A DNA stretch of 53,291 nt from Candidatus Zixiibacteriota bacterium (GTDB lineage Bacteria; Zixibacteria; MSB-5A5; SM23-73-2). The notes below the pieces were generated by a model, which did no database searches, had not been told where the DNA came from, and saw nothing but the letters and a program-made list of their open reading frames with translations. The position numbers and the translations under genes are program-made. This document shows, piece by piece, positions 1 to 53,291 of this stretch (positions are counted from its first letter, which is position 1; each line of letters starts with the position of its first letter). The stretch spans positions 1 to 53,291 of the forward strand of contig JAUWYR010000015.1 in the NCBI GenBank assembly GCA_030615745.1, written 5' to 3'.

Positions 1-898
1 AAAGAAGCCATCTTTTCCACCTGAATCAAGTGACCTTGAATACGCTTTAACTCCTCTGTTTTCTCATCAACTCTTTTTTGTAAAGTCTCTGACCACTGGG
101 TGATCTCCTCCTGTGCTTTTTTCAACTCTTTAGTCATAGTATTAAAAGAATCAGCGAGCTTCCCCATCTCATCTTTTTTTTGCAGAGGAATTGTGTAGTC
201 TAAATTTCCATTGGCAATAGCTTTTGTCCCATCGATTAGCTTGCGGATTGGAGAACGAATTAAAGTCCAGATCAAGATCCCAACCACTAAAAAGACGCTC
301 GTGATTAAAATCATAGATGTCAATACCGTCTGACGGCGACTGCGGGCAATGTCAGCATCCACAGTTGCCAAAGACATCTGTACATCCAAAACCCCCAGGA
401 TGAACTTCTCATCCGGGTGCAGGTGACAGCCCGAGCCATAACAGGCGATTTCATTTTCTATGGGATTGATTAAGGCTAAAACCCTATGCCTATTTGAAGC
501 CTTTATAATCCGGTGGCGTTGTTCAGTGGCCAGAGCTTTAAGAGGTTCGGGGAAACGGTGGCATACTTGGCAAGCCTCTGAAGTTATGCTTACTTTGGTT
601 GATGCCTCTTCCGGACGAGTGGTGAAAATGACTTCACCTTTTTTGTCGTAAATTCGAATAACCTCAAACCCCGGCATCTGGCTGAAGTTTTTGAATATTT
701 GATGAATATCCTCCTTACGGTTTATCAACATACTATAGTGGGTGGATTCCTTGATCAGATCAGTAGTCCGGAGGGCGGCTAATTGAACCTGCTCCAGAAG
801 GTCATTGGCCTCGCTTTTAACGTTTATGTAAGTAAAAGTAGCCAGACCTGTAAACATCACCAAAATAGGGCAATGAAAGACTTTAATCCTAAAGGCAT
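1..898 (-). CDS. Haem-binding HAMP sensor histidine kinase, 5' part (cut by window edge)
   Basis: Translation of the minus strand from about 898 to the left edge gives an N-terminal membrane helix, a periplasmic domain with one CQVCH motif and one CYGSGCH (CX4CH) motif, a second helix (about 300-340 on the DNA), a HAMP domain (RSPIRKLIDGTKAIANGNLD) and a coiled coil ending IQVEKMAS. That ending normally leads into the histidine-kinase H box, which lies outside the window. Haem-carrying periplasmic sensors of this type report redox or gas ligands. The best start is ATG at 898, with AGGAG six bases upstream, but that frame stops after 13 codons. Adding one base to the T4 run (862-865 on the plus strand) joins it to the long open frame. 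Without a correction, translation would start at ATG 857 with a shortened helix. It lies downstream of the multihaem redox operon, which it may regulate (inference). Confidence 0.8.
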
Positions 899-955
899 TC
901 TTTGCTCCTATCGTATGTTAACCGCGAACTGAATGAACTTTTTTGTGCATCACTC

Positions 956-1171
956 TCACCTTTTCTCCTTCTTAATCCTTTCCCACTCCCGGTAATGTTC
1001 TTTTATCATCTCCTCCTCGGAGATCTTGCCGGTAAGCCAGCTCCAATTCATGGGAAATTTATCTGGGTTAAGATGGGCATTGTAGAAATGCCAGACTATA
1101 ATTGATAAGTTAGCTGACACCGCCTCGTAAAAATGAATAGACTTGAAAACATTCAGGAGCCATTTAGGCAT
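956..1171 (-). pseudogene. C-terminal fragment of a membrane cytochrome b
   Basis: 71 codons from ATG 1171, beginning MPKWLLNVFKSIHFYEAV. One hydrophobic helix carries two histidines 15 residues apart (IHFYEAV...VWHFY), followed by NPDKFPMNWSWLTGK and a charged tail. This matches the C-terminal part of di-haem membrane cytochrome b subunits of quinone-linked complexes. The preceding codons still read FENLFLKF, which is family sequence, but a TGA lies just upstream and TGFP-like residues appear in another frame, so the 5' part looks decayed. A second fragment with the same start and ending is found at 41235-41459. Either both are remnants of one family, or a short stand-alone form exists. It sits between the NrfD gene and the sensor kinase. 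A TTG at 1180 would add three residues. Confidence 0.6.
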
Positions 1172-1313
1172 AAATTTCAAAAAGAGATTCTCGAATCATG
1201 TGGGAAGCCAGTAAAAATACGTCCCTAGCTGTAAATAGAGTCTCTTACATCTAATGGAAACGGGACTTTTAACATAAAGGTCGGAAGCTTAATTTTCTTT
1301 TTCTAAGTCACTT

Positions 1314-2540
1314 TTAATGCATCCCCTTATACTCGGGGTGTTCACGATGAACAGGCATTCGGTTCACAATCCAGCGGTAGATCAGAAGTTCAATGGTGAT
1401 GATGGTGATGACGATAACAAACTCCTTCCAGTGAAAAAGCTCGCGATGGGGCAGTTTCCAGTTCAATCCGATAAGTGAGACATTGAAGCGGTTTAAGGCA
1501 ACGCCGATGATGGTAAAAAATGCGGTGAACCGGACAAGTCCCACACTTCTATTTCGGACTCCAAATGCGAAAAGAAAGCAAGGGAGAAGGACAAAAATGA
1601 TCATCTCCACTAAAAACAAGTAGCCATAAGAGGTGTTCAGAAGATTCCAGTGGTGTCCGTGAGCTATTCCTATGATCTTCAATCCAAAGTAGGTAAATAG
1701 AACAAAGGAGGCGGCTTTGCCCAGGCCTAAGGTGAGTTCAGGAAGTTTTGCCTGGTAGTGTGCACTCACTCTGTGCTTGAGATAACGAGAGGTGAGTGTG
1801 CTTTCAGCAATCACCATTGAGAGTCCGGCAAAGATGCTCGAGACAAAGAAAAATACCGGGATGAACTGTGAATACCAGAGTGGATGTAGCTTTCCTGGGG
1901 AGAGGAGAAAGAGTGCTCCAAGGGCTGACTGATGAAGTGTGGAGAGGGTCACCACGAAGATGGTGGCACCAACAGTTACTTTCAATGCCCATCTACGAAA
2001 CCTGTCAGAGCCAAGCCACTCAAAGATGGCAGGACAAGACTCAACGAAGTAGAGAACCACATGCAAGGTCACTGACCAAGCCACAAAGAAAAGGACAGAG
2101 CCTACTCCGTATGAGACGAACATAGGATAAGGAAGTCGCCAGGGACGTCCCAGGTCGACGAGGAGAAAAAGAGCAGCGAACAGATAGCCGAGAAAACCTA
2201 AGATAATAGCAGGTCGCAGAAGTGGCCGGTATTCTTTGAGCCCAAAGAGATATACAGTCGAGCCAAGAACATATCCAGCAGCTGCCAGAGGGATTCCGGT
2301 AAATAGTCCCCAGCTCAGAAAAAGTCCCCAGGGTTGGTTATCCGAGGCATGTGTTACTGCGCCGAGACCCTGGGTGTAACGTATCACGATAAAATAAAGA
2401 CCCACCAGGATTATAAGTCCAGCCACGATGTTAAAGGGGGTAAAGAGTCTTCTTATATATTCCTTGAAGGTCATTCCCATGAACACTTTCTCCCTTAACC
2501 AGGATGGAGCAATATAGGTCTCCTTCACTTGTTCTGTCAT
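1314..2540 (-). CDS. NrfD/HybB-family membrane quinone oxidoreductase subunit
   Basis: 408 residues with about ten hydrophobic helices and the NrfD/HybB pattern: an N-terminal helix around FNIVAGLIILVGLYF, the region NQPWGLFLSWGLFTGIPLAAAGYV, and a conserved LHQSALGALF segment. Family members carry electrons between menaquinone and a periplasmic iron-sulphur subunit in the cytoplasmic membrane. The ATG overlaps the stop of the upstream ferredoxin gene (ATGA, 2537-2540), so the two are translationally coupled. With the 13-haem cytochrome and the small membrane protein it forms an Hmc-like complex. No catalytic subunit (molybdopterin or hydrogenase) is present nearby, so the role is electron transfer and not a terminal reductase by itself (inference). 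Confidence 0.88.
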   Translation of the reverse strand: MTEQVKETYIAPSWLREKVFMGMTFKEYIRRLFTPFNIVAGLIILVGLYFIVIRYTQGLGAVTHASDNQPWGLFLSWGLFTGIPLAAAGYVLGSTVYLFGLKEYRPLLRPAIILGFLGYLFAALFLLVDLGRPWRLPYPMFVSYGVGSVLFFVAWSVTLHVVLYFVESCPAIFEWLGSDRFRRWALKVTVGATIFVVTLSTLHQSALGALFLLSPGKLHPLWYSQFIPVFFFVSSIFAGLSMVIAESTLTSRYLKHRVSAHYQAKLPELTLGLGKAASFVLFTYFGLKIIGIAHGHHWNLLNTSYGYLFLVEMIIFVLLPCFLFAFGVRNRSVGLVRFTAFFTIIGVALNRFNVSLIGLNWKLPHRELFHWKEFVIVITIITIELLIYRWIVNRMPVHREHPEYKGMH

Positions 2541-3466
2541 GGTTGAGTCTCCTTTTTCTCTGAGGTTGTGGCCTCATCTTTTGTCATCTGCTCCCGATGT
2601 TTGGTGAACATATAAAACCCACCTAAGAGTGCAGGCAAAATCACAACCCCGGCAGGGACCATAGTAAGGAACCCTTTGGTCAATTCCGGATAGGGCTTGG
2701 TGCCCACATCCGTCGGGAACCCGAGTTGTTCAAAGGGAACTCCGGAAATATATAGCCAGCAGGTTCCTCCAACTTCATGCTTACCGTAGATGTGGTCAAT
2801 GTATTCTCCGGGCTTGCTTCTGATCTTCTCTCTGGCCACTTTAATTAGCTCACTCCTCTTGCCGAATGTCAATGCTTGAGTAGGACAGATCTTGACACAT
2901 GCAGGAATCTCACCTTCTTTGGTAATCCTCTCGTAACATAAGGTACATTTTCTAACCTCAGGTGTGAGCGCATTATGATATTCATAAGCCGGGACATAGA
3001 AAGGACAAGCGGTCATGCAGTAGCGGCATCCTATACACACATCCTTGTTGTAGGTCACCGCTCCCTCCGGCGTCTTCTTAAGGGCTTTTACTAAACAGGC
3101 GGAGGCACAAGCTGGCTCATCACAATGATTGCACTGGAACTTAACATAGATCGGTTTTTCTTTATCTTTTGGATTGGGATAACGGTTGACTACGGTATAG
3201 CTTTCCGCATCGGTTCTCCTCTTTTTCTCAAAGACCGATTTGTCGTCATAAGTTTCTATGGGCTTATTGGGTAATTTATTCTGATCCTTGCACGCCCATT
3301 CACACTTTCGGCATCCGGTGCACAGGGGTATGTCGTGGAGCACACCGAAGCGATCCGGGTAACCAGGAAAATGTTCTTGAGCAATTGCCTTACTATGGCG
3401 TCCTATAAGGCTGGTGGATCCAATTGCTCCGATGGCCTTAAGGAAAGCTCTTCGGTTGATTGACAC
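2537..3466 (-). CDS. HybA-like periplasmic 4Fe-4S ferredoxin with Tat signal
   Basis: 309 residues. The N-terminus has a twin-arginine signal (NRRAFLKAIGA, residues 4-14) followed by a hydrophobic stretch, so it is exported folded. Four cysteine clusters can bind four [4Fe-4S] centres: C49/52/55/59, C112/115/120/124, C144/147/150/154 and C174/177/190/194. A C-terminal helix (MVPAGVVILPALLGGFYMF) anchors it next to NrfD, as in HybA and HmcB. The start is GTG 3466, preceded by AGGAGG about eight bases upstream. It lies 123 bases after the multihaem cytochrome gene and overlaps the NrfD gene by four bases. Its role is to pass electrons between the membrane subunit and the cytochrome; direction cannot be told from sequence. 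Confidence 0.9.
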   Translation of the reverse strand: MSINRRAFLKAIGAIGSTSLIGRHSKAIAQEHFPGYPDRFGVLHDIPLCTGCRKCEWACKDQNKLPNKPIETYDDKSVFEKKRRTDAESYTVVNRYPNPKDKEKPIYVKFQCNHCDEPACASACLVKALKKTPEGAVTYNKDVCIGCRYCMTACPFYVPAYEYHNALTPEVRKCTLCYERITKEGEIPACVKICPTQALTFGKRSELIKVAREKIRSKPGEYIDHIYGKHEVGGTCWLYISGVPFEQLGFPTDVGTKPYPELTKGFLTMVPAGVVILPALLGGFYMFTKHREQMTKDEATTSEKKETQP

Positions 3467-3589
3467 TGTTATATCCTCCTCTTCTTATAGATTCACCTAA
3501 GGCTATTAATTAATAGAAATTCACCCAAAATAATTAACAAAGCCACTGGTATCTTCCTCGAACACTAACTGTAATAGTAACTATCCTAT

Positions 3590-4738
3590 CTACCATTTCT
3601 CCTCAGTAAAGGTTCCCGGGCTACTTTTAGGATATACTCGGCCGTCATCGTGACAATTAGCACAGGATGGTTTCTGGTCAAACCTACGGTCCAAGTGACA
3701 GTCGATGCAATCCATCCCCTGGTGGATCTCGTCCAGAGCTAACCCGGTTACAGAGTGATTGAAAGTTTCGGTGTTCCAACTGCTATGACAAGCGATACAG
3801 TCTCGATCAAGTTTGGTTATTTTACGCCCCATGAGGTGACAGGAGCGACACTTTAGCTCCTGATGAAATCGATTCAAGGGCCACCCGGTTCGAGCATGAG
3901 TGAAGCCCTCCGTCTCACTTTGGGTGTGACAAATGGAGCATGTTTTCATGGTGTGACATGAGATACAAGGCTTGTGGTGTTCCTCTGGAGTTTTGGCTGC
4001 CCTTTCGGGTTTTTCTCCTATCTCATGGCAGCGGCTGCAACTCTGTTCTCGATGGCAGTCAACACACCTCAGATCAAACAATTCCACATGATCTTTGTGG
4101 TGGAAGGTCACCACTGGGCCTTTCTTGTAGTTGACCTGGTACACTCTTTTGTCCGGCACAGCGATGTGTGGGTGATATATGCCTACAATATCGGTGGTGT
4201 CGACCTGCCGAATAGCTAACTCACCCGGTGTTTTTTTAGCGTGACATACAGCACAAGCCGTGCTATGACTCCATTCCCTGTGACAGTTCAAGCATTGCCG
4301 ATGGTAAGCTCCTTTCAGCCCTGGCTGACGAAGGTCCACGGGGTTGAGGGGACCGCCGTGGCACTCCCTGCAGGGGGGTATGTGCCCGGCAGGGGCATAG
4401 TGATGACAGACTGCGCACCCTTCACCCATCTGCGTCATCTGAGCATGCAACTTATGAGCAAATATCACCGGCTCAAACAGGTCTTCGAGTTGATTTAAGA
4501 TGACCACTTCAGGTCCCTCCTCAGGAGAATGGGCAATCACCTTCTTGGAGAGACGCGGACAGGATCGGAGACAAGGATCTTTCTTACTGGGAGTGAAGCA
4601 AATATGGCAGTCACTGCAAGTTGCATCTTGAAAGAGCTCATGTGCAGGTTCTTTTCTCTCTCTGATTTCCCCGAGAACCACAACCGCAAGGAAACTTAAA
4701 GATAAAAGGATGGTGAAAGTTCTAATTATTTTCAACAT
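3590..4738 (-). CDS. Periplasmic 13-haem cytochrome c
   Basis: 382 residues with an N-terminal hydrophobic signal or anchor (residues 5-23) and thirteen CXXCH motifs, whose first cysteines are C41, 108, 123, 149, 162, 225, 234, 258, 267, 297, 314, 344 and 359. The first motif is part of an unusual cysteine-rich segment, CSDCHICFTPSKKDPCLRSC, with extra cysteines that do not fit a haem motif and might bind a metal or form disulphides. Many free histidines can be second axial ligands, as in class III and HmcA-like cytochromes. The ATG follows directly after the stop of the small membrane ORF (4739). It is probably the periplasmic electron reservoir of the Hmc-like complex. The ccm operon at the other end of the window would attach its haems. 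Confidence 0.9.
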   Translation of the reverse strand: MLKIIRTFTILLSLSFLAVVVLGEIRERKEPAHELFQDATCSDCHICFTPSKKDPCLRSCPRLSKKVIAHSPEEGPEVVILNQLEDLFEPVIFAHKLHAQMTQMGEGCAVCHHYAPAGHIPPCRECHGGPLNPVDLRQPGLKGAYHRQCLNCHREWSHSTACAVCHAKKTPGELAIRQVDTTDIVGIYHPHIAVPDKRVYQVNYKKGPVVTFHHKDHVELFDLRCVDCHREQSCSRCHEIGEKPERAAKTPEEHHKPCISCHTMKTCSICHTQSETEGFTHARTGWPLNRFHQELKCRSCHLMGRKITKLDRDCIACHSSWNTETFNHSVTGLALDEIHQGMDCIDCHLDRRFDQKPSCANCHDDGRVYPKSSPGTFTEEKW

Positions 4739-4867
4739 TTACCTGCCTCCCATTTTTTGCCCTTTATTTAAGAATCTCCAAAAAGCCATGAATCCAAAGA
4801 GAAATAAGATAGCTATTATGTACTCTATTCCTTTGGTTAAATTTAAAAACTCCTGAAGGGTGTGCAT
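4739..4867 (-). CDS. 42-residue membrane protein of the redox operon (HmcD-like)
   Basis: A short frame from ATG 4867 to TAA 4739 with a strong site AAGGAG six bases upstream. The protein begins MHTLQEFLNLTKGIEYIIA and has one transmembrane helix (about IEYIIAILFLFGFMAFW) followed by RFLNKGQKMGGR. Its stop abuts the ATG of the 13-haem cytochrome. Hmc-type operons also carry a tiny single-helix membrane protein (HmcD), and size, topology and position match. The sequence link is an inference. It is probably a structural subunit that helps hold the cytochrome and NrfD together. Confidence 0.72.
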   Translation of the reverse strand: MHTLQEFLNLTKGIEYIIAILFLFGFMAFWRFLNKGQKMGGR

Positions 4868-4934
4868 TTTATACTCCTTTTTCTATTATTTAACTCTAAT
4901 CCTCAAAAATTCTACGAAATTTAAGCTCTTTTTT

Positions 4935-4950
4935 TGTGAATAATTTCACA
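4935..4950. promoter_or_regulatory. CRP/FNR-type operator palindrome
   Basis: TGTGA-AATAATT... reads as the exact half-sites TGTGA (4935-4939) and TCACA (4946-4950) separated by six bases, the CRP/FNR-family consensus arrangement. It lies between the proposed minus-strand promoter (4964-4990) and the first gene of the multihaem operon (ATG 4867), about +8 to +23. From this position a bound regulator would repress; if another start site is used it could activate. A redox- or nitric-oxide-responsive Crp/Fnr regulator is plausible for a cytochrome operon. No such regulator is encoded in the window. Confidence 0.5.
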
Positions 4951-4963
4951 TAGTCTTACTGAA

Positions 4964-4990
4964 ATAATAGTTTTTTATCCTTTGTGTCAA
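4964..4990 (-). promoter_or_regulatory. Possible promoter of the multihaem cytochrome operon
   Basis: Reading the minus strand, TTGACA (4985-4990) is followed after 15 bases by TATTAT (4964-4969). The spacer is shorter than the usual 16-18. Nothing better is seen in the 360-base gap between 4868 and 5230. The rest of that gap holds the operator palindrome and a weak hairpin near 5158-5180, with no gene. Confidence 0.35.
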
Positions 4991-5230
4991 GAACTTTTTA
5001 CTTGGTTTTGAAAAAATAATTTTAGGTGGAAAATTACGGTGTCCGCCTATAAAGGGGTTAAATCAGAATTTTCGCCTCTCAAAGACTCAAAATATGACTG
5101 AAGTGATAGATCCTGCTTCAGCCGCGTCCTTACATTCCAGAAACTTATTTTGGCTTTTCAGAGTATCCTTTATGCTCTGAGAGATGATTTTAAAGAGTCT
5201 TCTGTTAAAAAAGACGCTTAGGATTTACAC

Positions 5231-5908
5231 TTATTTACTTTCGCCCGATATAAAAAACTTTCGGGCTACCTTCTCCCACTGCTCAGGAGTCAATTCATCT
5301 CCTAAATCAGGCTTGATTTCCCCTCCTTCTTGTAAAACTGGAAACTCAGCGAGGGATAAGGTAGCTACCAGCTGCTCTTTAACAGCCTGATTCCATCGAT
5401 TTAGCATGTTTCCGTGGAGCAGATTTTGCAACTCTGTTTTCAGTATGAGCGGCTTGACTTTTAACATCCAATTCTTCCTGTTATCCTTTTCACCTAAGAT
5501 TTTAGGATTCTTCACCAGATCTTGATTTACCTCCACCACTCTCCCGCTGATGGGGGAGGTTTGAACAAGTTGCCGCTTTCCTCTTTCAAACTTCCAGACT
5601 TTTCCACCTTGTTCAATCATAGTTCCTTGTTCCAGAAGAGTCAATTGCTCAACCGAACCGAAGACTGACCTGGTAAATTCATCAGCCCCAACAGCAACCA
5701 AATTGGGTTCAAGAATGTCCACCCAGGCGTGCCCTGGATGGACAAAAATTCCTTTCCAAACGGGAGAGGGCCTAATTTTGGAGACTTTCCCTTTTCGCCA
5801 GATACTAATGGAGGTTTCCTCTTCTGTAACCGGAACAGCTTTCCTTTTTCGCCAGAGGGCAATTCCAATTACTATCGCCAAGAAAATCAACCCAATTAAC
5901 ACCGACAT
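5231..5908 (-). CDS. Membrane-anchored GcvH-like (lipoyl-domain) protein
   Basis: About 225 residues from ATG 5908. AGGAGGTG (5915-5922) is spaced correctly for this ATG, so the GTG at 5917, which lies inside that site, is not the start. An N-terminal helix (SVLIGLIFLAIVIGIALW) is followed by basic residues and then a glycine-cleavage H-protein-like fold: HAWVDILEPNLVAVGADEF...GSVEQLTLLEQG...TSPISGRVVEVN. Aligned on SPISG, a lysine (K114 counted from the GTG) falls eight residues before the proline, as at the lipoylated lysine of GcvH. No other glycine-cleavage gene is nearby. Such GcvH-like proteins occur beside redox complexes. A role as a thiol/lipoyl redox carrier is inference. A lipoate/octanoate transferase gene lies at 20251. 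Confidence 0.72.
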   Translation of the reverse strand: MSVLIGLIFLAIVIGIALWRKRKAVPVTEEETSISIWRKGKVSKIRPSPVWKGIFVHPGHAWVDILEPNLVAVGADEFTRSVFGSVEQLTLLEQGTMIEQGGKVWKFERGKRQLVQTSPISGRVVEVNQDLVKNPKILGEKDNRKNWMLKVKPLILKTELQNLLHGNMLNRWNQAVKEQLVATLSLAEFPVLQEGGEIKPDLGDELTPEQWEKVARKFFISGESK

Positions 5909-6012
5909 CTTTCTCACCTCCTCTTACTTATTTAAGAGCACTTTGATAAAGGTTTCAATGTAAATGCACGTCAAGTGGTAACCTTTATGCACGGAGGCTC
6001 TTCCTCCATAAC

Positions 6013-6090
6013 TTACATTGATTTTCTTAAACGCAAATTACCAATTGTTATTACTATTGCCAAAAAAATCAAGCCAAATAACACAGACAT
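6013..6090 (-). pseudogene. Duplicated 5' stub of the GcvH-like gene
   Basis: A 25-codon frame from ATG 6090 begins MSVLFGLIFLAIVI and then diverges and stops. Its DNA, including the leader bases GTAAGAAAG, closely matches the start of the intact gene at 5908 (MSVLIGLIFLAIVI). It is therefore a local duplication of the promoter-proximal end that kept only the signal-anchor segment. It may be translated as a small hydrophobic peptide, but there is no good ribosome site (no AGGAGG as in the parent). Confidence 0.6.
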
Positions 6091-6640
6091 CTTTCTTACC
6101 TCTGTCCTTGTAATTTAAAATCATATTTTTTCATAAAGGTTTTAATACAAAGAGGATACCAAAAATCATTTCAAAAAAATTCGTAGAGACTAACTCCAAG
6201 AATTCGTTACTCTTACTGAAAAAAATTTGATAAGAGAAATTCAATGTCATCTAAAAATGCTTCACTAAGTCGTTGACAATTTCTACATTTTTTTCTCGAA
6301 ATCAAGATGAAATTTGTGTAAATTATTAACAATCAATACGAAATAGAGTGTAAAAAAAATCTACAGTTTAGGTTGATATTTTCAACACTTTGTTAAATTT
6401 TTCACAATCTTTTCAATAAAAATTATTATAAATTGTAATTTTTTTAAATTTTTTTCAAAAAAAGCTTAAATTTATTCAAAAAAATTGAAAATTACTAATT
6501 AAGCAGTTTTAAAGTGTAATGAAGAGTTAAAAAGTCTCTTCAAGCGATTGGTTAATTTCAAATATTGATCAAGGTGTTTGGGATAGCTATAGATAGTTAA
6601 GTCTATATCTTTTTTGTCATATAGGCAAAATTAACTTGAC
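6091..6640. other. AT-rich intergenic stretch without genes
   Basis: About 550 bases, very AT-rich with many A and T runs and several short inverted repeats, and no frame that looks coding. It separates the divergent GcvH-like stub (minus) and the GyrI-like lipoprotein (plus), so it probably holds both promoters. A TTGACA at 6272-6277 and another at 6636-6641 have no convincing -10 partner at normal distance. Confidence 0.4.
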
Positions 6641-6651
6641 AAAATCTTTTA

Positions 6652-6680
6652 TTGCCTTATTTTACCTTCCAAATTATAAT
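6652..6680 (+). promoter_or_regulatory. Promoter of the GyrI-like lipoprotein gene
   Basis: TTGCCT (6652-6657) and a perfect TATAAT (6675-6680) are 17 bases apart. The transcript would begin about 6687 and the gene starts at 6710 behind AAGGAGGAG. The TATAAT is the strongest evidence; the -35 is weak. Confidence 0.5.
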
Positions 6681-6709
6681 CTAAACCTCAAAAAGGAGGA
6701 GAGGAACAG

Positions 6710-7249
6710 ATGCTAAAATTTTTTAAAATCTTTTTTCTGGTCTCTTTGTTAATCTTTCTCGGCTGTGCAAAAAAGGAAGAGGAGGTTAAAAAGGTTGAGG
6801 TGTTCAGTATAAAGACCACTGAGAAATTAAAGGTTGTTTATGTTGAAAATGTTGGTCCCTACTGGGAAGTGGGTCCGGTTTTCGGCAAGGTCGCAGGATA
6901 TGCAATGGATAAAAAAATCCAGGGGAGAATGTTGGGAATCTTTTATGATGACCCCTCAGTAGTTCCTGCAGAAAGTTTGAGATGTGAAATCGGGATAGAA
7001 GTTCCAGAGGAGTTTGTGCCCGATTCCGGTTACATAATAAAGGAGATAGAGCCTCATCTGGTAGTATATGCTATACTTAAGGGACCTTATGAGGAAATTG
7101 CCAAAAGGTATCCAGAGATTGTAAGTTGGGCTGAAAAAAAGGGGTATCAAGTAGTTGGTCCTGTTACCGAAATATATCTTAAAGTAGGTCCGGAGATTCC
7201 TGATACCGAGTTTGTGACCGAGGTGCAATTTCCAATTGGGGAAAAATAG
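6710..7249 (+). CDS. Lipoprotein with GyrI-like/AraC effector-binding domain
   Basis: 179 residues. The signal peptide ends in the lipobox LIFLGC, with the lipidated cysteine at residue 19, followed by a charged linker (KKEEEVKKVE). The rest resembles the GyrI-like small-molecule-binding fold: YVENVGPYWEVGPVFGKV, then GIFYDDPSVVPAESLRCEIGI, then a GPYEEIAKRYPEIVSWAEKKG segment near the end. These domains bind hydrophobic or cationic ligands; here it is placed in the envelope by the lipid anchor. AAGGAGGAG stands about nine bases before the ATG. It appears to be a single-gene unit between a strong -10 box and the tRNA gene. The ligand is unknown. Confidence 0.75.
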   Translation: MLKFFKIFFLVSLLIFLGCAKKEEEVKKVEVFSIKTTEKLKVVYVENVGPYWEVGPVFGKVAGYAMDKKIQGRMLGIFYDDPSVVPAESLRCEIGIEVPEEFVPDSGYIIKEIEPHLVVYAILKGPYEEIAKRYPEIVSWAEKKGYQVVGPVTEIYLKVGPEIPDTEFVTEVQFPIGEK

Positions 7250-7340
7250 AAAGTAAACTCAGAATACACAGCAGAAATTAGAAATCGACGTATATCATTT
7301 AACTTGAACCATTAACGTTCACTATAAACTAAATCGGTGT

Positions 7341-7416
7341 GGCGCTATCGTCTAGTGGCCTAGGACAGGTGGTTCTCAGCCATCAGACCGGGGTTCGACT
7401 CCCCGTAGCGCTACCA
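7341..7416 (+). tRNA. tRNA-Glu (anticodon CTC)
   Basis: A 76-base cloverleaf. The acceptor GGCGCTA pairs with TAGCGCT (first pair G-U), the anticodon stem is GGTGG/CCATC, and the loop TTCTCAG gives anticodon CTC (reads GAG). The T arm is CCGGG-GTTCGACT-CCCGT-like, and the 3' CCA is encoded in the DNA (7414-7416). A terminator-like hairpin follows at once. Confidence 0.93.
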
Positions 7417-7426
7417 ATGCTTTTAT

Positions 7427-7460
7427 GTGCCTTTCAAGTCTTTTTTGACAGGCACTTTTT
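7427..7460 (+). terminator. Rho-independent terminator after tRNA-Glu
   Basis: GTGCCTTTCAA (7427-7437) pairs with TTGACAGGCAC (7445-7455) with one mismatch and is followed by TTTTT (7456-7460). The region from 7461 to 7735 shows no further gene. Confidence 0.75.
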
Positions 7461-7735
7461 CTATGTATTTTTCCTTTTATAATTTGAATTGTCTCTCTTT
7501 CATGTCCATAAAGCTGGAGTAAAAGTTGAGATTAAATATCAGTTAAGAAATCCAGTTAATGTTATTTCGAATCAACAAGAAAAGAGACAAAATATATCTA
7601 CCCATTTGAGCGGATTATAAATATCTCAAATTTGAAACTCCTTTTGTTTTAGAATTAGCTAAGTAAAAGACGTATAGATATAAATTTATTTTAACTTTTT
7701 CATAAAAGATTTTAAACTTAAAAAAGGAAAAAAAG

Positions 7736-8998
7736 ATGAAAGTATTCAAAAGATATGAGACAGCTTTAAGGGAAAATCTGAAAAACCGGGTGAAGGAGTT
7801 AGGGGAAGTTGATATTTTGGTGGGAATTCCCAGTTTCAATTCTGAGGATACTATTCAAGGTGTGGTCACAGCTTGTGCCAAAGGTCTGAAGGAATATTTC
7901 AAAAACTTAAGAACAGCCATCCTTATCTCCGATGGTGGTTCTTTAGATGACACCAGAGAAAGAGCAAATGGAGCGGAGGTTCCCAAAGGAATCAAACGAG
8001 TGGTGGGAATTTACCGGGGAATGCCTGGCAAAGGAACCTCTTTCAGAGCTGTGTTTGAGGCAGCTAAATTGCTTAAAGCAAGTGTTTGTCTGGTGGTGGA
8101 CTCTGATTTAAGGAATATAACACCGGAGTGGATCAAACTCTTAGCTACTCCTATTCTCGAAAAAAAAGCTGATTTTGTTGCACCCTATTATCTCAGGCAT
8201 AAATATGATGGATCCATAACCAATCACATAGTCTATCCTTTAACTCAAGCTCTTTATGGCAAAAAGATTCGACAGCCCATAGGAGGAGATTTTGGATTCT
8301 GCGGGGAGTTGGCCACATACTTTTCTCAGGAGGATGTCTGGCTTACCGATGTGGCTCGGTTCGGCATCGATATCTGGATGACCATCTCCGCTATTAATGA
8401 AGGATATAAAATAGTTCAGGCAAATCTGGGCACAAAACTCCACGATGCCAAGGACCCATCCATTGACTTAGCACCTATGTTTCATCAGGTTGTATCAACG
8501 CTTTTCTTTTTAATGGGCAAATATGAAAAAAAGTGGATGAAGATAGATAAATCTGAGGAGGTGAAGATCGTAGGGAACACACCCCAACCCTTGAAATTAG
8601 AATCGATCTCCGTGACCCAGAGTAAACTTCAGGATGAGTTTGTGGAGGGTTTTCATCACTTCCTGCCCCTTTACCGACAGGTGATCTCCCATGAGAATTT
8701 TGACCAGCTCAAAAAAAGAGTTGAAAACCTGGAGAAGACCGGGGAATTAGATTTTCCCACGGAATTATGGGCTAAAATAATCTATGATTTCGGTTTCATC
8801 TATCAAACCTGGAGCAGGAACCGGCGGAGATTAGTGGACATCATAACCCCTATCTATTTTGGTAGAGTTGGTGCCTATTGTCAGGAAGTAGCTAATCTTG
8901 ATTCTGAAGAGGCAGAAAAAGTGGTTGAAAAACAGGCTAAAGTGTTCGAAAAACTTAAACCCTATCTTAAAGAGAAATTTAAAAGATGGGAAGAGTAA
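7736..8998 (+). CDS. GT-A fold glycosyltransferase, glucosyl-3-phosphoglycerate synthase-like
   Basis: 420 residues. The N-terminal half is a GT2/GT81-type nucleotide-sugar domain: VDILVGIPSFNSEDTI (about 25-40), ILISDGGSLDDT (62-73), the metal/sugar DSD motif (122-124) and RQPIGGDFGFCGELA (179-193). Segments such as MPGKGTSFRAVFEAA (96-110) and the C-terminal helical half resemble glucosyl-3-phosphoglycerate and mannosylglycerate synthases, which make compatible solutes or polysaccharide primers. The acceptor cannot be decided from sequence. The ATG is preceded by AAAAAGGA. It appears monocistronic, between the tRNA terminator and a remnant region. Confidence 0.72.
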   Translation: MKVFKRYETALRENLKNRVKELGEVDILVGIPSFNSEDTIQGVVTACAKGLKEYFKNLRTAILISDGGSLDDTRERANGAEVPKGIKRVVGIYRGMPGKGTSFRAVFEAAKLLKASVCLVVDSDLRNITPEWIKLLATPILEKKADFVAPYYLRHKYDGSITNHIVYPLTQALYGKKIRQPIGGDFGFCGELATYFSQEDVWLTDVARFGIDIWMTISAINEGYKIVQANLGTKLHDAKDPSIDLAPMFHQVVSTLFFLMGKYEKKWMKIDKSEEVKIVGNTPQPLKLESISVTQSKLQDEFVEGFHHFLPLYRQVISHENFDQLKKRVENLEKTGELDFPTELWAKIIYDFGFIYQTWSRNRRRLVDIITPIYFGRVGAYCQEVANLDSEEAEKVVEKQAKVFEKLKPYLKEKFKRWEE

Positions 8999-9014
8999 TA
9001 AAAATTTTTTATAG

Positions 9015-9164
9015 GTTATACTTAAAGGGTCTAAAGATAGCCAACTGAGCAAAGATTATAAAGATTATAAAGAAGGGGGAATCGTCAGATACATCAAAAT
9101 CTATGATATTCCCACTCAGAGGGATAACCAGGAGCTTTTGAAAGGCTTAGTAAAGTTAAGATAA
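9015..9164 (+). pseudogene. Possible gene remnant upstream of the TIGR04255 cassette
   Basis: A 49-codon open stretch with no good start encodes GIVRYIKIYDIPTQRDNQEL and ends LVKLR. Further on (about 9183-9281) another frame reads ...VELVLLSKGEVDADYVNRLF and stops; KGEVDxxYV endings are seen at the C-terminus of nucleotidyltransferase-like proteins. Neither piece has a full domain. Together they look like eroded accessory genes between the glycosyltransferase and the cassette at 9289. I see nothing else in 8999-9288. Confidence 0.25.
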
Positions 9165-9288
9165 CTTACTTATTCTCTTGACTTTTAGATTTATGTAACT
9201 ATTTTACACCTGTGGAATTAGTGTTATTAAGCAAGGGCGAGGTTGACGCCGATTATGTTAATAGACTGTTTTAGAGAAAGTAACAGAA

Positions 9289-9987
9289 ATGGGTGAACTG
9301 TATAAAAATGCTCCTTTGGTAGAAGCTGTTTTCGAAATTAGATTTCCACCTGAATTGTCCATTGAGACAAAGAGGGATGAATTTTACAATAAAATAAGAA
9401 TGGAGTTTCCGGAAATAAATCTTCCTTTAGTTAGTGATCAAGAGCCATATGCCCTCAAGACTTATCTATTCAGAAATAGTAAACGAGAGAAAGGAGTGGC
9501 TTACTCGATTAACAAGTTTTCCTATCATTGTTATAAGTATTATGGTTTCGAAAGATTTAAAGAGGAAAGTTTAAAATACATGAAAATGTTCTTCGAACAT
9601 TTTAAGATAAGGGACCTCGACAGAACTGGTCTGAGGTATGTAAATCATATCCCGATTGTAACCGAGGGCGGGGTTATTCCTATCGAAAGATATTTGAATT
9701 TTGGATATAAATTGCCTGATTCGATTCCAGAAAAATATAATCTGTTACATACGGTTATTTTTGTGAAATCAGGAAAAGGGAATTTGAGAGTTCTCGTCCA
9801 ATATCTCAAGCGACCAGATCCTTTACAAACTGAAATCATTTTACTTGATTTTGACTATTTCTTGGAAGGAAAACTATCGGTTTCAGACATCGAAACGTAT
9901 TTAAATGAGTCACACCAGTATACCAAAAAGATTTTCGAGGATTTGACAACGGATGAATACAAAATAATTATGAGTAAGGAACCGTGA
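9289..9987 (+). CDS. TIGR04255 family protein
   Basis: 232 residues. The start MGELYKNAPLVEAVFEIRF is the hallmark of the sporadically distributed TIGR04255 family (APLVEAVFEIRF), followed by KxxxYxF-type aromatic segments and DRTGLRYVNHI (about 111-121), also typical. The function of the family is unknown. It is patchily distributed and often sits beside small partner genes. Here its TGA overlaps the ATG of the next gene (9985-9989), and that gene overlaps a HicA-like gene, so the three form one translationally coupled unit. No strong ribosome site precedes the ATG. A role in a toxin-antitoxin or defence cassette is inference from the neighbours. Confidence 0.78.
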   Translation: MGELYKNAPLVEAVFEIRFPPELSIETKRDEFYNKIRMEFPEINLPLVSDQEPYALKTYLFRNSKREKGVAYSINKFSYHCYKYYGFERFKEESLKYMKMFFEHFKIRDLDRTGLRYVNHIPIVTEGGVIPIERYLNFGYKLPDSIPEKYNLLHTVIFVKSGKGNLRVLVQYLKRPDPLQTEIILLDFDYFLEGKLSVSDIETYLNESHQYTKKIFEDLTTDEYKIIMSKEP

Positions 9988-10532
9988 TGCAAATAGAACA
10001 TATACAAATCACCAGACCACAGCCAGAAGCATTTCGCTTTCCTTCTAAACCCGAGCAACCCATAAAGGTGTTTTACCGTTCTGATGTAGAGGCGAAACGA
10101 CAAGCTTTGTCCGACTGGCTGACCTACGGGCGAGCACCAGCGATGCTTGATACAATCGAAGACTCCCAGAAGACTCTGGAAAAGTTGGCCGAGGACATTT
10201 TCCCTAGACGCGAAAAAGACATCAGCATTATCGTTGGTAGGAAGCATTATAAATGGTTGCTCAAAAATGATTTTGCGGAAATAAAGTTAAAGAGAGAAAA
10301 ACCACTGGAGATTATGTTTGAAAAGGGAGAAGAATTAATCTTAGCTTATAATGATACATTTAATCTATCAGGGGTTGGTGCCACAAGGGAAGAAGCCTTG
10401 AAAGACCTAATTGATTTCTTCATTCACGATTATTTTTCCTACAAAGACACCCCGCCTGATAAACTCACTAAGGAAGCTAAATTACTTCTTCAACAGTACG
10501 AAGATGTGATAGAAATTCATACGAAGTTATGA
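9987..10532 (+). CDS. HicB-like partner protein of the TIGR04255 cassette
   Basis: 181 residues from ATG 9987; a GTG one codon earlier is possible, but the ATG gives the overlap TGATG with the previous stop. The first 90 residues are not recognised. The C-terminal part (EELILAYNDTFNLSGVGATR EEALKDL) resembles the partial RNase-H-like domain of HicB antitoxins, where a strand is followed by GxTxEEAL and a helix. It ends in a helical tail. The stop overlaps the ATG of the HicA-like gene (ATGA, 10529-10532). That order is antitoxin before toxin, the reverse of the classic hicAB. No DNA-binding domain is evident. Confidence 0.5.
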   Translation: MQIEHIQITRPQPEAFRFPSKPEQPIKVFYRSDVEAKRQALSDWLTYGRAPAMLDTIEDSQKTLEKLAEDIFPRREKDISIIVGRKHYKWLLKNDFAEIKLKREKPLEIMFEKGEELILAYNDTFNLSGVGATREEALKDLIDFFIHDYFSYKDTPPDKLTKEAKLLLQQYEDVIEIHTKL

Positions 10533-10825
10533 AAGCTATCCCCAGACGGGTAATCGAAGCTTCACTCCAAGACAAAGGTTTCCAGAAATACGAGAAGAGA
10601 GACCATAGATTCTATTATTTTTTTTATAAAGGGAAGAAAACAATAGCAAGGACAAAAATCTCAACAGGTAGCCAATACAAGGATTACAACATAGATCTTC
10701 TAAACATGATGAAAAGAGATTTGTACTTAAATAGGCTTAAGGAGGTCAAAGACCTTCTTATTTGCCCTATGGATGAAGGTCAATATATCAAGATTTTGCT
10801 GAATAAAGGTAAAATTTCTTCTTAA
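10529..10825 (+). CDS. HicA-like toxin
   Basis: 98 residues. The pattern is that of HicA/YcfA mRNA interferases with a dsRBD-like fold: IPRRVIEASLQDKGFQKY, then the loop RDHRFYYF carrying the likely catalytic histidine, then KKTIARTKISTGSQYKDY in place of the usual T(K)ISHS region, then a helix NIDLLNMMKRDLYL. It is longer than minimal HicA (about 60-80 residues), with extra C-terminal residues. It overlaps the HicB-like gene by four bases. Assignment as an RNA-cleaving toxin is from family resemblance. Confidence 0.6.
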   Translation: MKAIPRRVIEASLQDKGFQKYEKRDHRFYYFFYKGKKTIARTKISTGSQYKDYNIDLLNMMKRDLYLNRLKEVKDLLICPMDEGQYIKILLNKGKISS

Positions 10826-10932
10826 GGTTCTGCATTCTTATCCATTAATAAAACATTCTCAAAACTTCTTTAATCGCTCCAATCCAATCCAATTTTTCTC
10901 GTGGCTTTCGCCCGATGCCCTATCTCTCTGTT

Positions 10933-11006
10933 TTTGGGGGATGTTATTATTCCCCCAAAGAATTTAAATCCATAAAAACTTGGGCGAGGATGATGACATC
11001 CTCGCC
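10933..11006. repeat. Two adjacent strong hairpins after the HicA-like gene
   Basis: First: TTTGGGGGA (10933-10941) and TCCCCCAAA (10951-10959), nine base pairs, loop nine. Second: GGCGAGGATG (10983-10992) and CATCCTCGCC (10997-11006), ten perfect pairs with a four-base loop ATGA. Neither is followed by a T run. They lie in the gap 10826-11124 together with no gene. They may be terminators, REP-like elements or the edge of the degraded IS. Confidence 0.45.
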
Positions 11007-11124
11007 GAGTCGAGGAGTTATGTTAGTTTTAGTAACCTAAGTTCCAAAATTCTGTGAGTTGAGCAACAGCCCCTTATAGTGTGGAAATTTCTAATTTCTT
11101 GAGATAGAAGGAGAGAGGATAAAG

Positions 11125-11906
11125 ATGGTATTAGGGGAGGTATTGTTGGATGAGGTTAAGGGGTGTGGTGGGCTGTGATAGGTATGAGCGGAGTAAGGAG
11201 AGGAGAGCTTGTCCGAAGGATCAAGAGAAAGGATTTAGGAGTTATGAGCGGGGTTTATTGACGACCGCATGGATGGATAGAAGGGATAAAGGTTCCGAGG
11301 GTTAGGAATATCCGAAGGATCAAGAGATAAGTTGGACCCCCTCGGTATGGAAAAGGTACAAAAGGAGGCAGAAGGCATTGAACCGAGTTATTCTTGAGGG
11401 CTTTTTGTCAGGGCATTCTACCCGTAGGACTACCCGTATATTCAAGCGAGTATTTAAGGGTTTGATCTCTGCGCAAAAGGCTTTTAACCTGGTTAATCCA
11501 TCCAATCGTTTTGCTACCCTCCCTGGCCGGGCAGGCAAAGATGCGGGAGAGATATATGAGGCGGATACTTTAACCGAGCTACAAGCTGGGTTAAAAGTTT
11601 TTTGTCTTAAATGGAGAGCTAAAGAACCCAAGGCAGTTAAAAACTTCCTCTCCGGTTTTGAACTAACTTTAACCTACCTCGCATTTTGCGGGGAACCCTG
11701 GAGGACGTTGATAAGGACTACCAACCCAAAAGAAGCGCTATTTAGAAAAACTCCAGAGAAGAATAAAACCGATGAGAAGATTTGCTAACCAGAAATCAGC
11801 AGAAAGGATCCTATATGGACTGATTTTCTACGTTCTCAATGCCTGCCTGGCCAGGGAACACCAACAGGATAGACCTAAACAAAAAAAATTTCCACAAAAT
11901 GCTTGA
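11125..11906 (+). pseudogene. Degraded IS256-family transposase
   Basis: Pieces of an IS256/Mutator-type transposase can be read in order: MVLGEVLLDEVKGC at 11125, then after a one-base shift CDRYERSKERRAC, a TAG near 11305, then RYKRRQKALNRVILEGFLSG (11350-11410) with STRRTTRIFKRVFKGLIS. Next IYEADTLTELQAGLKVF, KAVKNFL and RTTNPKEALF are the C-terminal family features (TTNxxE), and after another frameshift RRFANQKSAERILYGLIFYV runs to TGA 11906. The central part with the DDE catalytic aspartates is missing, a deletion of very roughly 150-200 residues. It is not active. No terminal inverted repeats or target duplications are evident to me. Confidence 0.8.
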
Positions 11907-11939
11907 CATGATCGTTTGAAAAGGTGAGCAAATTTTCGC

Positions 11940-11967
11940 TTGACAAGTTCGTATCTTATGGTAATAT
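11940..11967 (+). promoter_or_regulatory. Promoter of the yceD-rpmF-plsX-fab operon
   Basis: TTGACA (11940-11945), a 16-base spacer and TAATAT (11962-11967). The expected start is about 11973-11975, only a few bases before the ATG of yceD at 11979, so the transcript would be nearly leaderless. Another TTGACA at 11903-11908 has no clear -10. Confidence 0.65.
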
Positions 11968-11978
11968 TTAAAACCGTT

Positions 11979-12488
11979 ATGAAGATAAATATAAAAGAGT
12001 TAAAAGAAGATATAAGCAAATTACATTTTGAGGAAAATCCTGAGGCGCTTAATCTCAAGGCCCAGGAAACTATTTTTAATTCCCCAATTGTATGTGATTT
12101 AATCTGCACCAAATCTGGCAATAAATTCTTATGCGAGGTTAAGCTTTTGACCCAGGTTAACTTAGAATGTTCAAGGTGTCTGGCTATCTTTCCCTTCGAT
12201 CTTCAAACCAGATTCGATTTTATGCTGGAGATCAAAAAAGACCAGATGGAATTAAGCTCTGAGGAAGAAGATTTTAGCACCAAAGTTTTATATGGGGAAG
12301 ATTTAAGTATTGACCATCTGATAGAAGAGGCGCTTCTTTTAGCTCTGCCTTTGAAACCCCTTTGTTCCCCTGATTGTAAGGGACTTTGTCCTTTTTGTGG
12401 AACCGATTTGAATACCTCTTTCTGTAATTGCCAGAAAAAAAGAACAGATCCCCGTTGGGAGAAGCTAAAGGACTTTTTGAAAAAGTGA
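11979..12488 (+). CDS. yceD: YceD/DUF177 family protein
   Basis: 169 residues from ATG 11979; an upstream TTG at 11940 lies inside the -35 box and is rejected. The family pattern is clear: CSRCLAIFPFDLQ in the middle, an acidic stretch EEEDFSTKVLYGEDLSIDHL, then IEEALLLALPLKPLCSPDC, GLCPFCGTDLN and NCQKKRTDPRWEKLKDFL. The cysteines probably bind zinc. YceD affects 23S rRNA accumulation and is almost always found just before rpmF and plsX, as here. No Shine-Dalgarno sequence is visible before the ATG, consistent with a leaderless or very short leader. Confidence 0.9.
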   Translation: MKINIKELKEDISKLHFEENPEALNLKAQETIFNSPIVCDLICTKSGNKFLCEVKLLTQVNLECSRCLAIFPFDLQTRFDFMLEIKKDQMELSSEEEDFSTKVLYGEDLSIDHLIEEALLLALPLKPLCSPDCKGLCPFCGTDLNTSFCNCQKKRTDPRWEKLKDFLKK

Positions 12489-12524
12489 ATTTTTTTAAGG
12501 ATTCATAATAGAATAGGAAGTTTT

Positions 12525-12707
12525 ATGCCTTTACCTAAACGTAGACATTCCAAATCGAGAGGAGCAAAGCGCAGGACACACTGGAAGCTTAAAGCTCCTC
12601 AGTGGGTAGAATGCTCACATTGTCATCAGCCCAAACTTCCTCACCACATCTGTCCTAATTGCGGATATTATAATGGAAGGGAAGTTGTTCCACCCAAAGA
12701 GACATAA
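12525..12707 (+). CDS. rpmF: 50S ribosomal protein L32
   Basis: 60 residues. MPLPKRRHSKSRGAKRRTHW is the typical bL32 start, followed by a zinc ribbon (CSHCHQPK...HHICPNCGYYNG). Its standard neighbours yceD and plsX flank it. AGGAAG is found before the ATG. It lies 36 bases after yceD. Confidence 0.97.
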   Translation: MPLPKRRHSKSRGAKRRTHWKLKAPQWVECSHCHQPKLPHHICPNCGYYNGREVVPPKET

Positions 12708-12714
12708 ACACCTT

Positions 12715-13761
12715 ATGGAAAAAAAAAGGGTCAGAATAGCATTAGATGCTATGGGAGGTGATTTTGCCCCTCAATCTGTGGTTAAGGGAGCAATTGAGGC
12801 TCAAAAGGAATTAAAAGATAAGGTAGAGCTTTTTTTGGTTGGTGATAAGGGAAAAATCAATAAAGAATTTTCTCGGCTTAAAGTGAGCAATTCTCCTTTT
12901 GGTTTAATCCATGCTCCTGAATTCATCACCATGGCTGATAATCCTATCGATGCACTTAAGAGAAAAAAGGACTCCTCGATCTCTTTGGGAATAAATCTTG
13001 TTAAAAAAGGAGGGACCGACGCCTTTGTCTCAGGGGGGAATACCGGAGCTGTGATGGCTTCAGCTCTACTCACTTTAGGGAGAATCGAAGGGGCATTAAG
13101 ACCTGCTATCACTACCTGTTTGCCATCTGAAAAGGGTGTTGTGGTTTTTTTGGATGGGGGAGCTAATACCGATTGCAGGCCACAAAACCTTTTCCAATTC
13201 GGAGTAATGGGCTCGATCTATGCCAACTCTATTTTAAAAATTGATAATCCTAAGGTTGGTCTTCTGTCCATAGGTGTCGAACAGACCAAAGGGAACGAGC
13301 TAATATTGGAATCCTACAAGCTTTTTTCCAACAGCTGTTTGAACTTCGTGGGGAATGTCGAGGGAAGAGATGTTTTGAAGGGAACCTGTGATGTTGTTGT
13401 CTGTGATGGTTTTGTTGGCAACATCGTTTTGAAATTTGCAGAAAGCTTCGATGGATTTCTAACTTCACTGGTTAAAAAAAGGGTTAAAAAATCACCACTT
13501 TTCAGATTAGGCGCTTTTCTTTTAAAAATATCAATAAGGGATTTGAGAAAAACTTTAGACTACGCTGAATATGGTGGGGCACCACTTTTAGGAGTGGATG
13601 GAGTCTGTATTATCTGCCATGGTGACTCATCATCAAAGGCGATTAAAAACGCTTGTAAGTTAGCCTGTGATATGGTCGAAAATGAGGTTAATAAAACCAT
13701 CAAAGATAAATTAGCCGAAAATTCCAAAGCCTTAAAGGAGATAAATGAGCTCAAAAATTAA
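12715..13761 (+). CDS. plsX: Phosphate acyltransferase PlsX
   Basis: 348 residues from ATG 12715 (MEKKRVRIALDAMGGDFAPQ); an earlier ATG at 12673 overlaps rpmF and gives a non-family N-terminus, so I reject it. Family motifs: ALDAMGGDFAP, ADNPIDALKRKKDSSISLGI, DAFVSGGNTGAVMASALLTL, LDGGANTDCRP, and GFVGNIVLKFAES. PlsX makes acyl-phosphate from acyl-ACP for phosphatidic acid synthesis. It overlaps fabH by 17 bases, linking phospholipid and fatty-acid synthesis in one transcript. Confidence 0.96.
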   Translation: MEKKRVRIALDAMGGDFAPQSVVKGAIEAQKELKDKVELFLVGDKGKINKEFSRLKVSNSPFGLIHAPEFITMADNPIDALKRKKDSSISLGINLVKKGGTDAFVSGGNTGAVMASALLTLGRIEGALRPAITTCLPSEKGVVVFLDGGANTDCRPQNLFQFGVMGSIYANSILKIDNPKVGLLSIGVEQTKGNELILESYKLFSNSCLNFVGNVEGRDVLKGTCDVVVCDGFVGNIVLKFAESFDGFLTSLVKKRVKKSPLFRLGAFLLKISIRDLRKTLDYAEYGGAPLLGVDGVCIICHGDSSSKAIKNACKLACDMVENEVNKTIKDKLAENSKALKEINELKN

Positions 13762-14734
13762 CGCGGCAATAACTGGAACCGGATCTTCTGCTCCCAAAAG
13801 GGTTTTAACCAATCTTGACTTAGAGAAGATAGTTGACACTTCAGATGAGTGGATTATCGAGAGAACTGGAATAAAAGAGAGGAGAATTGTAGAGGATGGA
13901 ATAGTGGGAACTGATTTAGCCTTGGACGCTTCTAAAAAAGCGATGGAGGAGGCTAAGGTTTTGCCAGAAGAGATAGACATGATACTGGTTGGCACCGTGA
14001 CACCGGATTTTTTATTGCCCTCCAACGCCTGTATACTTCAGGATAAGTTAAAGACTAAAAACGCAGGCGTAATGGACATAGTAGCAGCTTGTTCTGGCTT
14101 TATCTATGGATTATCCATTGCTCAAGCCTACATCCAAACGCAAAAATACAAAACTATATTAGTTATAGGGGTTGAGATTTTATCGCACGTAACTGACTGG
14201 ACAGATAGGAATACCTGTGTTCTTTTCGGAGATGGGGCCGGTGCAGCTATTGTCCAACCCACTAACGATGATAAGGGAATTTTAGCAACTTTTCTTTCCG
14301 GGGATGGTTCTTTAGCTAATCTCTTACATATTCCTGTGGGTGGTTGTAAAACTCCTCTTACGGAAAAGAACATCAAAGAAAGTATGCATTTTATAAAGAT
14401 GCAGGGGTCAGAGGTTTTCAAATCAGCTGTAAGGTCGATGGGTGACGCAACTGAAAGGGTTTTGAAACTTGGTGCAATAACTTCAGATGAGGTGGATCTG
14501 TTGATTCCTCATCAGGCTAATATGAGAATTATAGAGGCAACTGCAAGAAGGGTGAAGCTCCCTATGGAGAAAGTTTTTGTGAACATCCATAAGTATGGAA
14601 ATACCTCATCCGCTTCAGTTCCCATTGCTTTGGATGAGGCACGCAAAAGCGGAGTGATAAAAAAGGGAAGTAAGGTGGTATTAGTTGCTTTTGGCGCAGG
14701 GTTTACCTGGGGGTCGGCTTTGATAAAATTTTAA
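13745..14734 (+). CDS. fabH: Beta-ketoacyl-ACP synthase III
   Basis: 329 residues. The catalytic triad is visible: C116 in DIVAACSGF, H256 in IPHQANMRI, N286 in HKYGNTSSAS. DEWIIERTGIKERRI near the N-terminus and GAGFTWGSALIKF at the end are family signatures. It condenses acetyl-CoA with malonyl-ACP to start fatty-acid synthesis. It overlaps the end of plsX and is followed by a 117-base gap before fabD with no obvious terminator. Confidence 0.97.
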   Translation: MSSKINAAITGTGSSAPKRVLTNLDLEKIVDTSDEWIIERTGIKERRIVEDGIVGTDLALDASKKAMEEAKVLPEEIDMILVGTVTPDFLLPSNACILQDKLKTKNAGVMDIVAACSGFIYGLSIAQAYIQTQKYKTILVIGVEILSHVTDWTDRNTCVLFGDGAGAAIVQPTNDDKGILATFLSGDGSLANLLHIPVGGCKTPLTEKNIKESMHFIKMQGSEVFKSAVRSMGDATERVLKLGAITSDEVDLLIPHQANMRIIEATARRVKLPMEKVFVNIHKYGNTSSASVPIALDEARKSGVIKKGSKVVLVAFGAGFTWGSALIKF

Positions 14735-14851
14735 TTCTTATTTTTACAAAAACAGTTTGAAAAAGTGCTTTTGATGTGTAAACTGATGGCGAAGAATTAT
14801 TTTCTTTTAAAACTACTACAAAAAGTTTAGAAGTGACGAATTTAAAAGATT

Positions 14852-15790
14852 ATGAAAAAATTCGCTTTTATCTTTCCCGGTCAGGGCTCCCAATATGTGG
14901 GAATGGGAAAAGACTTATACGACTTTTTTCCTGAGGTAAAAACGCTTTACAAGATTGCCAATGATATCTTAGAATACGATTTAGCCAAGGTCTCGTTTGA
15001 AGGTCCTGAAAAACTTTTAGTTCAAACAAGATATACTCAACCAGCTATTTTTGTTCATTCAGTAGCATTATGGAAAATCTTAGATAAGGAGGGATTTGTC
15101 CCTTCATATACTGCTGGTCATAGCTTAGGCGAATATTCAGCTTTAAGGTGTTCAAAAGCTTTTTCTTTTGAGGATGGACTTTTTGCAGTTAAGCAGAGAA
15201 GTGCCCTTATGCAGAAAGCATGTGATGAAAATGAAGGGACAATGGCAGCGATTATCGGACTTTCTGAAGAGGAGATCAAGAGAATATGTGAAGAGGCGAA
15301 GGTCGAAGGTATTGTTCAGCCTGCGAATTTCAATTCTAAAGAGCAGGTTGCTATCTCAGGAGAGGTTAAAGCTGTAAAGATGGGTGTGGAGTTAGCTAAG
15401 TCGAAAGGTGCTAAAAGGGCAATTGTCCTCAAAGTTAGTGGAGCCTACCATTCTGAGTTGATGAGAGATGCAAAAGAGGAAATGAAATTTGTCTTATCAA
15501 AAATCGAGATTAAAAACGCAGAAGTTCCAGTTGTCTTTAATGTAACAGCCCAAGCTGAAACTGTTTCAGAAAAAATAAAAGAACATCTTGTGCAACAGAT
15601 AACCAGCCCGGTATTATGGTATCAATCGATGAAATACATCTATAATCAAGGTATAAGAGATTTCTTAGAGATAGGTCCTGGTAAAGTGCTTCAGGGACTA
15701 TTAAAAAGGTCTTTTGATGATGTCAATACTTATGGAATTGATAAAATCACAGACTTGGAAATTTTTCTCAAAGAGTATAGTATAAAGTAG
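14852..15790 (+). CDS. fabD: Malonyl-CoA:ACP transacylase
   Basis: 312 residues. FPGQGSQYVGMGKDL (8-22), the nucleophile S91 in GHSLGEYSAL, Q/R region (LVQTRYTQPAIF) and the catalytic H200 in VSGAYHSELM are all present. It charges ACP with malonate for the chain-elongation enzymes encoded next. It is the fourth enzyme gene of the operon and lies 30 bases before fabG. Confidence 0.97.
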   Translation: MKKFAFIFPGQGSQYVGMGKDLYDFFPEVKTLYKIANDILEYDLAKVSFEGPEKLLVQTRYTQPAIFVHSVALWKILDKEGFVPSYTAGHSLGEYSALRCSKAFSFEDGLFAVKQRSALMQKACDENEGTMAAIIGLSEEEIKRICEEAKVEGIVQPANFNSKEQVAISGEVKAVKMGVELAKSKGAKRAIVLKVSGAYHSELMRDAKEEMKFVLSKIEIKNAEVPVVFNVTAQAETVSEKIKEHLVQQITSPVLWYQSMKYIYNQGIRDFLEIGPGKVLQGLLKRSFDDVNTYGIDKITDLEIFLKEYSIK

Positions 15791-15820
15791 AAAGACAAAT
15801 CACTATACAAAGTTTTTAAA

Positions 15821-16561
15821 ATGAGATTAAAAGATAAAGTTGCCATAGTTACCGGTGGGGCTTCTGGAATAGGGAAAGCTATTGTTGAGAAGTTCGCAAA
15901 AGAGGGAGCAGGGGTGGTTATCTGCGATATTAACTTAAAGTTAGCTCAACAGTTTTCAGATCAACTAAAGGAAGAAAGTGTAAAATCTTTGGCATTTGAA
16001 ATGGATGTGTCTGATTCTTCTTTAGTTGAGAAGGTAGTAAATGACGTAACAGAGCAGTTTAAAAGGATAGACATTTTAGTAAACAATGCCGGCATAACTA
16101 AGGATGCACTGTTGGTCAGGACCACTCCTTCTGATTGGGACAGGGTTTTAGCTGTTAATCTGAAAGGAGCTTTTAATTTTACAAAATCAACAGCAAAGGT
16201 GATGATGAGGAAAAGATATGGGAGGATAATAAATATCTCCTCAGTAGTTGGGATTATGGGAAATGTTGGTCAATCGAGCTATTCAGCATCTAAAGCCGGA
16301 CTTATCGGCTTGACAAAGTCGAGCGCCAAGGAGTTAGCCTCACGCGGGATCACAGTCAACGCAGTTGCTCCCGGATATATATTGACACCTATGACCAACG
16401 ATTTGCCTCAAGTGGCAAAGGATGATTTTTTGTCCTCGATACCATTGAAAAAAGCTGGTACACCGGAACAGGTGGCAAATTTAGTTTTATTCTTAGCATC
16501 GGATGAGGCTGATTATATCACCGGTCAGGTGATTCAGATAGATGGTGGGCTTTTGATGTAG
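15821..16561 (+). CDS. fabG: 3-oxoacyl-ACP reductase
   Basis: 246 residues, short-chain dehydrogenase/reductase. TGGASGIGKAI is the NADP-binding loop (11-21), NNAG follows at 88-91, and the active site is S141, Y154 and K158 (NISSVVG ... SYSASKAG). It ends in TGQVIQIDGGLLM as is usual for FabG. It reduces the ketoacyl-ACP made by FabH/FabF. Its place between fabD and acpP supports the assignment over other SDR enzymes. Confidence 0.95.
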   Translation: MRLKDKVAIVTGGASGIGKAIVEKFAKEGAGVVICDINLKLAQQFSDQLKEESVKSLAFEMDVSDSSLVEKVVNDVTEQFKRIDILVNNAGITKDALLVRTTPSDWDRVLAVNLKGAFNFTKSTAKVMMRKRYGRIINISSVVGIMGNVGQSSYSASKAGLIGLTKSSAKELASRGITVNAVAPGYILTPMTNDLPQVAKDDFLSSIPLKKAGTPEQVANLVLFLASDEADYITGQVIQIDGGLLM

Positions 16562-16593
16562 GTAGATTAACCAAAAAAACCTGGAGGTAAAAG

Positions 16594-16839
16594 ATGGCAT
16601 CTGTTGCCGAAAGAGTAAAGGAGATAACTGTTGAACAGTTGGGTGTTGACCCAGCTCAGGTAACTGAGGGAGCATCTTTCGTTAACGATTTAGGAGCTGA
16701 TTCTTTAGACACGGTGGAGCTGGTGATGGCTTTGGAGGAGGAGTTCGGCTTAGAGATTCCTGATGAGGAAGCGGAGAAGATCACCACAGTAGGAGAAGCA
16801 ATCGAATATATTCAAAACAAGCTTCCAAAAGAAGAGTAG
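16594..16839 (+). CDS. acpP: Acyl carrier protein
   Basis: 81 residues, acidic. The phosphopantetheine serine is S37 in [33 protein letters not shown] and [16 protein letters not shown] are standard ACP sequence. CTGGAGGT precedes the ATG. It lies between fabG and fabF as in most bacteria. Confidence 0.98.
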
Positions 16840-16857
16840 TAAATTTTTTAGGAAAAA

Positions 16858-18099
16858 ATGAGAGCAAAAGTTGTTATAACAGGATTGGGAGCCCTTACTC
16901 CCATTGGTAACACCGTAGAGGAGTTCTGGGAAAATTTGAAAAAGGGGGTTTCTGGAATAGCAAAGGTTACTAAATTCGATGTTTCTGAGTTTTCCACAAA
17001 GATTGCAGGTGAGGTCAAGGGATTTGACCCATACCAGTATCTTGATAAAAAAGAGGCTCGACGAATGGACATATCTGAGCAATACTCCATTGCAACTGCT
17101 CAGCAGGCATTTGATGATGCTAAAATAAACACTTCTAACTTAGACCCTTACAAAGCAGGGGTTTTGATCGGCAGTGGAATCGGAGGTATCGAGACTTTTG
17201 AAAAACAGCACACTATTTTACTTAAAGGGGGTCCCTCAAGAGTTAGCCCTTTTTTCATTCCGATGATGATCATAGATATGTCAGCGGGATTGGTCTCGAT
17301 GAGGTTTGGATTTAAAGGTCCCAACTATGCAACCGTTTCAGCCTGTGCTACCAGTGCTCATGCCATAGCTGATGCTTTTATGCTCATCCAGAGAGGCTCT
17401 GCTGATTTGATGATTGCCGGTGGTTCAGAAGCTTCGATAACTCCTACCTCTTTAGCCGGGTTTTGTTCCGCTCGAGCCATTTCCACCAGAAATGACCAGC
17501 CGGAGAAAGCCTCACGTCCCTTTGACCAAAAAAGGGATGGCTTTGTTATGAGCGAGGGATCGGGAATGTTGATCCTCGAATCTTTAGACCATGCCAAAAA
17601 AAGAGGGGCGAAGATATACGCAGAGATTGTGGGTGTAGGTATGAGCGCTGATGCCTATCATATAACCGCACCCTCACCCCAGGGAGAGGGAGCAGCAAAG
17701 TCCATGCAGATGGCTTTGTTGGATTCGGGTTTGACCCCGGAGGATGTGGATTATATCAACTCTCATGGAACTGCCACCCCCTTGGGTGATATATCTGAAA
17801 CATTGGCAATCAAAAAGGTTTTTGCAGAGAAAGCATATAAAATTCCAGTCAACGCAACCAAATCTATGATTGGACATCTTTTAGGAGCTGCTGGAGCGGT
17901 GGAGCTGGTGGCTTTGCTTAAGTCAATGGAGGAAAAAGTCTTACATCCCACCATCAACTATGAGTTCCCTGATCCAAAGTGCGACCTTGATTATGTGCCT
18001 AATCAGGCAAGGGAGGCTAAAATTGAGGTAGCTATCTCCAACTCATTCGGATTCGGTGGTCATAATATCACCATCACTTTAAAAAAATTCAGAGAATGA
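16858..18099 (+). CDS. fabF: Beta-ketoacyl-ACP synthase II
   Basis: 413 residues, normal length. The active site is C163 ([15 protein letters not shown]), H303 ([11 protein letters not shown]) and H340 with K335 ([15 protein letters not shown]), the elongating Cys-His-His type. It ends in [14 protein letters not shown]. It starts 18 bases after acpP. It elongates acyl-ACP chains. Confidence 0.97.
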
Positions 18100-18144
18100 A
18101 TTTTTTATCATTTTTAGAAAAAATTATTAAAAAAACCTCTTAGG

Positions 18145-18849
18145 ATGTCTGGAAATTTATCATCACTCCAATCGGAATTGGGGTATTTTTTTAAAGATAT
18201 TACTCTTTTAAAAACTGCATTGACCCATCGTTCCTCAAAAAAGGGGGAGGTTTCAAATGAGAGGCTTGAGTTTTTAGGAGATTCTATCTTAGGAATGGTT
18301 GTATCTCATTTCCTCTACCAGAACTTCCCAGAAAAAGAGGAAGGGGGTTTAACTAAGTTGAAAGCCATTTTGGTGAGTGAGCAGAGCTTAAGTTTAGTTG
18401 CCAAGTCGATCGATTTAGGAGACTATATCTACCTGAGCTCGGAGGAGGAGAAATCAGGTGGCAGAGAAAAGTCATCTATTATCTCTGATGCTTATGAGGC
18501 TATAATCGGAGCGATCTTTTTGGATGGAGACTTTTTTCAATCTGAAAAGTTGATAAAAGAGCAGATTCTTTCCCGGTTAGATGAGCTTACAGAGGAGAAG
18601 ATCTCATATAATTATAAAGGTGAGCTTTTAGAATATTTACAATTTTCTAATTTGGGGTTGCCAAAATATAAGGTTGTAGAGGAGATAGGTCCAGACCACA
18701 AGAAGGTTTTTACCATCTCTGTTCTGGTTAAAGGTAAAATTGTGGGCACAGGTGTTGGAAGATCAAAAAAAGAGGCTGAGCAGAAAGCTGCTAAGGTGGC
18801 TTTAGGGAAAATAAGAAAAACTCACCCCCAAAATGCTGGTTCCCTATAG
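18145..18849 (+). CDS. rnc: Ribonuclease III
   Basis: 234 residues. The signature ERLEFLGDSILGMVVSHFLY holds the catalytic acidic residues. A second acidic site ISDAYEAIIGAIFLDG is also present, and the C-terminal dsRNA-binding domain runs from NYKGELLEYLQ to the KEAEQKAAKVAL helix. It processes rRNA and other double-stranded RNA. Its place after fabF is a common arrangement. Confidence 0.96.
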   Translation: MSGNLSSLQSELGYFFKDITLLKTALTHRSSKKGEVSNERLEFLGDSILGMVVSHFLYQNFPEKEEGGLTKLKAILVSEQSLSLVAKSIDLGDYIYLSSEEEKSGGREKSSIISDAYEAIIGAIFLDGDFFQSEKLIKEQILSRLDELTEEKISYNYKGELLEYLQFSNLGLPKYKVVEEIGPDHKKVFTISVLVKGKIVGTGVGRSKKEAEQKAAKVALGKIRKTHPQNAGSL

Positions 18850-18949
18850 GGAGTTCCGAATGATGACTGAAACCTTTGAGCTTGCCGCTCCAGAACAGGA
18901 CTTCGAGGTGTATATAGAGAACCACTTCAAACAAAAATAATGAGAGTGT

Positions 18950-19021
18950 GTAGGTCAAGCATGTCCGCAGGACTGCTTGACAAAAAGAGTTGTTAAATGA
19001 CCTTTGGGATGGTTGACCTAC
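18950..19021. repeat. Nested inverted repeat after rnc
   Basis: Outer arms GTAGGTCAA (18950-18958) and TTGACCTAC (19013-19021). Inside, GTCAAGCA-T-GTCC pairs with GGAC-TGCTTGAC around a GCA loop (18954-18981). It resembles a dispersed palindromic element or part of a terminator. A 26-codon frame at about 18861-18941 (begins MMTETFELAAPEQ) precedes it; I cannot say whether it is used. Confidence 0.45.
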
Positions 19022-19064
19022 AAAACTGCCAAACTAAAAAAGGCTTTTTGATTTAAAGATAACT

Positions 19065-20222
19065 ATGGACTTTTTGTTTTCAGAAAACCAGAAAAAATTA
19101 AGGGGTTTGACAAGAAATATTGCAAAAGAATATGTTTTGCCAAAGAGGTCTTATTACGATGAAACTGAAGAGTTTCCCTGGGATTTGGTGAAAATCTTTG
19201 CTGAGGCAGGGCTTTTTAAATGTTTTATCCCCAAAGAATATGGCGGGACAGGTGGTGGGATAACTGAGGCCTGCATTGTAACTGAGGAGTTATCCAGGGT
19301 TTGCGCGGGTATTGCCCTATCCTTTGCCGGGACTGGGTTGGGAGCTTATCCTATCTTGCTTTTTGGTAATGAAAAACAAAAAGGGAAATATCTTTTTGAT
19401 TTAGCCTCTGGAAAGAAATTGGCAGCTTTCGGCTTAACCGAACCCAATGCGGGAAGCGATGCTTCTGCTATAAAGACAACTGCAGAAAAAGTTTCAGATG
19501 GATATGTTTTGAACGGGATAAAACAGTGGATCACAAATGGAGGAGAAGCTGAAACCTATACCATTATTGCGATTACAGATAAGAAAAGAGGAGCAAGGGG
19601 TGCATCTGCTTTTATTGTGGAGAAAGGTTTTTTAGGATTTTCATTTGGCAAAAAGGAGAAAAAAATGGGTATAAGAGCATCAACTACCAGGGAGTTGATT
19701 TTTCAGGATTGCCTGGTTCCAAAAGAAAATCTTTTGGGAAAAGAGGGAACGGGGTTTTTAATAACCATGAAGACATTTGACATAACCAGACCTGTAGTAG
19801 CTGCACAGGCAGTGGGAATTGCGCAGGGAGCTTTAGATGAAGCGACAAGATATGCAAAACAAAGGATTCAGTTTGGAAAACCAATCTTCACATTTCAGGC
19901 TATCCAGCATAAATTGGCTGATATGGCTACCTTGGTTGAAGCAGCTAAAGCCTTAGTCTTTAATGTTGCTTTAGCCATTGACAGAGGTGAGGTGAAAAGC
20001 TCAAAAGAATCAGCTATGGCTAAGCTTTTTGCTTCCGATGTAGCTATGAAGGTAACTCACGATGCAGTTGGTATATTTGGAGGCTATGGTTATCTGAGAG
20101 ATTATCCGGTGGAAAAGATGGAAAGGGATGCTAAGATAACCCAGATTTACGAGGGAACAAATCAGATTCAAAAAAATATTATAGCGCTGAATTTGATTAA
20201 GGAAATAGTTAGAAAAATTTAA
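19065..20222 (+). CDS. Acyl-CoA dehydrogenase
   Basis: 385 residues, the standard length. FGLTEPNAGSDAS is the FAD/substrate signature, KQWITNGGEA follows, and the C-terminal signature QIYEGTNQIQ contains the catalytic glutamate E363. The protein oxidises acyl-CoA to enoyl-CoA and passes electrons to ETF. The chain-length specificity cannot be read from sequence; short-chain/butyryl-CoA-type enzymes look like this. No ETF or thiolase gene is close. It is followed 28 bases later by the lipoyl-transferase gene. Confidence 0.93.
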   Translation: MDFLFSENQKKLRGLTRNIAKEYVLPKRSYYDETEEFPWDLVKIFAEAGLFKCFIPKEYGGTGGGITEACIVTEELSRVCAGIALSFAGTGLGAYPILLFGNEKQKGKYLFDLASGKKLAAFGLTEPNAGSDASAIKTTAEKVSDGYVLNGIKQWITNGGEAETYTIIAITDKKRGARGASAFIVEKGFLGFSFGKKEKKMGIRASTTRELIFQDCLVPKENLLGKEGTGFLITMKTFDITRPVVAAQAVGIAQGALDEATRYAKQRIQFGKPIFTFQAIQHKLADMATLVEAAKALVFNVALAIDRGEVKSSKESAMAKLFASDVAMKVTHDAVGIFGGYGYLRDYPVEKMERDAKITQIYEGTNQIQKNIIALNLIKEIVRKI

Positions 20223-20250
20223 TCTCTTTGCCATTGGATAAAATAAAAAA

Positions 20251-21102
20251 ATGAAAAAAAGAATCTGGCGTTTTTTGGTAACAGGGAAAAACAATGCTTT
20301 TTTCAATATGGCTCTGGATGAGGCATTACTTTTTTTATGTCTGGAACAAAAGCTTCCACCAACTTTGAGGCTTTATCAGTGGGAACCTAGATCTGTTTCC
20401 GTTGGGTATTCTCAAAAAATCAAAGAAGCTGTTGATTTAAATCTTTGCGAAAATAAAAAAATAGACGTTGTCAGGAGGATAACCGGGGGTCGAGCGGTTC
20501 TTCATGGAGATGACTTAACTTATAGCCTTTGCTCTTCAAAAGAGCATTATAAGATTTTGGGTGAGGGTGTCAAAAATACTTATGAAAAAATAAGTTTAGC
20601 ATTTCTTTTTGCATTGGAGCATTTTCATATAAAAGGGAGCTGGACAAAGGTTGAAAGAAAAAATAAAAATGAATTCAACGAATATAAAATGAAAGCCCCT
20701 TGCTTTTTATCAAGTTCAAGATACGAGATAGCGGTGAATGGGAAAAAACTAATCGGGTCAGCCCAGAGGCGTTTTAAGGATGGTTTTATTCAACAGGGTT
20801 CTATTCTTTTAAGAAGGGGTGAAGTTGATCTGGCTGAGTTGTCACCTCACAAGGAACAAAAAGAGATAATAAAAAAAAGCCTAAAAAAAAGTTCTATTCC
20901 ACTTGAGGAAGTAATGGGAAAAAATCGTCAAGATGCTTCGCAGTTTTCTTTAGATAAATTGACTTTTGCTATTAAGGCGGGTTTTGAAAATTTTTTTTCG
21001 GTGAAGCTTTTACAAAAAGAGCTGACAAAAAAGGAGTTAGATCTTACTAAAAAGCTTTTGAAAAAGAAATATCTTTGTTCAGATTGGAATTTGAGATGTT
21101 AA
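20251..21102 (+). CDS. Lipoate-protein ligase / octanoyl transferase (LplA/LipM family)
   Basis: 283 residues. N-terminal FNMALDEALL, then RLYQWEPRSVSVGYSQ, the ligase loop RRITGGRAVLHGDDLTYSL, APCFLSSSRYEI with a cysteine at the position of the LipM nucleophile, the conserved lysine in KKLIGSAQRR, and QQGSILL. The cysteine favours an octanoyl transferase (LipM-like) over an ATP-dependent ligase, but this is not certain. Its substrate could be GcvH-type proteins, and a GcvH-like membrane protein with a suitable lysine is encoded at 5231-5908. Confidence 0.83.
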   Translation: MKKRIWRFLVTGKNNAFFNMALDEALLFLCLEQKLPPTLRLYQWEPRSVSVGYSQKIKEAVDLNLCENKKIDVVRRITGGRAVLHGDDLTYSLCSSKEHYKILGEGVKNTYEKISLAFLFALEHFHIKGSWTKVERKNKNEFNEYKMKAPCFLSSSRYEIAVNGKKLIGSAQRRFKDGFIQQGSILLRRGEVDLAELSPHKEQKEIIKKSLKKSSIPLEEVMGKNRQDASQFSLDKLTFAIKAGFENFFSVKLLQKELTKKELDLTKKLLKKKYLCSDWNLRC

Positions 21103-21391
21103 ATCTTCGCAGATTTTTACTTTTTTACGTAAGGCTTTGCGAATCTTTTAACTTACTCAAAAACAATAACTAAATTCAGCTTTTAAAAATTTAACGGTTT
21201 TAAAATTTCGCAGATTTCTGCGTTTATATTTTTAAAGAAGATGCTATTACAAAACTCACAATCTTATCTTTTTATCGTATAAAAACTTAGAAAGTTGAAT
21301 TTTTAAGGAATTATTTAGTATATTGGCATAAATTTTGAGAGATATTTCAATGTGGTATTTCCTTCTTCTTTATATTAAAACCTCCTGACTT

Positions 21392-21432
21392 CTTTGCCTG
21401 GGTCCCCTCAAAAGAGTGGGACCCAGGCAAAG
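21392..21432. terminator. Very stable stem-loop (15-18 bp) in the lipM-receptor gap
   Basis: CTTTGCCTGGGTCCC (21392-21406) pairs perfectly with GGGACCCAGGCAAAG (21418-21432); inside the loop CTC and GAG add three more pairs around AAAA. No T run follows, so it is not a textbook intrinsic terminator. It separates the lipoyl-transferase gene from the promoter at 21543. The remainder of 21103-21624 is AT-rich and holds a smaller hairpin CGCAGA/TCTGCG near 21210, and no gene. Confidence 0.5.
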
Positions 21433-21542
21433 ATTTTGAAAGAGGGAAGAATTTGAGAAAAAGGTCAAAAAAGATTTTGTCTCGGACTATTTTACTTTAT
21501 TGAAAGAAAAGAGGTTTGGTATTAAAAAAGTTAAAAAAAAAC

Positions 21543-21572
21543 TTGACAAATTATGGTGAGTTTTAATATAAT
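21543..21572 (+). promoter_or_regulatory. Strong sigma-70 type promoter of the surface-protein operon
   Basis: TTGACA (21543-21548), an 18-base spacer and TATAAT (21567-21572): both boxes match the consensus exactly. The leader is about 45 bases, with AAGGAGGAATGG before the ATG at 21625. It probably drives all four genes to the terminator at 30606. Confidence 0.75.
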
Positions 21573-21624
21573 AAGAAGTTATAAGAGTAGGAAAAGTTAA
21601 ACCTTAAGAAGGAGGAATGGAGAT

Positions 21625-24600
21625 ATGAGGTTTAAAATCTTTATCTTGATTTTGGGAGGAGTTTTTCTCCTCGCAGGGCTCAACTACATCTTTGCTGGCA
21701 CAACTGGAAAAATTGCAGGTAAGGTAGTTGACGCTGAATCCGGCGAGCCATTGTTAGGTGCATCAATTTTAATTGAGGGCACCAACATGGGTAACATGGC
21801 TGGAGCAGATGGCTCATATTTCATTCTCAATATCCCTCCTGGAACTTATAATGTTAAGGCTTCTATAGTCGGTTATCAAGCGGTCACCTATACAAATGTA
21901 AAAGTCGACATTGATCTTACTAGAGAACTGAGTTTTAAACTTAATGCCACTGCAGTTGAGATAGAGGGGATCAAAGTAATTGGTAAAAGGCCGATCATTC
22001 AGAAGGATATCTCCGCAAGCCAGAGAATCATTGCCACAGAGCAGATTGAGAGCATGCCTGTTAAGGTGATGTCGGAGATACTTTCAGCTCAGGTAGGTTT
22101 TGTGACCAGAAACCAGGAGATACACGTTAGAGGTGGAAGAGCTGGAGAGGTCCAATATATTGTGGATGGTGTGGAGACAAGAGATCTGATAGGTGGATTA
22201 GGTCTGGTTAAGCCTGGTATTGATGTTACCAGTTCCAGCGTGGAGGAAATTCAAATTCTGAAAGGCGGGTTTGACGCTGAATATGGGAATGTTCAGTCAG
22301 CGGTAATAAATATCGTTGGAAAGGAAGGCAGCAGAACTGTTACTCAGGGACATATCGAGTTTTTAACAGACGATTTGGGAGCACCAAGTTTGAACGAATA
22401 TTCTTTTAACGGTGATCGTGTGGAGTTCAATCTTTCTGGTCCTGAGCCACTTTTAACTCAGGTTATCCTTCCCATTTTTGGAGTAGAGTTCACCGGTGAT
22501 AAGCTCACCTACTTTTTGGCTGCAGACGCTTATAAGACTGACACTTATATGGATATTAACGAGTGGTCTACTCCAAAGATGACGAAAAAATTTAAAGTGG
22601 ACAAAATCCTTGGTTTCGAAATTCCAGAGAGGATGAGAAACTCATACACAGCTACTTTAAAATTATCTTATCGTGCAGCCCCGGATAAAAAATTGATCTT
22701 CTCTTATAAGATGACCAAAGATAGATACACCTTGTTTTTTGATCCGACTTCACAGACGAGAGGAGATGTTTCGGTATGGACTTATAGATATACTCCGATG
22801 ACCCTTCCTCATTTTGATGATAAGACCTCTCTTTGGAGTCTCCATTTTACCCATAATGTTAGCAAAAGCTCTTTTTATGAGGTGTTACTAAGCAGGTTTA
22901 CTACTGATAGGCTGATGGCTCCAGGTCATCCAACCGAACCTGGGGGAATAGTTGACCCCGGATATTTTGTTTTTTCCAATGAATGGGAATCTTATACTGA
23001 TTATAACTTAAACGGTGTATGGGACCCACCAGAAGAGTACCTTGATCTTAATAGAAATGGTATGTATGATGAGGGTGAGCCATTCTCAGACAGAAACAAT
23101 AATGGATTTAGAGACGAGGGAGAGCCAGTGATAAACGATTACAATGATAACGACACCTTCGATATAGAAAGACAGCGGCAAGCACGTGGAAGTGAAGGGA
23201 TAGATGAACCGGAGCCTTATTATGACGGAGATGTGGTCTTGGGGGAGCCATTTACTGATCTAAATGATAATTGGGAATGGGATGTGGGTGAGCATTTTGT
23301 TGATATAAGTCAAAATGGCGCTTATAATGGTCCTGGATCTATAAATTGGGACTATAGAGACTTAAATCTCAACGGAAGGCACGACCCAGAAGAACCCTGT
23401 GTTCCATTTGCTGATCTGAATTTAAATGGCAGATACGACCCACCAAATTATCAATGGGATCCAGGTGAGCCTTATGGTGATTACAATGGTAATGGAAAAT
23501 GGGACCCAAAAGATGGTTTCTATGATCGAGGGTATGAGAGACGTTGTTATTATTCCCATCGTAAATCAAAGACATATAATCTCAAGTTCGATTTCACCAG
23601 CCAGGTAACCAAAGAACATCAGATCAAGACCGGACTCCATGTTTCGCGTGACAAACATCATCTCACAGATATCCGCTATCCCTACTATGTATATGATGCT
23701 CAGCCTGATGGAGGACCATGGCCTGACCATGGGATCTTCCGTGATTACTATACCAGGAGACCGATCAGAGGAGCTTATTATATCCAGGATAAGATAGAAT
23801 ATGGCGCTATGATTGCAAAAGTTGGTTTCCGTTACGATTTCTTCATCCAAGACCCGGATGTGGTCGATATACCAGACACCTCAATAGAGAATCCTTTGGG
23901 GGAGCGGGTGTTGGAAACCAGGACTAAGTTTTCGCCTCGCTTAGGTGTTTCATATCCGATTACTGATAAGGCTAAAGTATATTTCAACTATGGACACTTC
24001 TATCAGCTTCCTGAGCTCCGTTATATGTATGCACGAACGACTCAGGGAACCTTCGGAATCAAACTCTATGGAAATTATAACTTGGATTATATGAAGCAGG
24101 TGGCTTATGAGTTTGGAGTCCAGTATGCTATTTCTGAGGATTATAAATTTGATTTAGCCGGGTTCTACAAGGATTACTATGGACAGCTAAATACTGATGA
24201 GGGAAGGATAGGTGGAACTACTTTCGACTACTATGATAATTTGGACTATGCCAGAACAAGGGGTATGGAATTACAGTTGGATAAAAGATATGGAGGCGGA
24301 TATATTTCTGGTTATCTTAATTATCAATATGCTTTTGCCTATGGTAAAAGCTCCGCAGAGGTTTCTAATTACTACAATAGAGCTGAGCTGGGGGAAATTC
24401 CCATCAGGGAATATCCTTTGGATTGGGATGTAAGACATCAGCTTACTTTAAATTTGGATCTGCGGATTCCTCCTCGGGATCATCCTAAGGTGTTTGGTTT
24501 GAAGGTTCCAGATAATTGGGGGGTGAACGCACTCTGGAAATACGGAACTGGATTTCCCTTCACTCCTGACCTGAGCTATCCAGGAATTATCCTAAGAGGT

Positions 24601-24906
24601 CTGAAGGCGACGACTGAGCCTAATTCAAAACGGATGCCAGCTACAAGCAACGTGGATTTAAGGTTCTATAAGAACTTCCGGATATGGAAATTAGACCATA
24701 CCTTCATTGTCTGGGTCAATAATCTTTTCGACACAAAGAATATTCTGGATGTTTTCAGTCAAACAGGAAGACCTACTACCTCCAGGAGTCAATTAGCTAA
24801 TGAGGTAGATGGTTCTTTGGTTTTACCTGGGTGGCAAAAAGACCAAAATCCATATTTCTATGGACCAGGACGAAACATCCGCTTGGGTATTTCAGTTAAT
24901 TTTTAG
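21625..24906 (+). CDS. TonB-dependent receptor-like outer-membrane protein with Ca-ligand-like repeats
   Basis: 1093 residues. Signal peptide (to about 25), a CarboxypepD-reg-like domain (GKIAGKVVDAESGEPLLGAS... to about 115), a TonB plug (SAQVGFVTRNQEIHVRGGRA, VDGVETRD, VEEIQILKGGFDAEYGNVQS) and a long beta-barrel ending in an aromatic strand (IRLGISVNF). An extracellular loop at about residues 459-632 is filled with acidic repeats of the form DxNxNGxxDxGEP (for example DLNRNGMYDEGEPFSDRNNN), similar to EF-hand-like or thrombospondin type-3 calcium loops. I see no TonB box. It heads a four-gene operon that includes a PorV-like protein and a sorted surface protein. The substrate is unknown. 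Confidence 0.83.
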   Translation: MRFKIFILILGGVFLLAGLNYIFAGTTGKIAGKVVDAESGEPLLGASILIEGTNMGNMAGADGSYFILNIPPGTYNVKASIVGYQAVTYTNVKVDIDLTRELSFKLNATAVEIEGIKVIGKRPIIQKDISASQRIIATEQIESMPVKVMSEILSAQVGFVTRNQEIHVRGGRAGEVQYIVDGVETRDLIGGLGLVKPGIDVTSSSVEEIQILKGGFDAEYGNVQSAVINIVGKEGSRTVTQGHIEFLTDDLGAPSLNEYSFNGDRVEFNLSGPEPLLTQVILPIFGVEFTGDKLTYFLAADAYKTDTYMDINEWSTPKMTKKFKVDKILGFEIPERMRNSYTATLKLSYRAAPDKKLIFSYKMTKDRYTLFFDPTSQTRGDVSVWTYRYTPMTLPHFDDKTSLWSLHFTHNVSKSSFYEVLLSRFTTDRLMAPGHPTEPGGIVDPGYFVFSNEWESYTDYNLNGVWDPPEEYLDLNRNGMYDEGEPFSDRNNNGFRDEGEPVINDYNDNDTFDIERQRQARGSEGIDEPEPYYDGDVVLGEPFTDLNDNWEWDVGEHFVDISQNGAYNGPGSINWDYRDLNLNGRHDPEEPCVPFADLNLNGRYDPPNYQWDPGEPYGDYNGNGKWDPKDGFYDRGYERRCYYSHRKSKTYNLKFDFTSQVTKEHQIKTGLHVSRDKHHLTDIRYPYYVYDAQPDGGPWPDHGIFRDYYTRRPIRGAYYIQDKIEYGAMIAKVGFRYDFFIQDPDVVDIPDTSIENPLGERVLETRTKFSPRLGVSYPITDKAKVYFNYGHFYQLPELRYMYARTTQGTFGIKLYGNYNLDYMKQVAYEFGVQYAISEDYKFDLAGFYKDYYGQLNTDEGRIGGTTFDYYDNLDYARTRGMELQLDKRYGGGYISGYLNYQYAFAYGKSSAEVSNYYNRAELGEIPIREYPLDWDVRHQLTLNLDLRIPPRDHPKVFGLKVPDNWGVNALWKYGTGFPFTPDLSYPGIILRGLKATTEPNSKRMPATSNVDLRFYKNFRIWKLDHTFIVWVNNLFDTKNILDVFSQTGRPTTSRSQLANEVDGSLVLPGWQKDQNPYFYGPGRNIRLGISVNF

Positions 24907-24943
24907 GCTGGAATAAACCTTAAAATGAGAGGAGATGTTTGAG

Positions 24944-27586
24944 ATGAAAAGATTTACCTTCTCTGCATTAGTATGTCTTTTAGGAGGGATACTTTTGCTT
25001 TTACTTTCATATTCAGTTACCGATGCAAGAAATGTGCGGAAAGAGACAATTGTTTTGAAACCCACTGCCCCTATGCAAGATTTTGAGCGTCGACAGAGGG
25101 TTCATCGTGTAGGTAATGTTTATTTCTGTGTGAGTAACTGGGGCTTTTTCGGTAGCGCGACCAGAGATTATTATGAGTCACTCGGTGGATGTTTTAATCC
25201 TCGGCCCGATGACGAATATCAACCCGCCCCTTCTTTTGAGATGCCCCCGGGAAGTGAATTAGAATATTTGTTTTGGGGTGGCTTATGGATAGGGGCGATA
25301 GTTGAGAGCTTGGGTGTAGTTGAGACCTTAGTCACAGTGGGTTGTGATGGATGGTTCTGGATCCACGAGTTTGCACCACCGCCCGGTGAGGCTGGTTATA
25401 TAAGGGAGATGTCCACACGTCCGAGTGCTTCCTGTTATAATGATTCCGCTGTATCGGAGCAGGATATAATATCGGTTATTCAAGACACAGCAGATGCTCC
25501 TCTAACTTTTCAGCAAATGGACCCGTGGGATAATAGGAAACATCGTCCTCTGGGCATAGAGATACTTCAGAAAAGCTATAGCTGGAGTTATGCATATGCA
25601 TCTGATTTCATTATGCTCGATTATGTGATAAAAAATATCAATCCAGTTAAGACTATAAACAATATGTGGATAGCTTTGTATATTGATGCAGATGTTGGGC
25701 ATATGGATGAAAATCCTTATGCTCTTGAGCAAGGTGCCCAGGACGACATAGCTGGGTTTCTGAAGACTTATACTACTCCTAAGGGAGTTTTGGATGTTCA
25801 GAGTGCCTGGATAGCTGATAATGATGGTCAGCCCGATCAGGGTGTTTTCACTGCCAAGAGTGCTACTGGGGTTTCAGGTGTCAGAGTGATTAAGGCGCCG
25901 GAGGATGTGGGAACTTATTTTAACTGGTATATTTCTAATGCTGAGGGTCATCCAAATGATTGGGGTCCTTGGAGGGAATCCAGTATGGTTAAGTGGAAAG
26001 AGATTAAAGCTTATGGAGGTTTGGACCGCTTTCCGGCTAAAGTTTTAGGCACACCAGGTGGCGATATATCCAAATATTTCATTATGTCCAATATAGAGTG
26101 GGATTATGACCAGATCTATGCTGGACAGGATTATACTGCTGAGGGCTGGCTCCCTCCCTCCCCTAAGGGTATTGATTTAGCGGATGGGTTCGATACAAGG
26201 TACGTATTTTCATTCGGTCCATTTCCAACTTTTGGTCCTGGCGATAGTATTATGTTTACTATTGCCTATATAGGTGGAGAAGATCTTCATGTGGATCCAA
26301 ATAATCGTAGTAACTTGCCTGGGAATCCTGACAAGTATATGGAGAATTTGCATTTTGAAGATTTTGCCACCAATTCTTTATGGGCTAAATGGATATATGA
26401 GAGAGGATTTAAAGGTCCTCCTCCTCCTGATCCTCCTGAGCTGGAGTTTGAGGCGGATGTAGGGAGGGTTAAGATTAAGTGGAATGGAAGGGTATCGGAG
26501 GAGTCTATTGATGATTTTACTGATGTGAAAGATTTTGAAGGTTACAATATATATATGAGTACAACGAAGTCTGTTCAAGAGTTTATGCTCTTAGGTAGTT
26601 TTGATAGAGAAGATAATTATCAGATTTATAAAAAGAATTTGCTTAAAGAGGACCATCCGTGGGAGTGGATCGAGGGGTCTATCACCTTAGATTCTCTTCA
26701 GAGTGTTTGTGATACTCCTTTTGTTGGGAATGACCCACCGGTATGGACTTTAAACAATCCATATGCTTATCAAGGACATGATTCGTTGTTTTTTGTGGGT
26801 GCTTGGTATTCGATATACGAATATGATACTACCGAGGCTGGAATTGATTCTTTTAAAGTTGACAAGAGGGATACCCTTTATATTATAGCACCTGATGACA
26901 CCCTTTACTTTACGGAGCAGTCTTATAATTTAGGTTTTGATGATATCATTGTTTATCCAGAATATAGGGATTCTGTCGATGTTTTAGTGGATAGTTTAGC
27001 TGAAGAGGGTTATGATCGTGATTCTGTTTTTCAGGCTATACTTGATCGTGATGTTTATAATGATACTCTTTCTCTTTACTATGCTTATGAGTTTGAGGCG
27101 ACTGATCTTTTGCCCAGTCAGGTATATTATTTTGCGGTGACCACTTTTGACTTCGGGTATCCATTTATCGATGTCGAACCTTTGGAGTCAGGGATTTTGG
27201 TTAACGCCACTTTGGTTTATCCCTTGGAGTCAGCTAAAGAGGTTGTAGAAAAAGGGTTGGATGTAGTAGTTGCGCCTAATCCTTGGAAGATATCGGAAAC
27301 TGAGAATTATATCAGAATGGGTTGGCAGGATGGTGATGGTCCATTTGATGAACGTATTACCTTTTTCAACTTGCCTGCCAAGTGCACCATCAGGATCTAC
27401 ACTTTGGATGGTGATTTGGTCAAAGAGATAATTCATGATAAAGATGAGTCCGATGGAGGTGCTACGGTGGAGTCCTGGAATATGGTCTCAAAGAACACTC
27501 AGAAGATTGTATCGGGTATATATCTTTTCAGTGTGGAATCTGCGGATGGGAGGATGCAGGTGGACAAGTTTGTGGTTATAAGATAG
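24944..27586 (+). CDS. Large secreted surface protein with C-terminal sorting-type domain
   Basis: 880 residues from ATG 24944; GAGAGGAG is spaced for this ATG, not for the ATG at 24935 that it touches. Signal peptide at residues 1-30. The body is aromatic and acidic with no recognised enzyme motif; it has a fibronectin-like segment near PPDPPELEFEADVGRVKIKW (about residue 490) and a segment GYNIYMSTTKSVQEF. The end (APNPWKI ... TIRIYTLDGDLVKEI ... SGIYLFSVES ... FVVIR) is a FlgD-like/type-A sorting domain used by FCB-group secreted proteins. It is the second gene of the operon and is probably exported across the outer membrane and attached at the surface (inference). Confidence 0.7.
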   Translation: MKRFTFSALVCLLGGILLLLLSYSVTDARNVRKETIVLKPTAPMQDFERRQRVHRVGNVYFCVSNWGFFGSATRDYYESLGGCFNPRPDDEYQPAPSFEMPPGSELEYLFWGGLWIGAIVESLGVVETLVTVGCDGWFWIHEFAPPPGEAGYIREMSTRPSASCYNDSAVSEQDIISVIQDTADAPLTFQQMDPWDNRKHRPLGIEILQKSYSWSYAYASDFIMLDYVIKNINPVKTINNMWIALYIDADVGHMDENPYALEQGAQDDIAGFLKTYTTPKGVLDVQSAWIADNDGQPDQGVFTAKSATGVSGVRVIKAPEDVGTYFNWYISNAEGHPNDWGPWRESSMVKWKEIKAYGGLDRFPAKVLGTPGGDISKYFIMSNIEWDYDQIYAGQDYTAEGWLPPSPKGIDLADGFDTRYVFSFGPFPTFGPGDSIMFTIAYIGGEDLHVDPNNRSNLPGNPDKYMENLHFEDFATNSLWAKWIYERGFKGPPPPDPPELEFEADVGRVKIKWNGRVSEESIDDFTDVKDFEGYNIYMSTTKSVQEFMLLGSFDREDNYQIYKKNLLKEDHPWEWIEGSITLDSLQSVCDTPFVGNDPPVWTLNNPYAYQGHDSLFFVGAWYSIYEYDTTEAGIDSFKVDKRDTLYIIAPDDTLYFTEQSYNLGFDDIIVYPEYRDSVDVLVDSLAEEGYDRDSVFQAILDRDVYNDTLSLYYAYEFEATDLLPSQVYYFAVTTFDFGYPFIDVEPLESGILVNATLVYPLESAKEVVEKGLDVVVAPNPWKISETENYIRMGWQDGDGPFDERITFFNLPAKCTIRIYTLDGDLVKEIIHDKDESDGGATVESWNMVSKNTQKIVSGIYLFSVESADGRMQVDKFVVIR

Positions 27587-27608
27587 AGGAAAAGAAAGGA
27601 GAAAAACT

Positions 27609-28556
27609 ATGAGAAAGATAATAACATTACCTTTAGTCTTATTTTTAGTCAGTTTTTTGCATGGTTTTTGTTTTGGTCAGGCTAAGGTAGGGACTTCGGG
27701 AGCACAATTTTTGGAGATAGGGATTTCAGCTCGTGCTGTTGGTATGGGAGAGGCTTTTATAGGTTTGGTTGATGATGCTTCAGCTGTCTATTATAATCCT
27801 GCTGGCCTGACTCAGCTGGAGAGTCGTGAGGTAGTTTTGACTCATATTGATTACCCCGCAGATATAAACTATGAGTTTTTAGGATTAGCTTATCCTACTC
27901 CTCAAATTGGTGGGGTTTGTGGATTGGCTTTTTACATGCTGGACGCAGGGGATATGGAAAGGAGAGAGCCTTTGAAACCTGGAATTGGAGACATTGCGAT
28001 TACCGGGGAAACATTTTCAGCTAAGGATTATGCTCTTACATTGAGCTATGCTCGAAATTTAACTGACAGATTCAGTATAGGGGTGACCTTCAAATATTTG
28101 AACGAGCTTTATGAGGAGGAGATGGCTTCTGGTTGGGGTATGGATGTTGGGACTTTGTACCGGACGGGATTTAGAAAGTTTAAGATAGCAATGGTCTTGA
28201 GCAATTTTGGACCTGATTTGAAGTTTATTCAAGAAGATTGTCCTCTGCCCATAAATTTTAAATTTGGTGGGTCTATGGAAGTTTTCAGTCGGGAGGAGCA
28301 TCAGGCTATCTTCAATCTGGAAGGGTCCCACCCGAGTGATAATCTGGAGAAATATAATGCAGGTTTAGAATACTGGTATAAGGATATGTTCGCCTTAAGG
28401 ATAGGTCAGAAGTTCGAAAACGATACAGGTGGTTTTTCAGCTGGTGGCGGGATTAAATTTGTATTGGGTAATCATACCTTAAAATTAGACTACGGCTACC
28501 ACGATTTCGGCTTTCTCCAAAATGTCCACAGATTTTCTTTGGGATTTAATTTCTAA
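27609..28556 (+). CDS. PorV/PorQ-like outer-membrane protein
   Basis: 315 residues. After a signal peptide (to about FCFGQ, residue 24) comes GTSGAQFLEIGISARAVGMG EAF... and DDASAVYYNPAGLTQL, the signature of the PorV/PorQ (UPF0164) family of FadL-like barrels. It ends in a barrel strand (HRFSLGFNF). In Bacteroidetes PorV carries type IX cargo to the surface. Here it lies directly behind a sorted surface protein, which suggests cargo handling. The gap from the preceding gene is 22 bases with AAAGGAG. Confidence 0.85.
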   Translation: MRKIITLPLVLFLVSFLHGFCFGQAKVGTSGAQFLEIGISARAVGMGEAFIGLVDDASAVYYNPAGLTQLESREVVLTHIDYPADINYEFLGLAYPTPQIGGVCGLAFYMLDAGDMERREPLKPGIGDIAITGETFSAKDYALTLSYARNLTDRFSIGVTFKYLNELYEEEMASGWGMDVGTLYRTGFRKFKIAMVLSNFGPDLKFIQEDCPLPINFKFGGSMEVFSREEHQAIFNLEGSHPSDNLEKYNAGLEYWYKDMFALRIGQKFENDTGGFSAGGGIKFVLGNHTLKLDYGYHDFGFLQNVHRFSLGFNF

Positions 28557-28574
28557 TCACAGGAGGAAAAGAAC

Positions 28575-30578
28575 ATGAGAAAATCTCTCAGATGGATTAT
28601 TTTAGTTTTTTGTTTTATTCCTTTGATTGTAGGATGCAGTAAATTAAAAAATAAAAAAGTTGTTGACGTAACAAAACAGCTTCCTATTGTCTGTCTTGTG
28701 AATATACCACCGGATGAATCGAAGTATTCAAGAAATCCGAGGATCTATTGGTATGGAACCGACCCGGATGGCTATATCGATAGATACCAGTATATTGTGA
28801 TACCTGAAATTATGCTCGATTGCGAACCTGATACTTCAATAGAAAATTGTGATACTTTAATAAGATCAGTGTGTAATGATACAATAGATCTTGGTTTGAT
28901 TCCTACACGGGATGGATATATTGATTCTTTTTTTGTAATGGATATTGAAAACATCCCACCTGATAAATGGAATTCTGATTCTATCTCTGCTTTTTTGTTC
29001 GGGAGAACTTATAACTCGATTCCTAATTATTCTATTTCTCCTGAGAGCATGCTAGTAATGGATAGTGTTGGAAGTAAGGAAAGTGTGAGGTTGTTCGCAG
29101 AACTCGACACATTAGATTGGGTTAGCCAGTATATCTTTATTCGAGCAGTGGATAATGATGGCTTAACTTCAAAAATATGGAAGCCAGATCAGAAAGGTGG
29201 GCATGTCTTTAGGAGATTTTCTCGGAATAATCATCCTCCTGAGACCAAGATTCTATGGGATACTACCTTAGGCGTTGGAGTATATTATTGTCTGCCCGAA
29301 ACCACAGAGACATGGAAAGGTATTAAAATCAGATGGGAGGGTTCTGATCCTATAGACTATCCTCTCAAGCAACCCGATTTTCTATTTAAATGGGAGCTTC
29401 TGGGTCCCTTTGCGGATACCTTAGAAATCAATCCTGATACAAGTGAACCCATAGCTGCTCTCTCCTATGATTCCCTTACTAGCTCTAGATGGGTTTGGGA
29501 TAAGTATAAAATCTTTGTTAATCTGAAAAACTATGAGAATTCAACATATGGGTGGTATCTCTTTAAGATAAGGTCTAAAGACGATGCTTTAGTTGTGGAT
29601 GAGACTCCAGCTTATACTTTATTTAAGGTGATTCACCCGTATTTCACCGATTCTACCGATTCTAAAGAGAGAAAGGTTCTTTTGGTAGATGCTTCAAATT
29701 ATACGGGTGATTTGCCCTGTGTTGACCCTGACAAAATCGGCATAGTGGGAGAGATTTATGAAAGTCACTTAAGTTATGTTCAAAGTTATCTTCCTTTCGA
29801 TTACGTTAACTGGAAGGACCGCACCACTACCCCTGCAGCAGTGCTTCCACCGAATCTCGAGACTTTATCCTTATATAATTTGGTCATTGTGGTAAATTAT
29901 TCTAAAAGTTCTGGTATTCCTGGAAGTAAATTAAAATATCCTCTATTTGTTAAAGGAAAGTTGGTTGAAGAGGATTTTGGATATGCTGTTTATATTAATT
30001 ATCTCGACGTAGGTGGTAAAGTTTGGTTTATAGGAACAAACAACTTTGGTTTAAACCCCGGTTCAGATCGAATGGTTCACCGACTTGATGCTGGAGATCC
30101 CTCCTCAGGCTTCAATAAGAGAACAAATGTTTGTATCTTAGGGGATTCCTATTTTGGTTTAGAGAGGGTCTTTTTCCCAAAGTGGGAAGCGGCTTTGGGT
30201 AAAGAGACAAATGAAGAATTCGTGAGCACAGAACCTTTCTTAGGAGCATTGGAATTTCCTCCGCTGGAGGTAAATTCAGCGAGATTGGATACCCTTATCT
30301 GGTGGGATAAGATAAATATAGAAGAAGGCAACCTGGTGCCACAGAATATGGATGCAATCCCTGGAGTGAACTATGAAGTTATAAGTGGAGCTGAAAGAAT
30401 TTATACTTTTGTTTCCTTTTTGGGGTCTAACTCAGAGATGCACGGAATGCCCTGTGGTTCAAGATTTATTGGCTCCACATTTAAGACAGCAGAATTCTGT
30501 TTTCCTCTATTTTTAATGAAAGATGAACAAGCAAAAGAGGCGATGAGACTTATGATCGAGTGGTTTTTTGAAGAATAA
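28575..30578 (+). CDS. Large surface lipoprotein, function unknown
   Basis: 667 residues. The lipobox LIVGC puts the lipidated cysteine at about residue 21. Next come Ig/fibronectin-like stretches (RNPRIYWYGTDPDGYIDRYQ, about 53-72; KWELLGPFADTLEI further on) that are common in FCB-group secreted proteins, then a C-terminal half (KVLLVDASNYTGDLPCVDPD and beyond) with an alpha/beta look and no motif I recognise. It is the last gene of the operon, 18 bases after the PorV-like gene, behind AGGAGG. It may be the surface-bound partner of the receptor. Confidence 0.62.
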   Translation: MRKSLRWIILVFCFIPLIVGCSKLKNKKVVDVTKQLPIVCLVNIPPDESKYSRNPRIYWYGTDPDGYIDRYQYIVIPEIMLDCEPDTSIENCDTLIRSVCNDTIDLGLIPTRDGYIDSFFVMDIENIPPDKWNSDSISAFLFGRTYNSIPNYSISPESMLVMDSVGSKESVRLFAELDTLDWVSQYIFIRAVDNDGLTSKIWKPDQKGGHVFRRFSRNNHPPETKILWDTTLGVGVYYCLPETTETWKGIKIRWEGSDPIDYPLKQPDFLFKWELLGPFADTLEINPDTSEPIAALSYDSLTSSRWVWDKYKIFVNLKNYENSTYGWYLFKIRSKDDALVVDETPAYTLFKVIHPYFTDSTDSKERKVLLVDASNYTGDLPCVDPDKIGIVGEIYESHLSYVQSYLPFDYVNWKDRTTTPAAVLPPNLETLSLYNLVIVVNYSKSSGIPGSKLKYPLFVKGKLVEEDFGYAVYINYLDVGGKVWFIGTNNFGLNPGSDRMVHRLDAGDPSSGFNKRTNVCILGDSYFGLERVFFPKWEAALGKETNEEFVSTEPFLGALEFPPLEVNSARLDTLIWWDKINIEEGNLVPQNMDAIPGVNYEVISGAERIYTFVSFLGSNSEMHGMPCGSRFIGSTFKTAEFCFPLFLMKDEQAKEAMRLMIEWFFEE

Positions 30579-30605
30579 AACCATTTGGTTTTAATCTTTT
30601 TTAGA

Positions 30606-30645
30606 AGAGAGGTTTGGCCCGGTCCTGACCTCTCTTTATTTTTTT
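30606..30645 (+). terminator. Terminator of the surface-protein operon
   Basis: AGAGAGGT (30606-30613) pairs with ACCTCTCT (30628-30635), a 14-base loop, and then TTATTTTTTT (30636-30645). The gene on the opposite strand ends at 30636, so the element lies between convergent units; on the minus strand there is no T run after it. Confidence 0.75.
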
Positions 30646-32972
30646 ATGCTTCTGTTATGAAGTAGTGAATCAACCAGCTTGAGCTTTTCTGTTGCTTTTT
30701 CGAATGTTGGATCAAGCTCCAAAGATTTTTTGAACTCTTCGGTAGCTTTGTATAACTGATCTGCCTTTGCATAAACCAACCCAAGATTGTAATGATAAAC
30801 TGGATTAAAAGGGGCTATCTCCAGTGCTTTGGTGATATGAAAAATTGCAAAAGAATAATTTTTCAAACCATCATAGAACAGTCCCAAATTCAGGTGAGCT
30901 TCAGCAAAATCAGGTTTCCCTCTTATTGCCTCTTTGAAGTGTAACTCTGCTTTTTCCCATTTTCCTTTTTGAACAAAGATCACACCCAAATTGAAATTGG
31001 AATAAGCAATAATTTCTTCTTTTCCTTTACGTGAAGGGAAATCCTTAGCGAATAAGGTCTCAAGGTCATAGATTATAACCTCTTTAGATTTTTTTGAAAT
31101 TACCTTTTTATATTGATAAATTGCTGAATCGATATTCCCCTCTTTCTGATATAACGTGGCAAGGAGAAAATCCGCTTCAATAAAATCCCCTATCTGGTTT
31201 ATTCCTCTTAAAAGAGCATTTTTTGCCTTTGCTGAGTCTTTTTGTTTTTGATAGGCTAAAGCTAAATTAATAAAAGCATCTTTGTAATAGGGTTTAATGT
31301 CAAGCGCTTTCAAAGCCATCCTCTCAGATTTTATGTAGTCTCCTTCTAATCTATAAATAACCGAGAGATTGTTATATACTTTCTGGTTATCTGGATCTAT
31401 TTTAAGCTCCTCAAGAAATTCCTTTTTGGCCATGTTTAGATCACCTTCTTTAAAAAATATTATCCCTCTGTTGAGTCGAGCACGGCTTAAAGGCGCTATC
31501 TGGATGGCTAAGTCATATTCTTTTAAAGCCTTTTCTAAATTCCCCCTTTTCAAATAGACATTACCGAGACTGAAATGAGCCTGGGAGAAATCTCCAACTT
31601 CTAACCCATATAAATTTGAGTTGACCAGTATCAGAGAGGGTATTAAAAAGAGTAAAAAAATCTTTAAAGAACCCCGCTTTCCTTTTATCAATTTGCTTCC
31701 TATCCAATAAATAGCAAAAGAGGAGAAGATAATAAGAAAGGGGATAACCGGTAATCGGAATCTCGCTGTGACAAAAAATAAGACAACTGTAACCATATAG
31801 GATAGGACAAAAAATAAGGGTAAAAAAATGTCAGGCATTCTTCGAATCTTTCTCTTTTCTTTTAAAGAGAGGGCTATCCCTGTTAAAGATAGGGGTCCAA
31901 TAAACCAGAACCCAAAAGGCAAAATCCTGATTAAAAGGGAATATCTTTTGAAGAAGTATATGTTCTGATTGTTGGAGATCTCAAATTTATTCCAGAAAAG
32001 GTATAATTTTTTTAATAGAAGTTTTATTGATGCTTTTGGCTTTTTCAGAATAAAATCAATACCCTTTTTATAATAGAAACGTGATATTTCAGATGGTTTT
32101 AAAGTTCGTCCCATCTCCTTTTGTGCGACGTATTGAAAGTCGCGATATTCCCAGTCGGATTTATAAAAGATAGCGCTCATTCCGTCTGAGTTCTCGTTGT
32201 TGCCTATGTAAAAATTCGCCCCTCCCTGAGATGAAATTAGAACCAAGTCCTTTCCAATAAGAGCATTTCTTAAGGTGATTGGAAAAATCAGAATGATTGC
32301 ACCTAATAAAAAAACTGCTGAAAAAAGTGTAATCCGCCTTAGATTAATCTGGTTTCTGAAACTCAAATATATCCATAGCCAGATAAAGGGGACAAAGAAA
32401 AGTATATTAGGTCGGGTAATAGCAGAAAGTCCTAAGATTAGTCCACAGACCAACCATCTACCTAATTGGGGATTCTCTTTAGTTTTTAAAAGAAAAAGTA
32501 TTAGAAGGATATTGAAGAAAACCAAAAATGAATCCAAAAGTAGCTCTGACTCAAAATAGATCAGCATTCCATAACAAGCTGCAAATAAAAAAGAGATTAT
32601 GGCAACGGTTTTGTTAAATAATTTCTTTGCAAGAAAATAGACTAAAACGCAAGATGTTGCTCCTATCAAATGCTGAATCAATCGTGGTATAAAATAGTTG
32701 TGTCCGAATATCTTATAGACCAAGGCTAAAAAATAGGGATAAAAGGGTGCTCTGAAAAAGATCCTGGACCCTAAGATATCGCCTTCAGCTATGGATTTCG
32801 CCCAAACGTCATGATACAGAGGGTCCATTGTAAGGGTGAAAAAATGAGGGTTTTCTTTGATCTCAAAAAGATATATTAATCTTAGGACAAAGGCAAAGAT
32901 GAAAAGAAATATTAAAAGTAAAAACTCCCTTCTATCTTTTTTTTGGCTTAGGATTTTTTTGTTCATATTCAA
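30636..32972 (-). CDS. GT39-type membrane glycosyltransferase with C-terminal TPR repeats
   Basis: 778 residues. The N-terminal half has about ten to twelve membrane helices and the PMT/ArnT pattern: RLIYLFEIKENP, LTMDPLYHDVWAKSIAEGDI with the catalytic-type acidic residue in the first periplasmic loop, RAPFYPYFLALVYKIFG and AITRPN. Such enzymes move sugars from polyprenyl-phosphate carriers to proteins or lipids. From about residue 460 the chain carries a row of TPR motifs (for example SLGNVYLKRGNLEKALKEYD), probably periplasmic and partner-binding. The acceptor is unknown. It is convergent with the surface operon. Confidence 0.78.
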   Translation of the reverse strand: MNMNKKILSQKKDRREFLLLIFLFIFAFVLRLIYLFEIKENPHFFTLTMDPLYHDVWAKSIAEGDILGSRIFFRAPFYPYFLALVYKIFGHNYFIPRLIQHLIGATSCVLVYFLAKKLFNKTVAIISFLFAACYGMLIYFESELLLDSFLVFFNILLILFLLKTKENPQLGRWLVCGLILGLSAITRPNILFFVPFIWLWIYLSFRNQINLRRITLFSAVFLLGAIILIFPITLRNALIGKDLVLISSQGGANFYIGNNENSDGMSAIFYKSDWEYRDFQYVAQKEMGRTLKPSEISRFYYKKGIDFILKKPKASIKLLLKKLYLFWNKFEISNNQNIYFFKRYSLLIRILPFGFWFIGPLSLTGIALSLKEKRKIRRMPDIFLPLFFVLSYMVTVVLFFVTARFRLPVIPFLIIFSSFAIYWIGSKLIKGKRGSLKIFLLFLIPSLILVNSNLYGLEVGDFSQAHFSLGNVYLKRGNLEKALKEYDLAIQIAPLSRARLNRGIIFFKEGDLNMAKKEFLEELKIDPDNQKVYNNLSVIYRLEGDYIKSERMALKALDIKPYYKDAFINLALAYQKQKDSAKAKNALLRGINQIGDFIEADFLLATLYQKEGNIDSAIYQYKKVISKKSKEVIIYDLETLFAKDFPSRKGKEEIIAYSNFNLGVIFVQKGKWEKAELHFKEAIRGKPDFAEAHLNLGLFYDGLKNYSFAIFHITKALEIAPFNPVYHYNLGLVYAKADQLYKATEEFKKSLELDPTFEKATEKLKLVDSLLHNRSIKK

Positions 32973-33021
32973 AATATATATTTAAATAAAAATTTTGTCA
33001 AATCAAACTGTTACATCGTTT

Positions 33022-33130
33022 CCTAAATAATGTTACAACAATTTGTCATTGCGAGCGATATTGTTTCGCAAATAATGTTACAATAATTTGTCATTGCGAG
33101 TCCCGATGACATCGGGACGAAGCAATCTCT
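33022..33130. repeat. REP-like repeat, copy 1, with direct repeats and palindrome
   Basis: AATAATGTTACAA followed by AATTTGTCATTGCGAG occurs twice (33026-33055 and 33071-33100, one base different). After the second lies GTCCCGATG-A-CATCGGGAC (33100-33118), a nine-pair palindrome, and GAAGCAATCTC. The same GTCATTGCGAG ... GAAGCAATCT frame is found at 41127, 42329 and 44322. It is dispersed intergenic DNA between the divergent GT39 and protease genes. The rest of 32973-33589 holds the hairpin at 33351 and no gene. Confidence 0.7.
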
Positions 33131-33350
33131 GAGTAGTTGGAATTCAAAAAAGGTTTTTTCGTCGAGTTCCCTCACTTGTCTCCTCTCCTTTTAAAAATCC
33201 TCTTTCAACAAAAAGACTGATTTTTCCCCTTTTTTAGTTGCAAATGAAATCGAAAAACAAGCTTAAATGACCTTTAATCTCTTGCCAATACCTATAACTT
33301 TGTGGACGCATCGTGGTTTATTTTTTACTTGATTATGCAAATTTATGCAC

Positions 33351-33390
33351 ACAAAATCTTTTGTTTTGCAAAAGATTTTGTTTTCCTTTT
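33351..33390 (+). terminator. Terminator-like hairpin upstream of the protease
   Basis: ACAAAATCTTTTG (33351-33363) pairs perfectly (13 bp) with CAAAAGATTTTGT (33369-33381) around TTTTG, followed by TTTCCTTTT. No gene ends here on the plus strand. It may protect the protease gene from read-through, or act in its leader. Confidence 0.5.
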
Positions 33391-33589
33391 AAATCGAATC
33401 ATTTTTTAGATGGTTTCAATCCCACCAGAACCTCTATTTTTTTTAAACACAACAAGTTATAAGAATAAATTTTTTCATCAAAATCTAAAGGCAACTCTTT
33501 TTTACTGGTATAGATACGGCATAAGGGTTGCTCTACTCTGTTGTCGAGAGGGGAAATGATGAAGATAAAATGCGAAGCATTCTTCGAAA

Positions 33590-36500
33590 ATGCAAAAAAA
33601 CATAAGAAAAATCCTTTTTTCCTTTCTCTTTTTGATAATCCCCCTTTTTTTTCTAAGCACTTTTATATCCTTTGGAGCTCAACTCAGTCCAGACCTTTTG
33701 GATAAGCTAAATCGACTCAAAGAGGGTGAATATGAATCTTGCCTGATTGTTTTAAAAAAGCAGTTAAATACCAATTATCTCAATTACAAGCTGAATCAAA
33801 AAAGTGTATCCTTCTCCTTACGACACAAAGAGGTGGTCAACTCACTTCGAAGTTTGTCGAAATCCTCTCAAAAAGAATTAATAGGCTTCCTTGAAAAAGA
33901 GAAGAAAAAAGGAAAAGTAGAAAAGTTTAAAAGTTTCTGGATCTCAAACCTTTTGAGCTTAAAAGCAACAAAAGATGTTATTAAAAAGATAGGTCGAAGA
34001 CAAGATGTAGATGTTATCTATCCCAATTATCCTGTTACCTTGATTACACCTGTGTCAGAAAACCCATCTCTTTTCCGAGGTAAGATAAACAGAAGCTGGG
34101 AAGAGATTAATCTAAGAGAGGTTTGGGAGATGGGATATAATGGTTGGGGGAGGTTGGTTTGTAATTTCGATACCGGGGTAGAAGGAACTCACCCGGCTTT
34201 AATGGATAAATGGAGAGGGAACAACGGTGCAAGCACAAACTCATCATGGTTTGACCCTTTTGGAACAACCTATCCCTGCGATGGGAATGGACATGGGACT
34301 CACACTATGGGGATTATGGTTGGTGGAACAGAGTTCGACACCATAGGGGTGGCTTTTAAGGCCCAATGGATAGCTGCTGCTGTTGTGGACAGGGGGAAAC
34401 CCCTTTCGAGCACCATAGCTGATATAATATCCGCTTTCCAATGGGCTACAGACCCTGATGGTGATCCAGAGACTTCCTGGGATGTTCCTGATGTGATAAA
34501 TAACTCCTGGGGTATTCCTTTATCCATCAAACCTCCCTGTGACCAAACTTTTTGGAACGTTATTGATAATGTGGAGGCATGCGGTGTAGTTTGCTTATTC
34601 GCTTGTGGCAACGAAGGTCCTGATTCACTTACTATTCGTACCCCCGCAGATAGGATTTCCTCTCCCACCAATACCTTCTCAGTGGGGGCAGTTGATGGAA
34701 CAACCTTAGATTTTACAATTGCCCCATTCAGCTCAAGAGGACCATCAGGATGTGACCAAAAAACAAAAAAACCAGAGGTATGTGCACCAGGGGTCAATAT
34801 TCGTTCCTCCAATTTAAATGGAGGATATAAAGTTATGAGCGGAACCTCAATGGCATCTCCTTTTGTAGCAGGTGCTGTGGCAATCTTAAGAGAGTTCAAT
34901 CCAGATGCAAATGTTGAGGAGATAAAACTTTCTCTTTTAAATTCAGCAAAAGATTTAGGACCTCAAGGAGAGGATAACATTTATGGCTTTGGACTTATCG
35001 ATTTAAAAAAAGCATTAGAGTGTATGCCTTCACCGCAATCTCCTCGGATTCATCTTGACAGCTTCAAAATTGAGATAAAAAATGATAGTTGCAGACTCGA
35101 TACTATAAATCTTTTTATATCATTAAAAAATTGGGGAAGCTCTAAAAGTTATGTCAATGCCACCCTTACAGCAGAAGATACCACAGTCAAAATCTTGGAG
35201 AACCCATCTTATTACGGAATAATCGAACACGGAGAGATAATCTGGAATTCAGACCCTTTCGTGTTAGTCTTTGACCCTCCTTTAACTAATGAAGAGACCT
35301 TTAATTTTAAATTGGAAATTTATGGCGAAAATCAAAGTTATTCGGGTGAGGCGAAGCTTTGTTTAAATTTAGGATGTCCTTTGTGGATGGCTGACCATAA
35401 CGTTGGAAACTTTATTTTCACCTTGTCAAACAAGGGAATATATGGATTGGCAAAAGGATCTATAAATCCTTTGGGTGGAAATGGATTTTGTTATCCCAAA
35501 ACAGGTGAAAACCATCTTTATGAAGGGGGTTTGCTTTTCGGAACATCTGAACAAAAACTCTCAGATGCATTAAGGGATTCTTCAGGTCAAACTATTTTTT
35601 ACGATTTTAAACCTTCTTCTGATGAGTTTTTAATTTCCTCCCCGGGTCTTTTTTCTGATCAAGAGGGAATCGCTTTTTTCTCGGATGAGAAGGCGGAAGA
35701 TCCTCTTGGAATTGAAGTTATTCAAAGAAGTTTTTCCTTTTCAAATCCCTTTGACGATGACTATCTTATAATAGAGTTCACTTTAAAAAATAAAAATTTA
35801 GAGCCTACAGATAGTTTTTATGTTGGTCTTTTCTTCGATTGGGACATCCCTATATCTTCACCAGAGGATGATAAGGTGGGAAGGGATTCGTCTTTTTCAT
35901 TGGGGTTTCAATATGACTCCTCTTCGAATATATATTTGGGAATCGCCTCTTTGAACTTTTCTGCATATGGGATTAGCCTGATTGATAATAAAACATGGCT
36001 ATATGACGGGTTTTCAGAATATGAGAAATATCTTTTCTTGAGTGGAAAGATTAACACCCAAGATGATACAGTATCCAGAGACTGGTCAGTTATGGTCTCC
36101 TGTGGCCCATTTGATATAGCTGGAGACGATAGCATCAAAGTCGCCTTTGCTGTGGTTGGAGGGATGAGTTCAGAGGAGCTTAAGAACAATACCTTATCTG
36201 CTAAGCTTAAATATTATGAACTTTCAACCGGTGTGGACGAGGAAAAGGAGAAGAACCTGCCTGAAAAATTTGTGCTCTCTCAGAACTATCCAAATCCGTT
36301 TAATCCCAGCACCGCCATTCCCTTTCATATCAGTGGCAAGGGGCAAGGGGCAAGGGGCAAGGCCCCCATCCGCACCACCAAGAGAACAGTTTATGGTTCA
36401 CAGCTAACAGCTAACAGCCCCGTCCACGCCACCCAGAAATCAGTTTATGGTTCACAGAAAACAGTAAATGGTCCCGTCCACACTACCCTGACTATATACA

Positions 36501-36676
36501 ATATCCTGGGGCAGAGGGTGAGGACTCTGGTAGATGAGGATAAACTGCCGGGTGATTATAAAATTATCTGGGATGGGAAGAATGATTGGGGAAAAGAGGT
36601 TTCTTCAGGTATATACTTCTACAGATTAAAAGTTGGGGACAGGTCTGAAGTTAGAAAGATGGTTTTGATAAAATAA
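33590..36676 (+). CDS. Secreted subtilisin-like (S8) protease with sorting domain
   Basis: 1028 residues. Signal peptide (to about 30), an inhibitor I9-like propeptide region, then the S8 domain with D194 (FDTGVEGTH), H235 (GNGHGTHT) and S420 (SGTSMASP). A beta-rich middle follows, and the end is a FlgD-like sorting domain with LSQNYPNPFNPSTAIPF. That domain is interrupted by about 45 residues of low complexity (36335-36484), encoded by a 7-base repeat and a 54-base tandem repeat, before it resumes at LTIYNILGQRVRTLVDE. The reading frame holds throughout. There is no ribosome site at the ATG; an overlapping small frame with GAGGGG starts at 33556 in another frame. Confidence 0.9.
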   Translation: MQKNIRKILFSFLFLIIPLFFLSTFISFGAQLSPDLLDKLNRLKEGEYESCLIVLKKQLNTNYLNYKLNQKSVSFSLRHKEVVNSLRSLSKSSQKELIGFLEKEKKKGKVEKFKSFWISNLLSLKATKDVIKKIGRRQDVDVIYPNYPVTLITPVSENPSLFRGKINRSWEEINLREVWEMGYNGWGRLVCNFDTGVEGTHPALMDKWRGNNGASTNSSWFDPFGTTYPCDGNGHGTHTMGIMVGGTEFDTIGVAFKAQWIAAAVVDRGKPLSSTIADIISAFQWATDPDGDPETSWDVPDVINNSWGIPLSIKPPCDQTFWNVIDNVEACGVVCLFACGNEGPDSLTIRTPADRISSPTNTFSVGAVDGTTLDFTIAPFSSRGPSGCDQKTKKPEVCAPGVNIRSSNLNGGYKVMSGTSMASPFVAGAVAILREFNPDANVEEIKLSLLNSAKDLGPQGEDNIYGFGLIDLKKALECMPSPQSPRIHLDSFKIEIKNDSCRLDTINLFISLKNWGSSKSYVNATLTAEDTTVKILENPSYYGIIEHGEIIWNSDPFVLVFDPPLTNEETFNFKLEIYGENQSYSGEAKLCLNLGCPLWMADHNVGNFIFTLSNKGIYGLAKGSINPLGGNGFCYPKTGENHLYEGGLLFGTSEQKLSDALRDSSGQTIFYDFKPSSDEFLISSPGLFSDQEGIAFFSDEKAEDPLGIEVIQRSFSFSNPFDDDYLIIEFTLKNKNLEPTDSFYVGLFFDWDIPISSPEDDKVGRDSSFSLGFQYDSSSNIYLGIASLNFSAYGISLIDNKTWLYDGFSEYEKYLFLSGKINTQDDTVSRDWSVMVSCGPFDIAGDDSIKVAFAVVGGMSSEELKNNTLSAKLKYYELSTGVDEEKEKNLPEKFVLSQNYPNPFNPSTAIPFHISGKGQGARGKAPIRTTKRTVYGSQLTANSPVHATQKSVYGSQKTVNGPVHTTLTIYNILGQRVRTLVDEDKLPGDYKIIWDGKNDWGKEVSSGIYFYRLKVGDRSEVRKMVLIK
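36335..36362 (+). repeat. Heptanucleotide tandem repeat (GGCAAGG x4) inside the protease gene
   Basis: Four perfect copies of GGCAAGG. Seven is not a multiple of three, so gain or loss of a unit shifts the frame just after the YPNPFNPST segment and would remove the rest of the sorting domain. In the present state it reads GKGQGARGK. Confidence 0.85.
36377..36484 (+). repeat. 54-base tandem duplication inside the protease gene
   Basis: Two units (36377-36430 and 36431-36484) encode TKRTVYGSQLTANSPVHA and TQKSVYGSQKTVNGPVHT. Both share CAGTTTATGGTTCACAG and CCCGTCCAC at the same phase. In-frame (18 codons each). Similar SxVH/VYGSQ-like spacers occur in sorting domains of related bacteria (memory of the family, not checked). 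Confidence 0.8.
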
Positions 36677-36895
36677 AAAAGCGTAACTCAAAGCTTCAGC
36701 TTTGATACTTAAAAAACATACAGAAAAGTCCTGCTTGAAGAGTGAAGCCCAGCTTATCAGTTTTGGGACGAGCCTTGTGGTTTCCCTAATAAAGAGTTTT
36801 GAAGTAGTGAATAAAAAATTGAGAGCGAAAAGCAAATTCTTTAAGTTGAATCAGGAATTGATATGCTCGTCAGATCGTGTGAAAACACCTATTGG

Positions 36896-36974
36896 GGTAG
36901 CCGCCCCGCTTTAGCGGGACGAAATTGGAGCATTGAATTTCAATGACTTACGCAACCTAAAGGTTGCGGCTACC
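36896..36974. repeat. Composite palindromic element
   Basis: Outer arms GGTAGCCGC (36896-36904) and GCGGCTACC (36966-36974). Within: CCCGC/GCGGG (36905-36918), CATTGAA-T-TTCAATG (36931-36945) and CGCAACC/GGTTGCG (36951-36968). It lies in the 470-base gap after the protease, which holds no gene that I can support. Confidence 0.6.
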
Positions 36975-37149
36975 ACTTCAAAACATAGTTTTCACATAGT
37001 CTCTCGTTAAGGGAGTTTTTAGTCATTGATTATTACTGGCAATCCCTGACTGAGCTGGTCAATTCACGAACTAACAGGGATAATAGGGATAAGAAAGAGT
37101 TTGAAATGAAGTGATAGAAAAACGATAACAAACGATTAGGCCGCTGGGG

Positions 37150-37731
37150 TCAACCGCCAGATTTACGGTTTAAAGCCCAAATGACATCAAATATAAGTGG
37201 CTTAGTTGGGTATTGAGAACGGAAAAAATATTGCCATTTATAGTATTCTTCTTCTCTAATTTTTGAAAGACTATGATTATAATTGCCTTTCTTATACTGT
37301 TTTATTGTTTTTTGGTAAAAGTTTGGATACTTTTTGATTATCGCCTTCATCAGTATCTTATCTAATGGAACATGCAAATAACTTCTAATTTTTCTAGATA
37401 CACTATGTTTCGGAAGTTTCGCCCAATCAACGTAAAGTTTCAGAAATACGTTTATGGCTTTCTGTGCTTGACCATATGAACAAACCCGACCATTGTTTGT
37501 CTTCATTTTTGAAATGAAATTCTTCATCCAATTTTTGTGAAATTTGTCAAACTCACTGGCTGAGTTAATATTTGATAATTTCTTCACATTTTTGGATGCC
37601 ATATCTTTAAACAAAGTTACTCCATCTTTTTGCATAACTCGACCGATAGATGGATTATAAGCCATAAATGCCATCGTTTTAACAATAGCTTGTTTTTCTT
37701 TTTTGAGTAATAGTTTTACCTCATTATCCAT
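37150..37731 (-). CDS. Hypothetical basic helical protein
   Basis: 193 residues from ATG 37731; a TTG at 37779 would add 16 residues and would overlap the stop of the upstream gene in a TTGA arrangement, so it is possible. The protein is lysine-rich and probably helical. Visible segments are NNGRVCSYGQAQKAINVFLK, HVPLDKILMKAIIKKYP and a final DVIWALNRKSGG. I do not recognise the family. It forms a pair with the lipoprotein upstream on the minus strand, between the protease and dxr, next to repeat elements. Codon use looks AT-rich like other accessory genes. Confidence 0.5.
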   Translation of the reverse strand: MDNEVKLLLKKEKQAIVKTMAFMAYNPSIGRVMQKDGVTLFKDMASKNVKKLSNINSASEFDKFHKNWMKNFISKMKTNNGRVCSYGQAQKAINVFLKLYVDWAKLPKHSVSRKIRSYLHVPLDKILMKAIIKKYPNFYQKTIKQYKKGNYNHSLSKIREEEYYKWQYFFRSQYPTKPLIFDVIWALNRKSGG

Positions 37732-37775
37732 AATTTTCACATTTTTGCTTTTTAAAGTATTTAACTTTTTAAACG

Positions 37776-38498
37776 TCAACTTGTAGCATCACTGATGATA
37801 CATATCAATTCCCCTTTTTCATTAATCCCCCAAATATCAATAGTATCGTCATCATCCAAATTAGCTTTTGCTGTAGCAGTAAAGGAGTTTTTATCAGCAG
37901 TGATATGATAAGTATATCTGGCTGTGCTCATAATATCCACCCCTAAAGTGGCAAAGCTTCCTCCTGCAGATTGAGACTCTCCATTACAAGTATAAGTTCG
38001 GTTTTCTTGCCAATAAGCTCTTTCCATTACATAGATCTGTTTTAAAATCTGCTCGGCTTCTCGTTGTTTTATTTCAGTAATAGAACCCCCGAAAGCATCA
38101 GATGAAGATGTTTTTATCTCTGGCCATTCGTTAAGCTTTTTAACCACGCTAATTATCATTTCATCTGGCGGGTTTGAGCATTCCTGAACAGCAAAATTCG
38201 GATTAAATTTGAATCGATTACCTTCAGTCAATTCTATACAAACTAAGTAATTACCGCGAATCATGGCACCAAAACTATTCTGGGCATCGACGATAACATG
38301 AATAAGATAATATTGTCCACTTTGTTCAATGATTTTTGTGGATTGATATTTAGCTGTTGAAGGTGCCTTTAGATATTCAGCTATGAGGGTTTTGGCTACA
38401 GAAACGGCACGCTCTTCTGGGCTTAATGCACAGCCAAAAACAAAAAATGTAAGTAATGTTAAAAGGATAATTGTTTTATATTCCATAATTTTATTCAT
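37776..38498 (-). CDS. Lipoprotein with type IV pilin-like C-terminal domain
   Basis: 240 residues from ATG 38498, with AGGGGGA about eight bases upstream; an in-frame start at 38531 is less likely. The signal peptide ends in FVFGC (lipidated cysteine). The middle has an alpha/beta segment (STAKYQSTKIIEQSGQYYLI). From about residue 145 it reads REAEQILKQIYVMERAYWQE NRTY..., ...GGSFATLGVDI...ARYTYHITADKNSFTATAKA NLDDDDTIDIWGI, closely like the globular part of type IV pilins/pseudopilins (PilE/PilA type), but without the N-terminal pilin helix. A lipid-anchored pilin-like domain is unusual. Function unknown. Confidence 0.65.
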   Translation of the reverse strand: MNKIMEYKTIILLTLLTFFVFGCALSPEERAVSVAKTLIAEYLKAPSTAKYQSTKIIEQSGQYYLIHVIVDAQNSFGAMIRGNYLVCIELTEGNRFKFNPNFAVQECSNPPDEMIISVVKKLNEWPEIKTSSSDAFGGSITEIKQREAEQILKQIYVMERAYWQENRTYTCNGESQSAGGSFATLGVDIMSTARYTYHITADKNSFTATAKANLDDDDTIDIWGINEKGELICIISDATS

Positions 38499-38654
38499 AA
38501 AGAGTCCCCCTTCAAAATTGATTTTCCTCAAAAACCCAATTTTTTTATCGGTAAGAAAAGAAATTAGTTAACTCCATAATTGAACCTCTAGGCTAACCGA
38601 TATTCCCTTTTATATTGAAAATGCTTTTTGCAATTTTCTATTTTCATAACCGTT

Positions 38655-38674
38655 GTCGATTTTAGAAAATCGAC
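38655..38674. repeat. Inverted repeat upstream of dxr
   Basis: GTCGATTTTAGAAAATCGAC: nine-base arms around AG. No T run and no factor consensus that I recognise. Confidence 0.35.
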
Positions 38675-38708
38675 CCACAATGCTCTGGGATCCACTATAA
38701 TAAACTTC

Positions 38709-38736
38709 TTGCAAATAGATTTGATTGTTATATATT
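38709..38736 (+). promoter_or_regulatory. Possible promoter of dxr-rseP
   Basis: TTGCAA (38709-38714), a 16-base spacer and TATATT (38731-38736), about 45 bases before the ATG of dxr. Confidence 0.4.
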
Positions 38737-38781
38737 CTTTTTGGAAGATAAAATTTAAAGAAATTTTTACAAAATAAACCT

Positions 38782-39942
38782 ATGCAAAATGTTGTAATAT
38801 TAGGCTCAACCGGTTCTATTGGAAGAAGCGCCTTAGAGGTTTTGTCAAGATTTAGCGATAGATTCAGAGTTTTTGGACTTTCAGCTAATACCAATATAAA
38901 AGGGCTGAGGGATCAAATAACTAAGTTTAGACCTAAGTTTGCAGTAGTGACAGAAAAGAAAAGTTATTATAAAATAAAAAAAGAGGTTTCAGGGTCAAGG
39001 GTCAAGATACTTTTTGGAATGGAGGGTATGAAAGAGATGGTCTCCAACCCAGAGGTGGATTTAGTTATTAATGCTCTGGTGGGAGCAGTTGGGTTGATTC
39101 CCACCTGGGAAACTATAGAATCCGGAAAAAGATTAGCCTTAGCTAATAAGGAAGCTTTAGTTATGGCTGGTGAGCTTATAACTAAAAAAGCTAAGGAGAG
39201 GGGAATAGAAATTCTGCCTATAGACTCAGAACACTCCGCAATAAAACAATGCCTTTTGTCAGGTAAAAAAAAAGAGGTAAAAAGATTGATTTTGACCGGG
39301 TCCGGTGGCCCTTTTCTTAAAAGAAAAAATCTCCAAAATGTAACTGTGGAACAATCACTATCCCATCCCGTATGGAAAATGGGTAAAAAGATTACTGTTG
39401 ATTCTGCCACTCTGATGAACAAAGGATTAGAGGTTATAGAAGCACATTGGCTTTTCGATGTTTTAGAAGAAAAAATAGAGGTTCTGATTCATCCTCAGTC
39501 GGTGGTGCATTCAATGGTAGAATTCGTAGATGGCTCAACAATTGCCCAATTGTCAGTTCCGGATATGAAATTACCTATCCAGTATGCTCTTTTCTATCCT
39601 GAGAGGATGGCACAAGATACTCAGTTTTTAAATTTAGCTAAATTAAAGAATTTGACATTTTTAAAACCCGACTGCAAAAAATTCCCCTGTCTTGGGTTGT
39701 GTTATCTTGCTTTGGAACTCGGAGGCACAGCCCCGGCTGTTTTGAATTCAGCAAATGAGGAAGCGGTCAATGCTTTTTTGCAAGAAAAACTGAAATTTGC
39801 CGATATTCCTAAGGTGATAAAAAAGGTTTTGAATTCATATAATCCTGTGAAAAATCCAAACCTAAATGATATACTTTCAGCGGATGAAGAGGGGAGAGTA
39901 AAAAGTAAAGAGATTATTTCAAAATTAGGTGAGAAATTATGA
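38782..39942 (+). CDS. dxr: 1-deoxy-D-xylulose 5-phosphate reductoisomerase
   Basis: 386 residues. NADPH loop VVILGSTGSIGRSALEVLS at the start, ALANKEALVMAG, IDSEHSAIKQCL with metal-binding residues, LTGSGGPF and HPVWKMGKKITVDSATLMNK are the family motifs. It makes methylerythritol phosphate in isoprenoid synthesis. It overlaps rseP by four bases (ATGA), a frequent bacterial pair. Confidence 0.96.
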   Translation: MQNVVILGSTGSIGRSALEVLSRFSDRFRVFGLSANTNIKGLRDQITKFRPKFAVVTEKKSYYKIKKEVSGSRVKILFGMEGMKEMVSNPEVDLVINALVGAVGLIPTWETIESGKRLALANKEALVMAGELITKKAKERGIEILPIDSEHSAIKQCLLSGKKKEVKRLILTGSGGPFLKRKNLQNVTVEQSLSHPVWKMGKKITVDSATLMNKGLEVIEAHWLFDVLEEKIEVLIHPQSVVHSMVEFVDGSTIAQLSVPDMKLPIQYALFYPERMAQDTQFLNLAKLKNLTFLKPDCKKFPCLGLCYLALELGGTAPAVLNSANEEAVNAFLQEKLKFADIPKVIKKVLNSYNPVKNPNLNDILSADEEGRVKSKEIISKLGEKL

Positions 39943-41000
39943 TATTTGTTGGAGCTACTATTTTAGTCTTAGGAATTTTGATCTTTGTTCATGAGTTAGG
40001 TCATTTTTTAGTAGCCAAATCCGTAGGGATAAGGGTGGAGAAATTCTCATTAGGATTTCCTCCGAAAATGCTCTCAAAAAAGATAGGTAAGACAGAGTAT
40101 ATAATCTCCTGGGTTCCTTTAGGAGGATATGTAAAGATGGCCGGGGAGAATTCTGAGGATGAGAGCACCAAAGGAGAACCCTATGAATTTATGTCCAAAA
40201 CAGTCTGGCAGAGAACCAAAGTTATTTTAGCAGGACCTTTGATGAACTTTTTTTTAGGTATTTTTATCTTCTGGGGTCTGCTTTTTCTTGTGGGTCAAAG
40301 GGAAATCCATCCAGAGAAAACGATTGTAGGGGTTGTTGAAGAAGGTGGTCCAGCAGATGTTGCTGGGATCAAGCCAGAGGATAAAATAATCTCTGTGAAT
40401 GGAAAGAAGGTCGCAAACTTTCAAGAGATGGCTGAAATCATTTACTCCCATGTGCAGGAGCCGATAGTAGTCGAATGGATAAGAGATGGAGAAAAACACT
40501 CAAAAGAGATAGTGACCAAAAAAGAGAAGATAGTAAACATCAAAGGGGAGACTGAGTATGTTGGTAAAATAGGGATTGGACCTTCATATACTATAAGAAA
40601 GTTTGGATTTTTTGAAGCATTTTGGGAAGGTATGCTTTTCGCATTTTACCTTCTATGGATCACCATAAAGTTTATTGTTGCCCTGATTTTTGGTCAGGCT
40701 TCTTTGAAGCTTTTAGGGGGTCCTATCTTTATAGCTCAGACAGCAGGTGAAACAGCTAAGATGGGATTTTCTAATCTTTTATCCTTTATGGGTATTTTAT
40801 CGGTCAATTTAGCTTTAGTCAATGTCTTGCCCATCCCTATCTTAGATGGGGGTCACCTCCTTTTTCTTTTAATCGAGAAGATAAAAGGAAGCCCGGTTTC
40901 GGCAAAACAGAGAGCTTTTATGCAGCAGATAGGAATGGCTTTTTTGTTTGCTCTGATTCTTTTGGTCACTTACAACGACTTAGTTAGGTGGATTAAGTAA
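39939..41000 (+). CDS. rseP: RseP-type site-2 membrane metalloprotease
   Basis: 353 residues. HELGHFLVAKS holds the zinc site near the N-terminus, PDZ domain (about 120-200, AGIKPEDKIISVNGK), and the second zinc motif PIPILDGGHLLF near the C-terminus, all in a membrane protein. It cleaves anti-sigma factors or signal-peptide remnants within the membrane. It starts with the ATGA overlap with dxr. Confidence 0.95.
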   Translation: MIFVGATILVLGILIFVHELGHFLVAKSVGIRVEKFSLGFPPKMLSKKIGKTEYIISWVPLGGYVKMAGENSEDESTKGEPYEFMSKTVWQRTKVILAGPLMNFFLGIFIFWGLLFLVGQREIHPEKTIVGVVEEGGPADVAGIKPEDKIISVNGKKVANFQEMAEIIYSHVQEPIVVEWIRDGEKHSKEIVTKKEKIVNIKGETEYVGKIGIGPSYTIRKFGFFEAFWEGMLFAFYLLWITIKFIVALIFGQASLKLLGGPIFIAQTAGETAKMGFSNLLSFMGILSVNLALVNVLPIPILDGGHLLFLLIEKIKGSPVSAKQRAFMQQIGMAFLFALILLVTYNDLVRWIK

Positions 41001-41040
41001 CTTTATTTTCCGCAAAATAGCCTTTAAAGATACTCACTTT

Positions 41041-41122
41041 CCTTGTTCGTCATGGACGCCCTCAGCTTGCCCGTATGGGTCCGTGACGCTTTATGGTAAC
41101 GGACAAAGTGTCCGTTACCAAC
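41041..41122. repeat. Two-hairpin element, copy a
   Basis: First palindrome around GTCATGGACGCC...GGGTCCGTGAC in the long form (inserted CAGCTTGCCCGTAT, as in copy d), then GCTTTAT, then GGTAACGGACA-AAG-TGTCCGTTACC, an 11-pair stem. Other copies are at 45481, 46234 and 46833, all in the same orientation. It stands after rseP. Confidence 0.8.
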
Positions 41123-41126
41123 AAAA

Positions 41127-41158
41127 AGATTGCCACGCCCTTCGGGCTCGCAATGACA
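41127..41158. repeat. REP-like repeat, copy 2 (inverted)
   Basis: AGATTGCCACGCCCTTCGGG CTCGCAATGACA-type sequence, the reverse complement of the GTCATTGCGAG ... GCAATCT unit, with an inner GCCC/GGGC hairpin. Confidence 0.7.
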
Positions 41159-41234
41159 GAGCGTTGATAATATGAGTTTTTCAGAGACCAATTAAAAAAT
41201 ACTTGACAGATATGAGAATTTCTTTTTAGGCTTT

Positions 41235-41459
41235 ATGCCAAAGTGGCTATGGGACATCTTCAAATGGATTCATTTCTTCGAGGCGGTCCTGGCTTCCTTG
41301 GCTATTTTAGTATGGCATTTCTTCTTAGTTTTCCTTGAGCCAGAGATATATCCGATTAATTTCAGCATGCTCACTGGAAGGTTAACCGAAAAAGAATTTG
41401 AAGAAAAACACACTCTCGAATACGAAAGGATGAAAGAGGAAGAAAAAGAAGAAGAATAA
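41235..41459 (+). pseudogene. Second C-terminal fragment of a membrane cytochrome b
   Basis: 74 codons: MPKWLWDIFKWIHFFEAV, a hydrophobic helix with the histidine pair of the first copy (IHFF...VWHFF), YPINFSMLTGR and an acidic tail. Codons upstream of the ATG still read YENFFLGF, as in the family, until a TAA 14 codons before. So this also looks like a 5'-truncated cytochrome b gene with a possible re-used start. It resembles the copy at 956-1171 along its whole length. It lies between a repeat element and lepB. Confidence 0.55.
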
Positions 41460-41572
41460 AGAGTTGAAAGCTTTTTTTATTTATTTTATTGGGTAGTTTC
41501 CTTTTTAAATATTGAAAACAAAATCTTTTAAGACTCGTATAAATTTTAAGCAGTTTTACAAAGGAGAAGTTG

Positions 41573-42268
41573 ATGAGTAGAAGGGAAAAGGAGAGGAAAA
41601 AATCTGTTTTAAGGGAATATGTGGAATCTTTTGCCATAGCTTTGGTCTTGGCTTTGATTATCAAATGTTCGGTGGTCGAGGCTTATAAGATACCCTCCTC
41701 TTCAATGGAGGATACCCTTTTGGTCGGTGATTTCCTCTTAGCCAACAAATTCATCTATGGGTCGAAAATCCCTTTAATACCTGCTCATCTTCCAGCCTTA
41801 GCTGAGCCTAAACCTGGGGATATCGTAATTTTTAAATATCCATTGAATCCACAGGTGAATTATATCAAAAGGTGTGTGGCAACAGAGGGTCAGATAGTTG
41901 AGATTCGGAATAAGGTCTTATATGTGGATAGAAAGAGGTTTCCTGATCCATCTGAAGGAAAGCACACTGATCCGAGAATACAAATGGGTAATAGGGATAA
42001 TTATGGACCTTATCGGGTTCCCAAAGGATACATTTTTGTGATGGGTGACAACAGGGATAATTCATCTGACTCAAGGTTCTGGGGACCTCTGGATCGAAGA
42101 TTAGTTTTAGGGAAGGCTATGATCATTCACTGGTCCTGGAAGCCTGACCCTACCTCCCCCCAGTTTCTCTGGTATAATCCCATCTCCATTCTCAAATGGG
42201 CTGGATATAATCTTATCCATTTTCCATGGAGGGTGAGATGGAACAGGCTGGGTGATATTCTCAGATGA
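41573..42268 (+). CDS. lepB: Signal peptidase I
   Basis: 231 residues from ATG 41573, with AAGGAG six bases upstream. One N-terminal helix (SFAIALVLALIIKCSVVEAY), the catalytic S44 in IPSSSMEDTL and K99 in NYIKRCVA, then MGDNRDNSSDSRFWGPL. It removes signal peptides of exported proteins such as those encoded in this window. Confidence 0.94.
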   Translation: MSRREKERKKSVLREYVESFAIALVLALIIKCSVVEAYKIPSSSMEDTLLVGDFLLANKFIYGSKIPLIPAHLPALAEPKPGDIVIFKYPLNPQVNYIKRCVATEGQIVEIRNKVLYVDRKRFPDPSEGKHTDPRIQMGNRDNYGPYRVPKGYIFVMGDNRDNSSDSRFWGPLDRRLVLGKAMIIHWSWKPDPTSPQFLWYNPISILKWAGYNLIHFPWRVRWNRLGDILR

Positions 42269-42328
42269 TTTTGCAAAAATAGAGACTTCTAATTCACCAC
42301 CCACTTTACTATTACATTGTTCCTTATT

Positions 42329-42489
42329 TGTCATTGCGAGCGTTAGCGAAGCAATTCCCATATAGATTGCTTCGGGGCTACGCCCCTCGCAATGACAGGC
42401 TTTATTCCAGGCCATTACCTCGTCCCGATGAAATCAGGACGAAACAATCTCCTGTTTATTGTCATTGCGAACGAAGTGAAGCAATCTCC
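42329..42489. repeat. REP-like repeat, copy 3 (compound)
   Basis: Four parts: TGTCATTGCGAG-cgttagc-GAAGCAATT (42329-42356), inverted AGATTGCTTCGGGG...CTCGCAATGACA (42364-42397), GTCCCGATGAAATCAGGAC followed by GAAACAATCTCC (42422-42451) and TGTCATTGCGAACGAAGTGA AGCAATCTCC (42460-42489). This fills most of the 42269-42718 gap, which holds no gene. Confidence 0.75.
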
Positions 42490-42718
42490 AAATAGCTGGG
42501 ATTCAATGAGTTCGCTTCATCCAGTTCAGGCATAGCATTTTTTTATTTACAAAAATAGAATTTATTGTTATTTTTATTATAAGGTAGTTTTATATTAAAT
42601 CGAGTTTTTTATATGGAAAATTTGTTAAACAACTCATTTGAAAAAAACGTTTATATTTTGGGAAAGGGGGAATAGTTTACTGCATTATAGGTTTAAAAAC
42701 AAAAGAGGAAAGCTTAAA

Positions 42719-44215
42719 ATGTTTAAGTTAAAAGCTTTCGCACTCATTATTTTTCTTTTTTTGGGTTGTGCTGCCTCATACCAGTATCTCAAAAAGATGA
42801 GCAGGGAGGAGAAGATCACCTACTTCGGGTTAAAGGCTGTTGCCACCAGGGAGGAGATCAAAGAATACCTTGAGCTTTCACCAAAGGAACGTGAGGAGTG
42901 GTTAAAAATTTTCTGGAAAAAGAAAGACCCAACTCCGTTATCTGAGGAAAATGAGTTTTTGGATGAGCATAACCGTAGATTGGAGTATATCCTTTCCAGT
43001 TTTAGCTCGTCCTTTGGAATAAAACCCTGGGATGACAGAGGGGATATCTACCTTACATATGGTGAGCCGGATGAAAGAGAGCTGAGAATCTATAAGCACT
43101 GGCACAGGTCCAGGATAAGCCCTGATCTAAAGGAAAGATATATTATGGAGGAGGTATTCGATGGCTGGGGAATGTCAAGCAAGCAGTTTATGCAAACCGA
43201 ACCTTTTGCGGATGAAGATGAGAAAAGAGCCGAGGAGATATTCTATAGTATGTATGGTGAATTATGGACCTACAGTAAATATTTCCTAACATTTCAATTT
43301 GAGGACGAGCATCTTACCGGTTATTTCAGCTTGGTTCCATATACTGATATTTTTGGAAGAACTCAGGACCTTCAGATATTTCAAACCCAGAAGACAAAAA
43401 CAGAAGCACAGAAGGAAGTGTATATTCATGATTATGGAGGGGAGGCTTTGGATTTTGCCCTGGATTTGGTAAGATTCAGGGAGAGAAAACAAAACTACCA
43501 GGTCTTTCTGAACATCGGTTTGCCATTAGACGAGATGGGATTAGGAGGAGAAGACACAAATGAGGTCTCATACTCAAGGAGAATTGTCTTTTTCGATGAG
43601 AAGATGAACCAGGTGGAAAAAGATAGCGCTATACTCACAAAGATTATTTCTAAAGATAAAAAAGATGGGTATCTTTTAATTGACCAGAAATCCTGTCTGC
43701 TTAAACCGGGAAAATATACCTTAGCAATAGAGATAAAGGATTTAAACAACAAAAAGATCGGAATATACAAGAAAGATTTTTGGCTTCCCAAGTTCGAGTT
43801 TGAAAAAGGACCTGTGATCTCTGATGTGGAGCTTGCCTCTTATATAAGATTGGCTCAGAAAGATGAAAAAAAATACGTGAAACAGGACTTATTGATAATG
43901 CCTTTGCCCACAAGGCTTTTCTCACCGAAGCAAAACGTCAATTTCTATTACGAGATATATGAGCTTAAGCAGGATAAAGATGGAAAAGCAAAATACTCAG
44001 TCTCTTACAGCTTGATAAATTTCAAAAACAAAAAAGAGAAGATTATCTTAATTCCAAGACTTTTTGAAGCAGACACAACCGTAGTCTATCAGGTGGGGAG
44101 AATAAACTCTGCAAAAGTTCCACCAGGAGATTATGCTTTAGCTATAAAGATAAGGGATTTAATCAGCCACTCAGACAGGATCGCTTTGACCAGTTTCAGG
44201 ATAGAGAAAAAATAA
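42719..44215 (+). CDS. GWxTD-domain lipoprotein
   Basis: 498 residues from ATG 42719 with GAGGAAAG upstream; the in-frame ATG at 42638 would put 27 extra residues before the signal peptide and is rejected. Lipobox FLGC. SPKEREEWLKIFWKKKDPTP and DEHNRRLEY, then WDDRGDIYLTYGEPDERE are hallmarks of the GWxTD family known from Acidobacteria and FCB phyla. The function of the family is not established; its members are envelope proteins. A beta-rich C-terminal half follows. It is alone between two repeat clusters. Confidence 0.78.
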   Translation: MFKLKAFALIIFLFLGCAASYQYLKKMSREEKITYFGLKAVATREEIKEYLELSPKEREEWLKIFWKKKDPTPLSEENEFLDEHNRRLEYILSSFSSSFGIKPWDDRGDIYLTYGEPDERELRIYKHWHRSRISPDLKERYIMEEVFDGWGMSSKQFMQTEPFADEDEKRAEEIFYSMYGELWTYSKYFLTFQFEDEHLTGYFSLVPYTDIFGRTQDLQIFQTQKTKTEAQKEVYIHDYGGEALDFALDLVRFRERKQNYQVFLNIGLPLDEMGLGGEDTNEVSYSRRIVFFDEKMNQVEKDSAILTKIISKDKKDGYLLIDQKSCLLKPGKYTLAIEIKDLNNKKIGIYKKDFWLPKFEFEKGPVISDVELASYIRLAQKDEKKYVKQDLLIMPLPTRLFSPKQNVNFYYEIYELKQDKDGKAKYSVSYSLINFKNKKEKIILIPRLFEADTTVVYQVGRINSAKVPPGDYALAIKIRDLISHSDRIALTSFRIEKK

Positions 44216-44263
44216 AAGAATTCCGCAAGGATCAGGGCTTCCTCATACCCTAAAAACCTATAG

Positions 44264-44355
44264 GGCAGGGATTTTATCCCTGCCTTAACTATAGTGTGGT
44301 GTCTTTAACATTTCTTTACACTGTCATTGCGAGCCCACGTGGGCGAAGCAATCTC
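44264..44355. repeat. Hairpin and REP-like repeat, copy 4
   Basis: GGCAGGGAT-TTT-ATCCCTGCC (44264-44284), nine perfect pairs, which could terminate the GWxTD gene although without a T run. TGTCATTGCGAGCCCACGTG GGCGAAGCAATCTC (44322-44355) is a REP-like copy with an inner CCCACGTGGG palindrome. Confidence 0.65.
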
Positions 44356-44449
44356 TTGCCGAGATTCTTCGCTTTGCTCGGATTGACAGGATAGTAAAGC
44401 TATTTATGAGACACTACACTAGAAAAGCTAACAAAAGTTGCGAGGTTGC

Positions 44450-44926
44450 CTAACTACACACTTTTGCTATCCAATCACCCACAAAATGAGTTATGGTAAT
44501 AACCACCAATGCAATGATTAAGTGCTCTGCAACTACTATCCAGGTTTTTCCTTTTTTCCCCTTAGCCATCTTGAAACTGAGGATACATAGAATGGTTAAC
44601 CCCCAGATCACGCTTACCATAATTGCTGTTGTGAGTTCAAATAGTAAGACCGGAATAACAAACGTTAATGCAAAAACAAGCTTTGAGAAAAAAGTAGAGA
44701 CTGTCGATTCCCATATTTCTTTTACATTATGTATATTTTCCGACTCTTCGGTGATATGAATACCCAGTGCATCTGAAAATGCATCTGCAATTGCTATGGT
44801 TAATATACCTCCGAGAACAACGAGTTTTGAATGGGTACCAGAATGTAAGCCTACCATTAATCCGAGGGTTGTGATTATTCCAGAGGTTAAACCGAAGCTG
44901 AATCCGATTTTTAATGAATGTTTCAT
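44450..44926 (-). CDS. VIT1/CCC1-like transporter
   Basis: 158 residues with about four or five helices. FGLTSGIITTLGLMVGL and GGILTIAIADAFSDALGIHI resemble the vacuolar iron transporter (VIT1/CCC1) family, which moves Fe2+ or Mn2+. It is shorter than typical members (about 230) and lacks the cytoplasmic metal-binding insert. The true substrate is uncertain. It is the last of the minus-strand accessory block. Confidence 0.7.
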   Translation of the reverse strand: MKHSLKIGFSFGLTSGIITTLGLMVGLHSGTHSKLVVLGGILTIAIADAFSDALGIHITEESENIHNVKEIWESTVSTFFSKLVFALTFVIPVLLFELTTAIMVSVIWGLTILCILSFKMAKGKKGKTWIVVAEHLIIALVVITITHFVGDWIAKVCS

Positions 44927-45052
44927 AATAATGCTCTAAAACTCCAACTTAAATAATTTTTTAGCACCTTAACAATTTTGCACAACGTTTTATCACAAAA
45001 GAAGTTCGCCTAAGGTGAATTCGGGAAAAGCGGCCAAAAGTCAACGAACATT

Positions 45053-45469
45053 TTACCCTGTGTTATCGGATGTGCTGCCCTTTCCATATTTAAAGTCTCT
45101 AATATGCATCCCATAGATTTCGTTGAAGCCAAATTTCTTATAAAATGCTCTTTTGTCTGGATCAGTTATCAAAACAATATCATAATATCCCTTAAAATGC
45201 GAAATTGCAAGTTTAATTAAATGCTTACCTATCCCTTTCCCTTGATGGAGCTCGAGAACTTCAACTAAAGTGATAAATGCATGCATCGTGCCATCACTTA
45301 TTGCCGTAAGGAAGCTTATCAGCTTGCCATTTTCTCTCGCGGTGATAATTAGATCAGACCCATCTAAAAGCTTCCCTTTAATCTCTCTTGATGGAGGCGA
45401 TTTCCAATTCTGGAAAAAGGAGTCAAGCTCATCTGGAATAACGCTGTCATTTATTCTGTATTCGATCAT
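45053..45469 (-). CDS. GNAT-family acetyltransferase
   Basis: 138 residues. The acetyl-CoA loop HQGKGIGKHLIK (about 95-106) and the C-terminal FYKKFGFNEIYGM are standard GNAT features. The acceptor is unknown. AAGGAGAG, the last bases of two-hairpin copy b (read on the minus strand), lies ten bases before the ATG and may serve as its ribosome site. Confidence 0.85.
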   Translation of the reverse strand: MIEYRINDSVIPDELDSFFQNWKSPPSREIKGKLLDGSDLIITARENGKLISFLTAISDGTMHAFITLVEVLELHQGKGIGKHLIKLAISHFKGYYDIVLITDPDKRAFYKKFGFNEIYGMHIRDFKYGKGSTSDNTG

Positions 45470-45480
45470 TTGTTTTTCTC

Positions 45481-45548
45481 TCCTTGTTCGTCACGGACGC
45501 CTTCGTCCGTGACGCTTTATGGTAACGGACAAGGTGTCCGTTACCAAC
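45481..45548. repeat. Two-hairpin element, copy b
   Basis: GTCACGGACG...CGTCCGTGAC (ten pairs) and GGTAACGGACA-AGG-TGTCCGTTACC (45521-45545, eleven pairs) joined by GCTTTAT. On the minus strand it ends in AACAAGGAGA. It is joined at 45541 to a truncated methyltransferase start. Confidence 0.85.
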
Positions 45549-45633
45549 CAAAGGCGGATACCATTTCAACATCCTCCCAGAGAGGCCAAAGCCAGGTGAG
45601 GTCTTTGTATAGACGGTTAGTGCCTTTTTTCAT
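45541..45633 (-). pseudogene. Truncated methyltransferase start, copy 1
   Basis: 30 codons from ATG 45633: MKKGTNRLYKDLTWLWPLW, then EDVEMV and a stop inside the two-hairpin element. The start resembles N-termini of class I SAM-dependent methyltransferases (YxDLxWLWPxW). The second stub at 46909-47001 has the same length and junction. Of six base differences, four are silent. Confidence 0.55.
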
Positions 45634-45690
45634 ATTTTTCTTTATTCAGCAAGGCATTTTCGCGAGCAAGGTAAAGTGCTAACATTCTTC

Positions 45691-46188
45691 TCAGTAACAG
45701 CGGAATTGATAACCTTTCTCATGGCTGATCGTTAAGGCAGAGGTTCGAAAGGTTGGAATTCCGCCCTTCTTTATTACCTCGTAAGTTTGTTGGAGATTGT
45801 CTGTGAGTAAGAATAGAATAGGTACAGAAACTTGCATAGGGATCGGACGGCCATCTATTACTACTGGACTCCATGTCACAGACCGGACTGCATAACTAAC
45901 AGCTGGGAAGAATGCGGAATCAGTTTTCGTAAGTGATCCTCCAAAAAAATGATCGAAATTTATAGAGAGAATAGTGCCTGCGGAATCCAGTTGAATATTG
46001 ACTTTAAAAGTAGATTCAATGTGAGCTTTCCAGAGGAGAGCAGGATACTTAATACTGTCTTGAAGCGCGCTGTACCCACCTATCGGTGAGGGTGCTTTGA
46101 GTTTCGGCGTTTCTTGGGTGGATTCGCTACAGACCATTGAGAGTATGCTGAATACGACACAAATTATTATGGTTTGCAATATTCTCAT
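45691..46188 (-). CDS. Lipoprotein with TonB C-terminal-like domain
   Basis: 165 residues from ATG 46188 with AAGGAGG upstream. The signal peptide ends in SMVCS. From about residue 40: YPALLWKAHIESTFKVNIQL, a GG-containing strand, then AVRSVTWSPVVIDGRPIPMQ VSVPILFLL resembles the TonB C-terminal domain (periplasmic part that meets receptors or peptidoglycan). The usual membrane anchor and proline-rich linker are missing; a lipid anchor replaces them. Function unknown. Confidence 0.65.
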   Translation of the reverse strand: MRILQTIIICVVFSILSMVCSESTQETPKLKAPSPIGGYSALQDSIKYPALLWKAHIESTFKVNIQLDSAGTILSINFDHFFGGSLTKTDSAFFPAVSYAVRSVTWSPVVIDGRPIPMQVSVPILFLLTDNLQQTYEVIKKGGIPTFRTSALTISHEKGYQFRCY

Positions 46189-46233
46189 ACGTTCCTCCTT
46201 ATGATGCATCGGTAATTCTCATTGCCGAAGCAT

Positions 46234-46302
46234 CTCCTTGTTCGTCACGGACGCCCTCGTCCGTGACGCTTTATGGTAACGGACAAGGTGTCCGTTACCA
46301 AC
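46234..46302. repeat. Two-hairpin element, copy c
   Basis: GTCACGGACG-CCCT-CGTCCGTGAC, GCTTTAT, GGTAACGGACA-AGG-TGTCCGTTACC. Short form like copy b, but without the methyltransferase stub. It lies between the TonB-C lipoprotein (minus-strand start at 46188) and the nuclease-like gene (minus-strand stop at 46336). Confidence 0.85.
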
Positions 46303-46335
46303 AAAAGAACTGCAAACACGCTGTTAGGCAAAGTT

Positions 46336-46806
46336 TCATATGACTTTCAGCCAACTTATTATCTCGTCTGCAATTTTCGTTATGTTGATGGTTTTTTCCT
46401 TGTCAAAGATATTAGGATTTATATTATTCTGCTGCCCTTCAGTTAGTTTGCGTCCTATTAAATATTTACTCACTACATCGTTATTGGCAAACACACATTT
46501 CCCATTTTCATTGGATATGACCCATCTTAAGTATCTGTCAAAATAAATAGGTCTCTTTAATAGTATTTCAGGTTGAAATCCTTTTCCTTCACTACCACCT
46601 ATCCCTATTCTGCCGTGAGAGGTTTTATACAATTTGACCTCTATAAAAACTAATATAGGAAAGGATACGCTTTCTTTACAAATGAGTATATCATTAACAT
46701 TTTTGCTTTTTAAAACCTGAAAATAGAGACTTTCTTTGACTATCCTATCTTGTAATTCCTTTAAAAGCTGATTTCTAAACTTTTCCTCGTTTCTGAACTG
46801 AATCAT
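46336..46806 (-). CDS. Putative PD-(D/E)XK nuclease-like protein
   Basis: 156 residues from ATG 46806 with GGAGG upstream. NDILICKESVSFPILVFIEVK looks like the D...ExK core of restriction-endonuclease-like folds, followed by SHGRIGIGGSEGKGFQPEIL, a pattern seen in type II restriction-like proteins, and RPIYFDRYLRWVI. I cannot identify a precise family. It has GTTATGC just before its leader and GCCTAAC just after its stop, which recall integron cassette boundaries. It may have a defence function with the NTPase gene upstream (inference). Confidence 0.5.
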   Translation of the reverse strand: MIQFRNEEKFRNQLLKELQDRIVKESLYFQVLKSKNVNDILICKESVSFPILVFIEVKLYKTSHGRIGIGGSEGKGFQPEILLKRPIYFDRYLRWVISNENGKCVFANNDVVSKYLIGRKLTEGQQNNINPNIFDKEKTINITKIADEIISWLKVI

Positions 46807-46832
46807 TATAGCCTCCAAAATTTTGCATAACT

Positions 46833-46917
46833 CTCCTTGTCCGTCACGGACGCCTTCAGCTCGCCCGTATGGGTCCGTGACGCTTTATGGTAACGGACAA
46901 GGTGTCCGTTACCAACC
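46833..46917. repeat. Two-hairpin element, copy d
   Basis: Long form as copy a: first palindrome with the insert CAGCTCGCCCGTATGGG, then GCTTTAT and GGTAACGGACA-AGG-TGTCCGTTACC. Fused to the second methyltransferase stub at 46909. Confidence 0.85.
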
Positions 46918-47001
46918 AAAGACGGATACCATTTTAACATCCTCCCACAGAGGCCAGAGCCAGGTGAGGTCTTTGTAGAGACGGTTTGTGCCTTTTTTCA
47001 T
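46909..47001 (-). pseudogene. Truncated methyltransferase start, copy 2
   Basis: 30 codons from ATG 47001: the first 20 residues are identical to copy 1 (MKKGTNRLYKDLTWLWPLWE) despite four silent base changes; then K for E and V for A near the end. It stops in copy d of the repeat at the same codon. Confidence 0.55.
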
Positions 47002-47049
47002 ATTTTTCTTGTACAATAAAGTATTTATAGATTGGGGATTTTTACTGTG

Positions 47050-49587
47050 TTACGAACTCAATAGCTCACCTATCAATTGTAGCACCTTCCACGGCAGCTT
47101 TTGACCAACTTTGTTCATTAAAAGCACTACTTCCGTATCATCTCTAAACTCGGCTTTAAGCTGTTGGATAAATTTTTTTAAAGAATTCGGACCCTTGTTG
47201 TACTCGCCCCATATCATTTTTTCAGTTTCCGTTTCTAGCAACGTTTCTATTGCTTTTATCCTATTCTGCTTACTTGTATCATCAGGCAAATCAAACCGGA
47301 GTTTGTAAAGCAAGGTTACATGTTGGTAAGGGCATTCCCCTTCTTTCTCTATATATGCAGATACTGTATTATCCAAGGCCATTGCGAGATTAACTTTAAC
47401 CTCTTTATCTGGGTGGGTCTTGTACATTGCTTTGAGATCTATTATGCAGGATTCGATTTTATCAAATGCTTTCCCTCTTCGATACCCAACGGTAGCGTTT
47501 AACAACCCCATGGCAAGGGTTTGTCTTACTTCTTTGAGCGGATAGTCACTGTATAGATCTTTCAGTTTTTTTAGGCAATATTCTATCTTAGCAAACTCGC
47601 CAGGTGTTTCATAAAGTGCAATTGCGTTAACTAAAGCCTGACAAAATTGTTCTCTTACTTCTTTCTCTATACAAACTTTGTGAAGGCGTTCCAATTCTTC
47701 TATTGAAGCTGTCATTTCTTCAAATCTATGTGCTTCTCCGTACTTGATCCCTCCATTGAACAAAGCCTTTGCGAGTTCTTGTCTTACTTGTTTCTCAGGG
47801 TAAGTTTGATGCAGGTTTTTCAACTCTCCTAAATACACTCCCATTTTCGCTAACTGACTAGTAGCTCCATAAATAGTCACTACATTGAACAAAACGCTCG
47901 CGAGTTTTTCTCTAACTTCTTTGTCTGGATACCGTTCGTGGAAGTCTATTAATTGTTTTAAGCTTTCTTCCGTTTTTTGAAACTCATTTGCCTTTGCGTA
48001 ATGGTTGACTGTATTTCCTAGAGCCATGGCAAGTTGACCCCTTAATTCTATGTTAGGAAAGGCTTTTGAGAGGTCCTCATGACTCTGTATCCAATTCTTG
48101 ATCTCTGCATTTTTTATGTCAAAAAAAGGTAAATCCCTAAGATCGCCAGTAAACAGTAAAAGAGCTAAGAAGTACTCAGGAGTTCTTCCTTTGGCTTTAT
48201 TTAACTCTATCCAGAGTTCACCGAGTATTTGTGTTACTTCATCAACAATTTCTTTGTCAAACCTCGATATTAAGAAAATGTTGTAAGAGATTCGAAACGG
48301 CATGTATGGAAGAAGTAGATTTATCCATTTGTTTCGCACATCTTTTTGCCTTATTAATTCTGATCTAAGGTAGTCAGATATCGGATCGGGTTTAATTGCA
48401 AATTTTTGGCCACTAGGAACTAAAATATCTGTATACCCCGAATGTGCTACACTTATGATATTTTCTAAAACTTCATAATGATTTGAAAATAATGTTTCTT
48501 TTAGATATTCTCTATCTTTGATCCAATCGATTGGTGAAATGAGGGATATCAGACAAATGATATTTCTAATATCCTCTATATTCATATTTGTTCGGATCTT
48601 TATGTCCTCCATGTACTTTTCCACCCGTGCGGATAGTACATCTCCTAACATACCTACTTCTCCTATGGTTCGGAAGTATTCTGCGTAATATATGGCATAT
48701 ATAAAACTATTCTTGGATAATCTTTCTATCTGTATGGCTGTGTTCGCATCAATTCCTTGAAAGTTTTCTTTTAAGAATTCAACTATTTCCCCTTTTATAA
48801 GTTCCATAACCGCAACATTGACGCCCTTTGCTTTCAAATCACTTTCAATTGAAGTTTTAAAAATGGGTCTATCCATAAGAAGAAGCTTTATGGCTACTTG
48901 TCTGCATGGAGGATTCAATACAGAATCGATAAGTTTATCTCTGTCTTTGTATCTGGACGGTTCATCTAAGATTAGCAAGGTTTTCTTCTCTATGGGTATT
49001 GGGCTGAAACTACTGTAAGGATGTATGAAGTAAGCAGCCCATTCATTTGTTTTTTCCAATTCCTCAGCGAACTCCATAGCTAATCTCGTTTTACCTGTGC
49101 CACCCGCTCCAATAATAAGTCTAATTCTTTCATGGGTATTGTGTAAGAAATTATGAAGTTCTTTAAGTTCCTCTTTTCTGCCTATGAATTTTTTGTACTC
49201 TAAAAGCTTTTGGATTTCCTTTCTTCTTTTGAACTCTTCAAGTGTGAGGATTGGAATTTCTTTAATTGATCGAACAATTTCTTCTATCTGTTCTTTATAA
49301 CCTTCAAGGATATTTTTAATTTCGGATTTAATTTCTTCTTCTTTTTTCCCTGCAATTTCTTCTTTTAGGAGTTGACGGTATTCCTCTATAGATATTTTCA
49401 CTGTTTTTTGTATAAGATCAGGAATCTTTTCTTCCTGCTCCTTACTCCACTTATCTGGATTTATCTTAACTTCTCCTATAGCCTTGCCTAACGAGAACGT
49501 GATTATTCCGAAAAACGTAAGAGCTGGATTAAGTTCAATGTTAATGCCTTGTTTTTTCAGCCATTCCTTAATTTTTTTCCCGATCAT
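47050..49587 (-). CDS. STAND-type NTPase with 43-residue helical repeats
   Basis: 845 residues. N-terminal helices and coiled coil (1-130) with a short hydrophobic segment (LNPALTFFGIITFSLGKAIG, 19-38). Then an ATPase of the STAND/NACHT type: FIGRKEELKELHNFL (134-148), Walker A GAGGTGKT (160-167), Walker B TLLILDEP (203-210). The C-terminal part (about 510-770) has about six tandem repeats of 43 residues, each like VRQELAKALFNGGIKYGEAH, probably a sensor superhelix of TPR type. This layout is that of antiviral or regulatory STAND proteins (Avs-like), but no effector domain is recognised at the N-terminus. A minus-strand promoter stands at 49748-49776. Confidence 0.75.
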   Translation of the reverse strand: MIGKKIKEWLKKQGINIELNPALTFFGIITFSLGKAIGEVKINPDKWSKEQEEKIPDLIQKTVKISIEEYRQLLKEEIAGKKEEEIKSEIKNILEGYKEQIEEIVRSIKEIPILTLEEFKRRKEIQKLLEYKKFIGRKEELKELHNFLHNTHERIRLIIGAGGTGKTRLAMEFAEELEKTNEWAAYFIHPYSSFSPIPIEKKTLLILDEPSRYKDRDKLIDSVLNPPCRQVAIKLLLMDRPIFKTSIESDLKAKGVNVAVMELIKGEIVEFLKENFQGIDANTAIQIERLSKNSFIYAIYYAEYFRTIGEVGMLGDVLSARVEKYMEDIKIRTNMNIEDIRNIICLISLISPIDWIKDREYLKETLFSNHYEVLENIISVAHSGYTDILVPSGQKFAIKPDPISDYLRSELIRQKDVRNKWINLLLPYMPFRISYNIFLISRFDKEIVDEVTQILGELWIELNKAKGRTPEYFLALLLFTGDLRDLPFFDIKNAEIKNWIQSHEDLSKAFPNIELRGQLAMALGNTVNHYAKANEFQKTEESLKQLIDFHERYPDKEVREKLASVLFNVVTIYGATSQLAKMGVYLGELKNLHQTYPEKQVRQELAKALFNGGIKYGEAHRFEEMTASIEELERLHKVCIEKEVREQFCQALVNAIALYETPGEFAKIEYCLKKLKDLYSDYPLKEVRQTLAMGLLNATVGYRRGKAFDKIESCIIDLKAMYKTHPDKEVKVNLAMALDNTVSAYIEKEGECPYQHVTLLYKLRFDLPDDTSKQNRIKAIETLLETETEKMIWGEYNKGPNSLKKFIQQLKAEFRDDTEVVLLMNKVGQKLPWKVLQLIGELLSS

Positions 49588-49747
49588 TTCAATTAAACCT
49601 CACATCATAAACTACCTTTTCAGTCTCGTATTCATCACTAAAGTTTGCTTTTTGCTCCATTATTAGGGATATCCAAACAATTAGGATAAAAATGCTTTAT
49701 AACAAGTCCCTTTTTACAAAAATCTGAATCATTTTTAGCTTTTATTT

Positions 49748-49776
49748 ATTTTATTAATTTTCACCCCAAAAGTCAA
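49748..49776 (-). promoter_or_regulatory. Promoter of the STAND NTPase gene
   Basis: On the minus strand, TTGACT (49771-49776), a 17-base spacer and TAAAAT (49748-49753). The leader to ATG 49587 is about 155 bases. Apart from this and the repeat below, the gap 49588-49978 holds nothing I can call. Confidence 0.55.
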
Positions 49777-49874
49777 GCTTTTTCAGTTGAAGGCTTATCT
49801 TTAAGATGAAAGGGTCAACTAAAATTTCTTTTCCTACACGGATAGATGTGTGCCTATGTTTCCAAAACTTTGTT

Positions 49875-49980
49875 GATGTAAAAATAAATTTTTACACTCC
49901 AAATTTTTTTTGAAGCAAAAACAAGTTTTTACACTCCTATCACCTACAACCTATCACCCACAACCTACAACCTACCACCT
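49875..49980. repeat. Low-complexity CCTACAACCTATCACC tract
   Basis: TTTTTACACTCC occurs twice (about 49889 and 49927). After it, a run of CACCTACAACCTATCACCCA and similar units (about 49936-49980) ends at the ccmF stop. It is an imperfect tandem of ACCTACA/ACCTATC. Confidence 0.6.
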
Positions 49981-52114
49981 ATCTCCTCAAAAGCGTAACA
50001 AAAAGCCCTGCCATTATCAATATTGTCCCGAGCCAGACTAAGCTGATAAGTGGCTTTTTGCTCACCTCTAAGACTAAAACCTCTTTTTGCTCCTCATCCA
50101 CCAAAGCTAAGGAAACCATTTTTCTGTCTGCATCCACTTCATCTAAATACAATAACTCTCCACCGGAAAGCTTTGCTCCAACCTGCTCTTTTTCCTCAGC
50201 CCCTAAAATTAACAAAGGAACTAAAGTATCCTTTACCCCATCCTTTTCCACTTCTAAGACCACTCCCACAGCGATTTCCCCACCTTCTCCATGAGAAGTG
50301 ATATCAAAACTTAAAAATTTTATCAAGTAGCCCTTTATCTCGGTGGAATCCCCTTTGGTCAAACTAAAACTTTCCCAGTTTTCCTGTATATCAGATGGTG
50401 CTAAATAGAGGTCAGATAAAAAACCATACTCGATATGTGGGCTCCTCACTATGGACTCCGTATACTGGCTAAAGTAGAATTTTGGTTTGGCTGAAAAGCT
50501 TTTATTGTTTTTCTCAACATCAATCTGTAAAAAGTTATCCTCATCCAGAAAAGAGCCTTTCATTCCCTTATAGATGAATTTATACTCAAAAACTTCTTTC
50601 TGCTCACCCAATGGCAGATTAATTGTTTCTGTGACATTGTAACCTGATGAGAACAAAACTCCTACAAGCATTATCCCGAATCCGATATGTGAAAGATACC
50701 CTCCAAAAGATTTTGACCCTTTCTTTATCCTTTGAAAAAGTGCCTTCAAATTGGTGAAAAAGACCAAAAGAAATAAAAATAAAAATACAGAATAGAGAGT
50801 TGAGCGAACCATAAAGAAAATCGCTAAAATTGTTAAAATAATTGAGATGAACACAGGGTAATAAAGCTTTTTCAAAATCTCAAAAGGCTTTGAGCTTTTC
50901 CACAATAAAACCGGCGCAACTCCTAAAATTATGCCGATTATTATGGCTATTGGAAAGTTAGTTCGAATATAATAGATTGTATGAACTTTGGATGGGTTTC
51001 CAAAAAGTCCGGTGATAATAGGAGATGAGGTTCCTAAAAGTATTAGGATAGCACTCGCTAAAATGAATATCAAGCCTAATAACACACCGAAACTCTGGGA
51101 TAAAAAATTAAGATTTGAGGGATGTGATTTTATCTTAGAAAAACGTAAAAGAAAAAATCCTAATGAGAAAAAAGTGAAAAAAAGCATCCCCAAGACCAAA
51201 AAGAGATTTATACCTAAATCGGTAAAAGAGTGCACAGAGAAATCAGCCAAAACCCCTGACCTGGTTAAAAAAGTTCCGTATAAGACTAAAAGAAAGGTTG
51301 CGATTGCTAAAAAAAGATTGGTCTTGGAAAGACTTTTATCTCTTCTCCCTAATAGGATCCCGTGCAGTAGGGCAACAGAAAAAAGCCAGGGAATCAAAGA
51401 GGCATTCTCCACCGGGTCCCATCCCCAGTAACCCCCCCAGCCTAAGACCTTATAAGCCCAGTATCCGCCAGAGAAGACCCCTGCTCCTAAAAATAATAAA
51501 CCGAATGATATCCAGGGCAAAGAGTTATCTATCCAGTATTCATATCTATTTTTTACTAAAGATGTCACAGCGAAACAGAAAGGAATTGCTAAAGCGGAAT
51601 ATCCGATAAATATCAAAGGTGGATGAATCACCATCCAGAAATCCAAAAGCAAAGGGTTCAGTCCTCTCCCATCTTCTGGAACTACTGGCAAAAGCTCAAA
51701 AGGGCTTTTTTTCAAAAGCAATGTCAAAAGAAAAATCTGAACCAGTAAAAAGAAAAATAAAGTTAGCCAATCTTTGTTATTTGATTTTTTTATCAGAAAA
51801 AGACCTAATATCGAGCCCAAAAAAACCCAAAGAAGAAATGTCCCTTCCTGCCCAGCCCAGAACGAGGAGATGAGATAAAAAAAAGGCAGGTTTTTTGAGG
51901 AATATCCATAAACATAAGAAAACTCGAAGTGGTGGGTCAAAAAAAGTATGAATAAATAAATTGTGGCAAAAGAGGTGAAAAATAAAAAACCATAATAAAA
52001 TTTTTTGCCCAAAGAGGTTGCAAAAAGATTTTTCTTAGAAGCTATTAAAAAAAATAAAGCGGAGAAAACCGCACAAAATAAAGCCAAATACAGGCTAAGA
52101 TTTCCCCAAATCAT
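49979..52114 (-). CDS. ccmF: Cytochrome c maturation haem lyase CcmF
   Basis: 711 residues, about 15 helices. The WWD haem-handling motif WGGYWGWDPVENAS is at about 226-239, with HPPLIFIGYSALAIPF before it and LTRSGVLADFSVHSF after it. It attaches haem from CcmE to apocytochrome c. The ATG touches the ccmE stop. The large C-terminal periplasmic part is present. Confidence 0.96.
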   Translation of the reverse strand: MIWGNLSLYLALFCAVFSALFFLIASKKNLFATSLGKKFYYGFLFFTSFATIYLFILFLTHHFEFSYVYGYSSKNLPFFYLISSFWAGQEGTFLLWVFLGSILGLFLIKKSNNKDWLTLFFFLLVQIFLLTLLLKKSPFELLPVVPEDGRGLNPLLLDFWMVIHPPLIFIGYSALAIPFCFAVTSLVKNRYEYWIDNSLPWISFGLLFLGAGVFSGGYWAYKVLGWGGYWGWDPVENASLIPWLFSVALLHGILLGRRDKSLSKTNLFLAIATFLLVLYGTFLTRSGVLADFSVHSFTDLGINLFLVLGMLFFTFFSLGFFLLRFSKIKSHPSNLNFLSQSFGVLLGLIFILASAILILLGTSSPIITGLFGNPSKVHTIYYIRTNFPIAIIIGIILGVAPVLLWKSSKPFEILKKLYYPVFISIILTILAIFFMVRSTLYSVFLFLFLLVFFTNLKALFQRIKKGSKSFGGYLSHIGFGIMLVGVLFSSGYNVTETINLPLGEQKEVFEYKFIYKGMKGSFLDEDNFLQIDVEKNNKSFSAKPKFYFSQYTESIVRSPHIEYGFLSDLYLAPSDIQENWESFSLTKGDSTEIKGYLIKFLSFDITSHGEGGEIAVGVVLEVEKDGVKDTLVPLLILGAEEKEQVGAKLSGGELLYLDEVDADRKMVSLALVDEEQKEVLVLEVSKKPLISLVWLGTILIMAGLFVTLLRR

Positions 52115-52482
52115 TATCTTTCATTTCCCTGATATTTGGAAGGACATTTTACCAAGACTTGTTCAGCAACGAATTTGTCAAATTCATATTTTCCTATAAC
52201 AACAATATCAGTGGCATTTTCGAAATTGGCCGGTTTAATACCGTCATAGACCACAGAAAGTCTCTCTCCCTTTTGATTTTTCAGGGTGAAATATAATAGA
52301 TTTTTTTTTAGGTCATATTCTGTCTCATCCAAAACCAGTTTCCCGATAATCTGAACAACACCTTCAGATTTTTTCGCCTGCTCAAAGCTCACATAGGGAG
52401 TTAAGTTTTTTCTGAAGGATAATGCTCCGAAAACCATAAAAACAATTATTATAAAAATCCCGATGAAAACTTTGAGATTCAT
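52114..52482 (-). CDS. ccmE: Haem chaperone CcmE, Cys-type
   Basis: 122 residues. One N-terminal anchor helix and an OB-fold domain. At the haem site the usual HDExY is replaced by C113-P-S-K-Y117 (CxxxY), the variant found in archaea and some sulphate reducers, where haem is bound through cysteine. It lies between ccmD and ccmF with overlaps on both sides. Confidence 0.92.
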   Translation of the reverse strand: MNLKVFIGIFIIIVFMVFGALSFRKNLTPYVSFEQAKKSEGVVQIIGKLVLDETEYDLKKNLLYFTLKNQKGERLSVVYDGIKPANFENATDIVVIGKYEFDKFVAEQVLVKCPSKYQGNER

Positions 52483-52586
52483 CTTCTTTCCAACTCTTTA
52501 ATTCTTTTATCCAACCTCAATAAATAAAAAAAGATCCCAATCCAGGAGACTAAAGTAACTATCAAAGTTATGTAGTTAGAGCTCAT
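52479..52586 (-). CDS. ccmD: CcmD-like small membrane protein
   Basis: 35 residues from ATG 52586: MSSNYITLIVTLVSWIGIFF, then YLLRLDKRIKELERR. A single helix with a basic C-terminus, like CcmD. Its ATG overlaps the end of ccmC and its stop overlaps the ccmE ATG (ATGA). CcmD helps release holo-CcmE from CcmABC. Confidence 0.8.
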   Translation of the reverse strand: MSSNYITLIVTLVSWIGIFFYLLRLDKRIKELERR

Positions 52587-53238
52587 AACCACTCCTTTTT
52601 TCTTTTTCAAAAGAAATTTTTAAAAGTGAGACCTCTAATTTATAGATCCACAAAAAAAGAAAGGAAAATCCTAAAAGTGAAGTTAAAAATAAAACAAGCA
52701 GTTTGAAAGGAAGCTGGAGTCTAAAACTTGCATCAATTATAGAATCGGCGGGATGAAGAGATTGAAAAACTCTTGGGACAACAAATACAAAAAATGGGAC
52801 TGAGCAAAAGGCTAAGATCGAATAGACCGAGGCAAAAACAGCCCTTCTTTTTTCGTTATCTATTGCTGATCTTAAGGCGAAGTAGGCTCCATAGATTAAA
52901 ATTAAAATAAAGACCGAAGTCTGCCTCGGGTCCCAGTTCCAGAAAGTTCCCCAGCTATATTTGGCAAAAATTGAGCCTGATAGTAAAGCTAAAAAACAGA
53001 ATAAAAATCCTAAACGAGAGGCACAAGCTGCTTTTATATCATATCCAAAATAGTGATTTTTAAGATACAGAATGCTATTTCTCATCGACATAAAAAAAGC
53101 CAAAACAGCAACCCAGGCAAAAGGAACGTGAAAATAGAATATCCTCGAGACCTCACCCAACTCTTTTTGAGGCGGAGGTAAAAGAAAGGCAAAGATTATG
53201 ACTATGCTGAGCAAAATTCCTGTTATGATTTTTAACAA
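52576..53238 (-). CDS. ccmC: Haem exporter protein CcmC
   Basis: 220 residues, six helices. WWD motif WGTFWNWDPRQTS (96-108), and histidines in FYFHVPFAWVA and SLHPADS. It loads haem onto CcmE. The start is TTG 53238, with AAGGAG eight bases upstream at the end of ccmB; no ATG fits better. Confidence 0.94.
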   Translation of the reverse strand: MLKIITGILLSIVIIFAFLLPPPQKELGEVSRIFYFHVPFAWVAVLAFFMSMRNSILYLKNHYFGYDIKAACASRLGFLFCFLALLSGSIFAKYSWGTFWNWDPRQTSVFILILIYGAYFALRSAIDNEKRRAVFASVYSILAFCSVPFFVFVVPRVFQSLHPADSIIDASFRLQLPFKLLVLFLTSLLGFSFLFLWIYKLEVSLLKISFEKEKRSGYEL

Positions 53239-53243
53239 AAGTT

Positions 53244-53291
53244 TTACTCCTTCCAGATAAATTCAAAAAGCAAAAATGATAAAACCAGCAT
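53244..53291 (-). CDS. ccmB: CcmB C-terminus (cut by window edge)
   Basis: The last 15 codons LVLSFLLFEFIWKE and a TAA. Hydrophobic end and position before ccmC fit CcmB, the membrane partner of the CcmA ATPase. The rest lies outside the window. Confidence 0.6.
   Translation of the reverse strand: MLVLSFLLFEFIWKE

Follow-up and report, generated by a model that had tools for sequence, protein, structure and literature searches.

The window analysed here, a stretch of 53,291 nucleotides from a Candidatus Zixiibacteriota bacterium (contig JAUWYR010000015.1 of assembly GCA_030615745.1), contains on its minus strand two open reading frames of 30 codons, at 45633-45544 (copy 1, translation MKKGTNRLYKDLTWLWPLWEDVEMVSAFGW, then stop) and at 47001-46912 (copy 2, MKKGTNRLYKDLTWLWPLWEDVKMVSVFGW, then stop). 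These stubs lie 1,368 bp apart in the same orientation; both begin like the same methyltransferase gene and end, as the first-pass annotation had noticed, at the same point of a palindromic repeat, the TAA of either stub falling inside GGTTGGTAACGG. The repeat is found on the minus strand as E1 (45483..45548), which gives copy 1 its TAA, as E2 (46833..46916) at copy 2, as E3 (46237..46302), which lies without a stub between the two stub copies, and as E4 (41043..41122), intergenic and also without a stub. The genes around them are all on the same strand: an 845-aa AAA/STAND-like NTPase gene before copy 2 (47050..49587), an ORF of 160 aa assigned to no family after E2 (46336..46818), a TonB_C-like lipoprotein gene (weak match) between E3 and copy 1 (45691..46209), and a GNAT acetyltransferase gene directly after E1 (45053..45469).

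Up to position 44240 the window is colinear with contig C55 of the congener (G001). The segment between about 44.4 and 49.6 kb includes both stubs and three of the repeats. It has no counterpart in the congener contig, whose sequence stops ~1 kb beyond the end of the colinear part, so that this segment is probably an accessory region. Homologues of the GNAT gene at 73–78% DNA identity occur in three genomes (G004, G006 and G008; family f2), and the two f2 loci inspected have neither stub nor repeat in front. Between the right edge of E1, AACAAGGAG, and the GNAT start codon there are 10 nt (45469-45485), and this edge may serve as the ribosome-binding site of the gene; the homologous GNAT gene at L120 has no such AAGGAG in front. 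The window holds other remnants and repeats too. A further MITE-like repeat occupies 44290-44420; its ends read AGTGTAGTGTCT...AGACACCACACT, and contig C28 of G009 contains an 80% match to it. A multihaem cytochrome gene has left a 74-codon remnant at 41214-41459; compared with the congener, this gene has lost its first ~560 codons, and at the junction (TTGACAGA/TATGAG, near 41206) its promoter region (TTGACAGA) meets its 3' part. That E4 marks this deletion junction was considered and rejected, the junction being ~80 bp from E4. Elsewhere in the genome, three C-terminal fragments of 33–42 codons resemble integron-type integrases (C1:18689-18814, C54:20151-20249 and C8:24850-24948; L080, L082 and L083), two of them with a common 97-bp repeat running into the palindrome GGTTTATACAGnCTGTATAACC.

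The two stubs belong to a direct repeat of 138 nt, gapless and 96% identical. The shared block runs from ~9–12 nt 5' of the ATG to ~8 nt past the palindromic repeat. Its left end is abrupt, further 5' similarity being no better than between shuffled sequences (0.30 and 0.57), and beyond the palindromic repeat the loci are unrelated, with the GNAT gene after copy 1 and the 160-aa ORF after copy 2. A weak AAGAAA is all that precedes the ATG. The first-pass annotation counted 20 identical residues and four third-base differences: the four are there, all synonymous (codons 5, 8, 15 and 18), and the identity even extends to residue 22, but two of the six base differences are replacements, E23K and A27V. 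The last seven codons of each stub consist of a spacer and the edge of the repeat. In copy 1 the methyltransferase remnant, i.e. the ATG and codons 1–23 (MKKGTNRLYKDLTWLWPLWEDVE), covers 45565..45633 and the spacer ATGGTATCCGCCTTTG covers 45549..45564; in copy 2 the remnant (ending in WEDVK) covers 46933..47001 and the spacer ATGGTATCCGTCTTTG covers 46917..46932. The spacer is common to these two copies only, and is part neither of the methyltransferase nor of the consensus repeat. In both copies the stretch between codon 23 and the repeat reads ATGGTATCCGYCTTTG, the first 11–12 bases of which do not come from the methyltransferase and are absent beside every other copy of the repeat examined.

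The searches gave one clear full-length homologue of the stubs, a gene of Zixibacteria bacterium SM1_73 (G009, LJVD01000023; locus L033) with 79% identity over 24 residues. This gene is intact, with ~250 codons from the matching ATG and a Methyltransf_25 match at E=5.7e-18, and has no copy of the repeat beside it. DNA identity to it is 52/69 for copy 1 and 50/69 for copy 2 over codons 1–23, and collapses to 2/18 and 1/18 respectively over codons 24–29, which places the end of the methyltransferase part at codon 23. The proposal of a truncated methyltransferase stands, the fragment coming from the class I SAM-dependent family, with the homology confined to codons 1–23 of the 30. The 23 remaining codons precede the SAM-binding Rossmann domain, which the stubs do not contain: they are the remnant of a class I SAM-dependent methyltransferase, not a member of that class, and most likely non-functional. 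A search for the full-length gene, as had been suggested, gave SM1_73 as the single clear case (the GTDB contigs being scanned with the SM1_73 enzyme as query), and the stub's own genome and the congener contain no full-length methyltransferase of this type. The family is patchy, present in 37 of the 133 Zixibacteria genomes (E <= 1e-20), and its plasmid-borne relatives are distant (~42% identity or less). The repeat lies beside no methyltransferase locus that was examined in relatives.

The repeat reads GTTGGTAACGGACACCTTGTCCGTTACC-ATAAAG-CGTCACGGACGARGGCGTCCGTGACGAAC, with a pyrimidine-rich left edge and a purine-rich right edge, and folds into two hairpins in inverted order with stems of 11 bp (z -4.6 to -6.5), the first headed by GTTG and the second by GTTC. 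A covariance model gave 62 strand-wise matches in the genome, at ~31 places, as the nearly symmetrical element mostly scores twice, once per strand; all 10 related genomes examined gave matches too. The 28 copies inspected are mainly intergenic, often 5–20 bp away from a 3' gene end: 19 overlap no ORF of at least 90 aa and nine overlap such an ORF, seven of these ORFs being putative genes of 92–140 aa. The other places inspected show no link to methyltransferase genes, and no direct repeats were evident by eye in the flanks of 24 aligned copies, which were checked for target-site duplications such as a MITE of a DDE transposase would have. Two loop forms coexist in the window. E1 (GTTGGTAACGGAC...GTCCGTGACGAACAAG) and E3 have the short loop, which is the usual form in nearly all relatives; E2 and E4 have a long loop, with an extra CCATACGGGCGAGCT in the second hairpin of E2, a form that this genome otherwise has in a single copy on contig C61; G012 has similar long loops. 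By two other marks the copies group otherwise: E1 and E2 have GAAGG in the loop where E3 and E4 have GAGGG, and they share a TTTGG edge that differs from that of E3 and E4. Loops and arms carry diverse inserts in G012, G005, G009 and G007 (L179-L193), for example CTCGTACGAGCCGTATGGC and GCGGTGAATCC...GGATGAATCC.

Genes for REP-associated tyrosine transposases (RAYTs), the enzymes that move doublets of REP hairpins, accompany such hairpins. In G012 a RAYT gene (L216, C40:17456-17914; NF047646, 118.7 bits, the cut-off being 80) lies between a full doublet of this type, GTTGGTCACGGATGCC...CCGATACCAAC, and, on its other flank, two hairpins of the same types. The stub's own genome has three RAYT genes, none of them flanked by the exact stem of the repeat; one (L219, G000:C25:17644-18111), whose neighbours are a grpE-like and a dnaK-like gene, has GTTG-headed hairpins of another stem on its flanks. 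Five RAYT genes in all (L216, L219, L198, L212 and L217) have flanking hairpins headed by GTTG, not GTAG; a tree built from 20 RAYTs of Zixibacteria groups those of the GTTG and GTGG types together, apart from GTAG (support 89/87). As a Stenotrophomonas RAYT does not cleave the GTTG mutant of its own REP (PMC8266576), the GTTG-type RAYTs of Zixibacteria look like enzymes of a different head specificity.

The double hairpin, the copy number and the RAYT flanking identify the element, on sequence grounds, as a REP doublet (BIME), or REPIN in the terms of PMC3116915, which bears out the earlier view that the sequence truncating the stubs is of a mobile, repeated kind. It resembles the REPINs/BIMEs of Pseudomonas fluorescens SBW25 (two inverted REP hairpins, ~66–84 nt, extragenic, many copies, RAYT-linked; PMC3116915), and also the RAYT-REP units or REPtrons, in which REP hairpins flank the RAYT gene (PMC2817692; PMC8266576), as hairpins of this very type do in G012 and hairpins with a related head in the stub's own genome. 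Its heads, GTTG/GTTC, differ from the GTAG or GTGG of REPtrons and from the GTAG/GTGG tetranucleotide used as a criterion for REPINs; GTAG is nevertheless described as “most often” the head (PMC8266576), which makes it characteristic, not strictly defining. REPs were reported less than 20 bp from the 3' ends of genes and as dimers of elements with different loop lengths (PMC3733652). The present element shares both features, the proximity to 3' gene ends and the unequal-loop dimers, with the GTAG- and CGTC-tagged superfamilies of that study, but neither tag fits it cleanly, and the string GTTG is absent from the text of PMC3733652.

Assuming a transition bias of two to one, one expects 21.7% of the changes in the stubs to be synonymous; at least four out of six have a probability of P = 0.023, and at least four out of five within codons 1–23 of P = 0.009, for a cut picked after the data were seen. 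This lends weak support to selection on the stubs. That the copies diverged under selection for the protein sequence, as first proposed, is possible, on a count of six substitutions; the bias would fit a divergence while the gene was intact, or translation of the stubs, and proves neither of them.

We consider it likely, from the sequences compared here, that a decayed methyltransferase start and the REPIN next to it were copied locally, through ordinary genome decay and not by an element that targets genes. An ancestor would have carried a class I methyltransferase gene and lost its 3' part; the 23 remaining codons, which the 16-nt junction now links to the REPIN, would have been joined to it at that stage, the REPIN supplying the stop codon by chance. 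The resulting segment, consisting of the methyltransferase start, the REPIN and a few bases, would then have been copied once, 1.4 kb away, by recombination or template switching via REPIN homology on one side, with the left end of the copied segment falling ~10 nt 5' of the ATG. The 16-nt spacer, unique to both copies, suggests that the truncation happened once and was then copied; and the differing loop subfamilies of E1 and E2 make it probable that the copying involved recombination inside the REPIN. Recombination or template switching would account for both the shared spacer and the differing loops. A precedent exists in SBW25, with tandem units each made of a 5' flank, a REPIN and a short 3' flank, and with unrepeated DNA between them (PMC3116915). 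On the other hand, those units are closely spaced, whereas the copies here are 1.4 kb apart, with 1.2 kb, two genes and another REPIN between them, and the copied flank is here the start of a gene. The synonymous bias (P about 0.02) is also left unexplained if the stubs never were coding after the split.

The next best account, though a rather unlikely one, is a plain local duplication of stub and REPIN followed by a 15-nt indel in the loop, without recombination between REPINs. It suits the proximity and common orientation of the copies, and the GAAGG base and TTTGG edge that set E1 and E2 against E3 and E4; the shared GAAGG indeed fits it as well as it fits recombination. However, two other long-loop copies carry almost the same 15-nt loop segment, so that a chance indel would have had to recreate, or exactly remove, the mark of a subfamily, and this segment has no flanking direct repeat. 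The first-pass annotation had also suggested an element inserting site-specifically into the methyltransferase gene, by which the repeat would have entered the same codon of two diverged paralogues independently, their 3' parts being lost later. The different loop subfamilies of E1 and E2 and four synonymous changes within 20 codons, as expected of two genes diverging while coding, would suit such a history. Yet the 16 nt are common to both copies, stand beside no other copy examined and match neither neighbour, the genome has no full-length paralogue, ~30 other places carry the repeat with no methyltransferase link at those inspected, and the methyltransferase loci examined in relatives have no adjoining REPIN. 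We find it improbable.

The other suggestion, a stub and element dispersed as one translated unit, does not agree with the distribution either. Stub copies number just two in the genome, both in one 1.4-kb stretch, and the search for further fusions returned none elsewhere in this genome nor in 97 other Zixibacteria genomes; two pattern scans of viral contigs found neither stub nor element, and the element was not found on plasmids. The mobilisation by a RAYT of the REPIN plus ~90 nt of the adjoining gene start is therefore very unlikely, in spite of the sharp ends of the shared block between differing flanks and of the RAYT genes of the genome: the bare REPIN is, by contrast, widely spread. 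The chance is at best slight that RAYT-linked transposition carries gene starts along with the REPIN and makes fused, translated ORFs whose stop the element supplies. Hardly credible, finally, is an attenuator in which a selected Trp-rich leader peptide and hairpins would stand ahead of two genes. There are four Trp codons, two strong hairpins, a gene 10–14 nt downstream in both cases and a synonymous bias; but most of these Trp are conserved residues of the methyltransferase N-terminus, the AAGAAA before the ATG is weak, the downstream genes are unrelated to each other, and E3 stands ahead of its gene without a stub. Two further candidates were rejected. Integron cassettes were suggested by an attC-like GCCTAAC, which precedes E3 and adjoins two other copies; this motif is, however, not enriched (GCCTAAC/GTTAGGC found 9 times over the loci for 14.8 expected), no integron integrase exceeded the TIGR02249 cut-off, and Rfam gave no match. 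An insertion of the element into hairpins already present was judged by the pairing of its flanks: the two flanks of one copy pair no better with each other than with flanks taken from elsewhere (in 382 of 602 shuffles the pairing was as good).

If the stub and its REPIN really were a mobile unit, REPINs could carry coding fragments, which the present evidence does not require. These data show REPIN-RAYT elements in Zixibacteria, and, with the local copying of a decayed gene start and its REPIN as the preferred reading, the two stubs would be a clear, small example of REPINs and gene remnants reshuffled together.
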